Part shown: in pieces, positions 1 to 64,000 of the stretch
How positions within the stretch are numbered: the stretch's first letter is position 1
Layout of the letters: every line of letters starts with the position of its first letter
NCBI RefSeq assembly: GCF_001021045.1
Contig: NZ_CP011545.1
Span: 1,674,001-1,738,000 of the forward strand
DNA: 64,000 nucleotides
Direction: 5' to 3'
From: Corynebacterium testudinoris
GTDB taxonomy: Bacteria; Actinomycetota; Actinomycetes; Mycobacteriales; Mycobacteriaceae
The notes under the pieces: model-generated
The model's database searches: none
Told to the model about the DNA's origin: nothing
Seen by the model: the letters and a program-made list of their open reading frames with translations, nothing else
Made by a program: the position numbers and the translations under genes

Positions 1-1601
1 TTGACGCCGGGGCTGACCTTGGGGCGGTCGTCGAAAAGCACCTCGAGGCCAGCGGCGTCGAGTTCGGCGACGATGGCATCGCCCGCCTCCAGGGCCGCGG
101 AATCCTTGTTCGCAACAACAACATGGACCTGGTACGGCGCAATTTCAACGGGCCAGTTCAGCCCCTTGTCATCATGGCGCTGCTCGGCGAGCACGGCCAT
201 GAGGCGGGAGACGCCGATGCCGTAGGACCCCATGGTCGGGATGGCGCGCTTGCCATTTTCGTCGAGGATTTGCACATCGAACGCCTCGGTGTACTTGCGG
301 CCCAGCTGGAAAATGTGGCCGATTTCAATGCCGCGCTCGAGGGTCAGCGTGCCCATACCATTCGGGGCGGGATCACCTTCGAGGATTTCGGCGGCCTCGA
401 TGAAGCCATCCACCTCGAAATCGCGGCCGGCGACGAGGCCAACGACGTGGCGGTTGGGCGCATCAGCGCCCGTGATCCAGGCGGTGCCATGGACCACGCG
501 GGGATCGGCGAGCACGCGGACCCCGTTGGCGGCGAGGCCGCGCGGCCCGACGTAGCCTTTGACCAGGAAGGGATTGCGCTTGAAGTCCTTTTCTTCGGCC
601 AATGCCACCTCCGCGGGTTCCAGGGAGGCTTCGAGGCGCTTCATATCCACTTCGCGATCGCCCGGGACCAGGACGCCGAGCAGTTCGCGCTCCTCCGCGC
701 CCGGCTCCAGGATGGTCACCACCAGGCATTTGAGGGTGTCAGCGGCCGTGACCGGGCGGCCCTCAATCTCCACGCCGATGCTGTTAGCCCAGTCCACGAG
801 GGTGGCGATGGTCTCCGAATCCGGGGTCTCATGTTCGACTGCCTCAGCCAGGCCTTCAATGGGCCGCTCGATCCCCGGCTGGGTCACCACGGCCTCCACG
901 TTGGCGGCGTAATCGCCCTCGGTGGCGCGCACGAACGTGTCCTCGCCGTTGGGGCTGAGCGCTAAGAACTCCTCCGAGGCCGATCCGCCCATGGCACCCG
1001 AGGTTGCTTCGCAGATGGCGTACTCAATGCCCAGGCGGTTAAAAATTGCCTGGTAAGCACCACGATGCACCTGGTAGGACTGCTCCAATCCGGAGTCGGT
1101 CATATCGAAGGAGTAGGAATCCTTCATGATGAATTCGCGCCCGCGGAGAATGCCCGCGCGGGGACGTTCCTCATCGCGGTACTTGGTTTGGATTTGGTAC
1201 AGCGTGACGGGGAAATCCTTATAAGAGCTGTACAGATCCTTCACCGCGGTGGCGAACATTTCCTCGTGCGTCGGGCCGAGGAGCATGTCATTGCCCTTGC
1301 GATCCTGCAGGCGGAACAGCGCGGGGCCATACTCGGTCCACCGACCCGTCTTCTCATAAGGATCACGCGGCAGGAGCGCGGGGAACAGCAACTCCTGGCC
1401 CCCAATATTGTCCATTTCCTCGCGGACGACGTTCTCGATCTTGCGCAGAGTGCGCAGGCCCAGCGGCAGCCAGGAGTAAACGCCGGGGGCGGCGCGGCGA
1501 ACGTATCCGGCCCGGACGAGGAGTTTGTGGCTGGGTACCTCGGCGTCGGAAGGATCTTCGCGCAGGGTGCGCAGGAACAGCGAGGACAGGCGTGTGATCA
1601 T
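1..1601 (-). CDS. proS: Prolyl-tRNA synthetase, partial (3' end beyond window)
   Basis: Charges tRNA-Pro with proline in the cytosol. The reverse-strand translation begins [20 protein letters not shown] and continues with class II synthetase features: the motif 2 region around [21 protein letters not shown], and further down a GIGVSRL motif near the left edge. The long insertion between motifs 2 and 3 is the bacterial-type ProS editing domain (INS). About 533 codons are present and the gene leaves the window at base 1, so the C-terminal anticodon-binding domain is missing here. ATG at 1599-1601 is chosen because it precedes the conserved N-terminus. A TAGAGT hexamer lies 8 bp upstream with no Shine-Dalgarno sequence, so the mRNA may be leaderless. 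It diverges from yaaA across only 32 bp. Confidence 0.97.
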
Positions 1602-1633
1602 GAACGGTAACTCTACCCGGTAGCCTGATCGTC

Positions 1634-2368
1634 ATGCTGATTGTGCTGCCCCCTTCGGAAACCAAAGCTCACGGTGGGTCCCATCCGCCTTTGAACCTGG
1701 ATTCTCTGTCGTTTCCGAGCTTGAATTCACAACGGCCCGAACTCATCGCCCGCCTCGAAGACCTGTGCAGTGACCTTGACACAGCCATGCGCGTGCTCGG
1801 CATCTCGGAGAAGCTTCGGCCGGAAGCCGAATCCAACCGGTCGTTGCGCACGTCCCCCACCATGCCGGCACTGCAGCGCTACACCGGAGTGCTTTTCGAC
1901 GCCCTCGATGCCCCGTCCCTGCCACCCTCCGCGTGGCAGCGCCTCGCCGTCGGCTCGGCACTGTTCGGGGTCGTCCGGGCAGGTGATCTCATCCCGCATT
2001 ATCGCTTGTCGGCGGGCACGAAGTTGGCCGGCCCCAATGGCAGGGACGTCACCATGAAAGCCCGCTGGGGCACCGCGATCACCGAGGCTCTCGCGTCGGA
2101 AAACTTGCTTGTGGACTTGAGGTCAGGCGCTTACCAGCAATTGGGTCGAGTTCCCGGTGCGGTGACGGTGCGGGTGGTATCGACTCAGCCGGATGGTTCG
2201 CGGAAGGTGGTCAGCCACTTTAATAAGCACTACAAGGGCGAGCTGGCCCGGGTGTTGGCGTTGGCGCCGGAGGAGCCGGAGTCAGTGGACGACATCCTGG
2301 CGATTGTTCGGGCGGCTGGCATGGAGATGGAGCACACTTCGGCGACGGTGCTCACCGTCGTGGTCTAG
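1634..2368 (+). CDS. yaaA: YaaA family peroxide stress protein (DUF328/UPF0246)
   Basis: The 244-residue product starts MLIVLPPSETKAHGG, the signature opening of the YaaA/DUF328 family, and keeps the conserved C-terminal region with NKHYKGELARVL. Family length is usually 240-260 residues, so the gene is complete. In E. coli YaaA limits intracellular free iron during hydrogen peroxide stress and has DNA-binding activity; a similar role here is inference. No Shine-Dalgarno is visible. A TAGCCT hexamer at 1621-1626 sits 7 bp before the ATG, fitting a leaderless transcript that shares a very short divergent promoter region with proS. Confidence 0.9.
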   Translation: MLIVLPPSETKAHGGSHPPLNLDSLSFPSLNSQRPELIARLEDLCSDLDTAMRVLGISEKLRPEAESNRSLRTSPTMPALQRYTGVLFDALDAPSLPPSAWQRLAVGSALFGVVRAGDLIPHYRLSAGTKLAGPNGRDVTMKARWGTAITEALASENLLVDLRSGAYQQLGRVPGAVTVRVVSTQPDGSRKVVSHFNKHYKGELARVLALAPEEPESVDDILAIVRAAGMEMEHTSATVLTVVV

Positions 2369-2423
2369 TCTTCGCCGCGGCGTGCCGCTAGGGTGGAATT
2401 TATCAATTTATCAAGGAGTCGCT

Positions 2424-3536
2424 GTGAAGAACCCTTTCCGCCCAACATTCGGCGCCAGCCCGTACTACTGGGCCGGACGCCGCGTCATTCTCGATGAATT
2501 CGCCCGCGCCATCGACGGCCACCCCGGAGACCCCACCCGCAGCCTCATCATTGATGGCGCCCGCGGCATCGGCAAGACGGTCCTCCTCACCGAGCTAGAG
2601 GACATCGCCGCCCAACAAGGCTGGATCGTCCTGCGCGCCACCGGCCGCCACGACATGGTCCGCACTCTCGTCGAATCCACCATCCCTATGAAAATCCGCG
2701 AGCTCGCTCCCCCACCCGGCCGCAAAGTCACGGGTGTGAGCATCACCGGCCTGGGCAGCGTGGACACCGAACTCACCCCCGGCGTCGATCCCACTCCCAC
2801 GCTATCCTCCCGATTGCGCGACCTGCTTGGGCTGCTCAGCGGCGCTGGCATCCTCATCACCGTCGACGAGGTCCAGGATGCCGATCCCGATAACCTCAGC
2901 CACCTAGCCGTGGCCTACCAAGATCTCATCCGCGACAATCTCGAGGTCTCACTCGCTATGGCAGGCCTCACCCACGGGGTCAACCGGCTCCTCGATCTAC
3001 CGGGCACTACGTTCCTGCGCCGGGCCCGCCGGTTTGAGCTCGGCCCGCTCACCGACGACGATGCCCGCGCCACCCTCCTCGCTACCGCCGAGGGCTCCGG
3101 CCGACCCTTCGACAACGCCGGGGTTGACGCCGCCGTGCAGCTCGCCCAGGGCTATCCCTACCTGGTGCAGCTCGTGGGTTACCTCGCGTGGAATAGCTCC
3201 GACGGGACGATCACCGCCGCCGACGTGAGCACAATCGACGCCGATGCCATCGCCACCATGGGAACCCAGGTGCACGCCCCCTCGCTCATGGGTGTGCCTC
3301 CCGCTCAAGTGGCCTACCTCCGGGCGATGGCCTCCCTCATTGATGGACAGGCGGATGTCGCCTCGACGGAGGTGGCCGCGGCCGTCGGCAAGAAACCCAA
3401 CGAAGCCACCGATACGCGGGCCAAACTACTCGAACGCGGGCTCATCGAGGCCCCCACCTGGGGGAAAGTGACGTTCACCCTCCCCTACTTCGCGGACTAT
3501 CTCCAGGCGCACCCGCGCTCGGTGCGGGTGAACTAA
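2424..3536 (+). CDS. AAA ATPase of the ORC/STAND-like type, function unknown
   Basis: A 370-residue ATPase. Walker A GARGIGKT lies near residue 45 and the Walker B stretch GILITVDEVQD near residue 145, followed by an AGLTHGV sensor-like segment and a C-terminal winged-helix-like region (EVAAAVGKKPNEATDTRAKLLERGLIE). This layout resembles ATP-binding proteins of the archaeal-ATPase/ORC type found alone in actinobacterial genomes. GTG at 2424 is chosen because AAGGAG lies 7 bp upstream and the frame upstream overlaps yaaA. Its 3' end abuts and overlaps by 4 bp the decayed IS481 remnant. The biological role is unknown; no toxin, nuclease or effector partner is visible next to it. Confidence 0.75.
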   Translation: MKNPFRPTFGASPYYWAGRRVILDEFARAIDGHPGDPTRSLIIDGARGIGKTVLLTELEDIAAQQGWIVLRATGRHDMVRTLVESTIPMKIRELAPPPGRKVTGVSITGLGSVDTELTPGVDPTPTLSSRLRDLLGLLSGAGILITVDEVQDADPDNLSHLAVAYQDLIRDNLEVSLAMAGLTHGVNRLLDLPGTTFLRRARRFELGPLTDDDARATLLATAEGSGRPFDNAGVDAAVQLAQGYPYLVQLVGYLAWNSSDGTITAADVSTIDADAIATMGTQVHAPSLMGVPPAQVAYLRAMASLIDGQADVASTEVAAAVGKKPNEATDTRAKLLERGLIEAPTWGKVTFTLPYFADYLQAHPRSVRVN

Positions 3537-4300
3537 CTGTACTGACCGGGCACGTTGGCCAATCGTGAGACCGGTGGCTGGTTGTAGTGATGCAGCCAGT
3601 CCTTGAGTGCGTCGCGACGTTCCTGCTCGCTGCGGTAGTAGCTTGCGTAGGCCCACCCGTCTGCCATCACCCACTGAAAGCGCTTGACTTTCCCGGTGGT
3701 ACGGGCGGGTCCGCTTCGGCGCAATCGACAGGGCCCTGGACGTGTCCCGCCACGGATAGGACCGGTACGCCCCCACCGTTTTCCGTCAGAACCAGCTCGA
3801 CGGAGACGCCACGCTCACCGAACCACTCGACTGCACGGTGCAGAACGGTGACGGCGATGATGGCGGTCTCGTCACCGTGGATCTCGGCGTACGCCACGCA
3901 GGAGTAGGGGTTGTGCCACCTGCTTTTCGGCTTGCTGGGGTAGCTGTGCGGTTCTTCTTCCCTTCGCGGCGGCCGACAAAACGCCAGCCGCCACCGTCGG
4001 GGATACTCATATCTGCAAACCTCCTCACCCGTCGCCCGATCCAGGTACAACAGCCGGTTCCGGCGTGCCGTCGTGGGGACACGGTGGATCGTTGACGGGG
4101 CGATGCCGAGTCGGGTCGCGTGCTGAACCGGCCCTTCCCGCACTCGCATTCTCAAGCTGACGCATCGCTTCGCCTACGAGGTAGCGGTCGACCCACCGCT
4201 TCACGGTGAGCCAGGAGACCTGGACTCGGGCGGCGACCTCACTGATCGGCCACCCGTGGTCGCCCGCCGGGTCGTGTGGTTGGGGTCCACTGCTGATCAC
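3533..4300 (-). pseudogene. Decayed IS481-family transposase remnant
   Basis: Three reverse-strand frames together spell an IS481-type DDE transposase broken by frameshifts. An N-terminal helix-turn-helix lies at about 4300-4160 (EVAARVQVSWLTVKRWVDRY). The catalytic core region follows at about 4080-3720 (IPDGGGWRFVGRR, VAYAEIHGDE, then VLTENGG where active members have a TDNG-type motif). The C-terminus is at 3700-3533 (FQWVMADGWAYASYY, WLHHYN). About ten codons between HYN and QPPVSRL, where family members read roughly HRPHSAIG, are missing. No clean terminal inverted repeats or target duplication were identified, so the element ends are approximate. It marks an old insertion between the ATPase gene and the hydrolase. 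Confidence 0.8.
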
Positions 4301-4347
4301 TTGAATGCTGCCAGCCCCGAGGATTGCGATCGAGCGTGTGCGGGAGT

Positions 4348-5328
4348 TCAGTGCACGCTGTTCCAGAAGCGGAGTAGGTCAGGGTCAAGGTTGGCGTGAC
4401 GGTCCATGGGGAGGGAGTGGGTGCCGCCGGGCCAGACGGTGATAGCCGCGCTTGGCTGCAAGGATTTGAGCCGGTCTGCGGCCTCCTGGCCGCCGGCGAG
4501 GTTGGATTCGCCACCGATATCGAGACGGATCGGCATGTGAAGCGACTGCCACTGCTCATCGGTCAGTGTTTTCGGGGTGGGCAGCGCGGTGGAGTAGCCC
4601 GTGCTGGCAGCGTCGATCATGGCTGACATCGGGGTTCGCTTGCGGACGTCCTCGACGCTTGTTCCCCCTATTGCCGCCAGCGCGTGGTCTTTCCAGGCTT
4701 GCGGGGTGGGTAGTGTTAGGACGGCTGACCAGGCGTACACCGAGGCTGGCACGCCCTTCAACACAAAGACCGGCTCAAGCAGGGCTAGGCTCGCCACCTG
4801 GTCGGGATGGTCAACTGCGAACTGGGCAGCGACCGCGCCGCCGAAGCTGTGCCCCACGACGTGCACTTTGCCCAACCCCAGACCATTGATGACTTCGGAG
4901 ATGACGCGGGACTGCTCCTGAGGGCTGGCCATCGGCGTGTCCTGCAGGGAGAATCCGGCATCGCCGAGCGGGTCGAGCGCGTACACCGTGCGCTTGCCGA
5001 TCCAGTCGGGCAGGTTCTCTGCCCACATCGGCGCCCCGCTACTGTGCCCCGGCAGCAGCAGCACCGGCACGTCATCTTGGCTCCCGCTCCAGCCGAGGAC
5101 CCGCACGGTCCCGAACGAGGTCGCAATGTCGCTGGTCTGTGTGGGCTTGGCCAGCCCGGCCATGACGTCCGCGTAGGCGCGAGTGTAACTCTGCTTCGCC
5201 CCGGCGTCGCGCCAGTGGCCCACGCCGGGTCCGGTTGTGGCTACGTCAAGGACCTTCCACGCGGCCAGTACAAGTACTACCGCGAAAGCTGCCCGATAGA
5301 CCATTCGTCCAATACGTTTGTATCGCAT
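4348..5328 (-). CDS. Membrane-anchored or secreted alpha/beta hydrolase
   Basis: A hydrolase of about 326 residues with an N-terminal hydrophobic segment (AAFAVVLVLAAWKVL) that serves as signal peptide or membrane anchor. The fold carries an HG-like LLLPGHSSGAPMW strand, nucleophile elbow GHSFGGA, and a late Asp plus terminal His (GGTHSLP), a complete catalytic triad arrangement. Substrate is unknown. The start is uncertain: ATG at 5328 has a TATCGT hexamer 7 bp upstream (leaderless), GTG 5343 and ATG 5304 are alternatives. It diverges from the TetR gene at 5365 across a region full of GTATCG repeats, so TetR control of this gene is likely. Confidence 0.75.
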   Translation of the reverse strand: MRYKRIGRMVYRAAFAVVLVLAAWKVLDVATTGPGVGHWRDAGAKQSYTRAYADVMAGLAKPTQTSDIATSFGTVRVLGWSGSQDDVPVLLLPGHSSGAPMWAENLPDWIGKRTVYALDPLGDAGFSLQDTPMASPQEQSRVISEVINGLGLGKVHVVGHSFGGAVAAQFAVDHPDQVASLALLEPVFVLKGVPASVYAWSAVLTLPTPQAWKDHALAAIGGTSVEDVRKRTPMSAMIDAASTGYSTALPTPKTLTDEQWQSLHMPIRLDIGGESNLAGGQEAADRLKSLQPSAAITVWPGGTHSLPMDRHANLDPDLLRFWNSVH

Positions 5329-5358
5329 ACTTAAACGATACACGCGTATCGGTACGAT
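5320..5358. promoter_or_regulatory. Divergent promoter/operator with GTATCG inverted repeats
   Basis: The half-site GTATCG or its complement CGATAC occurs at 5320-5325, 5336-5341 and 5346-5351. The last two form a perfect 6-bp inverted repeat with 4-bp spacer. A TACGAT hexamer at 5353-5358 stands 6 bp before the tetR GTG, and TATCGT (complement of 5335-5340) stands 7 bp before the hydrolase ATG. The half-sites overlap both putative -10 elements, which suits repression of both genes by the adjacent TetR protein. The binding protein is inferred. Confidence 0.55.
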
Positions 5359-5364
5359 TAGGGG

Positions 5365-5931
5365 GTGAATGACGACAAGAGACAGCAGATCGTTCGGGGT
5401 GTGTGGCGTGTCATCGCCGAGAGTGGGCTGGGGGCTGTTAGCTTCCGGTCGGTCGCGGGCGCGGCGGGGGTATCAGCGGGGCGCGTGCAGCACTATTTCG
5501 CGTCCAAGCAAGAACTCATCCGTGCCAGCGCGGCCGAACTGATCGAAGCAGCTGCGGAGGCAACACCGGCTGCGACCGGAGACGCGAGTGACCCCAAGAC
5601 CCTCCAGGCGCTGCTGCTACATGGGCTTGGCCCGGCAGGCACATCCCGCCCCGGCACCAGCATCTACTACTCCTACATCGCGGCCAGCGTCGCTGACCCC
5701 TGGATTGCGAACATGCTCGCCGAGACCAAGGTCGCGCTCATCAGCCAGGTCGAACGGTGCCTTTCCGCCCAGCTCCCCGAGCTGTCGAAGCCTGCTGACG
5801 TCGCGTGCGAACTCGCCCTTCTTGCCGACGGCGCCGTTCAGGCAGTCTTCCTCGGAGCACTCGATGCCGACAAAGCTCGCCAAATCATTGCATCGGCACT
5901 GCAGGAACGTGGCCTGCCGCAGGACGGATAG
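5365..5931 (+). CDS. TetR/AcrR family transcriptional regulator
   Basis: 188 residues. The N-terminal TetR helix-turn-helix is clear: RQQIVRGVWRVIAESGLGAVSFRSVAGAAGVSAGRVQHYF followed by the usual FASKQELI. The C-terminal ligand-binding part resembles the TetR_C domain of BetI-like regulators. The GTG start follows a G-run and a -10-like hexamer 6 bp upstream, so translation may be leaderless. Divergence from the hydrolase gene and the shared GTATCG repeats point to autorepression and repression of that hydrolase, the ligand being unknown. Confidence 0.85.
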   Translation: MNDDKRQQIVRGVWRVIAESGLGAVSFRSVAGAAGVSAGRVQHYFASKQELIRASAAELIEAAAEATPAATGDASDPKTLQALLLHGLGPAGTSRPGTSIYYSYIAASVADPWIANMLAETKVALISQVERCLSAQLPELSKPADVACELALLADGAVQAVFLGALDADKARQIIASALQERGLPQDG

Positions 5932-5984
5932 AAGCAGGGTGTCACAAGGAAGCACACCTCGATCAACGTCTCCGGTCAGTACAA

Positions 5985-6722
5985 CTAGCGGAACAAGCGG
6001 CGCTGCATGAGCCACGACCCCACAAGGGTGAGAACAACCGTCACGGCAATGGCGGCACCAGTCAACGGCACCACATCACTTAGTCCGCCGGCAGTGGAGA
6101 TCGCGGTGGAACCGAGTGACACGGCCCGGGTAATCAACGCCTGTGGGACGACCCACGCCAACGCGGATACCGACTGACTCGAACTAATCCCCAGTGCAAT
6201 GAACACGCCCACAAACCCGAGCGCGGCGGAGGCGGCGAAACTGGGGATGAGGGCTGAGATGACCGACTGCAACACCACTAGGGGAATCGCGCACAAGACA
6301 CCAAGCACCGCCACTACCGCCAACGAAGGTGAAACAGTCCCCGGCACCTGGAGGAGCAACCCGGCGGCCACGATGCCCGCGAACATGATCGCCTGCATCG
6401 TCGCCAGTAGTGGCACAACGGCCAGGGTCTTGGCCACCAGCAGCCGACGCATGCTTACCGACGTCGCTGTGAGGTTCCAGGAGGTCGTTTCCGCTCGCCA
6501 GGCCACCGCCACCAGCAAGGACACCCCCACGGAATAGAAGAAGAGACCGTAGAACAACACCACCTGGGAGGCGAGGGATTGCCAACCGGAGGTCAATACT
6601 TCTGTGTTGCTGTGATAGTTCATCGAGCCGGTGAGGACCGCGAGCACCGGCAGGATGACAGCGACCAGCCAGGTCGAGGAGCGCTTGAGCTTCAGCAGCT
6701 CGGCAGCAAGAGCATGTTTCAT
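5985..6722 (-). CDS. ABC-2 permease subunit, lantibiotic-immunity (LanFEG) type
   Basis: 245 residues, about six hydrophobic helices, starting MKHALAAELLKLKRSSTWLV, a start typical of ABC2_membrane_4 permeases related to LanE/LanG and MutE/MutG. Last gene of the HK-RR-ATPase-permease-permease cluster; its ATG follows the previous stop by one base, so translation is coupled. It pairs with the permease at 6724-7449 and the ATPase at 7446-8300 to form an exporter that probably removes a membrane-active peptide or other envelope stressor. No bacteriocin precursor is visible nearby, so a resistance role is more likely than self-immunity. Confidence 0.82.
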   Translation of the reverse strand: MKHALAAELLKLKRSSTWLVAVILPVLAVLTGSMNYHSNTEVLTSGWQSLASQVVLFYGLFFYSVGVSLLVAVAWRAETTSWNLTATSVSMRRLLVAKTLAVVPLLATMQAIMFAGIVAAGLLLQVPGTVSPSLAVVAVLGVLCAIPLVVLQSVISALIPSFAASAALGFVGVFIALGISSSQSVSALAWVVPQALITRAVSLGSTAISTAGGLSDVVPLTGAAIAVTVVLTLVGSWLMQRRLFR

Positions 6723-6723
6723 G

Positions 6724-7449
6724 TCAGTTCTCCTTAGTGGAATTCAGGCGCCACAGGACGACAGTGAGCACCACGAGCGACAGGGCGGCGGCACCGAGAA
6801 TTGTCAGCCAATCGGGCATGACGTAGTGGATCCCGGCCTCGTCGCCTTCCGAGATAGTGGCCGGGATGATCATGGCGTAGTAGCCCCACGGCACAAGCCT
6901 GGCCATCCACACCGGTAGGAATAGGCAGAACAAGGCGATGAAAGAGCCGAGCGCGCCTGCTCCGATACTGATCAGCTGGTTGTCGGTCACGGCGGCCAGC
7001 ACCACGTGACCAGCCAGGAAGACACCATTGACCAAGATCAAGCCCGCGAGGTACATAAGCCAATAGCCCGGCGCGCCAATACCGCCCGGAACCAACAGAG
7101 CGACGAAAGCCACTTCGACCACGACAGCCACGGCCACGAGTGGGGCGAGAGCGGCCATCTTGGCCAGGAGCAGGCGGCTGAATCCGGTGCCGATCGTGCC
7201 ATACATGGTCCACCCCGCAGCAGTGTGCTCCATATCGACGACGCGGCTGGCGATGATCGCCATGAACAGCGGGCCCACGAGGCTGGCGATCATCCCCAAC
7301 CCCAGGAGAATGGTCGCCGAATCTGCTTCCTGAGCGGAGGCCGCCGATGCTGCCTGGGTCCAGCCGACGACGATGAGCACCATGAGTGCCAGGAGCCAGC
7401 CGACCTTGAGCCGCCGCATTTTCTGCAACTCCACCCGCACCACGGTCAT
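6724..7449 (-). CDS. ABC-2 permease subunit, lantibiotic-immunity (LanFEG) type
   Basis: 241 residues with six predicted hydrophobic helices; begins MTVVRVELQKMRRLKVGWLL, again an ABC2_membrane_4-type opening. The ATG overlaps the ATPase stop codon as ATGA (7446-7449), so it is translationally coupled. The central segment SRVVDMEHTAAGWTMYGTIG is the cytoplasmic coupling region common in this family. The second permease at 5985-6722 is a distant paralogue, giving a heterodimeric channel. Confidence 0.82.
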   Translation of the reverse strand: MTVVRVELQKMRRLKVGWLLALMVLIVVGWTQAASAASAQEADSATILLGLGMIASLVGPLFMAIIASRVVDMEHTAAGWTMYGTIGTGFSRLLLAKMAALAPLVAVAVVVEVAFVALLVPGGIGAPGYWLMYLAGLILVNGVFLAGHVVLAAVTDNQLISIGAGALGSFIALFCLFLPVWMARLVPWGYYAMIIPATISEGDEAGIHYVMPDWLTILGAAALSLVVLTVVLWRLNSTKEN

Positions 7450-8300
7450 AGCTGTGCCCCCTTGGTGAGGTTCATGAAGACGTCTTCCAACCGCTGGACC
7501 TCGCGCCTGACCTCGAAGATGTCCTCACGGGCGTCGACAAGCTCTGTGACGCGGCGGGCCACCGCCTCGGCGGTGAGACCGGGAACCGTCGTCGTGCCGC
7601 GGGAGGTGACAAAGACGGTGTCGGGGATGCTGTGGCGCATGAGTTCTTCGCGTGATCCTTCGAAGAGGAGGGTGCCTTGCGCGATGATGCCGATGCGGGT
7701 GGCGATGCGTTCGATTTCATCGAGGATGTGCGAGGAAATCATGATGGTCACGCCCTCAGCCGCGAGCTTCACAATGAGGTGCCGGATCTCCTCGATCCCA
7801 GCCGGATCCAATCCGTTGATCGGCTCATCAAGCACGAGCAGTTGTGGCTGCCGGGCAAGCGCTAGCGCGATCCCCAAGCGTTGTTTCATGCCCAGGGAGT
7901 AGCCGCGCACCACCTTGTCCCGGTGGCGAGTCAGGCCAACCAACTCCAGCGCACGCGCGCACGCTTTCTCGTCGAGGCCGAGCAGATGACGCTGGATATC
8001 CAGGTTTTCCTGGCCCGTCAGATGCCCATACCCAGCCGGGTTCTCAATGAGCGAGCCCACGTGCGGCAGGATCTTTCCCCGATTGACATCATTCATCTCC
8101 ATGCCCATAACCGTCACCTGCCCCGCCGTCGGCCGGGTCAACCCGAGGATCATCTTCATGGTCGTCGTTTTCCCCGAGCCGTTCGGCCCGAGGAATCCAT
8201 AAATCGATCCGGTGGGCACGCAGAGGTCAAGATGCTTGACGACGCCCACCCTCCCGTAGGTTTTGGTCAATCCTTGCGTCACGATGGCAGTGTCTCTCAT
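7446..8300 (-). CDS. ABC transporter ATP-binding protein, exporter type
   Basis: About 284 residues. Walker A GPNGSGKTT, Q-loop region, signature YSLGMKQR, Walker B LLVLDEPINGLDPAG and H-loop SSHILDEIE are all present, as in LanF/BcrA-type ATPases. Two starts are possible: ATG 8336, which overlaps the response regulator stop as ATGA, or ATG 8300, preceded by GAGGG and giving the usual short N-terminus (MRDTAIVTQGLTKTYG). I prefer 8300 because a palindrome at 8332-8352 then lies 32 bp upstream, mirroring the one 35 bp upstream of the kinase gene. Confidence 0.88.
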   Translation of the reverse strand: MRDTAIVTQGLTKTYGRVGVVKHLDLCVPTGSIYGFLGPNGSGKTTTMKMILGLTRPTAGQVTVMGMEMNDVNRGKILPHVGSLIENPAGYGHLTGQENLDIQRHLLGLDEKACARALELVGLTRHRDKVVRGYSLGMKQRLGIALALARQPQLLVLDEPINGLDPAGIEEIRHLIVKLAAEGVTIMISSHILDEIERIATRIGIIAQGTLLFEGSREELMRHSIPDTVFVTSRGTTTVPGLTAEAVARRVTELVDAREDIFEVRREVQRLEDVFMNLTKGAQL

Positions 8301-8331
8301 GCCCTCAATGTCGCAGCCCGGATTCCTGCTT

Positions 8332-8352
8332 TTCATCCACCCTGGGGATGAA
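8332..8352. promoter_or_regulatory. Candidate response-regulator operator upstream of ABC ATPase gene
   Basis: Inverted repeat with 7-bp arms TTCATCC (8332-8338) and GGATGAA (8346-8352) and 7-bp spacer. The right part CCTGGGGATGA is shared with the palindrome at 10172-10189 upstream of the kinase gene. Placement 32 bp upstream of the preferred ATPase start suggests an internal, regulated promoter. The sequence also encodes the last residues of the response regulator, so coding constraint could explain part of it. Confidence 0.45.
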
Positions 8353-8983
8353 TCAGCAGCTCATCGACGCGAACCAACCCGCTGCGATACGCCCGCAGCA
8401 CGGCATGGACGCGGTCCCGCGACCCGGTTTTGAGCAAGATGTGACGCACGTGGGTCTTCACCGTGGACATAGACACGAACTCCTGCGCGGCGATCTCCTC
8501 ATTGTTGTATCCCAGGGCGATGAGCCGGAGAATGTCGCGCTCGCGGGCAGTGAGGTCGAGCTCCTCCTGTTTCACGTCGCCCTGGAGCTGGCGCAGCACG
8601 CCCGCCGTGACCTTCGGGGACAAAATCGCGTTGCCCTCAGCGACCGTGCGGATGGCGTGCAGCAACTGCTCCGGTTGGGAATCCTTGAGCAAAAACCCGG
8701 AGGCACCGGCGGCGATCGCCCCGGAGACAAACGCCTCGTCGTCGAACGTGGTGAGCATGATGACCCGAACATGGTCATCGCGGGTGAGGAGCTCCCGGGC
8801 TGCGGTGATCCCATCGACGCGCGGCATCTGCACGTCCATGAGCACGACATCAGCCGGTTCCGTGGGCAGATCATCGCCGTCGCCCGCCTGCCACACCACC
8901 GTCAAGTCATCCTGAGAATTAACGAGGAGGGCGAACCCCGCCCGGACCAACGGCTGATCATCCACCAGCCCGACCCTGATCAC
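8333..8983 (-). CDS. NarL/LuxR-family response regulator
   Basis: 216 residues: receiver domain (IRVGLVDDQPLVRAGF with the acidic pair, phospho-acceptor Asp in VVLMDVQMPRVDG, conserved Thr in MLTTFDD and Lys in FLLKDSQ) followed by a LuxR helix-turn-helix (LTARERDILRLIALGYNNEEIA, TVKTHVRHILLKTGSRDR). GTG at 8983 overlaps the kinase stop; GTG 8986 is equally possible. It is cognate to the upstream kinase and probably activates the downstream ABC transporter genes in response to envelope damage or a peptide. Confidence 0.9.
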   Translation of the reverse strand: MIRVGLVDDQPLVRAGFALLVNSQDDLTVVWQAGDGDDLPTEPADVVLMDVQMPRVDGITAARELLTRDDHVRVIMLTTFDDEAFVSGAIAAGASGFLLKDSQPEQLLHAIRTVAEGNAILSPKVTAGVLRQLQGDVKQEELDLTARERDILRLIALGYNNEEIAAQEFVSMSTVKTHVRHILLKTGSRDRVHAVLRAYRSGLVRVDELLIHPQGG

Positions 8984-10137
8984 CACGGCACCTCCACAGC
9001 GACGGTGAAATGGTCCGTTGTTTCCTGCACACGGACGACCCCGCCGAGGGCGCGGACGCGCTCGGTCATGCCCATGAGTCCGTAGCCAGGGGTTCCCTCC
9101 ACCGGGGAAGGCTGGGATGGATTGGAGGCGACGATGCGCAGGCGCCGAGACGTGGCCTCGAACTCCATCGTTGCGGGGCCGTCCGCGTGGCGAAGGAGAT
9201 TGCTCAGCATCTCCTGAACCACCCGGTAGACGGTGAATTGAGCCAGCTCACCCATCTCCGCGCTTTCGACTGCTTCGTCCAATCCGCGGACGCTGATCTC
9301 CTGCCCGGCGCGGGTCGTCTCGGCGATCAGGGCCCGCAGGTCCGCGGTTCCCGGAGCGGCCAAGGCAGCGCGGGAGGAGTCGGCGCGAAGGACCGTCAGC
9401 AGGCCGCGCATGTGCCCGAGAGCTTCCCGCGACTGCGCAGAGATGACCTCGAGCATTTCCACCGCTACGTCCGGGTTCTTTTTGGCAGCAAACCGCGCCC
9501 CATCCGACAACGCCATGATTCCCGACAAGCTGTGGGCGACGATGTCGTGCATCTCCCGCGCAATGCGAGTCCGCTCCATCACCTGGGCCATCTCCGCGCG
9601 TTCCTGGAGCACCGCAATGTCGCGGGAACGGTCGCGCGTTCGCCTGCCCAACAACCAGAAGAACCCGAGGACGATCCAGGTTCCCGCCGTCGCGACAATC
9701 GCCACGCCAACCTTGGGCACTCCCGCCATCCCTCCGAGGAGTCCCCCTTCCACCGGCACGCGGAAAACGGCGGTGAACATGGCACTCCCGACGCCGACCA
9801 GAAGCAGTGACAACCACAGCCGCCGCCAGGTCGGCGGGGAATACGCGCTGGCTACATAGGAGACGTAGAGGACGGGAACAACGACTTCAAATGACTGGCG
9901 AAGGTCGGTGAATCCGAGGCAGATAGCAAGGCACACCGCGACCACGGCAATGGACGCGTCACCCCACCGGGGATGAAACAGCACAGCGATTGTGATGATC
10001 AGCAGCAGGGCCACGGCCAACCACCGCATCTGCCCATCCAGCCGGCTGACCAACGTGTTGGAAAAGAGCAGGGCGCACGCGATGATCCCGAGCACCCGCG
10101 CGGGATGCCCCACCAGGTGAGAAGCCTTGCCGGTCAT
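8980..10137 (-). CDS. Sensor histidine kinase, NarL/DesK-like (HisKA_3)
   Basis: 385 residues. The N-terminal half has four to five hydrophobic segments (ACALLFSNTLV, WLAVALLLIITIAVLF, IAVVAVCLAICLG and two more to about residue 165) and no large extracellular sensor, as in intramembrane-sensing kinases. The dimerisation box is RTRIAREMHDIVAHSLSG with phospho-acceptor His near residue 200. The ATP-binding domain has VQEMLSNLLRHA and GYGLMGMTERV. First gene of the five-gene cluster; ATG is 35 bp downstream of a perfect palindrome. Confidence 0.9.
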   Translation of the reverse strand: MTGKASHLVGHPARVLGIIACALLFSNTLVSRLDGQMRWLAVALLLIITIAVLFHPRWGDASIAVVAVCLAICLGFTDLRQSFEVVVPVLYVSYVASAYSPPTWRRLWLSLLLVGVGSAMFTAVFRVPVEGGLLGGMAGVPKVGVAIVATAGTWIVLGFFWLLGRRTRDRSRDIAVLQERAEMAQVMERTRIAREMHDIVAHSLSGIMALSDGARFAAKKNPDVAVEMLEVISAQSREALGHMRGLLTVLRADSSRAALAAPGTADLRALIAETTRAGQEISVRGLDEAVESAEMGELAQFTVYRVVQEMLSNLLRHADGPATMEFEATSRRLRIVASNPSQPSPVEGTPGYGLMGMTERVRALGGVVRVQETTDHFTVAVEVPW

Positions 10138-10171
10138 ACCTCCAGCGTAGAGTCCCTAACCCTCGTGCCAC

Positions 10172-10189
10172 CTCATCCCTGGGGATGAG
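10172..10189. promoter_or_regulatory. Perfect 18-bp palindrome upstream of the histidine kinase gene
   Basis: CTCATCCCTGGGGATGAG reads with 8-bp arms CTCATCCC/GGGATGAG and a 2-bp centre. It lies 35 bp upstream of the kinase ATG and overlaps the stop codon of the MFS gene. The related sequence at 8332-8352 shares CCTGGGGATGA. This is the expected place for autoregulation by the cognate response regulator. A role as transcription terminator is less likely because no T-run follows on either strand. Confidence 0.5.
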
Positions 10190-11390
10190 AGCGCACCGTC
10201 CGAGCGATGGCCAGGCTCACAGTGATGAGCCCGATGACGGTCAATCCCGCTCCCACCACGGTGGGGCTACGGAATCCCCAGCCAGCGCCGATAGCCGCGC
10301 CCGCGAGGCTCACCCCCACCGTGTTGCCCAGGTTGAAGGCGGCAATATTCGCGGCCGACGCCAAGGTGGTGGCTCCCCGTGCGTGGCGCATGACGCGGGC
10401 TTGCAACCCCGGGACAGTGGCAAAACCAACCGCACCCATGAGTGTGAGTAGGACCGCCGTCACCCACGGATTCTCCGCCCCAATCCCCAAGGCGAGGATG
10501 ACGATCGGAAGCAGGATCGACAACATCAAGACCGCCTTATCGGGATCACGATCGGCTGCCCGGCCACCAAAGACGTTGCCGATGAACAGGCCACCACCGA
10601 AGAGCACCAGCAGCCAGGGGATGGCTGCGGCAGAGTAGCCCGTCACATTGCGCAGGAGGGGTTCGATGTAGGTAAAGACCCCGAACATGCCGCCAAAGAT
10701 GAGAGCAGTGGTGACCAAGGACGACAGCACCTGAGGCTTGGCCAGGGAGGCAAACTGCTGCCGGACGGGCAGTTGATTCTGCTCGGGATCCGTATGGGGA
10801 ACGAGCGTTGCCATGCCGATGAGGGCGATCACGCCAACGACGCTGATGAGCCAGAACACCGCGCGCCAGCCCCACTGCTGGCCGATGAAGCTGCCCAGAG
10901 GAACACCGAGCACATTCGCGACGGTGAGCCCGGCGAACAGGATCGAAATGGCCGAGGCCTGCCGGGCGGGTGAGACCAGCGAACCGGCTAAGACCGCGCC
11001 GATTCCGAAATACCCGCCGTGGGCGAGCGCTGCGACGATCCGGCCGGCAAACATCACCTCGTAGTTAGGTGACCACGCCGAGAGGACATTGCCGACGACG
11101 AATAGCGCCAGCAGTGTCACCAAGGCCACTCTCGGCGCCCGGCGCATGAGAAACGGGGTGAGGACGAGCGCGCCGGGCACCACGGCGAGGGCATAGGCGC
11201 CGACGAGGTGTCCTGCGGCGGGGATAGAAACGTTGAGGTCAGTGGCAACTTCCGTGAGCAGGCCCGCGATGACGAATTCGGTCAAGCCGATACCGAAGCC
11301 GCCCACGCTGAGAGCAAGCAAGGCTAGTGAGGTCCGGGAGCCCCGGACTGGGGTGGTGGCCCCCACAACTGCCTTTGTGTCGATGGTCAT
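10173..11390 (-). CDS. MFS transporter, DHA1-type efflux pump
   Basis: 405 residues with twelve predicted helices; starts with GGFGIGLTEFVIAGLL, characteristic of AraJ/CmlR-like sugar- and drug-efflux permeases, and has a long loop around residue 200 between the two six-helix halves. Substrate cannot be told from sequence. It diverges from an XRE-family regulator at 11582, with a 191-bp intergenic region containing a 10-bp direct repeat, so expression is probably controlled by that regulator. Confidence 0.85.
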   Translation of the reverse strand: MTIDTKAVVGATTPVRGSRTSLALLALSVGGFGIGLTEFVIAGLLTEVATDLNVSIPAAGHLVGAYALAVVPGALVLTPFLMRRAPRVALVTLLALFVVGNVLSAWSPNYEVMFAGRIVAALAHGGYFGIGAVLAGSLVSPARQASAISILFAGLTVANVLGVPLGSFIGQQWGWRAVFWLISVVGVIALIGMATLVPHTDPEQNQLPVRQQFASLAKPQVLSSLVTTALIFGGMFGVFTYIEPLLRNVTGYSAAAIPWLLVLFGGGLFIGNVFGGRAADRDPDKAVLMLSILLPIVILALGIGAENPWVTAVLLTLMGAVGFATVPGLQARVMRHARGATTLASAANIAAFNLGNTVGVSLAGAAIGAGWGFRSPTVVGAGLTVIGLITVSLAIARTVRSHPQG

Positions 11391-11510
11391 GAGTGGTTTT
11401 CACACTTTCCATAGGTCGGTGAGTGACCTGCGCCGGGCTGGGTTGCCGGAGCAGTTCACGATTGCCATGCCACTATCAGCCCGTGGAGTAAAAGCAGCCA
11501 GCACCCTGTT

Positions 11511-11535
11511 GTGCCTAGCATCGGCGTGCCTAGCA
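11511..11535. promoter_or_regulatory. Direct repeat GTGCCTAGCA in the MFS/XRE intergenic region
   Basis: GTGCCTAGCA occurs at 11511-11520 and again at 11526-11535, a 15-bp period, about 50 bp upstream of the XRE gene. Repeated sites in a divergent promoter region are typical operator candidates. The protein that binds is inferred to be the adjacent XRE/MmyB-type regulator. Confidence 0.4.
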
Positions 11536-11581
11536 CTCGCAGGGATAGGCTAAGCGCGGGCGAGCACGGCACCATAGAGCC

Positions 11582-12466
11582 ATGGAGGACTATCCAGAAG
11601 TGACCAATCCAGCACGCACCCACGAATCACGAGCCGAAGACCTCGGAGAGTTTCTCCGTTCCCGGAGGGATCGGCTCACCCCCGACGACGTTGGAGTTCC
11701 GTCCTACGGTCGCCGCCGGGTAGCGGGCCTGCGGCGCGAGGAACTCGCCCAGCTCGCCGGGGTCTCCGTCACCTACTACACCCGGCTCGAGCAAGGTCAG
11801 TCCCAAAACGCTTCCGATTCGGTCATCGAGTCGTTGGCCCGCGCCCTGCGGCTTGATGCGGATGAGACCGCCCATCTTTTCACCCTCGCCCGGCCGGGCA
11901 TGGTGAAGACCCGACCCATCCCAGCCAAACCCGAACGTCCCGCCCCAGGCGCCACCAAGCTGCTCCAGGCCATGGAGTCCGTGCCTGCACTGATCCTCGG
12001 CCGCCGGAATGACATTCTCGCCTGGAATCGGGCCGGGCATCTCCTCTTAGCTGGGCACCTCGACGTTAACGCCCCCAACTGCGAAGACGATCGCCCCAAC
12101 CAGTTGAAAATGCTCTTCCTCGACCCCCATACCCGCGAGCTCTACCGCGACTGGGAGTCCGAAGCCGCGCTATCGGTGGCGTCCCTCCGCTATATCGCCG
12201 GGCAATTCCCGGAGGACCGTCGCATGTACGAACTGATCGGGGAACTCAACGTCCGCAGCGATGACTTCGCCCGCCTCTGGCTACAACATACGGTCCAACT
12301 GTGCACGAGCGGCGTCAAGCGGCTGCATCACCCCGAAGTCGGCGACCTCGATCTTGATTACGAGGTCCTCCACCTGCCCGATGGGGACGGCCAACGCATC
12401 CTCACCCATTACGCGGAACCCGGTAGCAGCGCCCACTCGGCCGTGCAGTTGCTTCTCAACTCTTGA
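11582..12466 (+). CDS. XRE-family regulator with MmyB-like ligand-binding domain
   Basis: 294 residues. The N-terminal part has LGEFLRSRRDRLTPDDVGVP, then RRVAGLRREELAQLAGVSVTYYTRLEQGQ, the standard XRE helix-turn-helix of the MmyB subfamily. The C-terminal MmyB-type domain (residues about 110-270, ALILGRRNDILAWNRAGHLLL, RYIAGQFPEDRRMYELIGEL) binds small hydrophobic ligands in known members. The divergent MFS exporter is the likely target gene. Confidence 0.88.
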   Translation: MEDYPEVTNPARTHESRAEDLGEFLRSRRDRLTPDDVGVPSYGRRRVAGLRREELAQLAGVSVTYYTRLEQGQSQNASDSVIESLARALRLDADETAHLFTLARPGMVKTRPIPAKPERPAPGATKLLQAMESVPALILGRRNDILAWNRAGHLLLAGHLDVNAPNCEDDRPNQLKMLFLDPHTRELYRDWESEAALSVASLRYIAGQFPEDRRMYELIGELNVRSDDFARLWLQHTVQLCTSGVKRLHHPEVGDLDLDYEVLHLPDGDGQRILTHYAEPGSSAHSAVQLLLNS

Positions 12467-12473
12467 ACAGCGG

Positions 12474-13250
12474 CTACAACCCGGCGACTTCGCCGATGAC
12501 GTACACGGCCGGGGCCTGCACGTCTTCCGCCGCCATCGTGTCCGCCAAGGTTCCCAACGTGCAGCGGAAGCTTCGCTGGCCGGCCGTGGTTCCTTCCTGA
12601 ATGATCGCGGCCGGGGTACCCGCACCAAGTCCGGCGGCCATGAGCGCGTCGGCAATGGCACGGACGTGGCGCACTCCCATGATCACCGAGATCGTGCCCC
12701 CGGTCTGCGCGAGGGCGGACCAGTCCACGAGCGACGACCGATGCCCGGGTGGCAGGTGCCCCGACACCACAGTGAAGGAATGCACGACCCCGCGTTGGGT
12801 GATGGGAACACCCGCGGCACCGGGAACGGACACCGCGCTGGTCACTCCAGGCACCACATCGCAGGGGATGCCCGCCTCGCGGCATACCTGCAGCTCCTCG
12901 AACCCGCGCCCAAATACGTACGGATCACCGCCCTTGAGCCGCACGACCTTTTTCCCGGCGCGCGCGTGCTCAACAATGAGCTCGTTCGTCCTCTCCTGCG
13001 TGACCTGCCGCTCATACGGCAATTTGGACACGTCGATGATCTCCTTGCCAGCCACATCGATGAGCCGGTCCAATTGATCCGTCGGTCCCAGGTGGTCGGT
13101 GAGAATGACATCTGCTTCCCGCAGCGCATTCGCCCCGCGCACGGTGATGAGGTCCCACGCTCCCGGGCCCCCGCCCACCAAGGTCACTCCGGGCACAACA
13201 TTGCTTGATTCCATGATCGGAGATTCTACGACTGGGGTGGCGTCCCACAT
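12474..13250 (-). CDS. cobA: Uroporphyrinogen-III C-methyltransferase
   Basis: Transfers two methyl groups from SAM to uroporphyrinogen III, giving precorrin-2 for siroheme or cobalamin. The 258-residue protein has the SAM-binding opening VTLVGGGPGAWDLITVRG, DVILTDHLGP, the conserved RLKGGDPYVFGRG and PGVTSAVSVPGAAGVPITQRG. It is the single-domain form without the CysG dehydrogenase/ferrochelatase domain. ATG 13250 is used; ATG 13214, which removes 12 residues before the conserved fold, is an alternative. It diverges from selO with 53 bp between starts. Confidence 0.93.
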   Translation of the reverse strand: MWDATPVVESPIMESSNVVPGVTLVGGGPGAWDLITVRGANALREADVILTDHLGPTDQLDRLIDVAGKEIIDVSKLPYERQVTQERTNELIVEHARAGKKVVRLKGGDPYVFGRGFEELQVCREAGIPCDVVPGVTSAVSVPGAAGVPITQRGVVHSFTVVSGHLPPGHRSSLVDWSALAQTGGTISVIMGVRHVRAIADALMAAGLGAGTPAAIIQEGTTAGQRSFRCTLGTLADTMAAEDVQAPAVYVIGEVAGL

Positions 13251-13303
13251 GCCATTCCATTCAGGGGCGCCTCTCCACGTCCACCCCTACGTACAGTGGC
13301 ACC

Positions 13304-14719
13304 ATGAGCACCCCGCACCTGGAGCACACCTTCGCCACCGATCTCCCCGAGCTGGTCATGCTCTGGTCCGCCGAGGAATCACCTAGTCCCCAGCTGCTCG
13401 TTCTCAATGAGCCACTGGCTGTTGAACTCGGCCTCGACGTCGATTGGCTCCGCAGTCCAGAGGGCATTGAGTTCCTTCTCGGCCACGGCGAGGGCACTGT
13501 CGCCATGGCATATTCGGGGCATCAATTCGGGCAATTCTCACCCCAGCTTGGCGACGGTCGCGCCCTCCTACTCGGCGAAATCCTCACCCCAGGAGGGTCC
13601 CGGCGGGACCTCCACATCAAAGGCTCCGGGCCCACTCCCTTCTCCCGGGGTGGCGATGGGCGCGGTGCGCTCGGCCCAATGCTGCGGGAGTACCTCGTCT
13701 CCGAGGCGATGCATGCCCTGGGCATGCCGACGACCCGTTCGCTGGCAGTGCTGAGCACGGGCCGGAAAATTCAGCGTGGCCGGGTCGTGCCAGGAGCGGT
13801 GCTCGTGCGGGTCGCCGATAGCCACATCCGCATTGGCACGATGCAGTACACCCGGCTTAAGGATGACACCCCGGGGCTTGCTGGCCGCCTCGCCGAGCAC
13901 GTCCGACTCCGGCACTACCCAGAGGTCGACAACGCCCTTGAACTGTTCACCGCCATCATGGATAGCCAGGTCGCCACCGTCGCCGCGTGGATGCGGCTCG
14001 GTTTCATCCACGGGGTGATGAACACCGACAACACCACCCTGAGCGGCGAGACCATCGACTATGGCCCCTGCGCATTCATGGACTCTTACGATCCGGCGAC
14101 GGTGTACAGCTCCATCGATACCCAGGGCCGCTACGCCTATCGCAACCAACCGGCCATCTTGGGGTGGAACTTCGCCCGACTCGCGGAGTCGATGCTCCCG
14201 CTATTCACCCCGGATGGCGACGACGACGCGGGTCTTTCCGCCGCCCGCGAAGCGATGGAGACGTTTCCCGAGCGCTGGGAGAAGGCGAAAACCCGGGAGC
14301 TGAGCCGAGCCCTCGACATCCCCACCAGCGCGACCGACGTCATTGAGGGGTACGAGTCCCTGCTGCTAGCCCACTCCCCCGACCTCACCCGTTTCCACCG
14401 AGGCCTCGTCAACGCCGCCGACGGCGACGAGACGATCCTGCGCGAGCTCATTCCGGCCGAGGATCTCGATCCGTGGCTCGCCCGCTGGCGCGACCACCAC
14501 CCGGATGCCGCCACTCTCGCCAAGATCCATCCCCTCTACATCCCGCGCAATCACCTCGTCGAGGAAGCACTCGACGCAGCCACCGACGGCGACCTCGACC
14601 CCTTCCACAAGCTCATCAGCGCCGTGACGAACCCCTTCGACGAGCAGCTCTCCCTGGTGCGCTACGCCCATCCGGCACCGGAGGATTTTGGCCCCTACCG
14701 CACGTTCTGTGGCACCTAG
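13304..14719 (+). CDS. selO: SelO/YdiU family protein AMPylase
   Basis: 471 residues with the SelO pseudokinase landmarks: YSGHQFGQFSPQLGDGRA, HIKGSGPTPFSRGGDGRGALG, LREYLVSEAMHALGMPTTRSLAV, GVMNTDNTTLSGETIDYGPCAFMD. In characterised homologues SelO transfers AMP to Ser, Thr or Tyr of target proteins, linked to redox homeostasis. The C-terminus ends PYRTFCGT; this Cys occupies the position that is selenocysteine in eukaryotic SelO. Its TAG overlaps the convergent VOC gene by 4 bp. Confidence 0.93.
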   Translation: MSTPHLEHTFATDLPELVMLWSAEESPSPQLLVLNEPLAVELGLDVDWLRSPEGIEFLLGHGEGTVAMAYSGHQFGQFSPQLGDGRALLLGEILTPGGSRRDLHIKGSGPTPFSRGGDGRGALGPMLREYLVSEAMHALGMPTTRSLAVLSTGRKIQRGRVVPGAVLVRVADSHIRIGTMQYTRLKDDTPGLAGRLAEHVRLRHYPEVDNALELFTAIMDSQVATVAAWMRLGFIHGVMNTDNTTLSGETIDYGPCAFMDSYDPATVYSSIDTQGRYAYRNQPAILGWNFARLAESMLPLFTPDGDDDAGLSAAREAMETFPERWEKAKTRELSRALDIPTSATDVIEGYESLLLAHSPDLTRFHRGLVNAADGDETILRELIPAEDLDPWLARWRDHHPDAATLAKIHPLYIPRNHLVEEALDAATDGDLDPFHKLISAVTNPFDEQLSLVRYAHPAPEDFGPYRTFCGT

Positions 14720-15591
14720 AACTTGTCTATCTCCAGCTTTTTCATCTCCATCATCTTTTCGTAGGCGCCGGGGCGTGCCATGAGTTCGGCCATGTTGTCG
14801 GGAATGATCTGCCAGCTGAGACCGAAGCGGTCTTGGAGCCAGCCGCATTGTTCTGCCTCAACAACGGCCGTCAGGCCATCCCACAGGTGATCAAGCTCGG
14901 CTTGCCCGTGGGCGTTGACCATGAGCGAGGTGCCAGGGGTGAAGGTGAACGGCTGCGGGACGGCGGAGTCCATGGCCGTCAGCCATTCGCCGTAGAGCTG
15001 GAATTCGGAGAACACGATCTCGTCGGAATCCGGGTAGCTCACCCGGTTGCCCACGTGGGCATCGGGGAACAGGGCGACGTACTGGTCGACGGCCTCCCGG
15101 GCCTTGCCCTGGGCGGGTCCACAGAACATGAGGTTGGGGATGATGAACGGACGGGGCTCACCGGCCGGGTCGGTGAGCATGAGCTGCCAGTTGACGCCGT
15201 ACTGGTCGGCGATCCAGCCGTAGTGCTCGGAGAAATCGTAGGTGCCCAGATCCATGAGGATCTGCCCGCCGCCCTCGACCAACTTGCCCCACAATTGGTC
15301 GAGCTGTTCCTTAGCATCCGCCATGCGGGAGGGATCAAAGTTGACGAAGAAGCTCAGCGCCGGAGTGGGGCTGAACATCGGGCCGCCGTTGATGAGGGTG
15401 AGGCGGTAGCCGTCGATGACCACATCGACGGTGAGGGTCTCGCCGGCCCTGTCCGACTGAAAGTCGGGCAGGCCTTCGGACGGGTAGGTGACGCGGGCGT
15501 CGATAAGCGTGTTGGGGAAGGTGGCGGCGTAGAAAGACGCGGCCTCGTCGGCGTTCCGATCGAACCAGAGGTTGGGCACAATGCGTTGCAT
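14716..15591 (-). CDS. Two-domain VOC/PhnB-like protein
   Basis: 291 residues formed by two tandem PhnB-type (3-dmu-9_3-mt) domains. The first is at about 1-135 (IVPNLWFDRNADEAASFYAATFP, GWIADQYGVNWQLM), the second at about 145-275 (PNLMFCGPAQGKAREAVDQYVALFP, GWLQDRFGLSWQIIPD). Such proteins belong to the glyoxalase/bleomycin-resistance superfamily and are annotated as putative methyltransferases or glyoxalase-like proteins; actual activity is unknown. The classical metal-ligand pattern is not obvious. The stop codon overlaps that of selO. Confidence 0.85.
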   Translation of the reverse strand: MQRIVPNLWFDRNADEAASFYAATFPNTLIDARVTYPSEGLPDFQSDRAGETLTVDVVIDGYRLTLINGGPMFSPTPALSFFVNFDPSRMADAKEQLDQLWGKLVEGGGQILMDLGTYDFSEHYGWIADQYGVNWQLMLTDPAGEPRPFIIPNLMFCGPAQGKAREAVDQYVALFPDAHVGNRVSYPDSDEIVFSEFQLYGEWLTAMDSAVPQPFTFTPGTSLMVNAHGQAELDHLWDGLTAVVEAEQCGWLQDRFGLSWQIIPDNMAELMARPGAYEKMMEMKKLEIDKF

Positions 15592-15604
15592 GAGGAAATA
15601 CTAA

Positions 15605-15633
15605 CGGCCCCCATCCGCGAAGGATAGGGGCCG
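15605..15633 (-). terminator. Rho-independent terminator after mqo
   Basis: Reading on the reverse strand, arms CGGCCCCTATCC and GGATGGGGGCCG flank a short TTCGC loop and are followed by a T-rich TTAGTATTT tract. It lies 14 bp beyond the mqo stop codon and separates mqo from the VOC gene. Confidence 0.8.
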
Positions 15634-15646
15634 CAACTCGGAGTTT

Positions 15647-17149
15647 CTAGCGCTCCAGCTTGAGGGTCTTCTGGGTGTAATCCCACAGCTCGTTGAACAT
15701 CGTCTCATCGTCGATGAGCTTGGTGCCGTAAGAGGGGATCATCTCGTGCAGCTTCGGGGACCACTCGATGAGGTTCTCGCCGAAGCAACGCTCGAGGAGC
15801 TCAACCATGGCAGCCGGGGCGATGGAGGCACCCGGGGACGCACCGAGGAGACCTGCGATGGAACCGTCGATGGAGTTGACCAAGGCGGTACCGAACTCGA
15901 GGGAACCGAAACGCGGGGCGGCGGTCGGCTTGATCACCTGGACGCGCTGACCGGCAATGACGGTCTCCCAATCCTCAGCATTAGCGGAGGGGACGTAGTC
16001 GCGCAGATCGACGAGGCGATCCTCGAAGTTCTTCAACACCTCGGTGACCAGGTACTTGGTCAGCGCGAACTCGGAAGCGGCGACACCGAGGTAGGAGGGG
16101 ATGTTGTCCGGGCGGATCGACTTGAACAGGTCGAGGTAGGAACCCTTCTTGAGGAACTTCGGGGTCCACCCACCGTAAGGGCCGAACAGCAGGCCCTTCT
16201 CACCATCAATGACACGGGTATCCAGGTGCGGGACGGACATCGGCGGGGCGCCGACCTTGGCCTTGCCGTACACCTTGGCGGAATGCTGCTCGATGAGCTC
16301 GTCGTTGGTGCAGCGCAGCCACATACCGGAGACCGGGAAGCCAGCGTAGCCGCGGACCTCAGGCACGCCAGCCTTGCGCAGCAGGTCGAGGGCGTAACCG
16401 CCGGCGCCGACGAAGACGAACTTCGCCTTGACCACGAAGACGTCACCGGTGTGAACGTTTTTAACGGTGATCTTCCACTTGTTGCCCTCGCGCTTGAGGT
16501 TGCGAACCTCCTGGCCGTAACGGACCTCGGTGCCAGAGGCCTTGGCGGCGGTGAGGAACTGCTTGGTCAGCGCACCGAAGTTGACGTCGGTGCCGATATC
16601 GGTACCCGAGTACGCCACCTTCTCAGCGCCGAAGTCCCGGCCCTGGGACATGACGGGGAGGCGCTCGGCGAACTTCGCGTCATCCTCCACAAACTCCATA
16701 CCGGGGAACAAAATGTTGCTGGAGAGGGCGTCGTAGCGGCGGCGCAGGTAATCAATCTGCTCCTCGCCCTGACCGAAGGCGAGGTGCGGGACCGGGTTGA
16801 TGAACTCAGTCGGATCCCCCAGCACGCCATTGTCAATCTGGTGGGACCAGAACTGACGGGAAACCTGGAACTTCTCGTTGATGTCGACGGCCTTGGAGAG
16901 GTCGATCTTGCCGTTCTTCTCCGGGGTGTAGTTGAGCTCGCACAGCGCGGAGTGGCCGGTGCCCGCATTGTTCCACGGGGATGAAGACTCCTGGGCGGGT
17001 CCGTCGAGCCGCTCGAAAATGATCTGCGACCAGCTGGGCTCCAGTTCGCGGAGCATGGCGCCGAGAGTGGCGCTCATAATGCCAGCACCGACGAGGGCGA
17101 TATCGACCTCGTCGGTGACCTGTGCGGAGTTCTTATTATCGGTGGACAC
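15647..17149 (-). CDS. mqo: Malate:quinone oxidoreductase
   Basis: Membrane-associated FAD enzyme that oxidises malate to oxaloacetate and passes electrons to menaquinone in the TCA cycle. The FAD-binding start VDIALVGAGIMSATLGAML is followed by SSPWNNAGTGHSALCELNYTP and the C-terminal SPGASIAPAAMVELL. GTG 17149 is chosen because GAGG lies 9 bp upstream and it gives 500 residues, close to the usual Mqo length; an in-frame ATG at 17164 would add five residues. It is monocistronic, with its own terminator. Confidence 0.95.
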   Translation of the reverse strand: MSTDNKNSAQVTDEVDIALVGAGIMSATLGAMLRELEPSWSQIIFERLDGPAQESSSPWNNAGTGHSALCELNYTPEKNGKIDLSKAVDINEKFQVSRQFWSHQIDNGVLGDPTEFINPVPHLAFGQGEEQIDYLRRRYDALSSNILFPGMEFVEDDAKFAERLPVMSQGRDFGAEKVAYSGTDIGTDVNFGALTKQFLTAAKASGTEVRYGQEVRNLKREGNKWKITVKNVHTGDVFVVKAKFVFVGAGGYALDLLRKAGVPEVRGYAGFPVSGMWLRCTNDELIEQHSAKVYGKAKVGAPPMSVPHLDTRVIDGEKGLLFGPYGGWTPKFLKKGSYLDLFKSIRPDNIPSYLGVAASEFALTKYLVTEVLKNFEDRLVDLRDYVPSANAEDWETVIAGQRVQVIKPTAAPRFGSLEFGTALVNSIDGSIAGLLGASPGASIAPAAMVELLERCFGENLIEWSPKLHEMIPSYGTKLIDDETMFNELWDYTQKTLKLER

Positions 17150-17403
17150 CTTGTTGTACCTCATTCATCGTCGAAGCGGTGGGCGCTGCTTTGTCTCTGC
17201 CTCAACAAAGCAACTGGGTCAGGCGTGATCGGCATCGGCGCTGCATCCTGACCCCTATTGCCCATTATCCGGTGCCATTCAACCTTACGCCTTCACATAT
17301 CGGGGGTGGGCACTACTCCCATTTTCGATGTGACAATTGGCGAATCTCCACCCCCTGACCCCTCCCCCGACGTGGCTGGACAAGAGGTCATATCCTAGAC
17401 GGC

Positions 17404-18402
17404 ATGACTGTTGCAGAAACCTGGCACGACGACATCCTCGGCCCTGGATTCCAGGCGCTCGACATCCCTTTGGGCCCCGACCCGGAAGGGGAAGGCGAAG
17501 TGCAGGCGACGCTGGTGCGCTACCTGCCTGAAGGCCTCGACGCGGCCGATGACGAGTGGACCGGCAGAAGTGCGGTGATGTGGGTGCCCGGCATGACGGA
17601 TTATTTCTTCCACAGCCACGTGGCCAAGGACCTGCATGAGGCGGGTATCGCCGTGTACGCCGTGGACCTGCGCAAGATTGGTCGCGCTCGGATGGAAGGC
17701 CAGCGATGGCACTTCAGCCTCGACTTTGCCCACTACTTCCCTGACCTCACCGCGGCGCTGGATATTATTACGGAAACCCACCCCGACGTGACCCCCATCG
17801 CGCATTCCACCGGCGGGCTCATCGCCCCCTTGTGGGCGGATCACTTGGCGCGCAACGATAGCGCACGCCACGCCAAGCTCAAGGGCATCGTGTTAAACAG
17901 CCCGTGGCTAGACATGCAGTACCCGCGCCCGCTGGTGCGGATCGGTCGGCCGATCATCAACGTCGCAGGCAGGCTGCTGCCGAACCTGGAGGTTCCCGGC
18001 GGCAACCTCGGTACCTACGGAGTGTCCTTGCACAAAGACCACTTCGGGGAATGGGACTTTGACACCGAGCTCAAGCCGGTCGGTGGGCACCGCAAGTATC
18101 TCGGCTGGTTGCGGGAGGTGCTGCGCCGCCAGAAGCAGGTGCAGGAGGGTGAGGTAGACGTGGCGGTGCCGGTGCTCACCTTGTGTTCGACTCACTCGCT
18201 CCTCGGGGCTGGGTACTCCCCCGCCTCGAATTCCGCTGACACCGTCCTCGACATCGAGCAGATTAAGCGGTGGGCGCCGGAACTGGGCGAGAACGTGACG
18301 GTCCGGCCGATTGAAGGGGCCCGGCACGATGTTTTCCTCTCCACACCCACTCCCCTCGCGGAGGCGCTGGACGTGACTAAGGGTTGGCTTCGAAAGCTCT
18401 AA
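17404..18402 (+). CDS. Alpha/beta hydrolase, serine aminopeptidase/lysophospholipase-like
   Basis: 332 residues, cytosolic. The hydrolase fold has VMWVPGMTDYFFHSHVAKDLHEAGIAVYAVDLRKIGRA, the cap-type sequence seen in monoacylglycerol lipase-like (S33/Hydrolase_4) proteins, nucleophile elbow AHSTGG and terminal His in EGARHDVFLS. Substrate is unknown. A TATCCT hexamer at 17391-17396 lies 7 bp before the ATG and no Shine-Dalgarno is seen, fitting a leaderless start. mtr follows after 19 bp in the same direction. Confidence 0.83.
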   Translation: MTVAETWHDDILGPGFQALDIPLGPDPEGEGEVQATLVRYLPEGLDAADDEWTGRSAVMWVPGMTDYFFHSHVAKDLHEAGIAVYAVDLRKIGRARMEGQRWHFSLDFAHYFPDLTAALDIITETHPDVTPIAHSTGGLIAPLWADHLARNDSARHAKLKGIVLNSPWLDMQYPRPLVRIGRPIINVAGRLLPNLEVPGGNLGTYGVSLHKDHFGEWDFDTELKPVGGHRKYLGWLREVLRRQKQVQEGEVDVAVPVLTLCSTHSLLGAGYSPASNSADTVLDIEQIKRWAPELGENVTVRPIEGARHDVFLSTPTPLAEALDVTKGWLRKL

Positions 18403-18421
18403 GAAGCGCTAAGATGCGTGC

Positions 18422-19786
18422 ATGACCCATTTCGACCTCATCATTATCGGCACCGGCTCCGGTAACTCCATCCCGGGACCAGAATTCAACGACAAGTCGA
18501 TCGCCATCGTCGAAGAGGGTACCTTCGGTGGCACCTGCCTCAACGTCGGCTGTATCCCCACCAAAATGTATGTTTATGCTGCGGATACCGCCTTTGATAC
18601 CAAGCATGCCGCAGACCTTGGCATCAACGCCCAGGTCAACTCCGTTGACTGGCCGGCGATTGTGGACCGGATTTTTGTCCAGCGCATCGATCCGATTGCT
18701 GCCGGCGGTGAGGCGTACCGCCGCGGCCCAGAGACCCCGAACATCACCGTCTATAGTGGCCACGCCACCTTTGTCGGCGAGCGGACGATCCAGGTCGGCG
18801 CCGACACGATCAGCGCCGATGAGATCGTCATTGCTACCGGATCCCGCCCGCAGGTCCCCACCGTCTTCCGCGAGTCGGGTGCGCGCTACTACACCAATGA
18901 AGACATCATGCGCCTGCCTGAGCAGCCACAGTCGATCGTCATCATCGGTGGCGGCTTCATCGCCATGGAGTTTGCGCATGTCTTTGACGCTTTGGGCACG
19001 CACGTCACCCTCGTCCCGCGCACCACGCTCATGCGCACGCTCGACGCGGATCTGACCTCCCGGGTCAACGCCATTGCCGCCGAGCGCTTCGATGTCCGCT
19101 ATGGCCGCACGGTCAGCGCTGTCACCGAAGGCGCTGAGGGCGTGACCGTCACCCTCGATGACTCCTCGACGGTGACCGCCGACGTCGTCCTCGTCGCCAC
19201 CGGTCGCGTCCCCAACGGCGATCGCCTCGACCTCGCCGCCGGGGGCATCGAGATGCTTGCCGACGGCCGCGTTGCGGTCGATGAGTTCGGCCGCTCCACC
19301 ACCGCCCCCGGCGTGTGGGCATTGGGCGATGCGTCCTCCCCCTACATGCTCAAGCACGTCGCCAACGCCGAGATGCGCGCGGTGCGCCACAACCTCATTC
19401 ACCCCGAGGATCTCAAGGCCATGCCGCACACCAATGTGCCGTCCGCGGTGTTCACCCACCCGCAGATCGCCACCGTCGGGTTGACGGAGCAGCAGGCCAT
19501 CGATGCCGGATACGACATCACGGTAAAGATCCAGAATTACGGCGACGTCGCTTACGGCTGGGCCATGGATGACCACACGGGCATTTGTAAGCTCATCGCC
19601 GACAAGCAGACCGGACGGCTGCTGGGCGCCCACTACCTCGGCGCCCAGGCAGCCACCCTTATCCAGCAGATGATCACGGTCATGGCCTTCGACCTCGATG
19701 TCCGTGAGGTGGCTACCCAGCAGTACTGGATCCACCCCGCCCTGCCGGAGCTGACCGAGAACGCGCTGCTGGGGCTGGAATTCTAA
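18422..19786 (+). CDS. mtr: Mycothione reductase
   Basis: FAD flavoprotein disulfide reductase that reduces mycothione to mycothiol with NADPH, the actinobacterial counterpart of glutathione reductase. 454 residues: FAD motif LIIIGTGSGNS, redox-active GGTCLNVGCIPTKM near residue 40, NADPH motif IVIIGGGFIAMEFA near 175, second FAD motif PGVWALGDAS near 300, and C-terminal dimer interface with the catalytic IHPALPELTENALL. A TAAGAT hexamer 6 bp upstream of the ATG suggests its own leaderless promoter, although it could also be read from the preceding hydrolase. Confidence 0.95.
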   Translation: MTHFDLIIIGTGSGNSIPGPEFNDKSIAIVEEGTFGGTCLNVGCIPTKMYVYAADTAFDTKHAADLGINAQVNSVDWPAIVDRIFVQRIDPIAAGGEAYRRGPETPNITVYSGHATFVGERTIQVGADTISADEIVIATGSRPQVPTVFRESGARYYTNEDIMRLPEQPQSIVIIGGGFIAMEFAHVFDALGTHVTLVPRTTLMRTLDADLTSRVNAIAAERFDVRYGRTVSAVTEGAEGVTVTLDDSSTVTADVVLVATGRVPNGDRLDLAAGGIEMLADGRVAVDEFGRSTTAPGVWALGDASSPYMLKHVANAEMRAVRHNLIHPEDLKAMPHTNVPSAVFTHPQIATVGLTEQQAIDAGYDITVKIQNYGDVAYGWAMDDHTGICKLIADKQTGRLLGAHYLGAQAATLIQQMITVMAFDLDVREVATQQYWIHPALPELTENALLGLEF

Positions 19787-19793
19787 CTGATAG

Positions 19794-20666
19794 CTAGTCC
19801 GCCAGCGTCAGGATCTCATTGCCATCGGCGGTGATGACGATGGTGTGCTCGAACTGGGCGGTGAAACGACGATCGTTGTTTTGCACCGTCCAGTCGTTGT
19901 CCCAAATGGTGTAATCCAGGCCGCCCAGGTTGATCATCGGCTCCACGGTCAAGGTCATGCCCGGCTCGAGGATGTCGCGGTAGACGGTGGAATCGTAGTG
20001 CAACACCACGAGTCCGTTGTGGAAGGTGGGGCCCACGCCGTGGCCGGTGAAGTCGCGGACGACGTTGTAGCCGAAGCGGTTGGCATAGGACTCGATGACT
20101 CGGCCAATGACGTTGATCTCGCGGCCGGGCTTGGCGGCCTTGATGCCGCGCATCATCGCTTCCTTGGTGCGCTCGACGAGCAGGCGGTGTTCCTCAGAGA
20201 CATTGCCGGCGAGGAACGTCGCGTTGGTGTCGCCGTGGACGCCATTTTTGAAGGCGGTGACGTCGATGTTGACGATGTCGCCGTCTTCGATCACCGTGCT
20301 GTCGGGGATACCGTGGCAGACGATCTCATTCATCGAGGTGCACGAGGACTTGGGAAAGCCCCGGTAGCCCAGCGTCGAGGGGTAGGCACCGTGATCGGCC
20401 ATGTACTCGTGGGCGATGCGGTCCAGGTCGTCGGTGGTATTGCCCGGGACTACGGCCTCCCCCGCCACCTTGAGGGCATTCGCGGCGATCTTGGATGCCT
20501 CGCGCATCGCCTCAATGACCTCGGGCGTCTGGACGAAGGGCTCGCCGATGTTTTCTTGGACGTCGTCCTTCCACACGTATTCGGGGCGGGCGATGTCGTC
20601 CGGGACGGTGCGGATCGGGGAAATTTTACCTTGAGTCAGGGGTGCGCGAGTAGACATAGGGGTCAT
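19794..20666 (-). CDS. map: Methionine aminopeptidase, type I
   Basis: Removes the initiator Met from nascent proteins. 290 residues with all five metal ligands visible: Asp in VNIDVTAF, Asp in [10 protein letters not shown], His in FTGHGVGP, Glu in [10 protein letters not shown] and Glu in [10 protein letters not shown] 40-residue N-terminal extension precedes the catalytic domain, as in the actinobacterial type 1c enzymes. ATG 20666 overlaps the upstream PBP stop as ATGA; ATG 20657 is a close alternative. Confidence 0.94.
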
Positions 20667-22477
20667 CGTAGTCCGGGCTCGGCCCGATAGCCGTCGAGGG
20701 TCCGGAAGAAGTGATCGGTGATGGCCACGGAGATTTCCGAACCACCGCCCAGGACCACGAGGGTGGCGAAGGCAATGTCGTCGTCGCGGTAGCCTGCGAA
20801 CCACGCGTGCGAACCCTCGTTGATTTCGGCCTCGCCGGTCTTGCCGTAGATTTCACCGCCGGCTTGCATGCCGCGGGCAGTGCCGGAGGTGACCACTGAG
20901 CGCATCATCCGTTGCACTTGGCTGATGGCACCGGGGTCGGGGGGCGGGAGGTGCTCGCTGACGTCGGTATCGTGGCCGTCGATAAGCACGGGGACCGGGG
21001 TGTCGCCGCGGGCGGCAGTGGCGGCGACCAACGCCAGGCCGAAGGGGCTGGCCAGGTCGAGGCCCTGGCCGTAGCCGGCTTCGGTGCGCTCGAGCGGGGT
21101 CTCGCCCTCGGGGACGGAGCCGGTGACGGTGCCCAGGCCGGGGATATCGTAGTCAACCCCGAGGCCGAATTGTTTCGCCGTGTGCTTGAGCTGGCCGGGT
21201 TCGAGCTTGGTGGAAATATCGGCGAAGGTGGTGTTGCAGGAGCTGGCGAAGGCGCGTTCGAGGGGGACATTGCCGAGGGCGAACATGTTGTAGTTGACCA
21301 CCTGACGGCCGTAGATATCCATGCTGCCGGGGCAGGGCACGATGGTGTCGGCGCTGAGGCCGTCGTCTTGGATTCCGGCGGCGGCGGTGATGATCTTGAA
21401 CACGGAGCCGGGCGGGAATTGGCCAGACAGCGCGAGGTCACCGGCCTCGTCGGCTTTCTTTGTCTGCGCGACGGCGAGGACCTGGCCCGTCGAGGGGCGG
21501 ATGGCAACAATCATCGCCTGAGATTCGGGGCGTAAGTTCACCGCATCTTGGGCGGCGCGTTGAATGTTGTAATCCAGTCCCACGCGCACAGCCGGGGCGG
21601 GGGCGGCGGCGTGGTATTCAAGGTCGTCGATCGTCGCACCGTACTGGTTCACGGCGGTGACTTTCCAGCCGTTGGCCCCATCAAGCTCATCACCAATAAT
21701 GGTGGACACGCGCGACATGATGTCGGGGGCGAAACCCGGATCAACCGTCACCATCGCGGCCTCTTCGTTGATGATGATGCCCTCGACGTTGTCCAACCGG
21801 TCGCGCACAATGGGGCCGACCGTCGAATCCAGCATCATCACCGAATACTTGCCCTGTGCCCCATCGAGGCGGCTGGCCAGGGCTGACGCATCCACCGGGG
21901 TCTGCGGTTCGGTGGCGTTGACGGCGCTGGCAATCTGGGCGGCCAGGGGCCGCACATCGCTCACCGCATCGGTGTCCACGAGCACGCGGTAGGCCACACC
22001 GGGTTGCAAAATATCCGCCCCATCAGAGCTGACCACGCTCGCCTTCACCGCGGGCACCGGACGCAATTCCAAATGCTGGTTCGCGCCCAACCGCGGATGG
22101 AGAATCGTGGGCTGCCAGCGGACGGTCCACTCCTCCCCCGCCTTGGTCAACGTGAGGGATGTGTCATAGCTCAGGGTGCGTTCGCGCGGAAGCTGCCATT
22201 CCAAGGTGTACCGCGCGGTGGCGAGGTTGTCCTGGGCATCAACTTCGTTGAGCGTGGCCGTGAGTCCCTCGGCCTGCAGCCCATCAAAGGTCGTGGTGAT
22301 GATATCCGTGGCAGTGGAGGGGACATCGACCAATTCAGAGAGCTTATCGACGTCCCGGTGGGACAGCGCCTGGAGGAAATCCTCCGCCGTGGGCTCGGCG
22401 GAGGGAGGCTTGGGCGTGCATGCGGCCAGCCCGAACACCAATGTCGTGGCCAGGAAGGCCGCGGTCGCCCTTTTCAT
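20663..22477 (-). CDS. Class B penicillin-binding protein, lipoprotein with NTF2-like domain
   Basis: 604 residues. An N-terminal lipoprotein signal peptide ends at the lipobox LAAC near residue 19. An NTF2-like (MecA_N) domain follows ([21 protein letters not shown]), then a dimerisation domain and the transpeptidase domain. Active-site motifs are SxxK in PGSVFKII, SxN in SSCNTTF and KTG in YGKTGEAEI, so it should cross-link peptidoglycan outside the membrane. It is encoded between ispG and map with 3-bp and overlapping junctions, suggesting one operon. Confidence 0.9.
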
Positions 22478-22480
22478 GTC

Positions 22481-23644
22481 CTACCGGGTGACCTTGACCT
22501 CTACCCGAGTGCCTTCGACCTCTTCGAGACCTTGCTCTTCGGCCAGTCGCATGGCTTCTTCGATGAGAGTTTCCACGATCTTCGATTCCGGCACCGTCTT
22601 GATAACTTCGCCCTTGACAAAGATCTGGCCCTTGCCGTTGCCCGAGGCGACACCGAGGTCGGCGTCGCGAGCCTCACCCGGGCCATTAACCACACAGCCC
22701 ATCACAGCGACGCGCAGCGGGAATTCCATGCCCTCCAGCCCGGCGGTGACCTCCTCGGCGAGGGTGTACACGTCGACCTGAGCGCGGCCACAGGACGGGC
22801 AAGAGACGATCTCCAGCTTGCGGGGGCGCAGGTTCATCGACTGCAGAATCTGGTCGCCGACCTTGATCTCCTCCACCGGGTCCGCCGAGAGGGACACGCG
22901 AATGGTGTCGCCGATCCCCTGAGACAGCAGCGCACCAAACGCGACCGAGGATTTGATGGTGCCCTGGAACGCAGGGCCGGCCTCGGTGACGCCAAGGTGC
23001 AAGGGGTAATCAGATTGCGCGGCCAGCTGGCGGTAGGCCTCCACCATGATGACCGGGTCATTGTGCTTCACCGAGATCTTGATATCGCCGAAGCCGTGCT
23101 CCTCGAACAGGCTGGCCTCCCAGAGAGCGGATTCGACCAGGGCCTCCGGGGTGGCCTTGCCGTACTTTTCCATGAGCCGCTTGTCCAAGGAACCGGCATT
23201 GACGCCGATGCGAATCGGGATGCCGGCGTCGCCCGCGGCCTTGGCCACCTCTTTGACGCGGCCATCGAATTCCTTGATGTTGCCCGGGTTGACGCGCACG
23301 GCCGCACACCCCGCGTCGATGGCGGCGAAAATGTACTTCGGCTGGAAGTGGATATCCGCGATGACCGGGATCGGCGACTTCTTCGCGATAATCGGCAGCG
23401 CTTCCGCGTCAATCGTCTTCGGGCACGCCACGCGCACAATGTCACACCCCGAGGCCGTGAGCTGCGCGATCTGCTGCAAGGTGGCGTTGATGTCGTGGGT
23501 CTTCGTGGTCGTCATGGACTGCACCGAGATCGGGTAGTCAGATCCCACGCCCACATTGCCCACCATCAACTGGCGAGTCTTTCGACGAGGCGCCAGGGTG
23601 GGCGGCGGAGCATCCGGGATACCGAGTCCAATGGAAGTCGACAC
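22481..23644 (-). CDS. ispG: 4-hydroxy-3-methylbut-2-enyl diphosphate synthase (GcpE)
   Basis: Penultimate step of the MEP isoprenoid pathway, converting MEcPP to HMBPP with a 4Fe-4S cluster. 387 residues: N-terminal TIM barrel ([34 protein letters not shown]) and C-terminal cluster ligands in [12 protein letters not shown] and [14 protein letters not shown] 23644 is selected because AGGAGA lies about 10 bp upstream and it gives the usual length. It is part of the dxr-rip1-ispG-PBP-map run on the reverse strand. Confidence 0.95.
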
Positions 23645-23702
23645 TGTTAGAGATTCTCCTGACAATTCATGCTGGATGTAGTTCGTCCCAACTCTACCCC
23701 GC

Positions 23703-24899
23703 TCATCCAAACATCCGTACCGGGTTGACCACGTCCGCCACGATGACGATGACACCAATGGTCAACAGCGTCGCCGCCATGGCGTAGGTGATGGGCATGA
23801 GCTTTTCGTAGTTCGCGGGTCCGCCCGGGGCCAGCCCGCGGGCGCGGCGGAACAGGTCGCGGATCTTCTCGTACAACACCACCGCAATGTGTCCGCCGTC
23901 GAGCGGCGGGAGCGGCACCAAGTTAAACAGGGCCAGGAAGAAGTTGAGCGAGGCGAGCATGAGCCAGAAAATGTCCCACAGGGAGCGTTCTGCCAGCTCG
24001 CCGCCCACCCGCGAGGCGCCGACAACGCTCATGGGACCTTCTTGGTCGCGTTCGCCGCCGAAGATCGAGGCAACGACGCCGGGGATCTTGGCTGGGAAGG
24101 ACGCCAGGCCACGGACGGTGCCGTCGAGCAGCCGCCACGTGAATTCTCCAGTGGCGCCGATGGCCTCGACGGGCCCATAAGTCTTGATGGCATCCGCAAT
24201 CGGGGCGCTCGTGACACCGATGGCTCCCGCCTCGACCCCGCCGCGCAGGACGGTGGGCACGTCGATGGTGATCTCCCTGGGGCTGCCATTGCGCTCCACC
24301 GACAAGGTGACGGTCTGCCCGGGCATGGTGAGAATCGTGTCGCGGACCTGCGTAAACGCCTGTACTTCTTGGCCGTTGAGGGCGACGATGCGGTCACCGA
24401 CCTCCAGGCCAGCTTTCTCAGCGGGTCCCGGGCCGGTGCAGGGGGCGAGGGTGGTGTCAGAGACCTGATCAGAAACACACGACAGCTCCCCGACCAGCGG
24501 CCGGGTATCAGCGTGCGGGTTGGGGATTCCGCTGGTCACGGCCACCCCATAGATGACGATGAACCCAATGATGAGGTTGGTGATCACGCCGCCGGAGAGC
24601 ACGATGACCCGCTGCCACCACGGCTTAGTCACCATGGCGTGCGGAGCTTCCTCCGGCGTCACTGGATCCTGCGCCGTCATCCCCGCAATGTCACAGAAAC
24701 CACCAAAAGGCAGAGCGGCGAAACCGTAGGTGGTCTGCCCAATTTTTTTCGACCAAATCGTCGGCCCAAATCCGATGAAGAACCGGCGCACGCGCATGCC
24801 GAAGGCCCGCGCGGTGAGCATGTGCCCCGCCTCATGCAGCGCGATCGTCACCGCGATGCCCAGCGCAAAAAGAAAAACGCCCAGGAAATACGAAACCAC
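23703..24899 (-). CDS. rip1: Site-2 protease, RseP/Rip1 family (M50B)
   Basis: Intramembrane zinc metalloprotease that cleaves anti-sigma factors or other membrane proteins within the bilayer. 398 residues: zinc-binding HEAGH in the first helix near residue 22, a PDZ domain ([19 protein letters not shown]), and the third ligand region [13 protein letters not shown] near residue 335. Several hydrophobic helices support a polytopic membrane protein. It lies 8 bp after dxr, a conserved actinobacterial order. Confidence 0.93.
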
Positions 24900-24907
24900 G
24901 AGACTCC

Positions 24908-26095
24908 TTATAAAGCCGACGAGAGCTTATCGACGATCGCGTTGGCCCGCCTACGGGCCTCCCCTTCTACTTCGAGGATGTCATCGACCGTTGACGGTAC
25001 ACCGTCAGCAAAGCTCGCCGCGCCCGCCAGCACCTCCGCCACCGCATCCACGATATTTGGGAAGCGAATGCGCCCGGCGAGGAAAGCCGCGGCGGCCTCC
25101 TCATTGGCGGCGTTGTAGACGGCCGGGAACGTTCCCCGTCGCGTGGCGACGTCCCGCGCCAGCTGGACCGCGGGGAACGCGGCGTCGTCAAGCGGCTCAA
25201 AGCTCCACGAATGCGCCTGCGCAAAATCGAGCGCCGGCTGCGCCCCCGCAACGCGATGGGGCCAATGCAGTGCGTGGGCGATGGGCAGCTTCATCGACGG
25301 CGGAGATGCCTGCGCGATAGTGCCACCATCCACGAACGTGACGGCGGAATGAACGATCGATTGGGGATGCACCGTGACGTCGATACGCTCGGAGGGCATG
25401 TTAAACAGCAACGTCGCCTCAATGAGCTCGAGCCCCTTGTTCACCAACGTCGCAGAATTCAACGTATTCATCTGCCCCATCGACCACGTCGGATGCGCCG
25501 CCGCCTGCTGAGGCGTCACATCCCACATCTGCTCCCGAGTCCAACCACGGAACGGACCCCCGCTAGCAGTAAGAACCAAACGCGCGACCTCCTCACTGCT
25601 CCCCGACCGCAGACACTGCGCCATCGCCGAATGCTCCGAATCAACCGGAACAATCTGCCCCGGCTTCGCCAAACCCATCACCAGGTCACCGCCAGCCACA
25701 AGGGACTCCTTATTAGCCAAGGCCAACGTGGAACCCAACTCAATCGTGGCCAACGTCGACGCCAACCCCAAAGAACCAACGAGAGCATTGAGCACCGTAT
25801 CAGCCGGAACATCACGAACCAGCTGCTCCGCCTCCCGCACCACCGGCCCACCAAGCTCCCGCGCCACCATCTCCGCGGCCTGCGGCTGCGCAACGCACAC
25901 CTGCTGCGGACCCAACTTCAACGCCCGAGCCTGAGCAATCACCAACGCCGGATCCGAACCCCCCGCAGCGATACCCACCACCGTGAACAACTCGGGATTA
26001 TCCGCAATAACCTCCAAAGCCTGGGTACCAATAGAACCCGTAGAACCGAGAATGAGGACGCGCTTAGGCTGCTGGGGCTGCTGGGGAGTAGTCAC
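24908..26095 (-). CDS. dxr: 1-deoxy-D-xylulose 5-phosphate reductoisomerase
   Basis: Second enzyme of the MEP pathway, NADPH- and metal-dependent, converting DXP to MEP. 395 residues: NADPH motif [28 protein letters not shown] with the metal-binding Asp and Glu, [11 protein letters not shown], and [22 protein letters not shown] 26095 gives the expected length; translation further upstream is not family-like. The first two residues after the start are followed by a short Gln-Pro repeat. Confidence 0.95.
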
Positions 26096-26217
26096 ACCAC
26101 CTATTGTTTCACCCCACGGGGGCAACCCCACGAACGACCCCACCACTGCTGGGGGTGTTTTCTCGCGACAGGCGGGCGAGTATGCAAAGATATTGGACAA
26201 GTACCTGAGAAAAGTTC

Positions 26218-26241
26218 AGCATGCCGAGGTTGAGGCATGCT
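26218..26241. promoter_or_regulatory. Inverted repeat upstream of the DUF2631 gene
   Basis: Arms AGCATGCC (26218-26225) and GGCATGCT (26234-26241) form a perfect 8-bp inverted repeat with 8-bp spacer, ending 19 bp before the GTG start and just upstream of the ribosome-binding site. It may be an operator or a 5' leader hairpin. There is no T-run, so termination is unlikely. Confidence 0.4.
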
Positions 26242-26260
26242 CTTGAGAAGGAGAAGGAAC

Positions 26261-26686
26261 GTGGCTGCTTCCCACGAGATCGTGCCTGAGGTTCACAAGG
26301 GAACCTCCACCCTGGATGTGCCGTCCGCGGCCCTCGGTTGGAGCGAGCTCAGCCGCACCACCGTGCAGGTATCCGGTTGGGTATCCGTGGGCATCCTGCT
26401 TGCCTACAACTTCGGTAACCACACCGGCCACGTCGAGACGATCTGGCTGCTGGTCATCGCCGCCGTCATCGCCCTCGGCCTGCTCATCCACCTCTTCGAG
26501 CCGAACCTCTCCCAGGTCCGCACCATCACCGGCCACAACAAGCCAGCCAACCACGTCGAGCCCGACTGGGACTACGACCAGGCCACCCTGTCCGGCAGCT
26601 ACGCTCAGCTCTCCGACTCGGAGCTGCGTGCGCTCAACATCGATCCTTCCCGCGTCGCTCACCTGCGTCAGGTCGAAAAAGCCTAA
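26261..26686 (+). CDS. DUF2631 membrane protein
   Basis: 141 residues with two hydrophobic helices (QVSGWVSVGILLAYNF and TIWLLVIAAVIALGLLIHLF) and a hydrophilic C-terminal tail. The pattern matches the actinobacterial DUF2631 family, which lies beside dxr in mycobacteria and corynebacteria. Function is unknown. GTG 26261 is preferred because GAGAAGGAG precedes it by a few bases and the family starts there (AASHEIVPEVHKG). Confidence 0.85.
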   Translation: MAASHEIVPEVHKGTSTLDVPSAALGWSELSRTTVQVSGWVSVGILLAYNFGNHTGHVETIWLLVIAAVIALGLLIHLFEPNLSQVRTITGHNKPANHVEPDWDYDQATLSGSYAQLSDSELRALNIDPSRVAHLRQVEKA

Positions 26687-26700
26687 TCCGCTGGAATCGA

Positions 26701-26738
26701 GATCGCCCGCCGAGATTGTTCTCAGCGGGCGATTTTTT
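26701..26738 (+). terminator. Rho-independent terminator after DUF2631 gene
   Basis: Arms GATCGCCCGCCGAGA and TCTCAGCGGGCGAT enclose a TTGT loop and are followed by TTTTTT. It lies 15 bp beyond the stop codon and separates that gene from the repeat array. Confidence 0.9.
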
Positions 26739-26796
26739 CGTTTCCCGGTAACGGGGTTAATTCTAGGCGTTGCTTTGTATCGTGTGATCCCGACTT

Positions 26797-27509
26797 CTAG
26801 CTGCTGATGCGGCGGACGTCCTGGGCTTTTTCGCCGACTCCGGACTGAAATCGCGTTCCGGTCGCGATCAGCCCGTCGCGATCACGACTCCTCCCGACAT
26901 CTAGCCCCAACCGCGCCAACCGTCCTGGGCTTTTGCGGAAAGCCAGAGCCGAAATCGCGTTCCGGTCGCGATCAGCCCGTCGCGATCACGACTCCTCCCG
27001 ACATCTAGCCAAAATCGCGCCAGCCATCCTGGGCTTTTGCGGAAAGCCCCCGCCGAAATCGCGTTCCGGTCGCGACCAGCCCGTCGCGATCACGACTCCT
27101 CCCGACATCTAGCCCCAACCGCGCCAACCGTCCTGGGCTTTTACGGACAGCCCGAGCCGAAATCGTCTTCCGGTCGCGATCAGCCCGTCGCGATCACCAC
27201 TCCTCCCGACATCCAGCGCCAACCGCGCTAATCGTCCTGGGCTTTTGCGGACAGCCCCCGCCGAAATCGCGTTCCGGTCGCGATCAGCCCGTCGCGATCA
27301 CGACTCCTCCCGACATCTAGCCCCAACCGCGCCAACCGTCCTGGGCTTTTACGGACAGCCCGAGCCGAAATCGTCTTCCGGTCGCGACCAGCCCGTCGCG
27401 ATCACCACTCCTCCCGATATCTAGCCCCAACCGCGCCAACCGTCCTGGGCTTTTGCGGAAAGCCCAAGCCGAAATCGTCTTCCGGTCGCGATCAGCCCGT
27501 CGCGATCAG
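26797..27509. repeat. Tandem array of seven 104-bp repeats
   Basis: Units begin at 26797, 26901, 27005, 27109, 27213, 27317 and 27421, exactly 104 bp apart. The first unit is diverged in its first half and the last is cut short at about 27509. Each unit holds a hairpin (GGGCTTT/AAAGCCC in some copies, shortened in others) and two GTCGCGATCA-type boxes 14 bp apart. Units 27109 and 27317 are nearly identical, as if a pair was duplicated. The period is not a multiple of three and there are no unique spacers. It lies between the 3' ends of two convergent genes. Confidence 0.95.
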
Positions 27510-27527
27510 TACCCAAGACCCAAACCC

Positions 27528-29045
27528 TTACTTCACTGTGCGGCGAACCTTGTCGAAGATCTCGGGCAGATTCGCGCGCACTCGTTTCACTGACAGTGCC
27601 GCCGACCCGATCCAGAGGGCGACGGGCAAACCGATAGCAAGGATCGCGCCCAGTGCGGGGTTGACCAGGTAGAGAATGAGGCCGCCGGGGAGAGAGGGGA
27701 TCCAGCCGATGAGCAGGATGCCGAAGACGCCGAGGAACGCCGCCGCAGAATAGCCCGACTTGTCGTTCCAGGGATTCGTCCCCGGAGGGGAGGTGGGATA
27801 GGGGTTGAAGGTGGAGAGAAAGAGCGAGATCGCCGAGCCGGAGATGAGTAGTCCGATGGACAGTACTGCGATTTTCCACTCACCGAGGGAGATCGCGCCG
27901 ATGACGAGGACCAGCTGAAGGAGGGACAGCGGGGTCATGGAGGCGGCGTGGCGGGCGATGACGAGGGTGCGGGCGTCAACGCCGGTGGTGATGTGCGTCC
28001 AGGTCGACGGGCCGTCGTAGCCGAAGTCATTGACCGCCATCATGGAGGCGCTCAGTGAGGCGACGACGATACCCATGGTGAGGAGGAACGTGTCGCCTCG
28101 GAACCCCTGGTAGAGGAAGAAGACGACGAACACTGGCATGGTGACCAGGGAGGCGAGGAGTCGGGAGTCGCGGCGGATATACCGCATCGCCCGGGAGTAG
28201 ACATACGCCCAAGGCTGTTCGGGGAGTCCAGGGAGCAGGATCGTTCCCTTGGTCTTCGCGGTGGCTTCCCGAGTGCCACTCTGGTCGAGGGGTGCGTCCA
28301 TTTGGCCGGCAATTTGGCGGGTCCACAGCCAACTGCCACCGACCAAGGTCACGGCCGCAATGCACAGCTGCGCGAGGGCAGCAAGCCAATTGCCCGCGGC
28401 AGCGGACACCACCGCACCGGGTGCAGCTGCCAACGGCGTCCAGGCCAGCACGGATCCCAAGAGGTCAAGCCGAATCACGTCCGGGCTCATGGTGTTGAGC
28501 ATGTTGAAGCCCAGGATGAGGGCGATCATGAGGAACGAGCCGTAGACGTTGGCGCGATCCTGCTTGAGGCGCCCTCCTCCGCCACCTAAGGCCAGCAGGA
28601 TGCGGGAGAGCATGATGGTGGTCAGTGCTGCGAGGACCATGGCGAGGATCCACGGAACCGCCCACACAACAGGGAGAATGATGGCGCCAAAGATCGCGGT
28701 GGCGAGGCTGCAGATGATGACGAGGATACCTCGGGAGGAGACCAGAGCGGAGAGTGCGAAGCCTGGGACAACCTGCCGTGCTGTGAGCGGGAGCGAGGCC
28801 AGGGAGGACGGTCGGATGGCATCATCACCCGCTGCGAGAACGAGGGAGGCGGCCAAGAAGGCAACGGTGCCCACGGCGGTGATGCCTGCTAGCCCAGTCC
28901 ATTGTCCTAGGGAAAAGAGGAACATCGAGGCCATGCCGATGACCGCGTAGACATACAGCAGCACGGTCATGATGGTCCCGGAGCGATTGGCTTCGGCATT
29001 CCGGCGACGCAGGGTGCGCTGGAGACGGAAAATCAGTTGGGTCAT
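27528..29045 (-). CDS. ABC exporter permease, large ABC-2-like membrane protein
   Basis: 505 residues with about twelve hydrophobic helices in two halves joined near residue 240 by a hydrophilic stretch. It begins MTQLIFRLQRTLRRRNAE. Its ATG overlaps the upstream ATPase stop as ATGA, so the two form a transporter pair. Large permeases of this sort are common in actinobacteria but their substrates are unknown. The gene ends 19 bp from the tandem repeat array. Confidence 0.8.
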   Translation of the reverse strand: MTQLIFRLQRTLRRRNAEANRSGTIMTVLLYVYAVIGMASMFLFSLGQWTGLAGITAVGTVAFLAASLVLAAGDDAIRPSSLASLPLTARQVVPGFALSALVSSRGILVIICSLATAIFGAIILPVVWAVPWILAMVLAALTTIMLSRILLALGGGGGRLKQDRANVYGSFLMIALILGFNMLNTMSPDVIRLDLLGSVLAWTPLAAAPGAVVSAAAGNWLAALAQLCIAAVTLVGGSWLWTRQIAGQMDAPLDQSGTREATAKTKGTILLPGLPEQPWAYVYSRAMRYIRRDSRLLASLVTMPVFVVFFLYQGFRGDTFLLTMGIVVASLSASMMAVNDFGYDGPSTWTHITTGVDARTLVIARHAASMTPLSLLQLVLVIGAISLGEWKIAVLSIGLLISGSAISLFLSTFNPYPTSPPGTNPWNDKSGYSAAAFLGVFGILLIGWIPSLPGGLILYLVNPALGAILAIGLPVALWIGSAALSVKRVRANLPEIFDKVRRTVK

Positions 29046-29800
29046 GAGCGGTTCAACCAATCGAAGGAGCCCTCCTGCAGGGCAGCACCGCCCACTTCGT
29101 CGATGAAGACATCGACGAGGCTGCGTCCCTGGCGGATCTCGTCCACGTGACCGGACACGGCGACCTGACCGTGGTTGATGATCGCGACGTGATCGCACAG
29201 GCCCTCCACCAGCTCCATGACGTGCGAGGAGAGGATGACGGTGCCGCCGCGGGCAGCGAAACTGCGCAGGATCTCCTGGATGAGGCGGCCCGAGACGGGG
29301 TCCACGGCTTCGAGGGGTTCGTCGAGGATGAGCACTTCCGGCCCGTGGAGCAGGGCCCCGGCCAGTAGGATCTTTTTTGTCATGCCGGCGGAGTAGTCGA
29401 CGATGTACTTGTTGCCGGCCTCGGCGAGGCCGAGGGCGTCGAGAAGCTCGGTGGAGCGTTCCTTGACCTGGACCGGATCCATTCCACGCAGGCCGCCGAG
29501 GTAGCTGAGGTATTCCGGGCCGGAGAGTCGGTCGAAGACGGCGATGCCATCGACGAGCAGGCCCATGGCTTGCTTGGCGGGCAGCGGATCGGTCCAGACG
29601 TTGTGTCCGCAGATGAAAACCTCGCCGGCCGTCGGGCGTGCCAAACCGGCCGCCATGGTGATCATCGTTGTTTTACCGGCGCCGTTCGGGCCGACGATGC
29701 CGTAAATCGAGCCACGTGGGATCTCGAGGGTGAGGCGGTCGACGGCGACGGTAGTGCCGAAACGTTTGGTCAGATCACGAGCGAGGAGTGCCGAAGTCAT
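29042..29800 (-). CDS. ABC transporter ATP-binding protein
   Basis: About 252 residues. Walker A GPNGAGKTT, signature region YSAGMTKKIL (a diverged LSGGQ), Walker B VLILDEPLEAVDPVSG and H-loop SSHVMELVE place it with the CcmA/drug-exporter ATPases. ATG 29800 gives a typical N-terminus (MTSALLARDLTKRFG); an in-frame start 13 codons upstream is less likely. It is coupled to the permease that follows by an ATGA overlap. Confidence 0.86.
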   Translation of the reverse strand: MTSALLARDLTKRFGTTVAVDRLTLEIPRGSIYGIVGPNGAGKTTMITMAAGLARPTAGEVFICGHNVWTDPLPAKQAMGLLVDGIAVFDRLSGPEYLSYLGGLRGMDPVQVKERSTELLDALGLAEAGNKYIVDYSAGMTKKILLAGALLHGPEVLILDEPLEAVDPVSGRLIQEILRSFAARGGTVILSSHVMELVEGLCDHVAIINHGQVAVSGHVDEIRQGRSLVDVFIDEVGGAALQEGSFDWLNRS

Positions 29801-29819
29801 GCATTCGAGATTAGGCGAG

Positions 29820-30917
29820 CTACTTCTCTTCTGCAGCAAGCTGGCCGCATGCCGCGGCGATTTCTTGGCCCTTAGTATCGCGAACCGTACAGGTCACACC
29901 TTGGGCGATGACGCGGCGAACGAATTCGTCCTGGCGCTCCCGCGGCGAGGCATCCCACTTCGAGCCTGGCGTCGGGTTGAGCGGGATGAGGTTGACGTGC
30001 ACCTTTGGGCCGAGCGCCTTGTGCAGCTTCTTGCCCAACAAGTCCGCGCGCCAGCCTTGATCGTTGATGTCGCGGATGAGCGCGTATTCGATGGACACGC
30101 GACGGCCAGACTTGTCGGCGTAGTAGCGGGCCGCGTCCAAGACCTCGTCGACCGAGAAGCGATTGTTGATGGGCACGAGAGTGTCGCGCAGTTCATCGTC
30201 CGGCGTATGCAGCGAGACCGCCAGGGTGACAGACATATCTTCGTCGGCGAGCTTGCGAATGGCCGGGGCCAGCCCCACCGTGGACACGACGACGTTGCGC
30301 TGAGAGATGCCGAAGCCCCGCGGTGAGGGCTCCGTGATCTGCCGAACAGCCGACACGACGCGCTTGTAGTTGGCCATCGGCTCACCCATGCCCATGAAGA
30401 CGATGTTGCTCAGGCGCGAACCCTCCGCCTCCATCGTCGCGGCCGCGGCGCGTACCTGGTCGACGATCTCGCCGGTGGAGAGATTGCGGTCGAGCCCGCC
30501 CTGGCCAGTCGCGCAGAATGGACACGCCATGCCGCAACCGGCCTGCGAGGAAATGCACAGTGTCGCGCGACCTGGGTAGCGCATGAGCACCGACTCGAGC
30601 AGCGTGCCATCGTTGAGGCGCCACAACGACTTCGTCGTGTCGCCTTCATCGGTTTCGATGCTGCGCACCGGTGTGAGCAGGGTGGGAAACATCTGCTTGG
30701 CGACGTCCGCGCGAGCCTGCTCCGGCAGGTCCGTCATCGTCGAGGGGTCGGCTTCAAAGCGGCCGTAGTAGTGGCGGGCGATCTGATCGGCGCGGAATTT
30801 AGGCAGGCCAAGGTCCTTGAGCTGCTCGATGCGCTGCTCAGGGGTGAGATCGGCAAAGTGGGTCGGCGGCATCCCGCGCTTGGGCGCGGAAAACTGGAGA
30901 GCAATCGGTTCAGCCAT
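29820..30917 (-). CDS. rlmN: 23S rRNA (adenine2503-C2)-methyltransferase
   Basis: Radical-SAM enzyme that methylates C2 of A2503 in 23S rRNA and A37 of some tRNAs. 365 residues: cluster motif CxxxCxxC in [11 protein letters not shown] near residue 120, GMGEPMANY after it, and the two catalytic Cys regions including the C-terminal [21 protein letters not shown] 30917 is chosen for its GGGAG 6 bp upstream; ATG 30929 would add four residues. Confidence 0.95.
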
Positions 30918-31023
30918 AATGTCTCCCATTCTCGCATGCCACGGCGGGTGTTACCGAATTGTTGACATGCCACGGGCTCGTTATTGTTGGCAAAACATGC
31001 GCGCTACGCGTTGAATACTAACT

Positions 31024-31443
31024 ATGACTTCTCCGAACCCGCCGCGCGATGACTTCGACGATCTACCAGCCGTGCAGAACGAACCGCTGCCCCAGCACTT
31101 GGATGAGAACCGAGATGTCTACGCAGAAGAAACCACCGCTGCCGACGCCACGGCGATAGAGACAGTCCCGGCCCCCGGCCACGCGCCTAAGCAGAAGGTG
31201 AAGAGTTCCCTGGCCGGGAGCACGTGGGCCGCGCTCATCATCGGTGCCTTGTTGCTCATTCTGCTGCTCGTGTTCATTCTGCAAAACCAGCAGGCTGTGG
31301 AGCTCAACCTCTTCGCGTGGAGCTTTAGCTTCCCCGCGGGCATCGGCTATTTGTTCTCCGCCATCACCGGCGCGCTCATCATGGCCCTCGTCGGTGGCGT
31401 GCGCATGCTGGAACTGCGCCGACAGTTGAAGAAGCGCAGCTAG
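31024..31443 (+). CDS. LapA/DUF1049 domain membrane protein
   Basis: 139 residues: an acidic N-terminal cytoplasmic tail, then two hydrophobic helices (WAALIIGALLLILLLVFILQNQQAVELNLFAW and FPAGIGYLFSAITGALIMALVGG) with the DUF1049 QNQ motif between them, and a basic C-terminus (LRRQLKKRS). In E. coli the LapA family acts with LapB in lipopolysaccharide assembly; that role cannot apply directly here and function is unknown. It diverges from rlmN and converges with cdsA. Confidence 0.85.
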   Translation: MTSPNPPRDDFDDLPAVQNEPLPQHLDENRDVYAEETTAADATAIETVPAPGHAPKQKVKSSLAGSTWAALIIGALLLILLLVFILQNQQAVELNLFAWSFSFPAGIGYLFSAITGALIMALVGGVRMLELRRQLKKRS

Positions 31444-31450
31444 CGGCCGG

Positions 31451-32311
31451 TTAGGCCACCAGCACTCCCAGCACCAGCCACGTCACCATCGCCGAGGGAA
31501 GCATCCCGTCGAGGCGATCCATGAGTCCGCCGTGGCCGGGCAACAGGGTGGACATGTCCTTGATGCCCAGTTCGCGCTTGAACTGGGATTCCACCAAGTC
31601 ACCCAGCGTCGCACAGCAGACGAGGCCCACGCCCATGATGGCGCCCATCCACCACTCGTGGCCCAAGAGAAAATGCACGGTGAGGGCGCCGGTGACCGTG
31701 CCAAAAATGACGGAACCGGCGAAGCCCTCCCACGACTTCTTCGGGCTGACGGCGGGTGCCATGGGATGGGAGCCGAACATGACCCCGGCGATGAATCCGC
31801 CGGTGTCGGACGCAATGACGCACAGCATGAAGGTGATGATGTACGCCCAGCCCGGCACGCCATCGGCAGAAAATAGCGAGAGCATCGCCGCGAAAGAGGC
31901 GAACAGTGGGATCCAGGTAAGCACGAAAATCGCCACCGCGACATCGCGGAGGTAGTGCTGCGGCGGAGTGTTGCGGCCGTGGTAGAACAGCCGACCAAAC
32001 ATCATGACCAAGACGGCGGTGACGTACGCGGCCACGAGGCCCTTTGTTTCGAAGGGCCACGACAACCACACCATGGCCTGGCCCAAAATGATCATGGTCA
32101 GTCGGGGCAGATGGTAGGAGTGCTCGCGGAGGCGGGTGACCACCTCCCACGTGGCCACGGCGACGGCCGCCGCGACGAGCGGGTACCAGCCCTTCGGCCC
32201 CAGCCACACGGCAATGAGGACGAGGGCACCAAGGAACAAACTGACACCAATGGCGGCCGGTAGATTTCGGCCAGCGGAGTTCTTCGGCTTAATCAGCCGC
32301 TGGTCTCCCAC
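31451..32311 (-). CDS. cdsA: Phosphatidate cytidylyltransferase
   Basis: Makes CDP-diacylglycerol from phosphatidic acid and CTP, the branch point for phosphatidylinositol, cardiolipin and PG synthesis. 286 residues with about eight hydrophobic helices and the family signature SDTGGFIAGVMFG followed by SPKKSWEGFAGS near residue 200. It follows frr with 58 bp between them in the conserved pyrH-frr-cdsA order. Confidence 0.94.
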   Translation of the reverse strand: MGDQRLIKPKNSAGRNLPAAIGVSLFLGALVLIAVWLGPKGWYPLVAAAVAVATWEVVTRLREHSYHLPRLTMIILGQAMVWLSWPFETKGLVAAYVTAVLVMMFGRLFYHGRNTPPQHYLRDVAVAIFVLTWIPLFASFAAMLSLFSADGVPGWAYIITFMLCVIASDTGGFIAGVMFGSHPMAPAVSPKKSWEGFAGSVIFGTVTGALTVHFLLGHEWWMGAIMGVGLVCCATLGDLVESQFKRELGIKDMSTLLPGHGGLMDRLDGMLPSAMVTWLVLGVLVA

Positions 32312-32369
32312 CGGGAGCCTCCTGGAGTGGTTTCGGGAACGAGGGAACAGACGGATAAACGAACGGAGG

Positions 32370-32933
32370 CTAGACCTCCATCAGCTCGGCTTCCTTCTTG
32401 GTCACCACTTCATCGATCTGCTCGACGTAGGTCTTGGTGACTTTGTCCAGTTCCTTCTCGGCTGCCTGCACTTCGTCCTCGCCAGCGTCGCCGTCCTTTT
32501 GCAGCTTCTTCAGCTGCTCCATCCCCTTGCGGCGGATGTTGCGGATGGCGATCTTGCCGTCCTCGCCCTTGGCCTTGGCCACCTTCACCAGGTCACGGCG
32601 GCGTTCCTCCGTCAGCTGAGGAATGGTGACGCGCAGGACCTGACCATCGTTGGTCGGGTTGACACCCAGGTCGGAGTTGCGGATAGCGTTTTCGATAGCG
32701 CCCATCGACGACATCTCGTAGGGCTTGATCAGCAGCATCCGCGGTTCCGGGACGGAGATGGAAGCCATCTGGGTAATCGGGGTGGGAACGCCGTAATACT
32801 CAGCGATCACACCGTTAAACATGGCCGGGTTGGCGCGGCCGGTGCGAATGGTCATCAAGTCTTCGCGGGTGTGCTCGACGGAGTTGGTCATGCGGTCCTC
32901 GGACTCGAGGAGAATGTCATCGATCATCTGCAT
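32370..32933 (-). CDS. frr: Ribosome recycling factor
   Basis: Releases ribosomes from mRNA after termination together with EF-G. 187 residues with the RRF landmarks [52 protein letters not shown] and [23 protein letters not shown] 32933 is preferred because AAAGG lies 5 bp upstream; ATG 32927 would give the more usual 185 residues. Confidence 0.96.
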
Positions 32934-32982
32934 GGCACCTTTCTAAGTAGTTTTGTCTGCATTAACCTACCAGCTCAGGCCC

Positions 32983-33714
32983 TTAGGACTTGACCAGCGT
33001 CCCGATCTGCTCGCCCGCGACCGCCCGGGCGATGTTGCCCTCGGTGAGCAGGTTGAACACCAAAATCGGCATGTCATTGTCCATGCAGAGGGAGAACGCC
33101 GTGGCATCGGCGACCTTGAGACCCTTTTCAATGACCTCGCGCGGGGAGATCTCGTGGAACAGTTCCGCCTCGGGGTTGGTGCGCGGGTCATCGGAGTACA
33201 CACCGTCGACTCCCTTGGCCAGGAAGAGGACATCGCAGCCGATTTCCAGGGCACGCTGGGCGGCGGTGGTGTCCGTGGAGAAGTACGGCATGCCCATGCC
33301 CGCACCGAAGATGACCACGCGGCCCTTTTCCAGGTGGCGCTCGGCGCGAAGCGGGAGGTAGGGTTCTGCGACCTGGGCCATGTTGATGGCGGTCTGCACG
33401 CGACAATCGACGCCCTGCTGCTGCAGGAAATCCTGCAGGGCCAGGCAGTTCATGACCGTGCCCAGCATGCCCATGTAGTCCGAGCGAGCGCGGTCCATGC
33501 CGCGTTGTTGCAGCTGGGCGCCACGGAAGAAGTTGCCGCCACCGATAACAACAGCGATTTCGGCGCCGGTGCGGGCGACCTCAGCGATCTGGCGGGCGAC
33601 GTTTTCCACCACGTCCGGATCAATTCCAACGTTGCCACCTCCGAACATCTCACCCCCCAGCTTCAGCATCACTCGTTTGAAGCCTTGACTCCGGGGGCTG
33701 TCAGCGGTGGTCAC
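32983..33714 (-). CDS. pyrH: UMP kinase
   Basis: Phosphorylates UMP to UDP; homohexameric amino-acid-kinase-fold enzyme. 243 residues with [47 protein letters not shown] and [33 protein letters not shown] 33714 is chosen because AAGGAG lies 8 bp upstream. It is followed by frr after 49 bp. Confidence 0.96.
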
Positions 33715-33812
33715 CGTTAGATCTCCTTGTGGGTCGGTGTAACAGATTGAATCCATCCTACATTCTCCCACGGTCAGTCTTGCGCCCCGAGATTCGCCTA
33801 AAGTCGATACCA

Positions 33813-34538
33813 ATGGAACAACAGCGTCGCTCAGCAGCAGCGCCGGTCACTGTCCTGTCGATCGCGGATGAGGAACGCCCGGCCTTGACGGTTCCGGGTG
33901 CCATTAACTTCGGGCCGGGCAACCGTCCCGATCTTGTGCTCTCAGCCGGCGACCTTGATTTCGCTTACGTCGCCGCCGTTGCGGAGGCCTTTGGGGTGCC
34001 GTGCGTCATGGTCCCCGGCAACCATGATCCTTCGCTGGAGGGTTTCCGGCTCTCCCCCATCGGTTGGTTGCGCGACGGGCGTCACTGCGCCTGGCCGGGA
34101 CCCGAGGGCGCGTTCCCCGCTGATCGGGACATCGTCGAGGTCGCGGGCCTGCGGATCGCTGGTTTGGGCGGGTGCGCCCGCTACAATTCCGGCCCGAATC
34201 AGTGGTCAGACGGGCAGGCCCTGCGCCGGGCCCGAAGGGTCCTGAAAAAGGCACATCGTAGCCCCGTCGACATTCTGCTCACCCATGCCTCGGGCGAGGC
34301 GGGGGCCGGTGATGATGCTGTCCACCGGGCGATGCCCGGCGTCGATAAGCTTGTCGACGCCCTGCGTCCAGCCATGCACGTCCACGGACACGTCCACCCG
34401 CACGGCGCCCGGCGAAGTGTGTCGCGGCGCGAGTGGACTACCGGGGGCACTCTCATTGTTAATACGGTGGGATGGACGCTGACGCGCATCCAGCGCGATC
34501 CCCATCCCCGCGCAGATCTTATTTTGGAAGGACGCTGA
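33813..34538 (+). CDS. Metallophosphoesterase with altered first motif
   Basis: 241 residues of the calcineurin-like phosphoesterase fold: AGDLDF, VPGNHDP, LLTHAS and the final [11 protein letters not shown]. The usual first motif DxH is replaced by SIADEERP, as in a subset of actinobacterial homologues, so one metal site may differ. Substrate is unknown. The start ATG is chosen as the first in-frame ATG that leaves the pyrH promoter region free. It ends 2 bp before the next gene, so the two are probably co-transcribed. Confidence 0.78.
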
Positions 34539-34540
34539 CC

Positions 34541-35389
34541 ATGGCAGACACCGGTTTCCCCGACGCCGACGCACAAGCCGATTTCTCGCGCGCCCGCCGC
34601 CGCGCCCTCTTCCACAAGGCGGTGGCCCGGCTCCGCCTCCAGCCCGACGACATCACGCAGGTCTTGCCGTATGACGAGGTGGTCGCGGCACTCGGCGAGG
34701 TCGGCCACCGCGAACTCGGCCTCATCGACGTACCCATCGAGGCGATCGTCGGTTCCGTGGATCGCACCGGGCAATTCGACCGCAGCTTCCGCCCCACCAC
34801 CTCGCTGTCGCGGGAGCGCTGGGCTCGACTCAATGCCGCCCAGCGGCGGGGCGAGACCGTTCCCCCAGTGTCGCTGCGCAAGGTCGGTGGCATGTACTTC
34901 GTCGTCGACGGCCACCACCGGGTCTCCGTAGCGTGCGACCGGGGAGCCCCCACGATCGAGGCCTACGTCACCGAGATTCTCACGCAGGTCGACGCCGAGG
35001 GCATCCAGTCCAACCGGGACTTGGTGCTCAAGGATCACCGGCGAATTTTCCTCTCGCGCGTCCCGCTGCCCGCCGACCAGGCCGCCACGATCACGCTGTC
35101 CAACCCGTGGAAATACGCCCAACTCGCCGAAAACGTCGAGGCCTGGGGTTTCCGTATCATGCAGGCCGAGCGGGAATTCCTGCCCCGTGAGGAGATAGCC
35201 AACCGCTGGTACACCACCGAATTCCAGCCCGTCGTCGACGCCGCCCGGGCCATCGGCCTGGCACCCAACCACACCGACGCGGAGCTGTACCTGTGGATCG
35301 CCGCGGAGCGCTACCGGCTCATCCGCCGCCACGAATGGTCAGACGAAGTCTTTGAGCAGGTACGCGACACCGGCCGCGAACCGGAGTGA
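34541..35389 (+). CDS. ParB/sulfiredoxin-like domain protein, conserved actinobacterial
   Basis: 282 residues. The central region VPIEAIVGSVDRTGQFDRSFRPTTSL followed by PPVSLRKVGGMYFVVDGHHRVSVACDRG resembles the ParB N-terminal (ParBc) fold, with its DGHHR motif. No helix-turn-helix typical of plasmid partition ParB follows, so it is not the chromosomal ParB. The C-terminal part is alpha-helical. Function is unknown. ATG 34541 has GGAAGGA about 11 bp upstream and follows the phosphoesterase stop after 2 bp. Confidence 0.75.
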   Translation: MADTGFPDADAQADFSRARRRALFHKAVARLRLQPDDITQVLPYDEVVAALGEVGHRELGLIDVPIEAIVGSVDRTGQFDRSFRPTTSLSRERWARLNAAQRRGETVPPVSLRKVGGMYFVVDGHHRVSVACDRGAPTIEAYVTEILTQVDAEGIQSNRDLVLKDHRRIFLSRVPLPADQAATITLSNPWKYAQLAENVEAWGFRIMQAEREFLPREEIANRWYTTEFQPVVDAARAIGLAPNHTDAELYLWIAAERYRLIRRHEWSDEVFEQVRDTGREPE

Positions 35390-35420
35390 TATCCGTTAAG
35401 CGGCCGGTGGGGTCTGACAG

Positions 35421-36596
<1,176 letters not shown>

Positions 36597-36603
36597 GATG
36601 GTG

Positions 36604-37437
36604 CTATCCCTTCACTGCGCCGGAGGTCAGGCCGGCCACGATGCGGCGTTGGAAAATGACGACGAAGATGATGATCGGGATGGTGATGACGATCGCCGCC
36701 GCGGCGATCGAACCCGTCGGCTCTTCGAACTGGGACGAACCCGTGAAGTTGGCCATGGCGGCCGGGGCGGTGCGCGCCGCTTCCGTCGATGTCAACGACA
36801 CCGCCAGGAGGAAGTCATTCCAGGCGAAAATGAACACCAGGATCGCCGCGGTGACGATGCCCGGCACCGCCAAGGGGGCGACAACCAAGCGGAAGGCCTG
36901 GAGAGGTGTCGCGCCATCCATCTGCGCCGCCTTCTCCAGCTCCCAGGGGATTTCACGGAAGAATGAGGAGAGGATGAAAATTGCCATGGGCAGCGCGAAC
37001 GTGATGTACGGCAGGATCAGGCCGAGCCAGGTATCGAACAGGCCAACCTTGCGTTCAATGTCGAACAGCGGGCTGACCAGCGAGACCTGAGGGAACATCG
37101 CGATGAGCAGCGAAACTCCCAAGATCAGCGACTTGCCGGGGAACGTCAATCGGGCGATGGCGTAGGCGGCCATGGTGCCAACGATGACGGCGATCAGCGT
37201 GGTGATGATGCCAATGCCAATCGAGTTGATGAGGGCTCGGGTGAACTCCGAGGTGGAGAAGATGCCCTTGTAATTGTCCAACGTCCACTCACGGGGAATG
37301 AAGTGCCCGTCGTGGAGCGTCGAGGTGGTTTTGAAAGACAGGGACGCGATCCACGCCACTGGCACGAGCGCATACAGGACAACGAGGACGAGGGCGATGG
37401 TCCACAGCGCCTTTTCTTTACTGGTTCCTTGTTTCAT
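36604..37437 (-). CDS. sugB: Trehalose ABC importer permease, SugB-like
   Basis: 277 residues, six hydrophobic helices, MalG-type permease. The EAA loop is visible as [31 protein letters not shown] near residue 185, which docks to the ATPase. It lies 6 bp after sugA and 7 bp before sugC, forming a tight operon. Confidence 0.88.
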
Positions 37438-37443
37438 GGCTGT

Positions 37444-38385
37444 TTACCCCTTCCCATTGCCCGGTGCCGAGGCGCCGAGACCCTTGACGAAGATGAATGC
37501 GATCACGGCGACGCACAAGAAGATCAGGACCGAGATCGCTGAGCCGATACCCAGGTTGAATGCTTTGAACAGGTTGTTGTAACCCAAGATCGACACTGAG
37601 CCGGTACCGTTGTTACCCCTCGTCAGGATGTAGATGTTGTCGAAGACGCGGAAGGCGTCGAGGGTGCAGAACAACAGGGCAACAACGATCGATGGCTTCA
37701 TCAGCGGCAGCGTCACCTTAAACAGGCGCTGCCAGAATCCGGCACCATCGAGGGAGGCGGCCTTGAGCACGTCATCGGGCACGAGGGCCAGTCCGGCGAG
37801 CAGCAGCAAAGCCATGAATGGCGTGGTCTTCCAGACCTCGGCCAAAATGATGATGAAGATCGACGGCCACTGTTCCGTCAACGGTGCCGATCCGTCGGGA
37901 AGCAAATTAGCCAGGTAGCCCGTGCCGGGCGTCCACGCGTAATTCCACGAGTAGGCGGCAGCGACGGTGACAATGCCGTAGGGCACCAGGACGACGGTGC
38001 GGATGATCCCGCGGCCAAACATCGCCCGGTGCATCACCATCGCGATGGCCAGGCCAAGCACGAGCTCGAAGGCCACGGACACCACGGTGATGACAACCGT
38101 CACCCACAGCGACTCCCACCAGTAGCCCGAGGACAAAACGGCCACATAGTTGTCGAAGCCGACGAATTCCCGATCAGCCGGGAAACGCAGGTCATAGCGC
38201 TGCATCGACAGCCACACGGCGTAGATGATGGGATAGGCCGTCACCGCGAGCATGAGGATGACAGCGGGTGCCACCAGCATCATTCCCAGGCGTCGCTCGG
38301 CCTTACGTCCGTCGGAATACTTGTGCTTGACGACGGCCGCGGGTTCCTTCTTCGTTTCCATTGTTTCGGTTTGTTGCTCGCTCAT
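37444..38385 (-). CDS. sugA: Trehalose ABC importer permease, SugA-like
   Basis: 313 residues, six hydrophobic helices, MalF-type permease. EAA loop: VPDDVLKAASLDGAGFWQRLFKVTLPLMKP near residue 215. ATG 38385 overlaps the lpqY stop codon (TGATG), so translation is coupled; GTG 38388 is one codon upstream. The N-terminal cytoplasmic tail of about 30 residues is charged. Confidence 0.88.
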   Translation of the reverse strand: MSEQQTETMETKKEPAAVVKHKYSDGRKAERRLGMMLVAPAVILMLAVTAYPIIYAVWLSMQRYDLRFPADREFVGFDNYVAVLSSGYWWESLWVTVVITVVSVAFELVLGLAIAMVMHRAMFGRGIIRTVVLVPYGIVTVAAAYSWNYAWTPGTGYLANLLPDGSAPLTEQWPSIFIIILAEVWKTTPFMALLLLAGLALVPDDVLKAASLDGAGFWQRLFKVTLPLMKPSIVVALLFCTLDAFRVFDNIYILTRGNNGTGSVSILGYNNLFKAFNLGIGSAISVLIFLCVAVIAFIFVKGLGASAPGNGKG

Positions 38386-39836
38386 CACGGCACCAACCCT
38401 TCAGAATTAATGGCCCGCCCGATTTCCTTCTCCAGCTCGGGGACGAGTGAATCCGGATCGATGTCGGCCGGTGGACTCAGCCGCGACGCGAGCAAAATGG
38501 ATACCGACTGGTACGCCGGCGAGGCGGGGCGCAGCGCCACAGAGACGGTGCGTTCGGCCGGCAGGAGGCTTTGCTCCTCCGGACCAAGGTCAGCAGGATC
38601 GAGAGTATTTAGTGATTCGAAGATCTCCCGGTAGAACGGGTACTCCTCGATGAATTCGGGCGTGGCCTCCGTGTAGATGCTGGTCAGCGTCGGCGGCAGA
38701 CCACCCGTGAGTGCGTTGTGCCGCTGGTTTTCCTCGTTGCGCAGGCATTCAATCGCCTCGAAGGCGAGATCCTGATGCTTCGAGGTCGACGGAACAGCGA
38801 TGTTGAGGCCGCCGATGGTTGCCCGTGACGGCTGCCCCTTATCCATGCCCGGGTACACCGTCCATCCGAGGTCGTCGAACGCTTCCTTCGCCGCGGCGTC
38901 GCCGCCCTCAGCCTTCTCCTTCAGGCCTGCATAGACGAAGGGGTAGTTGACCTGGGCGAACGCAGCCCCGCGGTCGAAGGCCAGGCGGGCCATGTTTTCG
39001 TCGAGTTGCGACGTCGACGGATCGGCGCCCTTGGCGGTGGCGACAGCCTTCATGGCCTCCAGTGCCCGCTGTGCGGCGTCACCCTGGTTGATGGTGGCTT
39101 CGCGACCAGACTCGTCGACGATGGTGCCACCGGCCGCTTCCAACATCGAGTTGAACCAGACCACGATGCCCTCATATTGCGCACCTTGGACGCCCATGTA
39201 GGACGGCTTGCCTTCATCCGCCAGCGACGCGCCCAGTTCGGCGATCTCCGGCCAGGTGGTCGGCGGTTGTTCCTGCCCGTCGGGCCCCTGCGGCATGAAG
39301 GACTTGCGGTACCACATGAGCTGGGTGTTGGTGTTGAGGGGAGCACCGTAGACCTTGTCGTTCCACGTGGCCGTTTCCATCGGGCCGGAGAGCGTGCCCT
39401 CCTTCACCCTGTCGGCGACATCACTGGGGAATTCGACGGCCCACCCGGCTTCGGCGAACTCCGCCGTCCACGTGACGTCCATGCCCATGATGTCGAAGGA
39501 GTCATCGCCACCAACAATGCGGCGGGCCAGCTGCAGACGCTGATCATCGGTCTGCTTGGCGGACACGCTGTAGTTGATGACGTAGCGGCCATTGGCCTGA
39601 TCGGTGCACTTTTCCGCCGCCGCGCTGTACTGATCCACACCATCGGCGGGGCCCATGAACTGCAATACCGTGGGGCCGGAGTCATCGGTGGCGCAGGCCA
39701 CCAGCGCCGGGGAAGCGACTGTGAGAGCCGCCAGAAGCGCGGCGGTCTTTTTCTTCCAATCGGTTCGCGGGCGGAGCGATGGGCCCCGCCTTTCTGAATC
39801 TCCTGTGGGAGATCGTCCTTGCGAAGCCATCATCAT
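38385..39836 (-). CDS. lpqY: Trehalose-binding lipoprotein LpqY/TusE
   Basis: 483 residues. The signal peptide ends in a lipobox VAC near residue 47, so the protein is tethered outside the membrane. The mature part matches LpqY segment by segment: QRLQLARRIVGGDDSFDIMGMDVTWTAEFAEAGWAVEF, PLNTNTQLMWYR, VVWFNSMLEAAGG and the C-terminal ILLASRLSPPADIDPDS. LpqY binds trehalose and delivers it to SugABC, in mycobacteria to recycle trehalose released during mycolate transfer; the same job is likely here. ATG 39836 has AAGGAG 8 bp upstream; the annotated signal is long because of a Ser/Arg-rich N-region. Confidence 0.9.
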   Translation of the reverse strand: MMMASQGRSPTGDSERRGPSLRPRTDWKKKTAALLAALTVASPALVACATDDSGPTVLQFMGPADGVDQYSAAAEKCTDQANGRYVINYSVSAKQTDDQRLQLARRIVGGDDSFDIMGMDVTWTAEFAEAGWAVEFPSDVADRVKEGTLSGPMETATWNDKVYGAPLNTNTQLMWYRKSFMPQGPDGQEQPPTTWPEIAELGASLADEGKPSYMGVQGAQYEGIVVWFNSMLEAAGGTIVDESGREATINQGDAAQRALEAMKAVATAKGADPSTSQLDENMARLAFDRGAAFAQVNYPFVYAGLKEKAEGGDAAAKEAFDDLGWTVYPGMDKGQPSRATIGGLNIAVPSTSKHQDLAFEAIECLRNEENQRHNALTGGLPPTLTSIYTEATPEFIEEYPFYREIFESLNTLDPADLGPEEQSLLPAERTVSVALRPASPAYQSVSILLASRLSPPADIDPDSLVPELEKEIGRAINSEGLVP

Positions 39837-39931
39837 TCCATCAGCTCCTTGAGTGGATGTTGAACTTCCTGTCCTAAATGTACGACGTAAATTCACTTTC
39901 CGGTAGATACAAGTCTCTCACGCAACCACTT

Positions 39932-39947
39932 CGTGATCTCGGGCACA
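39932..39947. promoter_or_regulatory. Possible GlxR/Crp-type site upstream of lpqY
   Basis: CGTGA-TCTCGG-GCACA has the 5-6-5 form of the corynebacterial GlxR consensus TGTGA-N6-TCACA with one mismatch per arm. It lies about 100 bp upstream of the lpqY ATG, a plausible place for carbon-source control of the importer. The rest of 39837-40149 shows no gene. Confidence 0.3.
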
Positions 39948-40149
39948 CGGAGAGAGGACATGCGAAATGGAGCATCTACGCGAACACCATGAATACCGGC
40001 CCCAACCTGGACATTTCGATAGAAGAAAAGCTGTCTGTTGAGGCTTTTCTTATCTCGGGCAGTTTCTCCATTGGCCATCACCTGGGGCGGGCTGCCCGGA
40101 CCCCACGCCCCCGAGATCCATCCGCCATATCTATTAATCACTTTCAGTG

Positions 40150-40168
40150 TTAGGCGCGCCTTACCTTG
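40150..40168. promoter_or_regulatory. Candidate DtxR box upstream of the YbtPQ-like ABC genes
   Basis: TTAGGCGCGCCTTACCTTG matches about 14 of 19 positions of the DtxR/IdeR consensus TWAGGTWAGSCTWACCTWA, including TTAGG and the right half CTTACCT. It sits 108 bp upstream of the first ABC gene. It suggests repression by iron-loaded DtxR and therefore iron-siderophore transport. Confidence 0.55.
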
Positions 40169-40275
40169 GCCCATTCGCTTCCATGGCCACGACCAGTGAC
40201 ACCGCAACGGGAAGGAATACGCATGTCAATTCGAGAACACACAGTCATAGGCGACCTCGTGGACAAGGACGAATC

Positions 40276-42048
40276 ATGAGAGACGACAACCCAACGGACA
40301 CCGTCGACAAGCGCAGTGCCGCGAAAGCCGCACTGCGAGATCTGCTGCGGCCCGTGCGGGGTCGGCTGTGGGCCGGCCGAGTGATAGGTGCCGCATCCGC
40401 ACTCCTGTCCATTGCTCCATACATCGCGCTCGTGCGCCTCGGCGAGATTTTCCTCGATGCCTACCAATCGGGCCTGCCCGTCTCCGCCGCGGAGACCGAA
40501 CCGGTGGTGAGATGGCTGCTAGCTACGTTCATCGGCCAGCTCGTATTGCTGTTCATCGCTCTCGCGCTGACTCATTTCGCTGACCTCGCGCTCGGGTCAA
40601 TCCTGCGCCGTCGGATCCTCGAGCGGATTTCGCGGGCACCGCTATCGTGGTTCGGAGACACGACCTCGGGGCGGGTGCGTAAGGCCATTCAAGATGACAC
40701 CCGCACCCTCCACATCCTCGTGGCATATACGCCGGTGGACACGACCGTTGCCATCATCACCCCGGTGATGCTCCTGGGTTACGCCTTCAGCGTCGATTGG
40801 CGGCTCGGGCTTCTATCCTTTGCCACGCTGCCGATCTACGGCCTGGTCCAGGGCATCGGCATGCGGGGAATGGGGGTCAAGACATCGGAGATGGACACCC
40901 ACTTGGGCAACGTGTCATCCACCGCAGTCGAGTTCGCCGACGGCATCGCCGTGGTCAAGGCCTTCGGTCGCACCGGCGAGGCGCATAGTCGCTTCCGCAC
41001 CGCCGCCCGGACCTTTAGCGATTTCTACGACGCCTGGGTGGGACCACTGCTGCGGATTTCTGCGCTGTCAGAGTCAACAATCTCCGTGGCACTGCTGGTA
41101 CTGGTCAACCTCGCCGGCGGCGCAGCGCTGGTGGGGGCGGACGTGGTGTCACCGGTGCAGGTGCTCACCACCACCCTCATCGCGCTCGTCATACCCGGCG
41201 CGATCCAGAGGCTCGGTTCCACCGCGTGGTCGTATCAGCTGGCTGGTAGCGCCGCGTTGCGGATCACGCAGATGCTCGAAGGGCCGGAATTGACCACAAT
41301 GGCCACGAAGGAGCCGATTCCCCGCGACAACGGGGTCGAGTTCCAGGGCGTCAGCTTCGCCTACGGCGATAACGTGGCATTGTCTGACGTGACGCTCACC
41401 CTGGCGCCGGGGTCAATCACTGCGCTTGTCGGGCCCTCGGGATCGGGCAAGTCCACGTTGGCCACGATGGTCGCCCGCTTCCAAGACCCCGATGCCGGAA
41501 CTGTGTCCATCGGTGGCATCGATGTCCGGTCACTTCCTCCCGAAGAGCTCTACCGGACGGTCTCGTTTGTGCTGCAGAACCCGCAGCTGCCACGGATCAG
41601 TATTCGGGACAACATTGCGCTCGCACGGCCTGACGCTACCGACGGCGAGATCCTCGCCGCCGCGCGGGCCGCCCGCATCGCCGATGAGATCGCGGACCTG
41701 CCCGCAGGCTTCGACGCCATCGTCGGCGATGATGCCCAGCTCTCTGGCGGACAAAGTCAGCGCATCGCCATCGCCCGGGCTCTCCTGGCCGACGCGCCGA
41801 TCTTGGTCCTCGACGAGGCCACTGCGGCCACCGACCCCGATTGCGAGGCCGACATCCAGGCGGCGCTGAATCAACTTGTCGTCGGCCGCACCGTCTTGGT
41901 GATCGGCCACAAGCCCGAGTCCATTCGCGGCGCCGACCACGTCGTCCTCCTTGTCGATGGTCGGATCGTCGATTCCATCGCCGGCGCCGAGGTCACGACC
42001 GACGCCGTCCACGAGCTGATGAACCGAAAGGCCCCGGAAAATGTCTGA
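40276..42048 (+). CDS. Fused permease-ATPase ABC transporter, YbtP/IrtA-like half
   Basis: 590 residues: six transmembrane helices (residues about 30-310) then an ATP-binding domain with Walker [10 protein letters not shown], signature LSGGQSQRIAIARAL and Walker B ILVLDEATAATD. Exporter-type fold proteins of this sequence class (YbtP/YbtQ, IrtA/IrtB) import ferric siderophores. IrtA's N-terminal siderophore-interaction domain is absent. ATG 40276 is chosen for AAGGA 7 bp upstream. It overlaps the next ABC gene by 8 bp, implying a heterodimer. Iron transport is inferred from the family and the DtxR-like box. Confidence 0.82.
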   Translation: MRDDNPTDTVDKRSAAKAALRDLLRPVRGRLWAGRVIGAASALLSIAPYIALVRLGEIFLDAYQSGLPVSAAETEPVVRWLLATFIGQLVLLFIALALTHFADLALGSILRRRILERISRAPLSWFGDTTSGRVRKAIQDDTRTLHILVAYTPVDTTVAIITPVMLLGYAFSVDWRLGLLSFATLPIYGLVQGIGMRGMGVKTSEMDTHLGNVSSTAVEFADGIAVVKAFGRTGEAHSRFRTAARTFSDFYDAWVGPLLRISALSESTISVALLVLVNLAGGAALVGADVVSPVQVLTTTLIALVIPGAIQRLGSTAWSYQLAGSAALRITQMLEGPELTTMATKEPIPRDNGVEFQGVSFAYGDNVALSDVTLTLAPGSITALVGPSGSGKSTLATMVARFQDPDAGTVSIGGIDVRSLPPEELYRTVSFVLQNPQLPRISIRDNIALARPDATDGEILAAARAARIADEIADLPAGFDAIVGDDAQLSGGQSQRIAIARALLADAPILVLDEATAATDPDCEADIQAALNQLVVGRTVLVIGHKPESIRGADHVVLLVDGRIVDSIAGAEVTTDAVHELMNRKAPENV

Positions 42049-43876
42049 GCGCACCCTACAACCATCATCTCTACTTTCTGCGTTCAAGGATCCGCTCCTG
42101 CTGAAGGCCAGTTCGGAGCTATTCGGGCCTCAAGGTCGCTCGCTGCGCACCAAAACTGTCGCTTGGACTACGCTATCGGGACTCTGCGATGGCGGCGCGC
42201 TCATCGTGCTGCTTCCCGCCACCTCTTCTCTTGGCACCGGTACCCCGGTGTGGGGCCTCGGCATCGGGGGGTGGCTCATCGTCCTGACGGCGTTGGCCAT
42301 CGTGGGCGCCACCTCGCGTTACCTCGCCACAGGCTACGGCTACGCCTCGACGCTGGTGTTCATCAGGCGCGCCCATGGGGCGATCGGCGACGCCCTGGCG
42401 TCGCTGCCGCTGGGATGGTTTCGTCCCGAACGCACCGGAGGTCTCTCCCGCCTGGTCACCGACGGTTTCATGTCGGCGGCGTCCTCCTTCGCCCACATCT
42501 TGTCCAACGTGGTGGCCAACGCTTCCGCGTTGGCGGTAATCCTGGTCGGGACGTGGTTGTGGGATGTCCGACTCGGCCTGATCCTCAGCATCGCTGCACC
42601 CGTCGCCGTGACCGTGATGGTCGCCGCACAGTCGCTCAAGCGCAGGGCGTCCGAGCGGGTGCGCCCCTCGGACACCGAGCTGGCTAACCGCATCGTCGAA
42701 TACGCCGCCTGCCAGCCGGCGTTGCGGGCGGCAGGCCGGGCCGGCGATTTCGCACCGCTCCGGCAAGCGGCTGCGGCGAACGACCGTGCCCGGGTGAAGG
42801 AACTGTGGATGAGCCTCGTGCCGTTGGCGCTCAACGGCATCGTGGTGCAGGCGGTGATCGTGGTGCTGATCACCGTCGCCGTGGGACTCGTCGCCGACGG
42901 GTCGCTGGGGCCCATCGAGACCATCGCGTTCATCGGAATTTCGTTGCGGTTCACCCGGATTCTCGACGACCTCGGGTCGGAATTCCTGGGCATCGATACC
43001 GCCCGCGCGCCGTTGGCAGAGATCACGTCCATCCTCTCGGCACCCACGCTGCCCGAGCCATCGCCAGATTTGGCCGCAGACATCACCTCCCCCGGCCGCA
43101 TCGAGTTCGAGGAGGTCACCTTCGGCTACGAAGAGGCCCGCCCGGTGCTCACGGATATCTCCTTTACCGTCGCGCCGGGCACCATGACGGCGCTGGTCGG
43201 CCCCTCAGGCTCAGGAAAGACCACCATCGCTCGCTTGATCAGCCGGTTCTGGGATGTCGATGCTGGCACCGTTCGGGTCGGTGGTGCCGACGTACGGGAG
43301 ATAACTACCGAGCAGCTCATGGCGCAGTTGTCCATGGTCTTCCAGGACGTCTACCTCTTCGATGATTCCCTCGCGGCCAACATCCGCGTCGGACGCGAAG
43401 GCGCCTCCGACGCCGACGTTCGCGCCGCCGCAGACCAGGCGGGCGTCACCTCGATCGCCGCGCGCCTTCCGGACGGCTGGGCCAGCCGCGTCGGCGAAGG
43501 CGGCAGGTCGCTGTCCGGCGGTGAGCGGCAGCGGGTGTCCATCGCGCGTGCGCTACTTAAGGATTCGCCGATCGTGCTTTTCGACGAAGCGACCAGCTCC
43601 CTCGATGCGGAAAACGAGGCCAATGTGGTGGCGTCAATCGACAAACTTCGCGCGCGGTCGACCTTCCTCGTCATCGCGCACAAGCTCGATACTGTGCAGG
43701 CCGCAGACGAGATCATCGTCCTCGACGATTCCGGCCGCATCGCCGAACGCGGGACACACAAGCAACTCCACGCAGCCGGAGGCGCATACCGGCGGTTCTG
43801 GGATCGTCGGGCCGCCGCCTCAGGCTGGGCCCTGGCACCTGCACCGACACGCGAGAGCACGGATGAACGACGTTAA
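42041..43876 (+). CDS. Fused permease-ATPase ABC transporter, YbtQ/IrtB-like half
   Basis: 611 residues: six transmembrane helices followed by an ATP-binding domain with Walker A GPSGSGKTT, Q-loop FQDVYLFDDSLAANI, signature LSGGERQRVSIARAL, Walker B IVLFDEATSSLD and the H-loop VIAHKLDTV. It is the second half of the heterodimer with the gene at 40276, from which it starts by an 8-bp overlap. Substrate is unproven; a siderophore is the best guess. Confidence 0.82.
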   Translation: MSERTLQPSSLLSAFKDPLLLKASSELFGPQGRSLRTKTVAWTTLSGLCDGGALIVLLPATSSLGTGTPVWGLGIGGWLIVLTALAIVGATSRYLATGYGYASTLVFIRRAHGAIGDALASLPLGWFRPERTGGLSRLVTDGFMSAASSFAHILSNVVANASALAVILVGTWLWDVRLGLILSIAAPVAVTVMVAAQSLKRRASERVRPSDTELANRIVEYAACQPALRAAGRAGDFAPLRQAAAANDRARVKELWMSLVPLALNGIVVQAVIVVLITVAVGLVADGSLGPIETIAFIGISLRFTRILDDLGSEFLGIDTARAPLAEITSILSAPTLPEPSPDLAADITSPGRIEFEEVTFGYEEARPVLTDISFTVAPGTMTALVGPSGSGKTTIARLISRFWDVDAGTVRVGGADVREITTEQLMAQLSMVFQDVYLFDDSLAANIRVGREGASDADVRAAADQAGVTSIAARLPDGWASRVGEGGRSLSGGERQRVSIARALLKDSPIVLFDEATSSLDAENEANVVASIDKLRARSTFLVIAHKLDTVQAADEIIVLDDSGRIAERGTHKQLHAAGGAYRRFWDRRAAASGWALAPAPTRESTDERR

Positions 43877-43886
43877 GGTTGAGGGC

Positions 43887-44549
43887 ATGCCTACTCCCTC
43901 CCCCGCGATCGGCGGGCGCCGCACGGGGCCCAAGCCCCGCTTCACGGTCAACGACGCCGTCGACGCCGCCTTGAAACTGGGACTGGACACCTTCACCCTC
44001 GGCGACGTAGCCGCGGAGTTAGGGGTATCCACGCCATCGTTGTACCGCATCGCCGCCTCGCGCGCCGAACTCGTCGAGCTAGCTCTCATCCGAGTCGCGG
44101 CATCGCTGGTCCCACCCCCGAACGACCTGTCATGGCAGGAGCAGCTGCGCGACTATGTCGAATCAATGTGGGGGACTTTGGAAAATCACCCGGGCATCGA
44201 CCGCATCATCATGGACTATCCCGGCGCCCATGCAGCGGTGCAGGGCTACCTCCGGGACCTCTCCCAGTCCGTGCTTGCCGCCGGCTTCCCAGGCAGCGTC
44301 GAGCGCCTTGATTTCGTGATCGACTTTCTCGGCGACACGGTGATAGCCACACACTTGTCCATCGTTGCCATGCGGCGCGAGGTATCCCCGGGCCGCTCTG
44401 GCTTAGAACAGGCACGGGACAAACTCAAGGATGAAGCCGCAGCCAGTGGCCGCGACACCCGCATCACCCCCCACAACTCTTGGGTGGAACGGGGACACCT
44501 CGACGCGAAAGTCGAGTTCATTCTCTCCGGGGTCGAGGCAGGACTCTGA
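43887..44549 (+). CDS. TetR-like transcriptional regulator at end of ABC operon
   Basis: 220 residues. The N-terminal helix-turn-helix is FTVNDAVDAALKLGLDTFTLGDVAAELGVSTPSLYRIAASRAELVELA, a TetR-type motif. ATG 43887 has GAGGG 4 bp upstream and lies 10 bp after the preceding stop; ATG 43863, which overlaps that gene, is an alternative. It is probably co-transcribed with the transporter and may sense its substrate. A strong hairpin follows the gene. Confidence 0.8.
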   Translation: MPTPSPAIGGRRTGPKPRFTVNDAVDAALKLGLDTFTLGDVAAELGVSTPSLYRIAASRAELVELALIRVAASLVPPPNDLSWQEQLRDYVESMWGTLENHPGIDRIIMDYPGAHAAVQGYLRDLSQSVLAAGFPGSVERLDFVIDFLGDTVIATHLSIVAMRREVSPGRSGLEQARDKLKDEAAASGRDTRITPHNSWVERGHLDAKVEFILSGVEAGL

Positions 44550-44573
44550 GCGAGTAGGACCCGCATAGCAGAA

Positions 44574-44606
44574 GACGACCGCCGTGCGCGGGGCACGGCG
44601 GTCGTC
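44574..44606. terminator. Bidirectional-type terminator between TetR gene and tsf
   Basis: A perfect 14-bp stem, GACGACCGCCGTGC paired with GCACGGCGGTCGTC, with a GCGGG loop. It separates the convergent TetR gene and tsf. The T-runs on both sides are short (GAAAAG on the plus strand, TCTTCT on the other), so efficiency is uncertain. Confidence 0.75.
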
Positions 44607-44621
44607 GAAAAGCAGGGCCGA

Positions 44622-45449
44622 TTAGGCCTGGCCAACCTCGAAGCGCTTGAAAGCGGTCAGGGTGACGCCAGCCTCATCCATGAGCTGCTTGACGTTCTTC
44701 TTGGAGTCAGCGACGGAGGCCTGCTCCAGCAGGACGACGTCCTTGTAGAAGCCGCCCAGGCGACCCTCCACGATCTTCGGGATAGCCTGCTCCGGCTTGC
44801 CCTCTTCGCGGGTGATCTGCTCGGCGATGGAACGCTCCTTCTCCACGATCTCAGCCGGAACATCCTCGCGGGTGAGGTAGCCAGCCTTGAGAGCGGCGAC
44901 CTGCATGGCAGCAGCCTTAGCAGCAGCCTCGGCCTCCGCGCCCTCACCGGTGTAAGCGACGAGCACGCCGACGGACGGCGGCAGGTCAGCGGAACGGTGG
45001 TGCAGGTAAACGGCAACCTTGTCGCCCTCGATGGTGGCGGCGCGACGAAGCTCCAGCTTCTCGCCGATCTTTGCAGACAGGGCCTGCAACACGTCAGCGG
45101 CGGACTGGCCGTCAACGTCAGCGGCAGCGAGCTCCTCCGGAGTGTTGGCCTGTGCCTTAGCGGCACCTTCGGTGATCTTGGTGGAGATCTCCTTGAATTC
45201 AGCGTTCTTGGCCACGAAGTCGGTCTCGGAGTTGATTTCCACCATGGTGTTGCCGGACACGGCAATCAGGCCCTCGGTGGCGTTGCGCTCGGCGCGCTTG
45301 CCCACGTCCTTGGCACCCTTGATGCGGAGCAGCTCGACAGCCTTGTCGAAGTCACCATTGGCTTCTTCCAGGGCCTTCTTGCAGGCCACCATGCCAGCGC
45401 CGGTGATTTCGCGGATCTTCTTGACGTCTGCTGCAGTGTAGTTCGCCAT
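44622..45449 (-). CDS. tsf: Elongation factor Ts
   Basis: Nucleotide-exchange factor for EF-Tu. 275 residues: [33 protein letters not shown], the invariant TDFVAKN that contacts EF-Tu, and the C-terminal coiled part. ATG 45449 is preceded by AGGAGGA. A terminator-like hairpin lies between it and rpsB, so tsf may have partial readthrough from rpsB plus its own promoter. Confidence 0.97.
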
Positions 45450-45507
45450 AGTTCGGGCGATCCTCCTCTTGTAGGAAAAGTATTCGTTCAACGAGCGTAC
45501 TCGATAG

Positions 45508-45544
45508 AAAAAGCCCCCGCCGCGCATACACGACGGACGGGGGC
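45508..45544 (-). terminator. Terminator/attenuator between rpsB and tsf
   Basis: On the reverse strand GCCCCCG (45544-45538) pairs with CGGGGGC (45519-45513), followed by TTTTT at 45512-45508. It is placed between the co-directional rpsB and tsf genes and would reduce tsf expression from the rpsB promoter. Confidence 0.8.
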
Positions 45545-45565
45545 CTGAGACAACCTCAGATGAGA

Positions 45566-46438
45566 TTAGTTCTCGGTGGCGGTTGCTTCCTCAGCAACAG
45601 CAGCTTCCGCAGCCTCAACGGCCTCGACTGCTTCCACAGCCTCGGCGACCTCAGCGGCCTCGGTTGCTTCTGCAGCCTTCTCGGCGTCAGCAGCAGCCTT
45701 CTCCTCGGTGTCGCCAGCGGCTTCCTTGGAAGCGGCGAGGGCGCGCTCTTCGCGAGCCTTCTTGCCCTCTTCCACAGCGGTGGAGATGACGCGGGAGAGC
45801 AGAGCGGTGGAGCGGATAGCGTCGTCGTTGCCCGGAACCGGCCAGTCGACAACATCCGGGTCACAGTTGGTGTCCAGGATCGCGACGACCGGAATGCCCA
45901 GCTTGTGAGCCTCGTTGATCGCGATGTGCTCCTTGTTGGTGTCAATAACCCACAGAGCGGAAGGGATCTTGTTCATGTCGGCGATGCCGCCGAGGACGCG
46001 CTCGAGCTTGGTGCGCTCGCGGGTCAGCATGAGGATTTCCTTCTTGGTACGGCCGTCGTAGCCGTTCTCCGCAGCCTCCATGGCCTGGAGTTCCTTCATG
46101 CGGTGCAGACGCTTAGAGACAGTCTGGAAGTTGGTGAGCATGCCGCCGAGCCAACGGTGGTTGACGTAGGGCATGCCGACGCGCTCGGCCTCGGTCTGGA
46201 CAGCTTCCTGGGCCTGCTTCTTGGTGCCGACGAAGAGGACGGTGCCGCCGTGGGCAACGGTCTCCTTGACGAACTCAAAGGCCTGGTCGATGTAGGTCAG
46301 GGTCTGCTGCAGATCGATGATGTAGATGCCGTTGCGGTCGGTGAAGATGAAACGACGCATCTTCGGGTTCCAACGACGGGTCTGGTGGCCAAAGTGCACA
46401 CCAGCATCGAGAAGTTCGCGCATGGTTACGACTGCCAT
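45566..46438 (-). CDS. rpsB: 30S ribosomal protein S2 with acidic Ala/Glu tail
   Basis: 290 residues. The conserved core is complete: [28 protein letters not shown]-type [15 protein letters not shown], and [17 protein letters not shown]. The last 55 residues are an Ala/Glu/Val repeat ([29 protein letters not shown]) absent from E. coli S2, which is 241 residues; such tails are known in actinobacterial S2. ATG 46438 gives the family N-terminus. Confidence 0.97.
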
Positions 46439-46483
46439 GTCACGCTCACTTTCATATAGAGTTTCGGTTTTCTTATCCTTGAT

Positions 46484-46504
46484 GTGCAGGTTTTTATCCT
46501 GCAC
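46484..46504 (-). promoter_or_regulatory. Hairpin in the rpsB 5' leader
   Basis: Arms GTGCAGG and CCTGCAC enclose an ATAAAAA loop (reverse-strand view), about 46 bp upstream of the rpsB ATG. S2 genes often carry leader structures used for autoregulation, but no match to a known rpsB leader motif can be claimed. Confidence 0.35.
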
Positions 46505-46648
46505 CCTAGCGACGGGGCCATGCCGACACCCGGAGAACCGGGACCATGTCTGCGTGGGCTTGTTCCGCCGCGCGTAGTCAGCGTGAAGACACACTGCTGT
46601 CGCACAGCTTAACCTCTGGTCAAGCCGTTGCCAAACCAGGTGTCGCAG

Positions 46649-46686
46649 TTTTCCACAGGCCAGTCACACCAGTCCCACTATCCACA
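46649..46686. promoter_or_regulatory. Two DnaA-box-like 9-mers upstream of the M23 gene
   Basis: TTTTCCACA (46649-46657) fits the consensus TTWTNCACA exactly; CTATCCACA (46678-46686) has one mismatch. They are 29 bp apart between the divergent rpsB and M23 genes. Chance occurrence cannot be excluded. Confidence 0.3.
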
Positions 46687-46740
46687 GGTTCCCGCTTATC
46701 GACGCCCGCCTCGCTCACCCTCCGCCCTATCGTGCGGGGT

Positions 46741-47229
46741 ATGCGGACCTTCATCATCACTGTGCTGACCTCGCTGGTCGCCTTCTTTGCTCCAACTCCA
46801 GCTTTCGCCTACGTCGACCCCAGCACCGGCGCTTCCACCGCCAGTGGGGTCATCCGGGCATTTGATAAACCCGCCCAGAACTGGCTGCCCGGCCACCGGG
46901 GCGTTGATCTCCGCCTGACCGTCGGCGCCGATGTCCTGGCCAGTGGTTCCGGCGTGGTGGCCTTCGCGGGCATGGTGGTCGGGACCCCGACCATCTCCAT
47001 TGACCACGCCGACGGGGTGCGCACCACGTACCAGCCCGTACATCCCCTCGTCGCCACCGGTGACCTCGTAGAAGAGGGATCCGTTATCGGCAGGCTGGCG
47101 CATCCCACCACCCAGTGGCCAGGCCTGCAATGGGGCGCCAAACGCGGCGAGGACTACCTCAATCCCCTATCGCTGCTCAGTGCCCCGACGATCCGCCTGA
47201 AACCTTCTCCTGCCGGCGGTGGACCTTGA
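46741..47229 (+). CDS. Secreted LytM/M23-fold protein lacking the HxH motif
   Basis: 162 residues with a signal peptide cleaved around APTPAFA-YVDP. The mature part has the M23 core: NWLPGHRGVDLRLTVGADVLASGSGVV with the first zinc ligands His and Asp in GHRGVDL. The second motif, HLHFE or HLHWG in active endopeptidases, reads PGLQWGAKRGEDYLNP, so the catalytic HxH pair is gone. It may bind peptidoglycan or regulate an amidase rather than cut. It diverges from rpsB, as in mycobacteria. The 3' end overlaps the convergent LssY gene by 53 bp. Confidence 0.82.
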   Translation: MRTFIITVLTSLVAFFAPTPAFAYVDPSTGASTASGVIRAFDKPAQNWLPGHRGVDLRLTVGADVLASGSGVVAFAGMVVGTPTISIDHADGVRTTYQPVHPLVATGDLVEEGSVIGRLAHPTTQWPGLQWGAKRGEDYLNPLSLLSAPTIRLKPSPAGGGP

Positions 47230-48526
47230 TGGCCCTCACCCACTCCGAAGCCGCCCGGTCAGACAGGGCCACCAACGCGACGATCCACGTGGCGATGTTG
47301 AGAATCCCTAGGGCACCCTCCGCGATAGTGCTGCTCATCGGGGTGAGCATCGTCGTTATCCCATTGGAGGCCAACAACGCCAGCATGCCGTAGCGCGCCC
47401 AGGAATGCCCACGAAGGAAAAAGACCATGAGCGGCACGTACACCACGAGTGACATCCCTGCCGCCAACCCCGCGGCCAAGAGCCGAACATCCCACTCCGC
47501 GGTCTCCGGAATGTCAGGCACACCCTGCTGGATCACCTGCGCCAGCTGCAAAAGCACACCCGTGATGATGGCTGCCACGGCGAGGATGAACACGGCCGGA
47601 CGCGGCGGAGCGTCGACACTTTCTTTGTCATGACTGGCTGCCGCCACCCACGGCGGGGAACTCGTCTCCCGGACCCCGTTGACATCCACCACAGGCAGAT
47701 CACCATCAGTATCGATGAGGTCGCCACCACCGTTGCGATGGTGGTAACCCGTGGAAAAGTCCTTGATGACCTCGACGTGGACATCACGATCGGCGTGACA
47801 CAGCGTCTCCACGATGTAGTCTCGCTCCGCGTCCGTATCCGCATCAATCTTGTGGGTCACCTGCCACGTGAACAGAGACAGCCCGACCGCCCGGTCGTAG
47901 GTACCCGCGGCCAACCAATCCACCTGGTGTCCACCCGGCAGAAACCAGCCTTCCGGACAGCGCCACAGCCGGACGTGATGACGCTTGGAGGGACTATCTT
48001 CCACCTCCTGTTGGAACGCCACATCCTGGGCCCGGCCAAAGAGATTCAGCGAGCTGACCGGCGCCTCCGGATAGGAACGCCCCGTCAACGAGCTGGTGAT
48101 GATTCGCCGGGAAGACTTAAAAGTAATCGGATCCGCGACCACCCACCCGGCCTTCTCGAATGCCGCCGCGACCTGTTCACCCGAGCCGCGGAGCGCAAGA
48201 TTCACCGGATCGCCGAGCAACCCGTCGGGAGTGCGCACCCGGCCAATGAAATAGTCCGGCACATACAGCTCGGTGAGCACACGGTGCAGTCGCGGCAGCG
48301 CCAAATACGCGGCAACCACCCAGAACCCAATGAGGTACAGCAAATGCCACCAGTTGAGGTTCAACCCCGAGCGGATGAGCAACACCGCAAACCACGCGGA
48401 AAACACCGCCCCGAAAACGAAAAACACCCAATCGACGACCGCCGCCACCGAAAAAGGCTTGGATCGGTGCGCGTGCACCTTCTCCTGCCGAGGCGCGTAG
48501 CTCGGCGCGGGCTTACTCTGCGGCAT
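47177..48526 (-). CDS. LssY C-terminal-domain membrane protein
   Basis: 449 residues: two N-terminal helices (VAAVVDWVFFVFGAVFSAWFAVLLI, WWHLLYLIGFWVVAAYLAL), a soluble domain of about 200 residues like LssY_C (PVNLALRGSGEQVAAAFEKAGWVVADP, WRCPEGWFLPGG, DADTDAERDYIVETLCH), and four C-terminal helices. Function is unknown in corynebacteria. ATG 48526 is chosen because the soluble and membrane parts are complete from there. It follows xerC by 17 bp and overlaps the M23 gene tail to tail. Confidence 0.78.
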   Translation of the reverse strand: MPQSKPAPSYAPRQEKVHAHRSKPFSVAAVVDWVFFVFGAVFSAWFAVLLIRSGLNLNWWHLLYLIGFWVVAAYLALPRLHRVLTELYVPDYFIGRVRTPDGLLGDPVNLALRGSGEQVAAAFEKAGWVVADPITFKSSRRIITSSLTGRSYPEAPVSSLNLFGRAQDVAFQQEVEDSPSKRHHVRLWRCPEGWFLPGGHQVDWLAAGTYDRAVGLSLFTWQVTHKIDADTDAERDYIVETLCHADRDVHVEVIKDFSTGYHHRNGGGDLIDTDGDLPVVDVNGVRETSSPPWVAAASHDKESVDAPPRPAVFILAVAAIITGVLLQLAQVIQQGVPDIPETAEWDVRLLAAGLAAGMSLVVYVPLMVFFLRGHSWARYGMLALLASNGITTMLTPMSSTIAEGALGILNIATWIVALVALSDRAASEWVRAIKVHRRQEKVSGGSSGH

Positions 48527-48543
48527 GCCCGCCAGAATACCGC

Positions 48544-49419
48544 TCAGGCCCGCGGGTGAGCGCGCGAAAACACTTCCTTGAGACGTTCGGCAGACACGTG
48601 CGTATAAATCTGCGTGGTTTGCAACGACGAGTGCCCCAGGAGCTCCTGCACCACCCTCAGGTCTGCCCCACCCTCCAAGAGGTGGGTCGCGGCCGTGTGC
48701 CGCAATTCGTGCGGCGTAACATGCTGCCCACTGACCTGGCCGGCTTTCTCCACGACGCGGCGCACCTGTCGCGGATCGATCCGACTCCCCCGCACTCCCA
48801 CGAATAAGGCTGGCGTGTCCTTGGCCATGCCGGGCCTGGCCTGCTCCAGCCAAGTGGAAACCGCCGTCGCAGCGGCCTCCCCGAACGGAACGGTGCGCTC
48901 CTTATTTCCCTTGCCGGTCACCCGAGCAGTCCGCCGGGACAAGTCCAGATCCTTAACGTCGAGCCCCGTCAGCTCGGACACGCGCATTCCCGTGGCATAC
49001 AGCAGTTCCAGCATCGCGCTATCCCGATAAAACTCCAGCTCGTTGGCGGAAGCGGCATTGCCCACGAACTCCCCCGCCTGCTTCTGCCCCAAGACCTCAG
49101 GCAAATGACGACCGACCTTCGGACTGACCAAGCGAGCAGCAACATCCTCGGCAAGATACCCCTGGCGCCGCGCCCACGCGGAAAAAGCTTTCACTGAGGC
49201 GGTACGCCGAGCCAATGTTGCCCGCGACTTACCCTCCGCCGCCGCCTGACCAAGCCACGCGCGCAGCGAGTTCAGATCGAGCTCACCGAAAGTCGGCGTC
49301 GCCAGCGCAAGATCGAGCAGATCAGAACGGTACCCCCGCACCGTCGCCTCCGAGCGGCCCTGGACCAGCCGCATATGCTCGGCAAAGTCCTCGATGGCCT
49401 CCTCGATCTGCGTGCTCAT
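48544..49419 (-). CDS. xerC: Tyrosine recombinase XerC
   Basis: Resolves chromosome dimers at dif together with XerD. 291 residues: SAM-like core-binding domain (IEDFAEHMRLVQGRSEATVRGYRSDL) and catalytic domain with Arg in ATGMRVSELTG, His-x-x-Arg in HELRHTAATHL, His in LGHSSLQTTQ and Tyr in IYTH. Its position beside dprA/comM is the usual corynebacterial one, though here an island intervenes. ATG 49419 is preferred; an in-frame ATG three codons upstream exists. Confidence 0.92.
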   Translation of the reverse strand: MSTQIEEAIEDFAEHMRLVQGRSEATVRGYRSDLLDLALATPTFGELDLNSLRAWLGQAAAEGKSRATLARRTASVKAFSAWARRQGYLAEDVAARLVSPKVGRHLPEVLGQKQAGEFVGNAASANELEFYRDSAMLELLYATGMRVSELTGLDVKDLDLSRRTARVTGKGNKERTVPFGEAAATAVSTWLEQARPGMAKDTPALFVGVRGSRIDPRQVRRVVEKAGQVSGQHVTPHELRHTAATHLLEGGADLRVVQELLGHSSLQTTQIYTHVSAERLKEVFSRAHPRA

Positions 49420-49832
49420 GTGGCACATGCTACCCGCGACTTTGCCAGTCGTTGCTCACTCTTCCTGCCGAAGACGCAAAGCGGCGGAGGAGATCACGAT
49501 GGATTGTGAAACGCGCTACCAGCATTTGAAGCGCTCCCACGATCGGCGCGCGGAAGTCGGTGCTTAAGGCACCCATGACGCTATCTTCAGGGGAAAAAAT
49601 CTAGTTGCCAGACGCTCGCCGAAGTCGCAAAACACTACATTAAGCTCCTAAAAGAAAGTTCGGGTGTATGCCGGCTCGATATCGTCCACAATCCGCCGCC
49701 GCCATTTGGAACAGGAAATAGCCCCGCGCGGAAGAGAATGTCGGGGCACTCTCCGTGCGCCGTGAATTTCCACGCGATGAGGCAAGCCAGCGATCTGCTT
49801 CCCAGACCACAGGAGAGACAATCAATGGAAGG
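49420..49832. other. Intergenic stretch between xerC and the AbiE toxin gene; no gene seen
   Basis: Lower-GC DNA with no convincing coding region on either strand. It contains an imperfect hairpin around GGTGCTTAAGGCACC near 49560. It marks one side of the accessory island that separates xerC from dprA. Confidence 0.6.
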
Positions 49833-50672
49833 TTAGATCCAGCGTCCGGCATCCGGTGACCATTCACCTGTGACGGTCGACTCCACAGAGGAGAGGATTG
49901 GGTTGGCCAATGCCCCGGCAATGCGAAGGGCATCATTGACTTCAATGATCTCCTGTCGAGGCCCGACTAGCCGGCCAATCAGCCTGGCGTAGCCGTCGGC
50001 CCACTCCGAGCTAGGCAGATGGAGTTCGAGGGGAAGAGTGAGGCAACGGATCTTCGCCTGGATGCGTAGGGCTTCAGCCAGTCGGGAAGCGTCGGCCCTC
50101 AGCTCCAAGGAGATGAGGGCGATGTCGTATAGATCTCGGTAGCGGGTAGAAGGTTGCTGACGCAGATCATGAAGCTCATACATGGCGGAGATTTTGTCGG
50201 CGATCTGGTTTTCAATCGGGTAAGAACGGATCCTGTAGTCCCTTTCCATGAATTCCAAATCGAGTCCATCAGAGCGCTGCACGTCCAAGAAATCGGTTAC
50301 GACCGGCACATGGAGGTCTCCACTGACGTCAATTCCGAATTCCACAACCGGGTTAACACCATAGAAGATCTCGACCTTCAGGCTTATGTTGTCGATTGCA
50401 CCGTCGACTGTCTCGCCTTTCGGTATAGAAACGTTAAATCGGTATGACCCGATCTTCGCTTCGTCCATGGTCTCGACCAGTTCAGCAGCCGCCCGGAGAA
50501 AGGAAGTCGGATCATCTTGGCGGTATAGGTCAAGGTCTCGGGTGTGCCGTGCACCGGGAATCTGGCAGTAAAGGTTGGTTCCTCCTTTGAGGACCCATCC
50601 TTGGTCGCGGCTCATCAATTCAGCGAGAAACAGCTCCCGGAAGAATCGGTTGTAGGCTTCGTTGGGATTCAT
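49833..50672 (-). CDS. AbiEii/AbiGii-type nucleotidyltransferase toxin, 5' end likely frameshifted
   Basis: 279 residues of the DUF1814 family: WVLKGGTNLYCQI with the KGG motif, ARHTRDLDLYR (the nucleotidyltransferase D-x-D), LKVEIFYGV and IENQIADKISAMYEL. Type IV AbiE toxins modify nucleotides and cause growth arrest. The current ATG overlaps a short upstream frame as ATGA. That frame (25 codons, starting at 50746) reads like the missing N-terminal helix, so a frameshift near 50680 probably split the gene. Toxin activity is therefore uncertain. Confidence 0.82.
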   Translation of the reverse strand: MNPNEAYNRFFRELFLAELMSRDQGWVLKGGTNLYCQIPGARHTRDLDLYRQDDPTSFLRAAAELVETMDEAKIGSYRFNVSIPKGETVDGAIDNISLKVEIFYGVNPVVEFGIDVSGDLHVPVVTDFLDVQRSDGLDLEFMERDYRIRSYPIENQIADKISAMYELHDLRQQPSTRYRDLYDIALISLELRADASRLAEALRIQAKIRCLTLPLELHLPSSEWADGYARLIGRLVGPRQEIIEVNDALRIAGALANPILSSVESTVTGEWSPDAGRWI

Positions 50673-50746
50673 CCCCTGCTCGCGAGCTTCTTTTTCAGGG
50701 CATCGCGGATCTGCCCGTCTGTACGTTTCGGCTTACTCTTCCGCAT
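50669..50746 (-). pseudogene. Out-of-frame N-terminal segment of the AbiEii toxin
   Basis: ATG 50746 opens a 25-codon frame (MRKSKPKRTDGQIRDALKKK, then LASRG and stop) overlapping the ancestral abiEi stop by 14 bp, as expected for a coupled toxin start. In the toxin frame the bases before ATG 50672 read E-Q-G, giving a KKLA..EQGMNPNEAYNRFF sequence typical of the family. A few lost bases within GCGAGC near 50683 would explain the break. Confidence 0.6.
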
Positions 50747-50937
50747 CCTCGCCCCTGAAATCTTCACTGCCCGAGAAATCTTGGAAGTCGACGTCAGCGA
50801 ACTGGTGGGAAGGCAAGCTGTCGAAGGCTGAAGTGCAAGCCTCGGCGGCATCTAACACCTTCTGCTGCAAAGCCGGATTGTGAGTGACTGTGTCCGGGAT
50901 CTTAGCGAAAGCTTGTCTGATAGCAGGACTGCTGTTT
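50733..50937 (-). pseudogene. Displaced C-terminal end of the AbiEi antitoxin gene
   Basis: The reverse strand reads SPAIRQAFAKIPDTVTHNP, then ALQQKVLDAAEACTSAFDSL, and ends DFRGEDAEE with TAA at 50735-50733. The frame has no start. When the IS256-family element 50938-52390 and one copy of the 9-bp target duplication are removed, it joins in frame to the abiEi gene (LETLNS-SPAIRQ), completing a 336-codon antitoxin. Confidence 0.85.
50929..50937. repeat. Target-site duplication, left copy
   Basis: CTGCTGTTT, identical to 52391-52399 at the right end of the insertion sequence. A 9-bp duplication is within the 8-9 bp typical of IS256-family insertions. Confidence 0.85.
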
Positions 50938-52390
50938 GGTTACGTCCTCTAGCGTGGTGTATCTGTAACTGCCGGTGACGGCCCCATTAACAACATGGGC
51001 GACCACCGCAGGTACCTTTCGAATCAACTCCTACATCTCCTCGAAAGGACAACCCACGATGGCCGCTGGCCCTCATTCTATCGACCCGACCACCTACCTC
51101 GACGACCTGCTCTCCCAGGCCTCGCCGGACCTGATGCGGCAGATGCTCCAAGGCTTCATCAACCAAATCCTGTCGACCCAGGCTGATCAGGTCTGCGGCG
51201 CGGACTACGCCACCACCAGCGATGCTCGCGTCAACACCCGCAATGGCTATCGTCACCGCGACCTCGACACCCGGGTGGGCACCATCGACGTCGCCATCCC
51301 GAAACTACGTACCGGCTCCTTCTTCCCCGACTGGCTGCTGGAACGACGCACCCGGGCCGAACGAGCCCTGACCACCGTGATCGCCACTTGCTACCTCAAA
51401 GGGGTCTCTACCCGCAGGATGAACGACCTGGTCGCCACCCTCGGGATTAACAACCTGTCGAAGTCGCAGGTATCTGAGATGGCCAAGGATCTTGACTCCA
51501 TGGTCGAGGATTTCCGCACCAGACCATTGGATACCAGCCCGTATCTCTACGTCTCGTGTGACGCGTTAACCATGAAAGTCCGCGAAGGCGGACGGGTGGT
51601 GAAAACCTCAGTGTTGTTGGCCACCGGGGTTAATGCTGAAGGCTACCGGGAACTATTGGGCATGCAGGTCGCCACCGCAGAGTCATCAGCGTCGTGGACT
51701 GGGTTCTTCCGGGATCTTAAGGCTAGGGGCCTTAACGAGGTGTACCTGGTTACTAGTGACGCGCACCTGGGTATCCAGCACGCGATCGGCGAGGTATTAC
51801 CGAATGCGTCGTGGCAGCGGTGTCGGACCCATTTCGCCAAGAATCTCTCCGGGCTGGTGTCGAAGACGCAGTGGCCGACGTTATCGGCGATGTTCCACAC
51901 GATCTTCCAGCAACCGGATGCAGCTTCGGTGTGGGCCCAGGCGAGGGAGGTCGTGGCGTTTTGCGAGCAGAGGTTTCCGCATGTTGCTGACTATCTGGAG
52001 GAGTCGTTGGATGAGCTGTTGGCGTTTACGAATACGCCGAAGTCGGTGTGGAAGAAGGTGTGGTCGAATAACCCGACTGAGCGGCTCAATCGGGAGATCC
52101 GTAGGCGTACTGATGTCGTGGGCATCTTTCCCAATCGTGAGGCTGTGATCCGTTTGGTGGGGGCTGTGTTGGCGGAGCAGCATGATGATTGGATTCAGCA
52201 GAAACGGTATATGTCGTTGACGAGTCTGGAGCAGACCAAGACGCTGATGAGGGCTAATATCATTGACCCCGGTGAGAAGGCTGAGGTGGTGGCATGAACC
52301 GGTATTGGTATCGGGTGCGTGCCGGCCCTTGGGGTCGTTAGGTCTTCAGTTTTATCGAAAGGTAGAAACACCACTCCCGCGGACTTGACC
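50938..52390. mobile_element. IS256-family insertion sequence, 1453 bp, intact
   Basis: Terminal inverted repeats start GGTTACGTCC on the left and GGTCAAGTCC on the right (complement of 52390 backwards) and match at 20 of the first 27 positions, including a shared GTGGTGT. The element contains one complete transposase gene and is flanked by the 9-bp duplication CTGCTGTTT. It has inserted into abiEi. Clean ends and an unbroken gene indicate a recent insertion. Confidence 0.9.
51059..52297 (+). CDS. IS256-family transposase
   Basis: 412-residue Mutator-type DDE transposase: N-terminal QMLQGFINQILSTQADQVCGADY, RNGYRHRDLDTRVGTIDVAIPKLR, first Asp in YLYVSCDALTMKVREGG, second Asp in VTSDAHLGIQHAI with WQRCRTHFAKNL, and the Glu near SNNPTERLNREIRRRTDVVGIFPN. 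All catalytic elements seem intact. ATG 51059 has GAAAGGA about 8 bp upstream. The last 100 bp overlap the read-through tail of abiEi on the other strand. Confidence 0.93.
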   Translation: MAAGPHSIDPTTYLDDLLSQASPDLMRQMLQGFINQILSTQADQVCGADYATTSDARVNTRNGYRHRDLDTRVGTIDVAIPKLRTGSFFPDWLLERRTRAERALTTVIATCYLKGVSTRRMNDLVATLGINNLSKSQVSEMAKDLDSMVEDFRTRPLDTSPYLYVSCDALTMKVREGGRVVKTSVLLATGVNAEGYRELLGMQVATAESSASWTGFFRDLKARGLNEVYLVTSDAHLGIQHAIGEVLPNASWQRCRTHFAKNLSGLVSKTQWPTLSAMFHTIFQQPDAASVWAQAREVVAFCEQRFPHVADYLEESLDELLAFTNTPKSVWKKVWSNNPTERLNREIRRRTDVVGIFPNREAVIRLVGAVLAEQHDDWIQQKRYMSLTSLEQTKTLMRANIIDPGEKAEVVA

Positions 52391-53205
52391 CTGCTGTTTA
52401 GCGTCTCGAGGACACTTTGCATTTGCTCTTGGACGGGCTCAAGTGACTTTTCGATGATTTCTTGCAGGACCCTCATCTGCTGTGTAGATAGCGGCGGCAT
52501 CGCGGCTAGTACTTGGGACACGGTCTCCTGCAGATTTTCCACCGTCGGTGAGGACGGATCTGGGCCGGGAAATCGCTCATCCAACCACGCTCGTGCTCCC
52601 TGAGCAGTATGCGGAGTGATGGTGAGGATATCGGCTATATCTACCAGCGCATCGGCGACTTCAGCGCGGGTCGCCGCACGCTGTTGAAGGATATCGCCGA
52701 TCATGTCGGTGAGATGGCCAGGTTCGTGACCGGCTCGGGCCAGATCAGTGAGCGTGCGCACGGCGGTGGTCACCGGCATTCCATCAACGACATCCCAGTC
52801 CTCGTCATTGAGCTTAGAAATACGGAACATAACCTCGGGTTGGCGACTTTGACGCCTAGTAGGCACAGTGAAACATATTTGGGGGCTTTCAAGATCTCCG
52901 ATGCGGCGCAGTTCGGCAGCGGATTCGTGCGACACCACGGCGCTCGGTTGCGCACCAAGGCGGTCAGCCGCCATGGCTTTTGGCTCCAGTGCCATCCACT
53001 GCGCTCGGACCTCGGTCGCCGATGACCACCCGGCAGAGGTGGAAAGATACACCCCGGAGCGCACCCGTGCTAGAACTGACTTTTCCACCAGTCGACTGAG
53101 CATAACGGCCGAGACCCCGGCCTCCTTTGCTTGAGCTGTGGTCACCATCCCCCATTGTTGGGAAGCGAGATCCAACACAATCTCTGTCGCCGTTGCGGTC
53201 TTCAT
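52195..53205 (-). CDS. AbiEi-type antitoxin with C-terminus replaced by IS-derived read-through
   Basis: Residues 1-60 form the AbiEi winged helix-turn-helix (WGMVTTAQAKEAGVSAVMLSRLVEKSVLARVRSGVYLS), followed by the AbiEi-like central domain. The native frame ends at the insertion point after LETLNS (52391). The last 65 codons (from RVKSAGVVFLPFDKTED) are read from the inserted IS. The original C-terminus is at 50733-50928. By chance the chimera and the rebuilt antitoxin both have 336 residues. AbiEi represses its own promoter and neutralises the toxin; DNA binding by the intact N-terminus may survive while toxin transcription is now separated by the IS. Confidence 0.8.
   Translation of the reverse strand: MKTATATEIVLDLASQQWGMVTTAQAKEAGVSAVMLSRLVEKSVLARVRSGVYLSTSAGWSSATEVRAQWMALEPKAMAADRLGAQPSAVVSHESAAELRRIGDLESPQICFTVPTRRQSRQPEVMFRISKLNDEDWDVVDGMPVTTAVRTLTDLARAGHEPGHLTDMIGDILQQRAATRAEVADALVDIADILTITPHTAQGARAWLDERFPGPDPSSPTVENLQETVSQVLAAMPPLSTQQMRVLQEIIEKSLEPVQEQMQSVLETLNSRVKSAGVVFLPFDKTEDLTTPRAGTHPIPIPVHATTSAFSPGSMILALISVLVCSRLVNDIYRFC
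52391..52399. repeat. Target-site duplication, right copy
   Basis: CTGCTGTTT immediately after the right end of the IS256-family element, matching 50929-50937. It lies within the coding sequence of abiEi. Confidence 0.85.
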
Positions 53206-53207
53206 AC

Positions 53208-53291
53208 TGCAAATATTACACCATCTGATATTTCCGAAGCGATCTACCCCTGTCATCCACTGCAAAAATTACACATTAGGATATTTTTGCA
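53208..53291. promoter_or_regulatory. Two operator-like inverted repeats upstream of abiEi
   Basis: Repeat A (53208-53236) has arms TGCAAATAT and ATATTTCCG; repeat B (53261-53291) has a perfect pair TGCAAAAAT and ATTTTTGCA. Both share TGCAAAWATTACAC and start 53 bp apart, about five helical turns. Repeat A ends 3 bp from the abiEi ATG. AbiEi proteins characterised elsewhere bind paired inverted repeats in their promoters, so these are probable autorepression sites. Confidence 0.7.
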
Positions 53292-53347
53292 GACTATAGA
53301 GGGCCCGGTTGAGCACTAGATGTGCGGACCCTGTACCCGTTATATCC

Positions 53348-54505
53348 CTAACCATTCTGCCGGCACCACTTGGACCCTTCCCGACGGACAAGTTGGCGGC
53401 TTTCCAACTCCATCAGGACGTGCATCGTCAACGGGACAGTCATTCCAGCTGACCGGGCAACGTCGTGGGTGATTGATCCCTCCGGAGGGCAGGCGTCGAA
53501 CACGCGGAGTTCGTTGCGGCTCAGCGATTGGGCGGGAGTTGCCGCGAAGGCCAACTCGTATTGCTCCTCCACGTCGAGGGCACCCACTGCTCCGAGGAGT
53601 GCACGAATGTCGTCGGCACCAGTGATCAATTCCGCTCTGCCCCGCTTGATCCGCTCGTGGCATCCCAAGGACCCCACCCCGGTAATCGGGCCAGGTATAG
53701 CCATGGGAATCCTGCCCAAACCTTCCGCCCAGCTGAGGGTATTCAGAGCACCGGATCTCCAGGCAGCCTCCACGATGACCGTCCCTTGGGTTAGTGCTGC
53801 GACCAGCCGATTGCGGGTGAGGAAGCGGTGGCGTTGGGGCGGAGTTCCCGGGGGATACTCACTGATCAGACAGCCGCGATCGGCAATCCGATCAAACAGC
53901 GCCGCATTTCGGGCGGGGTATGACTGGTCGAGGCCGCAGGCGGCAACGGCAATGGTCACTCCCCCGGAGTCGAGCGCGGCTTCCTGCGCTACGGTGTCTA
54001 TCCCTAGCGCCCCTCCGGAGACAACCGTCCATTGGTGGGCGGCGAGTCCGCTGACGAGTAGCTTCGTGGCTTCCATCCCGTAGCGGGTGAGGGCGCGCGT
54101 GCCCACGATGGCGACCGATTGCGCAACAGCCGCCTTCACGTTGGCGCCCCGCACCCACAAAGCGTGTGGTGCTACGGCATCCGCTTGGTAGCTGCGGACG
54201 TGGTCACTGCGTCCGGTGGCAGCGAATCCGAAAGCTTGGTCCAGTTCTGCGGCAGGCCACTCGGGGCTTTCGGGGCTGATCAGCCGGGCGCCGATCGTTT
54301 CCGCCTGCGCCAAATCTTCTGATGCCCGGTCCCAGGCGTAGCGCGACTCGGTTTGGGAATGGAGGTCTCCCAGCCAACTGGCGCGCGTCCGTACGCCGTG
54401 GGCAATCTCGTCGGCGTCGCGACCAGCATTAAGAAGTGCTTGCAGTGGCCGGCTGGGGCCTTCCACCACTCGACTGAGGTAGGCCCATGACTTCAGGGTG
54501 CTCAT
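53348..54505 (-). CDS. dprA: DNA-processing protein DprA
   Basis: Loads RecA on incoming single-stranded DNA during transformation. 385 residues: N-terminal helical region, Rossmann-like core with AIVGTRALTRYGMEATKLL, SGGALGIDTVAQEAALDSGG, YPARNAALFDRIADRG, ISEYPPGTPPQRHRFLTRNRLVAALT and GRIPMAIPG, then a C-terminal winged-helix (LSRNELRVFDACPPEGSITHDVARSAGM). Its ATG overlaps the comM stop by 4 bp. Confidence 0.93.
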   Translation of the reverse strand: MSTLKSWAYLSRVVEGPSRPLQALLNAGRDADEIAHGVRTRASWLGDLHSQTESRYAWDRASEDLAQAETIGARLISPESPEWPAAELDQAFGFAATGRSDHVRSYQADAVAPHALWVRGANVKAAVAQSVAIVGTRALTRYGMEATKLLVSGLAAHQWTVVSGGALGIDTVAQEAALDSGGVTIAVAACGLDQSYPARNAALFDRIADRGCLISEYPPGTPPQRHRFLTRNRLVAALTQGTVIVEAAWRSGALNTLSWAEGLGRIPMAIPGPITGVGSLGCHERIKRGRAELITGADDIRALLGAVGALDVEEQYELAFAATPAQSLSRNELRVFDACPPEGSITHDVARSAGMTVPLTMHVLMELESRQLVRREGSKWCRQNG

Positions 54506-56001
54506 ATCCGTCCCCCTCTCAGCGTCACGGCAAGGCCGAGGTGATCCAGCGTCGGTTGGTCTTCTCCCGCGAGGTCAGCGAGCGTCCAACTGAGCTTCAA
54601 GGAGCGATCGACGCCGCGTTGGCTGATTCTGCCCTGTGCCAGCAAGCCGCCAAGGTAGGCCATTGCATCCTCTGTGGCGGGGTGGTGTCGCCGAAGCAGA
54701 TGCGGATCAACGTGGGCATTGACGCTGGCGGCCAGCCCGTGGCTCGACCACCGTTGTTCGGCTTTGGCCCTGGCCGCTGCCACGCGATCTGCGATGGTGG
54801 CAGAGCTCTCGCCGAAGGCAGTGGTGAGCACCGCGCCGGACCCGGTGAGGTTGATGACCATGTCGAGGCGGTCGCGGAGCGGGCCGGAGAGATTGTTGAG
54901 GTACGTGGCGCGCTGGCGGGACGTGCAGGTGCACCTCGTGGGGTCATCCGCGGCGCAGCGGCACGGATTGGCAGCCAGCACCAACTGAAACTGGGCGGGA
55001 AAAGTTACCTCCCGCCGTGAGCGGACGAGTCGAACTTCTCCGTCCTCAAGGGGAGTTCGCAGGCTGTCGAGGATGGCCGCGGGGATTTCGGAGACCTCGT
55101 CGAGAAAGAGCACTCCGTGATGGGCCAGGCTGACTGCCCCGGGGTGGGCGCGCCCGGAGCCACCGCCGAGGAGTGCGGCCCTTGACACTGAATGGTGTGG
55201 GGCGATGAATGGTGCACGGGTGACCACGCCGGATTCACCGACCACAGAATGCACGACCGTCGCTTCCAGACAGCTTTGGGGAGTCAGCGGAGGCATGATG
55301 CTGGGCAGACGCGCAGCGATCATGGACTTTCCTGAGCCGGGTGGGCCGATCATGATGAGGTGGTGTCCCCCGGCGGCCGCGACTTCGGCGGCGAGTTTGG
55401 CCTCTGATTGACCGGCGATGTCGGAAAAGTCGGCGGTGGGAGCTGGTGCTGGCTGGGTTGGCTGTCCACTGGCTTCGAAGAGCATCGTTTCTCCCAGTGC
55501 CCACTCCCACGCCTGTTGGAGGGATGACACGGGCAAGACGTGCAGGCCAGGGACGAGCATGGCTTGTTCCTGGCTAGCGGCGGGAATGAGCGCATACTCG
55601 CAACCGTGGGCAGCGGCGGCAAGCAGCGACGGCAGAACTCCCGGGACTTCCCGGACTGAGCCGTCCAGCCCCAGCTCCCCGAGGACGATCGTGCGATCGA
55701 GTTTTGCCGTGGCGCCGGGCTCGCGTGCTGCGAGGACAGCCAGTGCCGTGGGAAGGTCAAAGTGTGAGCCAGCTTTGCGCAATGATGCTGGCGACATCGA
55801 CACGACGATCTTCGTCTTTGGCCACGCTAGCTGGGAGTTGGCGAATGCCGTGCGGATTCGATCACGCGATTCACTCACGGCGGCGTCGCCAAGGCCCACG
55901 ACGTGGATGCCAGGAAGCCCAGGTCCGATGTTCGCCTCAACGGTGACGATGCGGGCATCGACGCCCTCCAGGGCAGTGGTGAAGCTCCTACCGAGCGCCA
56001 T
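54502..56001 (-). CDS. comM: ComM/YifB-family Mg-chelatase-like AAA ATPase
   Basis: Helicase that promotes branch migration during transformation in characterised homologues. 499 residues: N-terminal Lon-protease-like S5 fold (ARIVTVEANIGPGLPGIHVVGLGDAAVSESRDRIRTA), Walker A IGPPGSGKSM near residue 220, Walker B GVLFLDEVSEIP, a Cys-rich insertion (NPCRCAADDPTRCTCTSRQ) and C-terminal Mg_chelatase_C. It is the middle gene of the yraN-comM-dprA operon. Confidence 0.92.
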   Translation of the reverse strand: MALGRSFTTALEGVDARIVTVEANIGPGLPGIHVVGLGDAAVSESRDRIRTAFANSQLAWPKTKIVVSMSPASLRKAGSHFDLPTALAVLAAREPGATAKLDRTIVLGELGLDGSVREVPGVLPSLLAAAAHGCEYALIPAASQEQAMLVPGLHVLPVSSLQQAWEWALGETMLFEASGQPTQPAPAPTADFSDIAGQSEAKLAAEVAAAGGHHLIMIGPPGSGKSMIAARLPSIMPPLTPQSCLEATVVHSVVGESGVVTRAPFIAPHHSVSRAALLGGGSGRAHPGAVSLAHHGVLFLDEVSEIPAAILDSLRTPLEDGEVRLVRSRREVTFPAQFQLVLAANPCRCAADDPTRCTCTSRQRATYLNNLSGPLRDRLDMVINLTGSGAVLTTAFGESSATIADRVAAARAKAEQRWSSHGLAASVNAHVDPHLLRRHHPATEDAMAYLGGLLAQGRISQRGVDRSLKLSWTLADLAGEDQPTLDHLGLAVTLRGGRI

Positions 56002-56353
56002 GTTCTACTCCTTCGTAGCACTCGACCTCGAAGGTGGTGCCTGCGGTGGTGAGGGCGACGACGTCGAAACGCACGGACACGTATGGGCGACCGTCGAGCC
56101 ACAGGGCGGCTGCTCGCCGCATGCGCGCTAGCTTTCGTCCGGTGACGGCTTCCGCGCCGCCGTATCCCCTCCCCGACCGGGTTTTCACTTCGACGAAGAC
56201 GACCGTGCCATCCGGTTCTCGGACGATGATGTCGAGCTCGCCGACGGGATAGCGGACATTTCTGTCGAGAACTGTGGCGCCTTGGCGTTGATAGAGGCGA
56301 GCGGCGAAGGTCTCACCCCGTTGAGCCAGTCGGGTGCGTACTGGAGTGCTCAT
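55988..56353 (-). CDS. yraN: YraN/UPF0102 family endonuclease-like protein
   Basis: 121 residues with a predicted PD-(D/E)xK nuclease fold: GETFAARLYQRQGATVLDRNVRYPVGELDIIVREPDGTVVFVEVKTRSGRGYGG, where GELDII and VEVKTR hold the Asp and Glu-x-Lys. The biochemical role is unknown. ATG 56353 has AGGGGGA 6 bp upstream. It overlaps comM by 14 bp. Confidence 0.9.
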   Translation of the reverse strand: MSTPVRTRLAQRGETFAARLYQRQGATVLDRNVRYPVGELDIIVREPDGTVVFVEVKTRSGRGYGGAEAVTGRKLARMRRAAALWLDGRPYVSVRFDVVALTTAGTTFEVECYEGVEHGAR

Positions 56354-56445
56354 GTTATTCCCCCTGGATAGACAGTGCTTTACTCCTCCACCCTCTCCCC
56401 AGTGTTCAGCTCGTGGCAATGGTCGATGCGCCCACGGGGCGGAAA

Positions 56446-56472
56446 CTGTGGATAACCGGAATTTGTCCACAG
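56446..56472. promoter_or_regulatory. Inverted pair of DnaA-box-like 9-mers
   Basis: TGTGGATAA (56447-56455, a perfect DnaA box on the reverse strand) faces TTGTCCACA (56463-56471, one mismatch from TTATCCACA). Outer arms CTGTGGA and TCCACAG are exact inverted repeats. They lie 93 bp upstream of yraN in a 428-bp stretch (56354-56781) in which I see no gene. Confidence 0.4.
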
Positions 56473-56781
56473 GTCCAGGGGGCACCTGCTTGACAAGCCT
56501 TAATTGTTCATGTTTTTGGCGGCAGGCGACACGGCATCGCCCGATGAAAGGTCTTTTGTCCATTGTTTTAGAAAGTTACTTCCGTGCAATTTCGAACACA
56601 GACAAAGTCGTGTCGGACCCGTTTACTACTTTCATGTTTGTAGCGCACAAGAAGCCGTGAGTTCGTAGCGGTTACCTCGCTGCTGTCATGTTCACCCGTC
56701 GACGGATAACTCATCGAGTATTCCGCCACAAACATCGATCATTCGTGATTGATCTTCCTCACTGAAAAGGAGAGCACCATC

Positions 56782-57300
56782 ATGTTTAACCCCCAGACTC
56801 CCGCGACGCATCCTCGTTCCACGCGGAGCAAGCTCCTCGGCGTTGGCGCCGCCAGCGTGTTGGTTGTCGCCCTGGCCACTGCGTGTGTCGATACTTCCAG
56901 CACCAGTTCCGCCCCGACGAGCAGCATCGCCGCTGTTGAGGAGGCCGCTGCACCCGCACCGGCAGCTCCGGAAGCGGCAGCCCCGTCCCAGGAGGAGTCG
57001 GTTCCCAAGGAGTACAAGTCGGCCCTGCGTCAGGCGAAGTCGTATTCCGAAATGCTCCATATGTCGAAGGTTGGCCTGTATAACCAACTCACCTCTGAGT
57101 ATGGCGGCCAATTCACCGCCGAGGCCGCGCAATATGCGATCGACAATGTCGATGCCGATTGGAACGCTAACGCTTTAGAAAAGGCGAAGGTGTATGAGGA
57201 AATGGCTCTGTCCCCCAGCGCAATCTACGATCAGCTGACGAGCGAATATGGCGAGAATTTCACGCCGGAGGAGGCGCAATACGCGGTCGACAACCTCTAA
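56782..57300 (+). CDS. Ltp-family lipoprotein with two Ltp repeats
   Basis: 172 residues: signal peptide with lipobox ATAC near residue 35, a Ser/Ala/Pro-rich linker, then two copies of the Ltp domain of about 45 residues, sharing ALxxAKxYxEM, IYDQLTSEYG or LYNQLTSEYG and the ending AQYAxDN. The family is named for a lipoprotein of Streptococcus phage TP-J34 that blocks DNA injection, but homologues in corynebacteria are common cell-surface proteins of unknown role. ATG 56782 has AAAAGGAG about 9 bp upstream. Confidence 0.88.
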   Translation: MFNPQTPATHPRSTRSKLLGVGAASVLVVALATACVDTSSTSSAPTSSIAAVEEAAAPAPAAPEAAAPSQEESVPKEYKSALRQAKSYSEMLHMSKVGLYNQLTSEYGGQFTAEAAQYAIDNVDADWNANALEKAKVYEEMALSPSAIYDQLTSEYGENFTPEEAQYAVDNL

Positions 57301-57306
57301 GTAGGA

Positions 57307-57343
57307 CACGTCCCCCTGACCACTTCCAGGTCAGGGGGACGTG
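57307..57343. terminator. Terminator shared by the Ltp lipoprotein gene and the DUF2469 gene
   Basis: Perfect 15-bp stem CACGTCCCCCTGACC / GGTCAGGGGGACGTG with ACTTCCA loop, between two convergent genes. A short GTATTT follows on the plus strand. Likely used in both directions. Confidence 0.85.
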
Positions 57344-57357
57344 AGTATTTCCAACAC

Positions 57358-57663
57358 TTAGTCAGGCAGGATCAGATCGGGCTTGTCCAGCTCTTCGATG
57401 TTGACGTCCTTGTACGTGATCACCCGGACGTAGCGGACGAAACGGGCAGCTCGATACATATCCCATACCCAGGCGTCAGACATGCGGACCTCGTAGTAGA
57501 CGTCCTTGCCATCGTTGTGCGGAATGAGCTCCACGGCGTTGGCGAGGTAGAAGCGTCGCTCCGTCTCCACGACGTAGGAGAACTGGCTGACCACGTCCCG
57601 ATACTCACGGTAGAGGGAGAGTTCTACCTCTGCCTCGTAGTTGTCGAGTTCCTCAGCACTCAC
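57358..57663 (-). CDS. DUF2469 conserved actinobacterial protein
   Basis: 101 residues, acidic; starts MSAEELDNYEAEVELSLYREYRDVVSQFSYVVETERRFYLAN, typical of DUF2469, which sits beside rnhB in mycobacteria and corynebacteria. Function is unknown. GTG 57663 has GGAGGAAG about 8 bp upstream and overlaps the rnhB stop as GTGA, so it is coupled to rnhB. Confidence 0.88.
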   Translation of the reverse strand: MSAEELDNYEAEVELSLYREYRDVVSQFSYVVETERRFYLANAVELIPHNDGKDVYYEVRMSDAWVWDMYRAARFVRYVRVITYKDVNIEELDKPDLILPD

Positions 57664-58286
57664 AGTTCTTCCTCCTGCATATTCAGCCACTCGCGGTGGG
57701 CCGCCGCAATGTTGGCATAAGTGTATCGGTGCTCCGGGGTCGCACCGTGCTGGCGCACCGCAGCCATATGCGCCTTCGTGGAGTACCCCTTGTGCGAGGC
57801 CAAACCGTAGTCGGGGAACCGAGCATCCATCTCGACCATGAGGCGATCCCGCGTGACCTTGGCCAGGACACTCGCCGCAGAAATGCAGCGCGCAGCCAGG
57901 TCGCCGCCGATGATGGGCAAGTGCGGCGACGTGAGTCCCGGGATGTACCACGCATCGGTGAGGACGTAGCCGGGGTGGGTGTCTAGGCGGGCGATAGCCC
58001 GGCGCATGCCGGAGATGTTGGCATGTTGGATCCCACGGACGTCGATAAGCGATGCCTCAATGCTGACAACTGACCAGGACACCGCCACCGACGCAATGAT
58101 GGGAAAGAGCCGCTCGCGGGCGCGCGGGGTGAGCTTCTTGGAATCGGTGAGAGTGGCCAACTCGGGCAGGTCACAATCAGGCAGGATGCACGCAGCGATG
58201 GTGATGGGGCCACAACAGGCGCCACGACCGGCCTCATCAACGCCCGCGACGGGCCCGAGTCCGTGCCGTGAAAGCAGGAACTCCAC
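57660..58286 (-). CDS. rnhB: Ribonuclease HII
   Basis: Removes misincorporated ribonucleotides from DNA. 208 residues with VAGVDEAGRGACCGPI (catalytic Asp and Glu), TDSKKLTPRAREL-like TDSKKL, VLTDAWYIPG and ASVLAKVTRDRLM. The GTG start overlaps the lepB TAG by one base. Confidence 0.95.
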   Translation of the reverse strand: MEFLLSRHGLGPVAGVDEAGRGACCGPITIAACILPDCDLPELATLTDSKKLTPRARERLFPIIASVAVSWSVVSIEASLIDVRGIQHANISGMRRAIARLDTHPGYVLTDAWYIPGLTSPHLPIIGGDLAARCISAASVLAKVTRDRLMVEMDARFPDYGLASHKGYSTKAHMAAVRQHGATPEHRYTYANIAAAHREWLNMQEEEL

Positions 58287-58999
58287 TACTGAATATCCAG
58301 GTCCTTCACGGAGCCAATGCGATTGAAGGGGAAAATGATGACCTGGACCTTGCCGCGGATATTCTCCCTCGGGATGGTGCCCTGGTACTGATCCCCGACG
58401 TGGGCGCGGGAGTCGAGGGAGTTGGTGCGATTATCGCCCATCATGAAATAGTTGCCCTCCGGGACCTGGATGGGGCCGAAGTAGTCGCCACCGCAGGCCT
58501 CCGAACCAGTCATGGGATTGACGGGGTACGCCGACGGCTGCATCGTGTACGACTGATCTATGGGGCTGCCATCAACCATGACCGCCGGATCGCCCGCCTG
58601 GCAGGACACCGTCTGACCACCCGTGGCGACGATGCGCTTGACCAGGTCATTTTCATCCGGAGCCACGAGCCCGACGTACGAGCCGAGGTTTTGCAACGTC
58701 CGCACAACATCATTGGTGGAACGCTGCGAGATAAACCCACTGTTCCACGAATCGGTGCCCTTGAACACCACGACATCGCCGGGCTCAGGGTCGCTGAAAC
58801 GATAGCTCACCTTATCCACAAAAATCCGGTCGCCGGTACACCCCTCACAGCCGTGCAACGTCGGCTCCATCGACTGCGAAGGGATCATGTACACCCGGCC
58901 AACGAACGTCTGGATGAGGAAGATAGCCAGCAACGTCACCAGAATGACCACCGGGATCTCGATGTACCAGGGCGCTGACTTCTTCTCTGATGTGCTCAC
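58286..58999 (-). CDS. lepB: Signal peptidase I
   Basis: Cleaves Sec/Tat signal peptides at the outer face of the membrane. 237 residues: one N-terminal membrane helix (IPVVILVTLLAIFLIQTFV), catalytic Ser in MIPSQSMEPTL near residue 38, catalytic Lys in NDLVKRIVATGGQ near 120, and the GDNRTNSLDSR motif. It is the first gene of the lepB-rnhB-DUF2469 operon. Confidence 0.95.
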   Translation of the reverse strand: MSTSEKKSAPWYIEIPVVILVTLLAIFLIQTFVGRVYMIPSQSMEPTLHGCEGCTGDRIFVDKVSYRFSDPEPGDVVVFKGTDSWNSGFISQRSTNDVVRTLQNLGSYVGLVAPDENDLVKRIVATGGQTVSCQAGDPAVMVDGSPIDQSYTMQPSAYPVNPMTGSEACGGDYFGPIQVPEGNYFMMGDNRTNSLDSRAHVGDQYQGTIPRENIRGKVQVIIFPFNRIGSVKDLDIQ

Positions 59000-59049
59000 G
59001 CCAGCAGATGCTACCAGTCAACCCTGACACAACCCGGTGAGGCAGCAGG

Positions 59050-59532
59050 CTAGACCACACCGACGGCGTGGAACAGGCCAGCGGCTACCGCGCCGGAGAA
59101 CACGCCCCACAGCACCACGGCCACGAGAGTCCACGCGACGACCGTGCTGCGCTTGGCGCCAGCTCCCACCAATGCAGTGGAGGTGAACTGGGAGGGCAGC
59201 AGGGCCGGGCCGATGAGGCTGGCGCCGGGGACTCCGAAACGCTTCATGTTCTCCACTGCTCGAGACGCCCGCTTGCCTTCCGCGGACGCGGCGTTTGGAC
59301 GTGAGCCACGCACGGCCCGGCGGATTTGGTCGCCGACGAAGACGAACGCCAGCACCGACAGGACGTTGCCCAGTGTCGCCGCCAGGACGGCCACGGGAAT
59401 GGGCACGCCCGCAGCGATACCAATGATGGATCCGGCGTGGGATTCAATGAAGGGGATGAAACCGATGAGGAACACGCCGAGGAATTGGACGGCGTCGGGA
59501 AGGGAAGAAACGAAGTTCTGGAGAGTTTGCAT
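59050..59532 (-). CDS. Small membrane protein, Sm_multidrug_ex (DUF2384-unrelated) family
   Basis: 160 residues with four hydrophobic stretches; FLIGFIPFIESHAGSIIGIAAGVPIPVAVLAATLGNVLSVLAF is the signature of the small multidrug-export protein family (PF06695 type). No drug has been tied to most members. ATG 59532 has AAGGAG 8 bp upstream. It diverges from the kinase gene at 59683. Confidence 0.78.
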   Translation of the reverse strand: MQTLQNFVSSLPDAVQFLGVFLIGFIPFIESHAGSIIGIAAGVPIPVAVLAATLGNVLSVLAFVFVGDQIRRAVRGSRPNAASAEGKRASRAVENMKRFGVPGASLIGPALLPSQFTSTALVGAGAKRSTVVAWTLVAVVLWGVFSGAVAAGLFHAVGVV

Positions 59533-59650
59533 GATCGGGCTCCTTATCTCATGGGGTGTTACTTGGACGCTTTCTAGCTTCGCGTCTGCCGAGGCTTCCC
59601 GGTAGTACCGCGACGTCATGACCTGCCCAGATACCTGTCATCGTTGTTCC

Positions 59651-59664
59651 ATGACAATTGTCAT
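59651..59664. promoter_or_regulatory. Perfect 14-bp palindrome upstream of the second histidine kinase gene
   Basis: ATGACAATTGTCAT is fully palindromic and ends 18 bp before the kinase ATG. TGAC/GTCA half-sites of this kind are recognised by several NarL/LuxR-type response regulators, so autoregulation by the cognate regulator is likely. Confidence 0.55.
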
Positions 59665-59682
59665 TGCTCTACGGTGGACGCT

Positions 59683-60885
59683 ATGACAGAGACTGACCAG
59701 TTCGCCGTTCCCCGCCCGGCGGGACAGCTTTCCGACGCCACCCGTGCCCGAGGCAGCGTCGCCACCGGAATGCGGGCCAGCTGGTGGTACTCGTGGTCCG
59801 GCTTGGCCATGGTGGTCGTCGCCTCGAATGCCCTAGTGGTCGCGCCTGTTGCCATGGTCGAGGAGGGAGTAAGCGCCCGAGCACTCCTCTCCGTGGTGGT
59901 GTGCGTGGTCTCGGCGGGCACCCAGCTGGCCTTCCTCATGGGGCTGCGGCAGGGAATGGGCCGAGGCGTGAGCAATTGGCCGGTGGCAGTAGCGATGTTG
60001 CTGGCGGGGGCGGCAGTCCTCGGCATCACCGCTCCCCTGCCGTGGTCATCTCTCCCGCTGATCTCTGCGGCGGCCCTGCTGGCGTGCTCACTCAGGGGAG
60101 CCCGCCGCTGGTTAGCCCTCACCCTCGCCGTCGGAGCGCTCCTGGTCGAAATAGTGGCCATGCCCGACGGCAGCAACCGCGGTCCCCTCTCCTTCCTCTT
60201 CGCGGTGTTACTCCCGATGACCACCTTCGGCACGGTGTGGGCCTGGGACATTGTGGTGCGCATCGATAACGCGCGCTCCTCTGAGAGCCGGCTCGCCGTT
60301 GCCCGGGAGCGCCTGCGCTTCGCCGCCGACTTGCACGATATCCAGGGCCATACGCTGCAGGTCATCGCCCTCAAAGCTGAGCTTGCCGAGCGCCTACTAG
60401 ACAAAGATCCCGCCGCCTCCCGCGCCCAATTGGCCGAAATCCGCACCCTAGCGGCCGATTCACTCAGCGACACCCGCGAACTCGTCCAGGGCTACCGCGC
60501 TCCCGAACTCGCCGAGGAGCTCAGCAACGCCCACGACGTGCTGGAAGCGGCCGGCTTCCGCACCCACCTCGACGTCGACCGCCTCCCCACCACCCCCGCA
60601 TCACGCGCCGTCTTCGGCCGCGTCCTCCGCGAAGCCACCACTAACATCCTCCGCCACGCATCCCCGGGGCCGGTAACAATCCTTATCGACGACCGCGCCT
60701 CCCACCATTGGAACCTCCGCATCAGCAATGCGGTGGGGGCGTCGAAAAGCCTTCCTGCGGAAGGCTCGGGCCTGGCCGGGCTGCGCGAACGCCTCCGCAC
60801 CGCCGGCGGCTCGCTCACAACCACCGTCGACGGCGAGACGTTTATCCTCAATGCGACCCTTCCCCCTGAGCTGGAGGTATCCTAA
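59683..60885 (+). CDS. Sensor histidine kinase, DesK/NarL-like
   Basis: 400 residues: five to six N-terminal hydrophobic helices, then HisKA_3 box ERLRFAADLHDIQGHTLQVIALKAELAERLL with phospho-acceptor His near residue 223, and a HATPase domain (LREATTNILRHASPGPVTI, GSGLAGLRERLRTAGGSL). The lack of an extracellular loop suggests sensing within the membrane. The stop overlaps the regulator start as TAATG. Confidence 0.9.
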   Translation: MTETDQFAVPRPAGQLSDATRARGSVATGMRASWWYSWSGLAMVVVASNALVVAPVAMVEEGVSARALLSVVVCVVSAGTQLAFLMGLRQGMGRGVSNWPVAVAMLLAGAAVLGITAPLPWSSLPLISAAALLACSLRGARRWLALTLAVGALLVEIVAMPDGSNRGPLSFLFAVLLPMTTFGTVWAWDIVVRIDNARSSESRLAVARERLRFAADLHDIQGHTLQVIALKAELAERLLDKDPAASRAQLAEIRTLAADSLSDTRELVQGYRAPELAEELSNAHDVLEAAGFRTHLDVDRLPTTPASRAVFGRVLREATTNILRHASPGPVTILIDDRASHHWNLRISNAVGASKSLPAEGSGLAGLRERLRTAGGSLTTTVDGETFILNATLPPELEVS

Positions 60886-61487
60886 TGATCCGCGTGCTTT
60901 TCGCCGACGACGAGGACTTGATCCGCACCGCCCTGACCACACTCCTCGACCTCGAAGACGACATCGAGGTCATCGCCTCCGTCAGCGACGGCCAAGCGGC
61001 CGTCACCAAAGCCGTCGAACTCAGGCCCGACGTCTGCCTCCTCGACCTCGAAATGCCCGGCCTCGACGGCGTGGAAGCAGCCGAGAAAATCGCCCGCAGC
61101 GTATCGACGAAATCCATCATCGTCACCCGGCACGCCCGACCCGGAGTCCTCCGCCGAGCCATGGCAGCGGGCGTGGCAGGCTTCGTCACCAAATCAACGC
61201 CCGCTTCCGAACTCGCCGAAGTCATCCGCGCCATCGCCGCCGGCAAACGCCACGTCGACCCCGATATCGCCGCCTCCGCCCTCACCGCCGAAAGAACACC
61301 CCTCACCGACCGCGAACTCGACGTCCTCCGCGTCGGCCGCGACGCCGCCACCGTCGGCGACATCGCAGCAGAACTCCACCTCGCGCCCGGCACCGTCCGC
61401 AACTACCTCTCCAAGGCAATGCGAAAACTGGGTGTGGCAACACGACGCGAAGCCTCCGACGTGGCCTGGGAGGAAGGCTGGATCTAG
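60885..61487 (+). CDS. NarL/LuxR-family response regulator
   Basis: 200 residues: receiver domain (IRVLFADDEDLIRTAL, phospho-acceptor Asp in VCLLDLEMPGLDG, Thr in IIVTRHARPG, Lys in GFVTKSTP) and LuxR helix-turn-helix (LTDRELDVLRVGRDAATVGDIAAELHLAPGTVRNYLSKAMRKLG). GGAGG lies 8 bp upstream of ATG 60885. Targets are unknown apart from the probable palindrome upstream of its own kinase gene. Confidence 0.92.
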   Translation: MIRVLFADDEDLIRTALTTLLDLEDDIEVIASVSDGQAAVTKAVELRPDVCLLDLEMPGLDGVEAAEKIARSVSTKSIIVTRHARPGVLRRAMAAGVAGFVTKSTPASELAEVIRAIAAGKRHVDPDIAASALTAERTPLTDRELDVLRVGRDAATVGDIAAELHLAPGTVRNYLSKAMRKLGVATRREASDVAWEEGWI

Positions 61488-61511
61488 GCGCCGCGGCTTC
61501 CTCCCCGCCTC

Positions 61512-61587
61512 GGGTGATATCACCCTGTCGAAACAGCCCCGATGTGGGCTCCCAGCACGGTTGAGAGGACTGGTTTCGACAGGGTGA
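61512..61587. repeat. Nested palindromes downstream of the response regulator gene
   Basis: GGGTGATATCACCC (61512-61525) is a perfect palindrome. It overlaps one arm of a larger inverted repeat whose 15-bp arms are TCACCCTGTCGAAAC (61520-61534) and GTTTCGACAGGGTGA (61573-61587). A run of A follows the right arm. It could act as a terminator or represent a small repeat element. Confidence 0.6.
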
Positions 61588-61659
61588 AAACACACTTTGT
61601 GTCAGGAGCCGGGGATAGAGACGCAGGCAAACTAGCTTGCCAGCAGCAGTCGGTCTGAT

Positions 61660-61683
61660 GTCGCGATCAGGATGTCGCGATCA
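61660..61683. repeat. Dispersed copy of the GTCGCGATCA double box
   Basis: GTCGCGATCA occurs at 61660-61669 and 61674-61683, the same 10-mer at the same 14-bp spacing as inside the 104-bp units at 26.8-27.5 kb. Flanking sequence does not match the rest of the unit. Confidence 0.7.
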
Positions 61684-61689
61684 ACATGA

Positions 61690-61762
61690 ATTCTCTAGAA
61701 TGCACATTCCGCTTTTCCGCGACCTGCGAAAACCTGAAGCAGCGCAACGCATTCTAGAGAAT
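61690..61762. repeat. 73-bp element with 14-bp terminal inverted repeats
   Basis: Arms ATTCTCTAGAATGC (61690-61703) and GCATTCTAGAGAAT (61749-61762) are exact complements with 45 bp between. No coding region fits inside. No target duplication was found, so a MITE-like origin is only a possibility. Confidence 0.6.
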
Positions 61763-61816
61763 CTGTGTAGGCCCTCCGATCCCAGTGCCTGCTCCGGCGT
61801 TGCGGGATCGGGGCAG

Positions 61817-61858
61817 AAAAACGGCCCCGCTCCACCAGGTGATGGTGGTGCGGGGCCG
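61817..61858 (-). terminator. Rho-independent terminator after rplS
   Basis: Reverse-strand stem CGGCCCCGCACCACCA paired with TGGTGGAGCGGGGCCG, followed by TTTTT. It lies 39 bp beyond the rplS stop. Confidence 0.92.
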
Positions 61859-61897
61859 CTGGTCAGAGCATCTTGCAGCTCGGTCAAGCACTGAAAA

Positions 61898-62239
61898 CTA
61901 GCGCTTCTCCTTGATGCGGGCAGCCTTGCCGCGCAGGTCGCGCAGGTAGTAGAGCTTCGCACGACGGACGTCGCCCTTGCGGATGACCTCGATCTTGTCG
62001 ATGTTCGGGGAGTGGACCGGGAAGGTACGCTCCACGCCGATGCCGAAGGTCACCTTGCGGACGGTGAAGGTCTCGCGGATGCCGGAGCCCTGGCGGCGGA
62101 TGACAACGCCCTTGAACAGCTGGGTACGCTCGTTGCTACCTTCGATGACCTTGACGTGAACGTCGAGGGTGTCGCCGGGGCGGAAGGCGGGGATGTCGTC
62201 GCGCAGCTGTGCTGCATCAACCTTGTCGAGAATGTTCAT
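61898..62239 (-). CDS. rplS: 50S ribosomal protein L19
   Basis: 113 residues, standard length, with [60 protein letters not shown] and the basic C-terminus [23 protein letters not shown] lies about 10 bp upstream of the ATG. Monocistronic, with its own terminator. Confidence 0.97.
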
Positions 62240-62445
62240 TGAACTGATTCCTTTTTTAGTTCTGGACAGAGGACCCTGGCGGCTCTTTCTTGGTGGAACG
62301 CTCGGCCGGTTCGTGCCCGGTGCAAAGTACTGCTACCACTACCCCATCAAAGGTCGCGGTTAACCGGGTTAGTGTGCCACATCGCGGCGGGATCAGGCAA
62401 ATCTCCTCCGGGTGGGTGAGAAGTGCGCTAGCGTGGGTCCACGAC

Positions 62446-64000
<1,555 letters not shown>

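Follow-up and report, generated by a model that had tools for sequence, protein, structure and literature searches.

Introduction

AbiE systems are anti-phage toxin-antitoxin pairs of type IV, whose antitoxin neutralises the toxin without binding it. In the AbiE system of Streptococcus agalactiae, the gene for a winged-helix antitoxin (AbiEi) lies upstream of the gene for a nucleotidyltransferase toxin (AbiEii), an arrangement that the locus described here shares. Truncated S. agalactiae AbiEi proteins that retained a single domain out of two are reported to have lost repression and to be unstable (PMC3985639). In Mycobacterium tuberculosis, the C-terminal domain of Rv2827c is 55 residues longer than that of AbiEi and carries extra features at its end (PMC7319586).

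Here, we analyse an AbiE locus in a 64,000-nucleotide stretch of Corynebacterium testudinoris DNA (contig NZ_CP011545.1), which is called the window throughout and from whose first letter all positions are counted. Among the literature titles and abstract openings listed, none reports this locus. We propose, as the probable reading, a type IV toxin-antitoxin operon of the AbiE kind in decay, in which an insertion sequence (IS) entered past the conserved part of AbiEi and an independent lesion in the toxin gene made that insertion tolerable.

An IS256-family element interrupts abiEi

A first-pass annotation of the window had described a 1453-bp element with inverted ends and a 9-bp target duplication, and had placed it in the IS256 family. 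The coordinates were confirmed, with 19 of 26 positions matching between the terminal inverted repeats, and the family is borne out by the transposase profiles PF00872 and NF033543. The element comprises the following features:

50938-52390, plus strand: insertion sequence of the IS256 family, 1453 bp; it has inverted ends, a 9-bp duplication and three full copies in the genome
50929-50937, unstranded: left copy of the target-site duplication, CTGCTGTTT
52391-52399, unstranded: right copy of the target-site duplication, CTGCTGTTT, the same as the left copy
51059-52297, plus strand: IS256-family transposase, 412 codons from ATG (PF00872, 5.9e-133; NF033543, 1.3e-100)

Judging by profile similarity, the transposase is probably of the Mutator-type DDE class (PF00872, 443.9 bits; NF033543 transpos_IS256, 336.7 bits, cut-off 150). 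Members of the IS256 family duplicate 8-9 bp of target, and the probability that 9 bp agree exactly at any one place is, by arithmetic, about 4e-6. Three full copies are present in the genome, including the one in the window, at 98-100% identity, and the other two have target duplications of their own (9 bp and 8 bp). It also holds three remnants that consist of the right end only (L004, L005 and L006; 102, 100 and 42 bp at 99, 79 and 93% identity), one of which hardly differs from the full element. Of 242 genus genomes (own genome counted), 118 contain a match of some kind to the IS. With two candidates scored in each of the 242, the nearest match listed from outside the genome is 85% identical (G013), and four plasmid records match at 78-82%.

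Three features describe what has become of the antitoxin gene:

52391-53205, minus strand: upstream piece of abiEi, 271 whole codons, with the winged helix and the conserved antitoxin domain (PADLOC, PF13338, relative P0002)
50733-50928, minus strand: orphan 3' piece of abiEi, the native C-terminal tail (91% to residues 273-336 of P0002)
52195-53205, minus strand: abiEi frame in its present state, with 336 codons, of which 271 are native and 65 are read from the IS

The identification of the two genes as abiEi and abiEii is upheld by profile searches (PADLOC AbiEi 6.2e-74 and PF13338 1.7e-13 for the upstream piece; PADLOC AbiEii 4.8e-61 and PF08843 3.2e-19 for toxin frame 49833-50672). The evidence that the two abiEi pieces belong together comes from P0002, an uninterrupted 336-residue AbiEi in the database (16 member sequences, on one 1843-bp contig with the source label 'lgn', which we take as an assembly of public reads). 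Both pieces are collinear with it across the insertion site and align without gaps, the upstream piece at 263 of 271 residues (97%, P0002 residues 1-271) and the orphan piece at 58 of 64 (91%, residues 273-336). The pieces were compared with P0002 separately, and the one-gene reading was reached without joining them. In G036, the nearest relative among the genus genomes, a single uninterrupted gene carries counterparts of both pieces in unchanged order, 70% identical for the upstream piece and 47% for the orphan. Since relatives carry the pieces in one gene, the earlier reading of a single interrupted 336-codon abiEi is right: its arithmetic holds (815 + 196 = 1011 bp, or 336 codons plus stop), and the nearest homologues, with which it had called for comparison, end as the orphan piece does, which is thus the true AbiEi C-terminus. 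The insertion point falls in codon 272.

The orphan had been called a 66-codon piece, a figure that includes the stop as well as the codon that spans the insertion site. It holds 64 whole codons and no ATG, its start codons being two TTG and one GTG, and by itself it matched no family in PADLOC and Pfam profile searches. Nor did the other genus loci tested give a significant match to it, because the tail is too variable. Relative to P0002, the orphan tail has diverged more (6 of 64 residues) than the first 271 residues (8 of 271; Fisher p 0.03), which could reflect either relaxed constraint after the insertion or a fast-evolving tail. Looking up the upstream piece in genome contigs yielded a single partial relative, 78% identical over residues 1-156 (L037, from an uncultured Corynebacterium); as an empty site of the strain it was rejected, being too distant.

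Position of the insertion relative to the AbiEi fold

A predicted model of P0002 superposes on the solved Streptococcus antitoxin (6y8q) over residues 5-213, which places the insertion beyond the part of AbiEi that matches the known structure. With a mean pLDDT of 72.9 and a pTM of 0.57, the quality of the model is moderate, and the helix directly before the insertion (residues 241-270) has block means of only 56-62. The 65 AbiEi residues that were lost have low predicted confidence and contain zero conserved columns in an alignment of 25 of the 40 listed relatives (A1), from which short or weak proteins were dropped. When the PDB was searched by sequence with the AbiEi piece or its profile, matches were confined to the winged-helix region of 6y8q and 9hlo, apart from a ribosomal protein at 0.07. 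Residues 13-251 of the 293 of Rv2827c align to the P0002 model, and long AbiEi proteins possibly carry a folded C-terminal extension.

Read antisense, the IS supplies 65 in-frame codons (52195-52390), so that the native length of 336 is regained by coincidence; the resulting frame forms part of a longer open reading frame (52195-53265). As the frame is open for 336 codons (271 native and 65 from the IS), a folded, tail-swapped AbiEi may still be produced as antitoxin and repressor. By analogy with the S. agalactiae truncations, which lost both repression and stability, the foreign tail could destabilise it. The first-pass annotation had implied that the antitoxin is split in a functional sense, and for this we find no support: the lost tail is unconserved and lies outside the superposed fold of the model, and the frame is open.

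The toxin gene carries a lesion of its own

Two overlapping frames make up the toxin gene:

49833-50672, minus strand: abiEii toxin, 279 codons from a downstream ATG; it has the nucleotidyltransferase core and lacks the first helix (PF08843, PADLOC, structure of P0043)
50669-50746, minus strand: short frame that encodes the conserved N-terminal segment of AbiEii and differs in phase from the remaining toxin

The toxin frame had previously been taken as intact. It is incomplete relative to its relatives, as it lacks the conserved N-terminal helix, which is found upstream in a different frame; a segment resembling it is in frame in P0124 and P0162 and in P0043-P0047. Because of this displaced helix, the 279-codon toxin is N-terminally short, with a start at 50672 that looks like an internal methionine; for the same reason we class the AbiE locus as damaged and conclude that the defect in the toxin does not depend on the IS.

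How general is the longer N-terminus? Counting relatives as 90% clusters in the toxin search that listed the best 120 of 243 matches, and excluding proteins above 400 aa, 73 of the 101 clusters listed start at least 18 residues earlier than the window frame, 10 begin 0-17 residues earlier and 18 begin later. A stricter text motif for the N-terminal segment is present in 53 of the 101 listed clusters. Including the 19 listed proteins above 400 aa gives 92 of 120, which is too generous a count; these proteins (P0126, P0128 and others) mostly have both AbiEi and AbiEii Pfam domains, as antitoxin-toxin fusions. The toxin alignment (A2) holds 42 of the best 120 of 243 matches, and its N-terminal conservation is biased because nearly all members were chosen for having the segment. 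Further searches with the toxin gave no PDB sequence match at E 0.01, no relative in a scan of viral contigs and, by tblastn, 90 plasmid records that were every one below 60% identity.

Could the frame break be a sequencing or assembly error in an undamaged toxin gene? It lies within a short single-base run, a usual place for such errors, and P0124 and P0162 have the segment in frame. Evidence against this explanation comes from P0042, a protein from a 173,880-bp contig that is identical to the window toxin frame at 278 of 279 positions and starts at the same internal methionine (it could be a draft of a very near strain, and was seen as protein only), and from G036, in which the segment is likewise out of frame. 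We therefore consider an error improbable. We give still less credence to a regulatory switch, in which the run would set whether the toxin is made at full length or as a short form by re-initiation at the overlapping ATG, being out of frame here and in G036 and in frame in other relatives, while AbiEi would tolerate its swapped tail and be retained as an uncoupled antitoxin and repressor.

A more serious contender, which we hold to be doubtful, is that a short toxin is made: the frame 50746-50669 would be translated, its ribosomes would pass to the 279-codon toxin, and the trimmed antitoxin would restrain the product. The TGA of the short frame overlaps the ATG at 50672 (stop and start share 50669-50672), the nucleotidyltransferase core is present, and P0042 keeps the invariant columns of A2, of which it is itself a member. 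Substitutions relative to G036 are mostly silent (pN 0.18, pS 0.64), but this pattern comes from comparison with a distant relative and may for the most part be older than the lesion, and the product would lack the conserved first helix. The RNA around the toxin start did not stand out from shuffled sequences in its folding (z 0.12).

Toxin lesions recur among relatives

P0124, a protein of 193 aa found on one contig, and P0162, of 135 aa and found on three contigs (the longest 45,886 bp), share 95 and 94 of the first 99 residues of the window toxin, respectively, and have the N-terminal segment in frame. Both diverge after toxin codon 99 and resume out of frame near the 3' end (window position 49857), and thus appear to share one out-of-frame internal deletion of about 518 bp, a size obtained by arithmetic on the proteins. 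In G036 (L008/L038) the antitoxin is uninterrupted and the toxin N-terminus is also out of frame. In a different species (G009; L021, about 190-1460) the toxin match is divided in two by a 1.3-kb insert, which bears transposase frames of the IS3 family (NF033516, 1.8e-14 and 3.3e-89). Toxin damage has therefore occurred more than once, as the frame break here and in G036, the deletion in the two relatives and the IS3-type insertion in G009. No complete AbiEii of at least 90% identity was present among the matches listed in either toxin search (the best 120 of 243, and all 60, both as 90% clusters).

Locus setting and transcription

The locus is bounded by two genes and preceded by two repeats:

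48544-49428, minus strand: flanking xerC-type tyrosine recombinase gene (TIGR02224, 5.1e-93, 311.7 bits, under the cut-off of 335.15; NF001399, 282.1, over the cut-off of 279)
53348-54505, minus strand: flanking dprA gene (TIGR00732, 4e-60, 202.7 bits, over the cut-off of 191.15)
53206-53233, unstranded: putative AbiEi operator, a 28-nt repeat adjoining the abiEi start
53259-53292, unstranded: second putative operator, with a 28-nt copy at 53259-53286 and 10-nt perfect inverted arms ending at 53292

The dprA and xerC protein matches lie 3922 bp apart in the window. Both genes were found on one contig in 23 of 24 other genus genomes sampled, spaced by at most 1248 bp (at most 429 bp in 22 of the 23); the exception, G158, has no xerC match at threshold. 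Since the distance is larger here than in the sampled genomes, the AbiE genes are probably an island added between dprA and xerC. The AbiE pieces have a GC content of 0.54-0.58, lower than that of the window (0.63) and of either flank (0.64), and a search of 48000-55000 found no tRNA. Between the toxin and xerC lie 404 bp (49429-49832, GC 0.56) to which no gene was assigned and which have a single copy in the genome (E 0.001).

The two 28-nt repeats are 82% identical at a spacing of 53 bp, and shorter repeats with the same spacing lie upstream of abiEi in L038 and L037. By analogy with described systems (PMC3985639, PMC7319586), these repeats are probable AbiEi operators.

In relatives, abiEi and abiEii are adjacent or overlapping (for example L009-L015), whereas in the window 1.5 kb of IS lie between them. 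The earlier observation that the toxin is cut off from the upstream region of the operon therefore stands, the IS sitting between the upstream repeats and the toxin. The same annotation implied an account that we regard as unlikely: that a single IS event inactivated the antitoxin and silenced the toxin by parting it from its promoter. Consistent with this, a sigma-70-type scan found no minus-strand site in 50672-53205, though it found none upstream of abiEi either; because of that shared absence the scan says little. It gave a single site, where shuffled sequence gave 1.6 on average, and it may miss corynebacterial promoters. The single-event account is at odds with a loss limited to an unconserved, low-confidence tail, and it makes the separate toxin lesion superfluous. 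Moreover, a search of the minus strand over 49400-53700 turned up no terminator-like site, so that transcription may read through the IS.

A proposed model for decay of the locus

The observation made in the first pass is correct and ordinary in kind; what we add is the uninterrupted relative, the position of the IS beyond the conserved fold as modelled, and the independent toxin lesions. Under the reading of a decaying operon, AbiEi would originally have repressed the operon and neutralised AbiEii, by analogy with described systems. An IS256-family element transposed into abiEi codon 272, duplicating 9 bp and exchanging the last 65 native codons for 65 antisense codons of its own. We infer that the trimmed AbiEi would still fold, and that it may bind the putative operator and neutralise toxin.

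Toxin damage would have come first, or would recur under selection, and prior damage of this kind would have made an IS hit in the antitoxin gene tolerable. We propose this order because toxin genes of this lineage and its kin have been damaged repeatedly, which fits toxin loss before antitoxin loss and suggests that toxin loss preceded the insertion in the antitoxin gene. Any toxin still made would be N-terminally short and would need transcription through or out of the IS, with translation perhaps by re-initiation at the ATG that overlaps the short-frame stop.

The locus offers a clear case, with an uninterrupted relative for comparison, of a transposon that has landed in the variable tail of an antitoxin, perhaps with little harm. 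It also calls for caution in annotation, as the toxin start is misleading here.

Comparison with known systems

The IS resembles other Corynebacterium elements of the IS256 family in its length of 1.45 kb, its single Mutator-type transposase and its 8-9 bp duplication. Elements on two C. efficiens plasmids are 81-82% identical to it, whereas the copies within its own genome are 98-100% identical.

The M. tuberculosis systems Rv2827c/Rv2826c (MenT4) and Rv1045 (MenT3) show at most 19% identity in the rows compared, and their loci are undamaged, unlike the one in the window. With the S. agalactiae AbiE system the locus further shares the paired upstream repeats, here putative operators, and a predicted antitoxin fold, in that the model of its relative P0002 matches 6y8q. 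Unlike the S. agalactiae system, the corynebacterial AbiEi has a long, variable C-terminal extension, which in the window has been replaced by sequence read from the IS, and the first helix of the toxin is out of frame.
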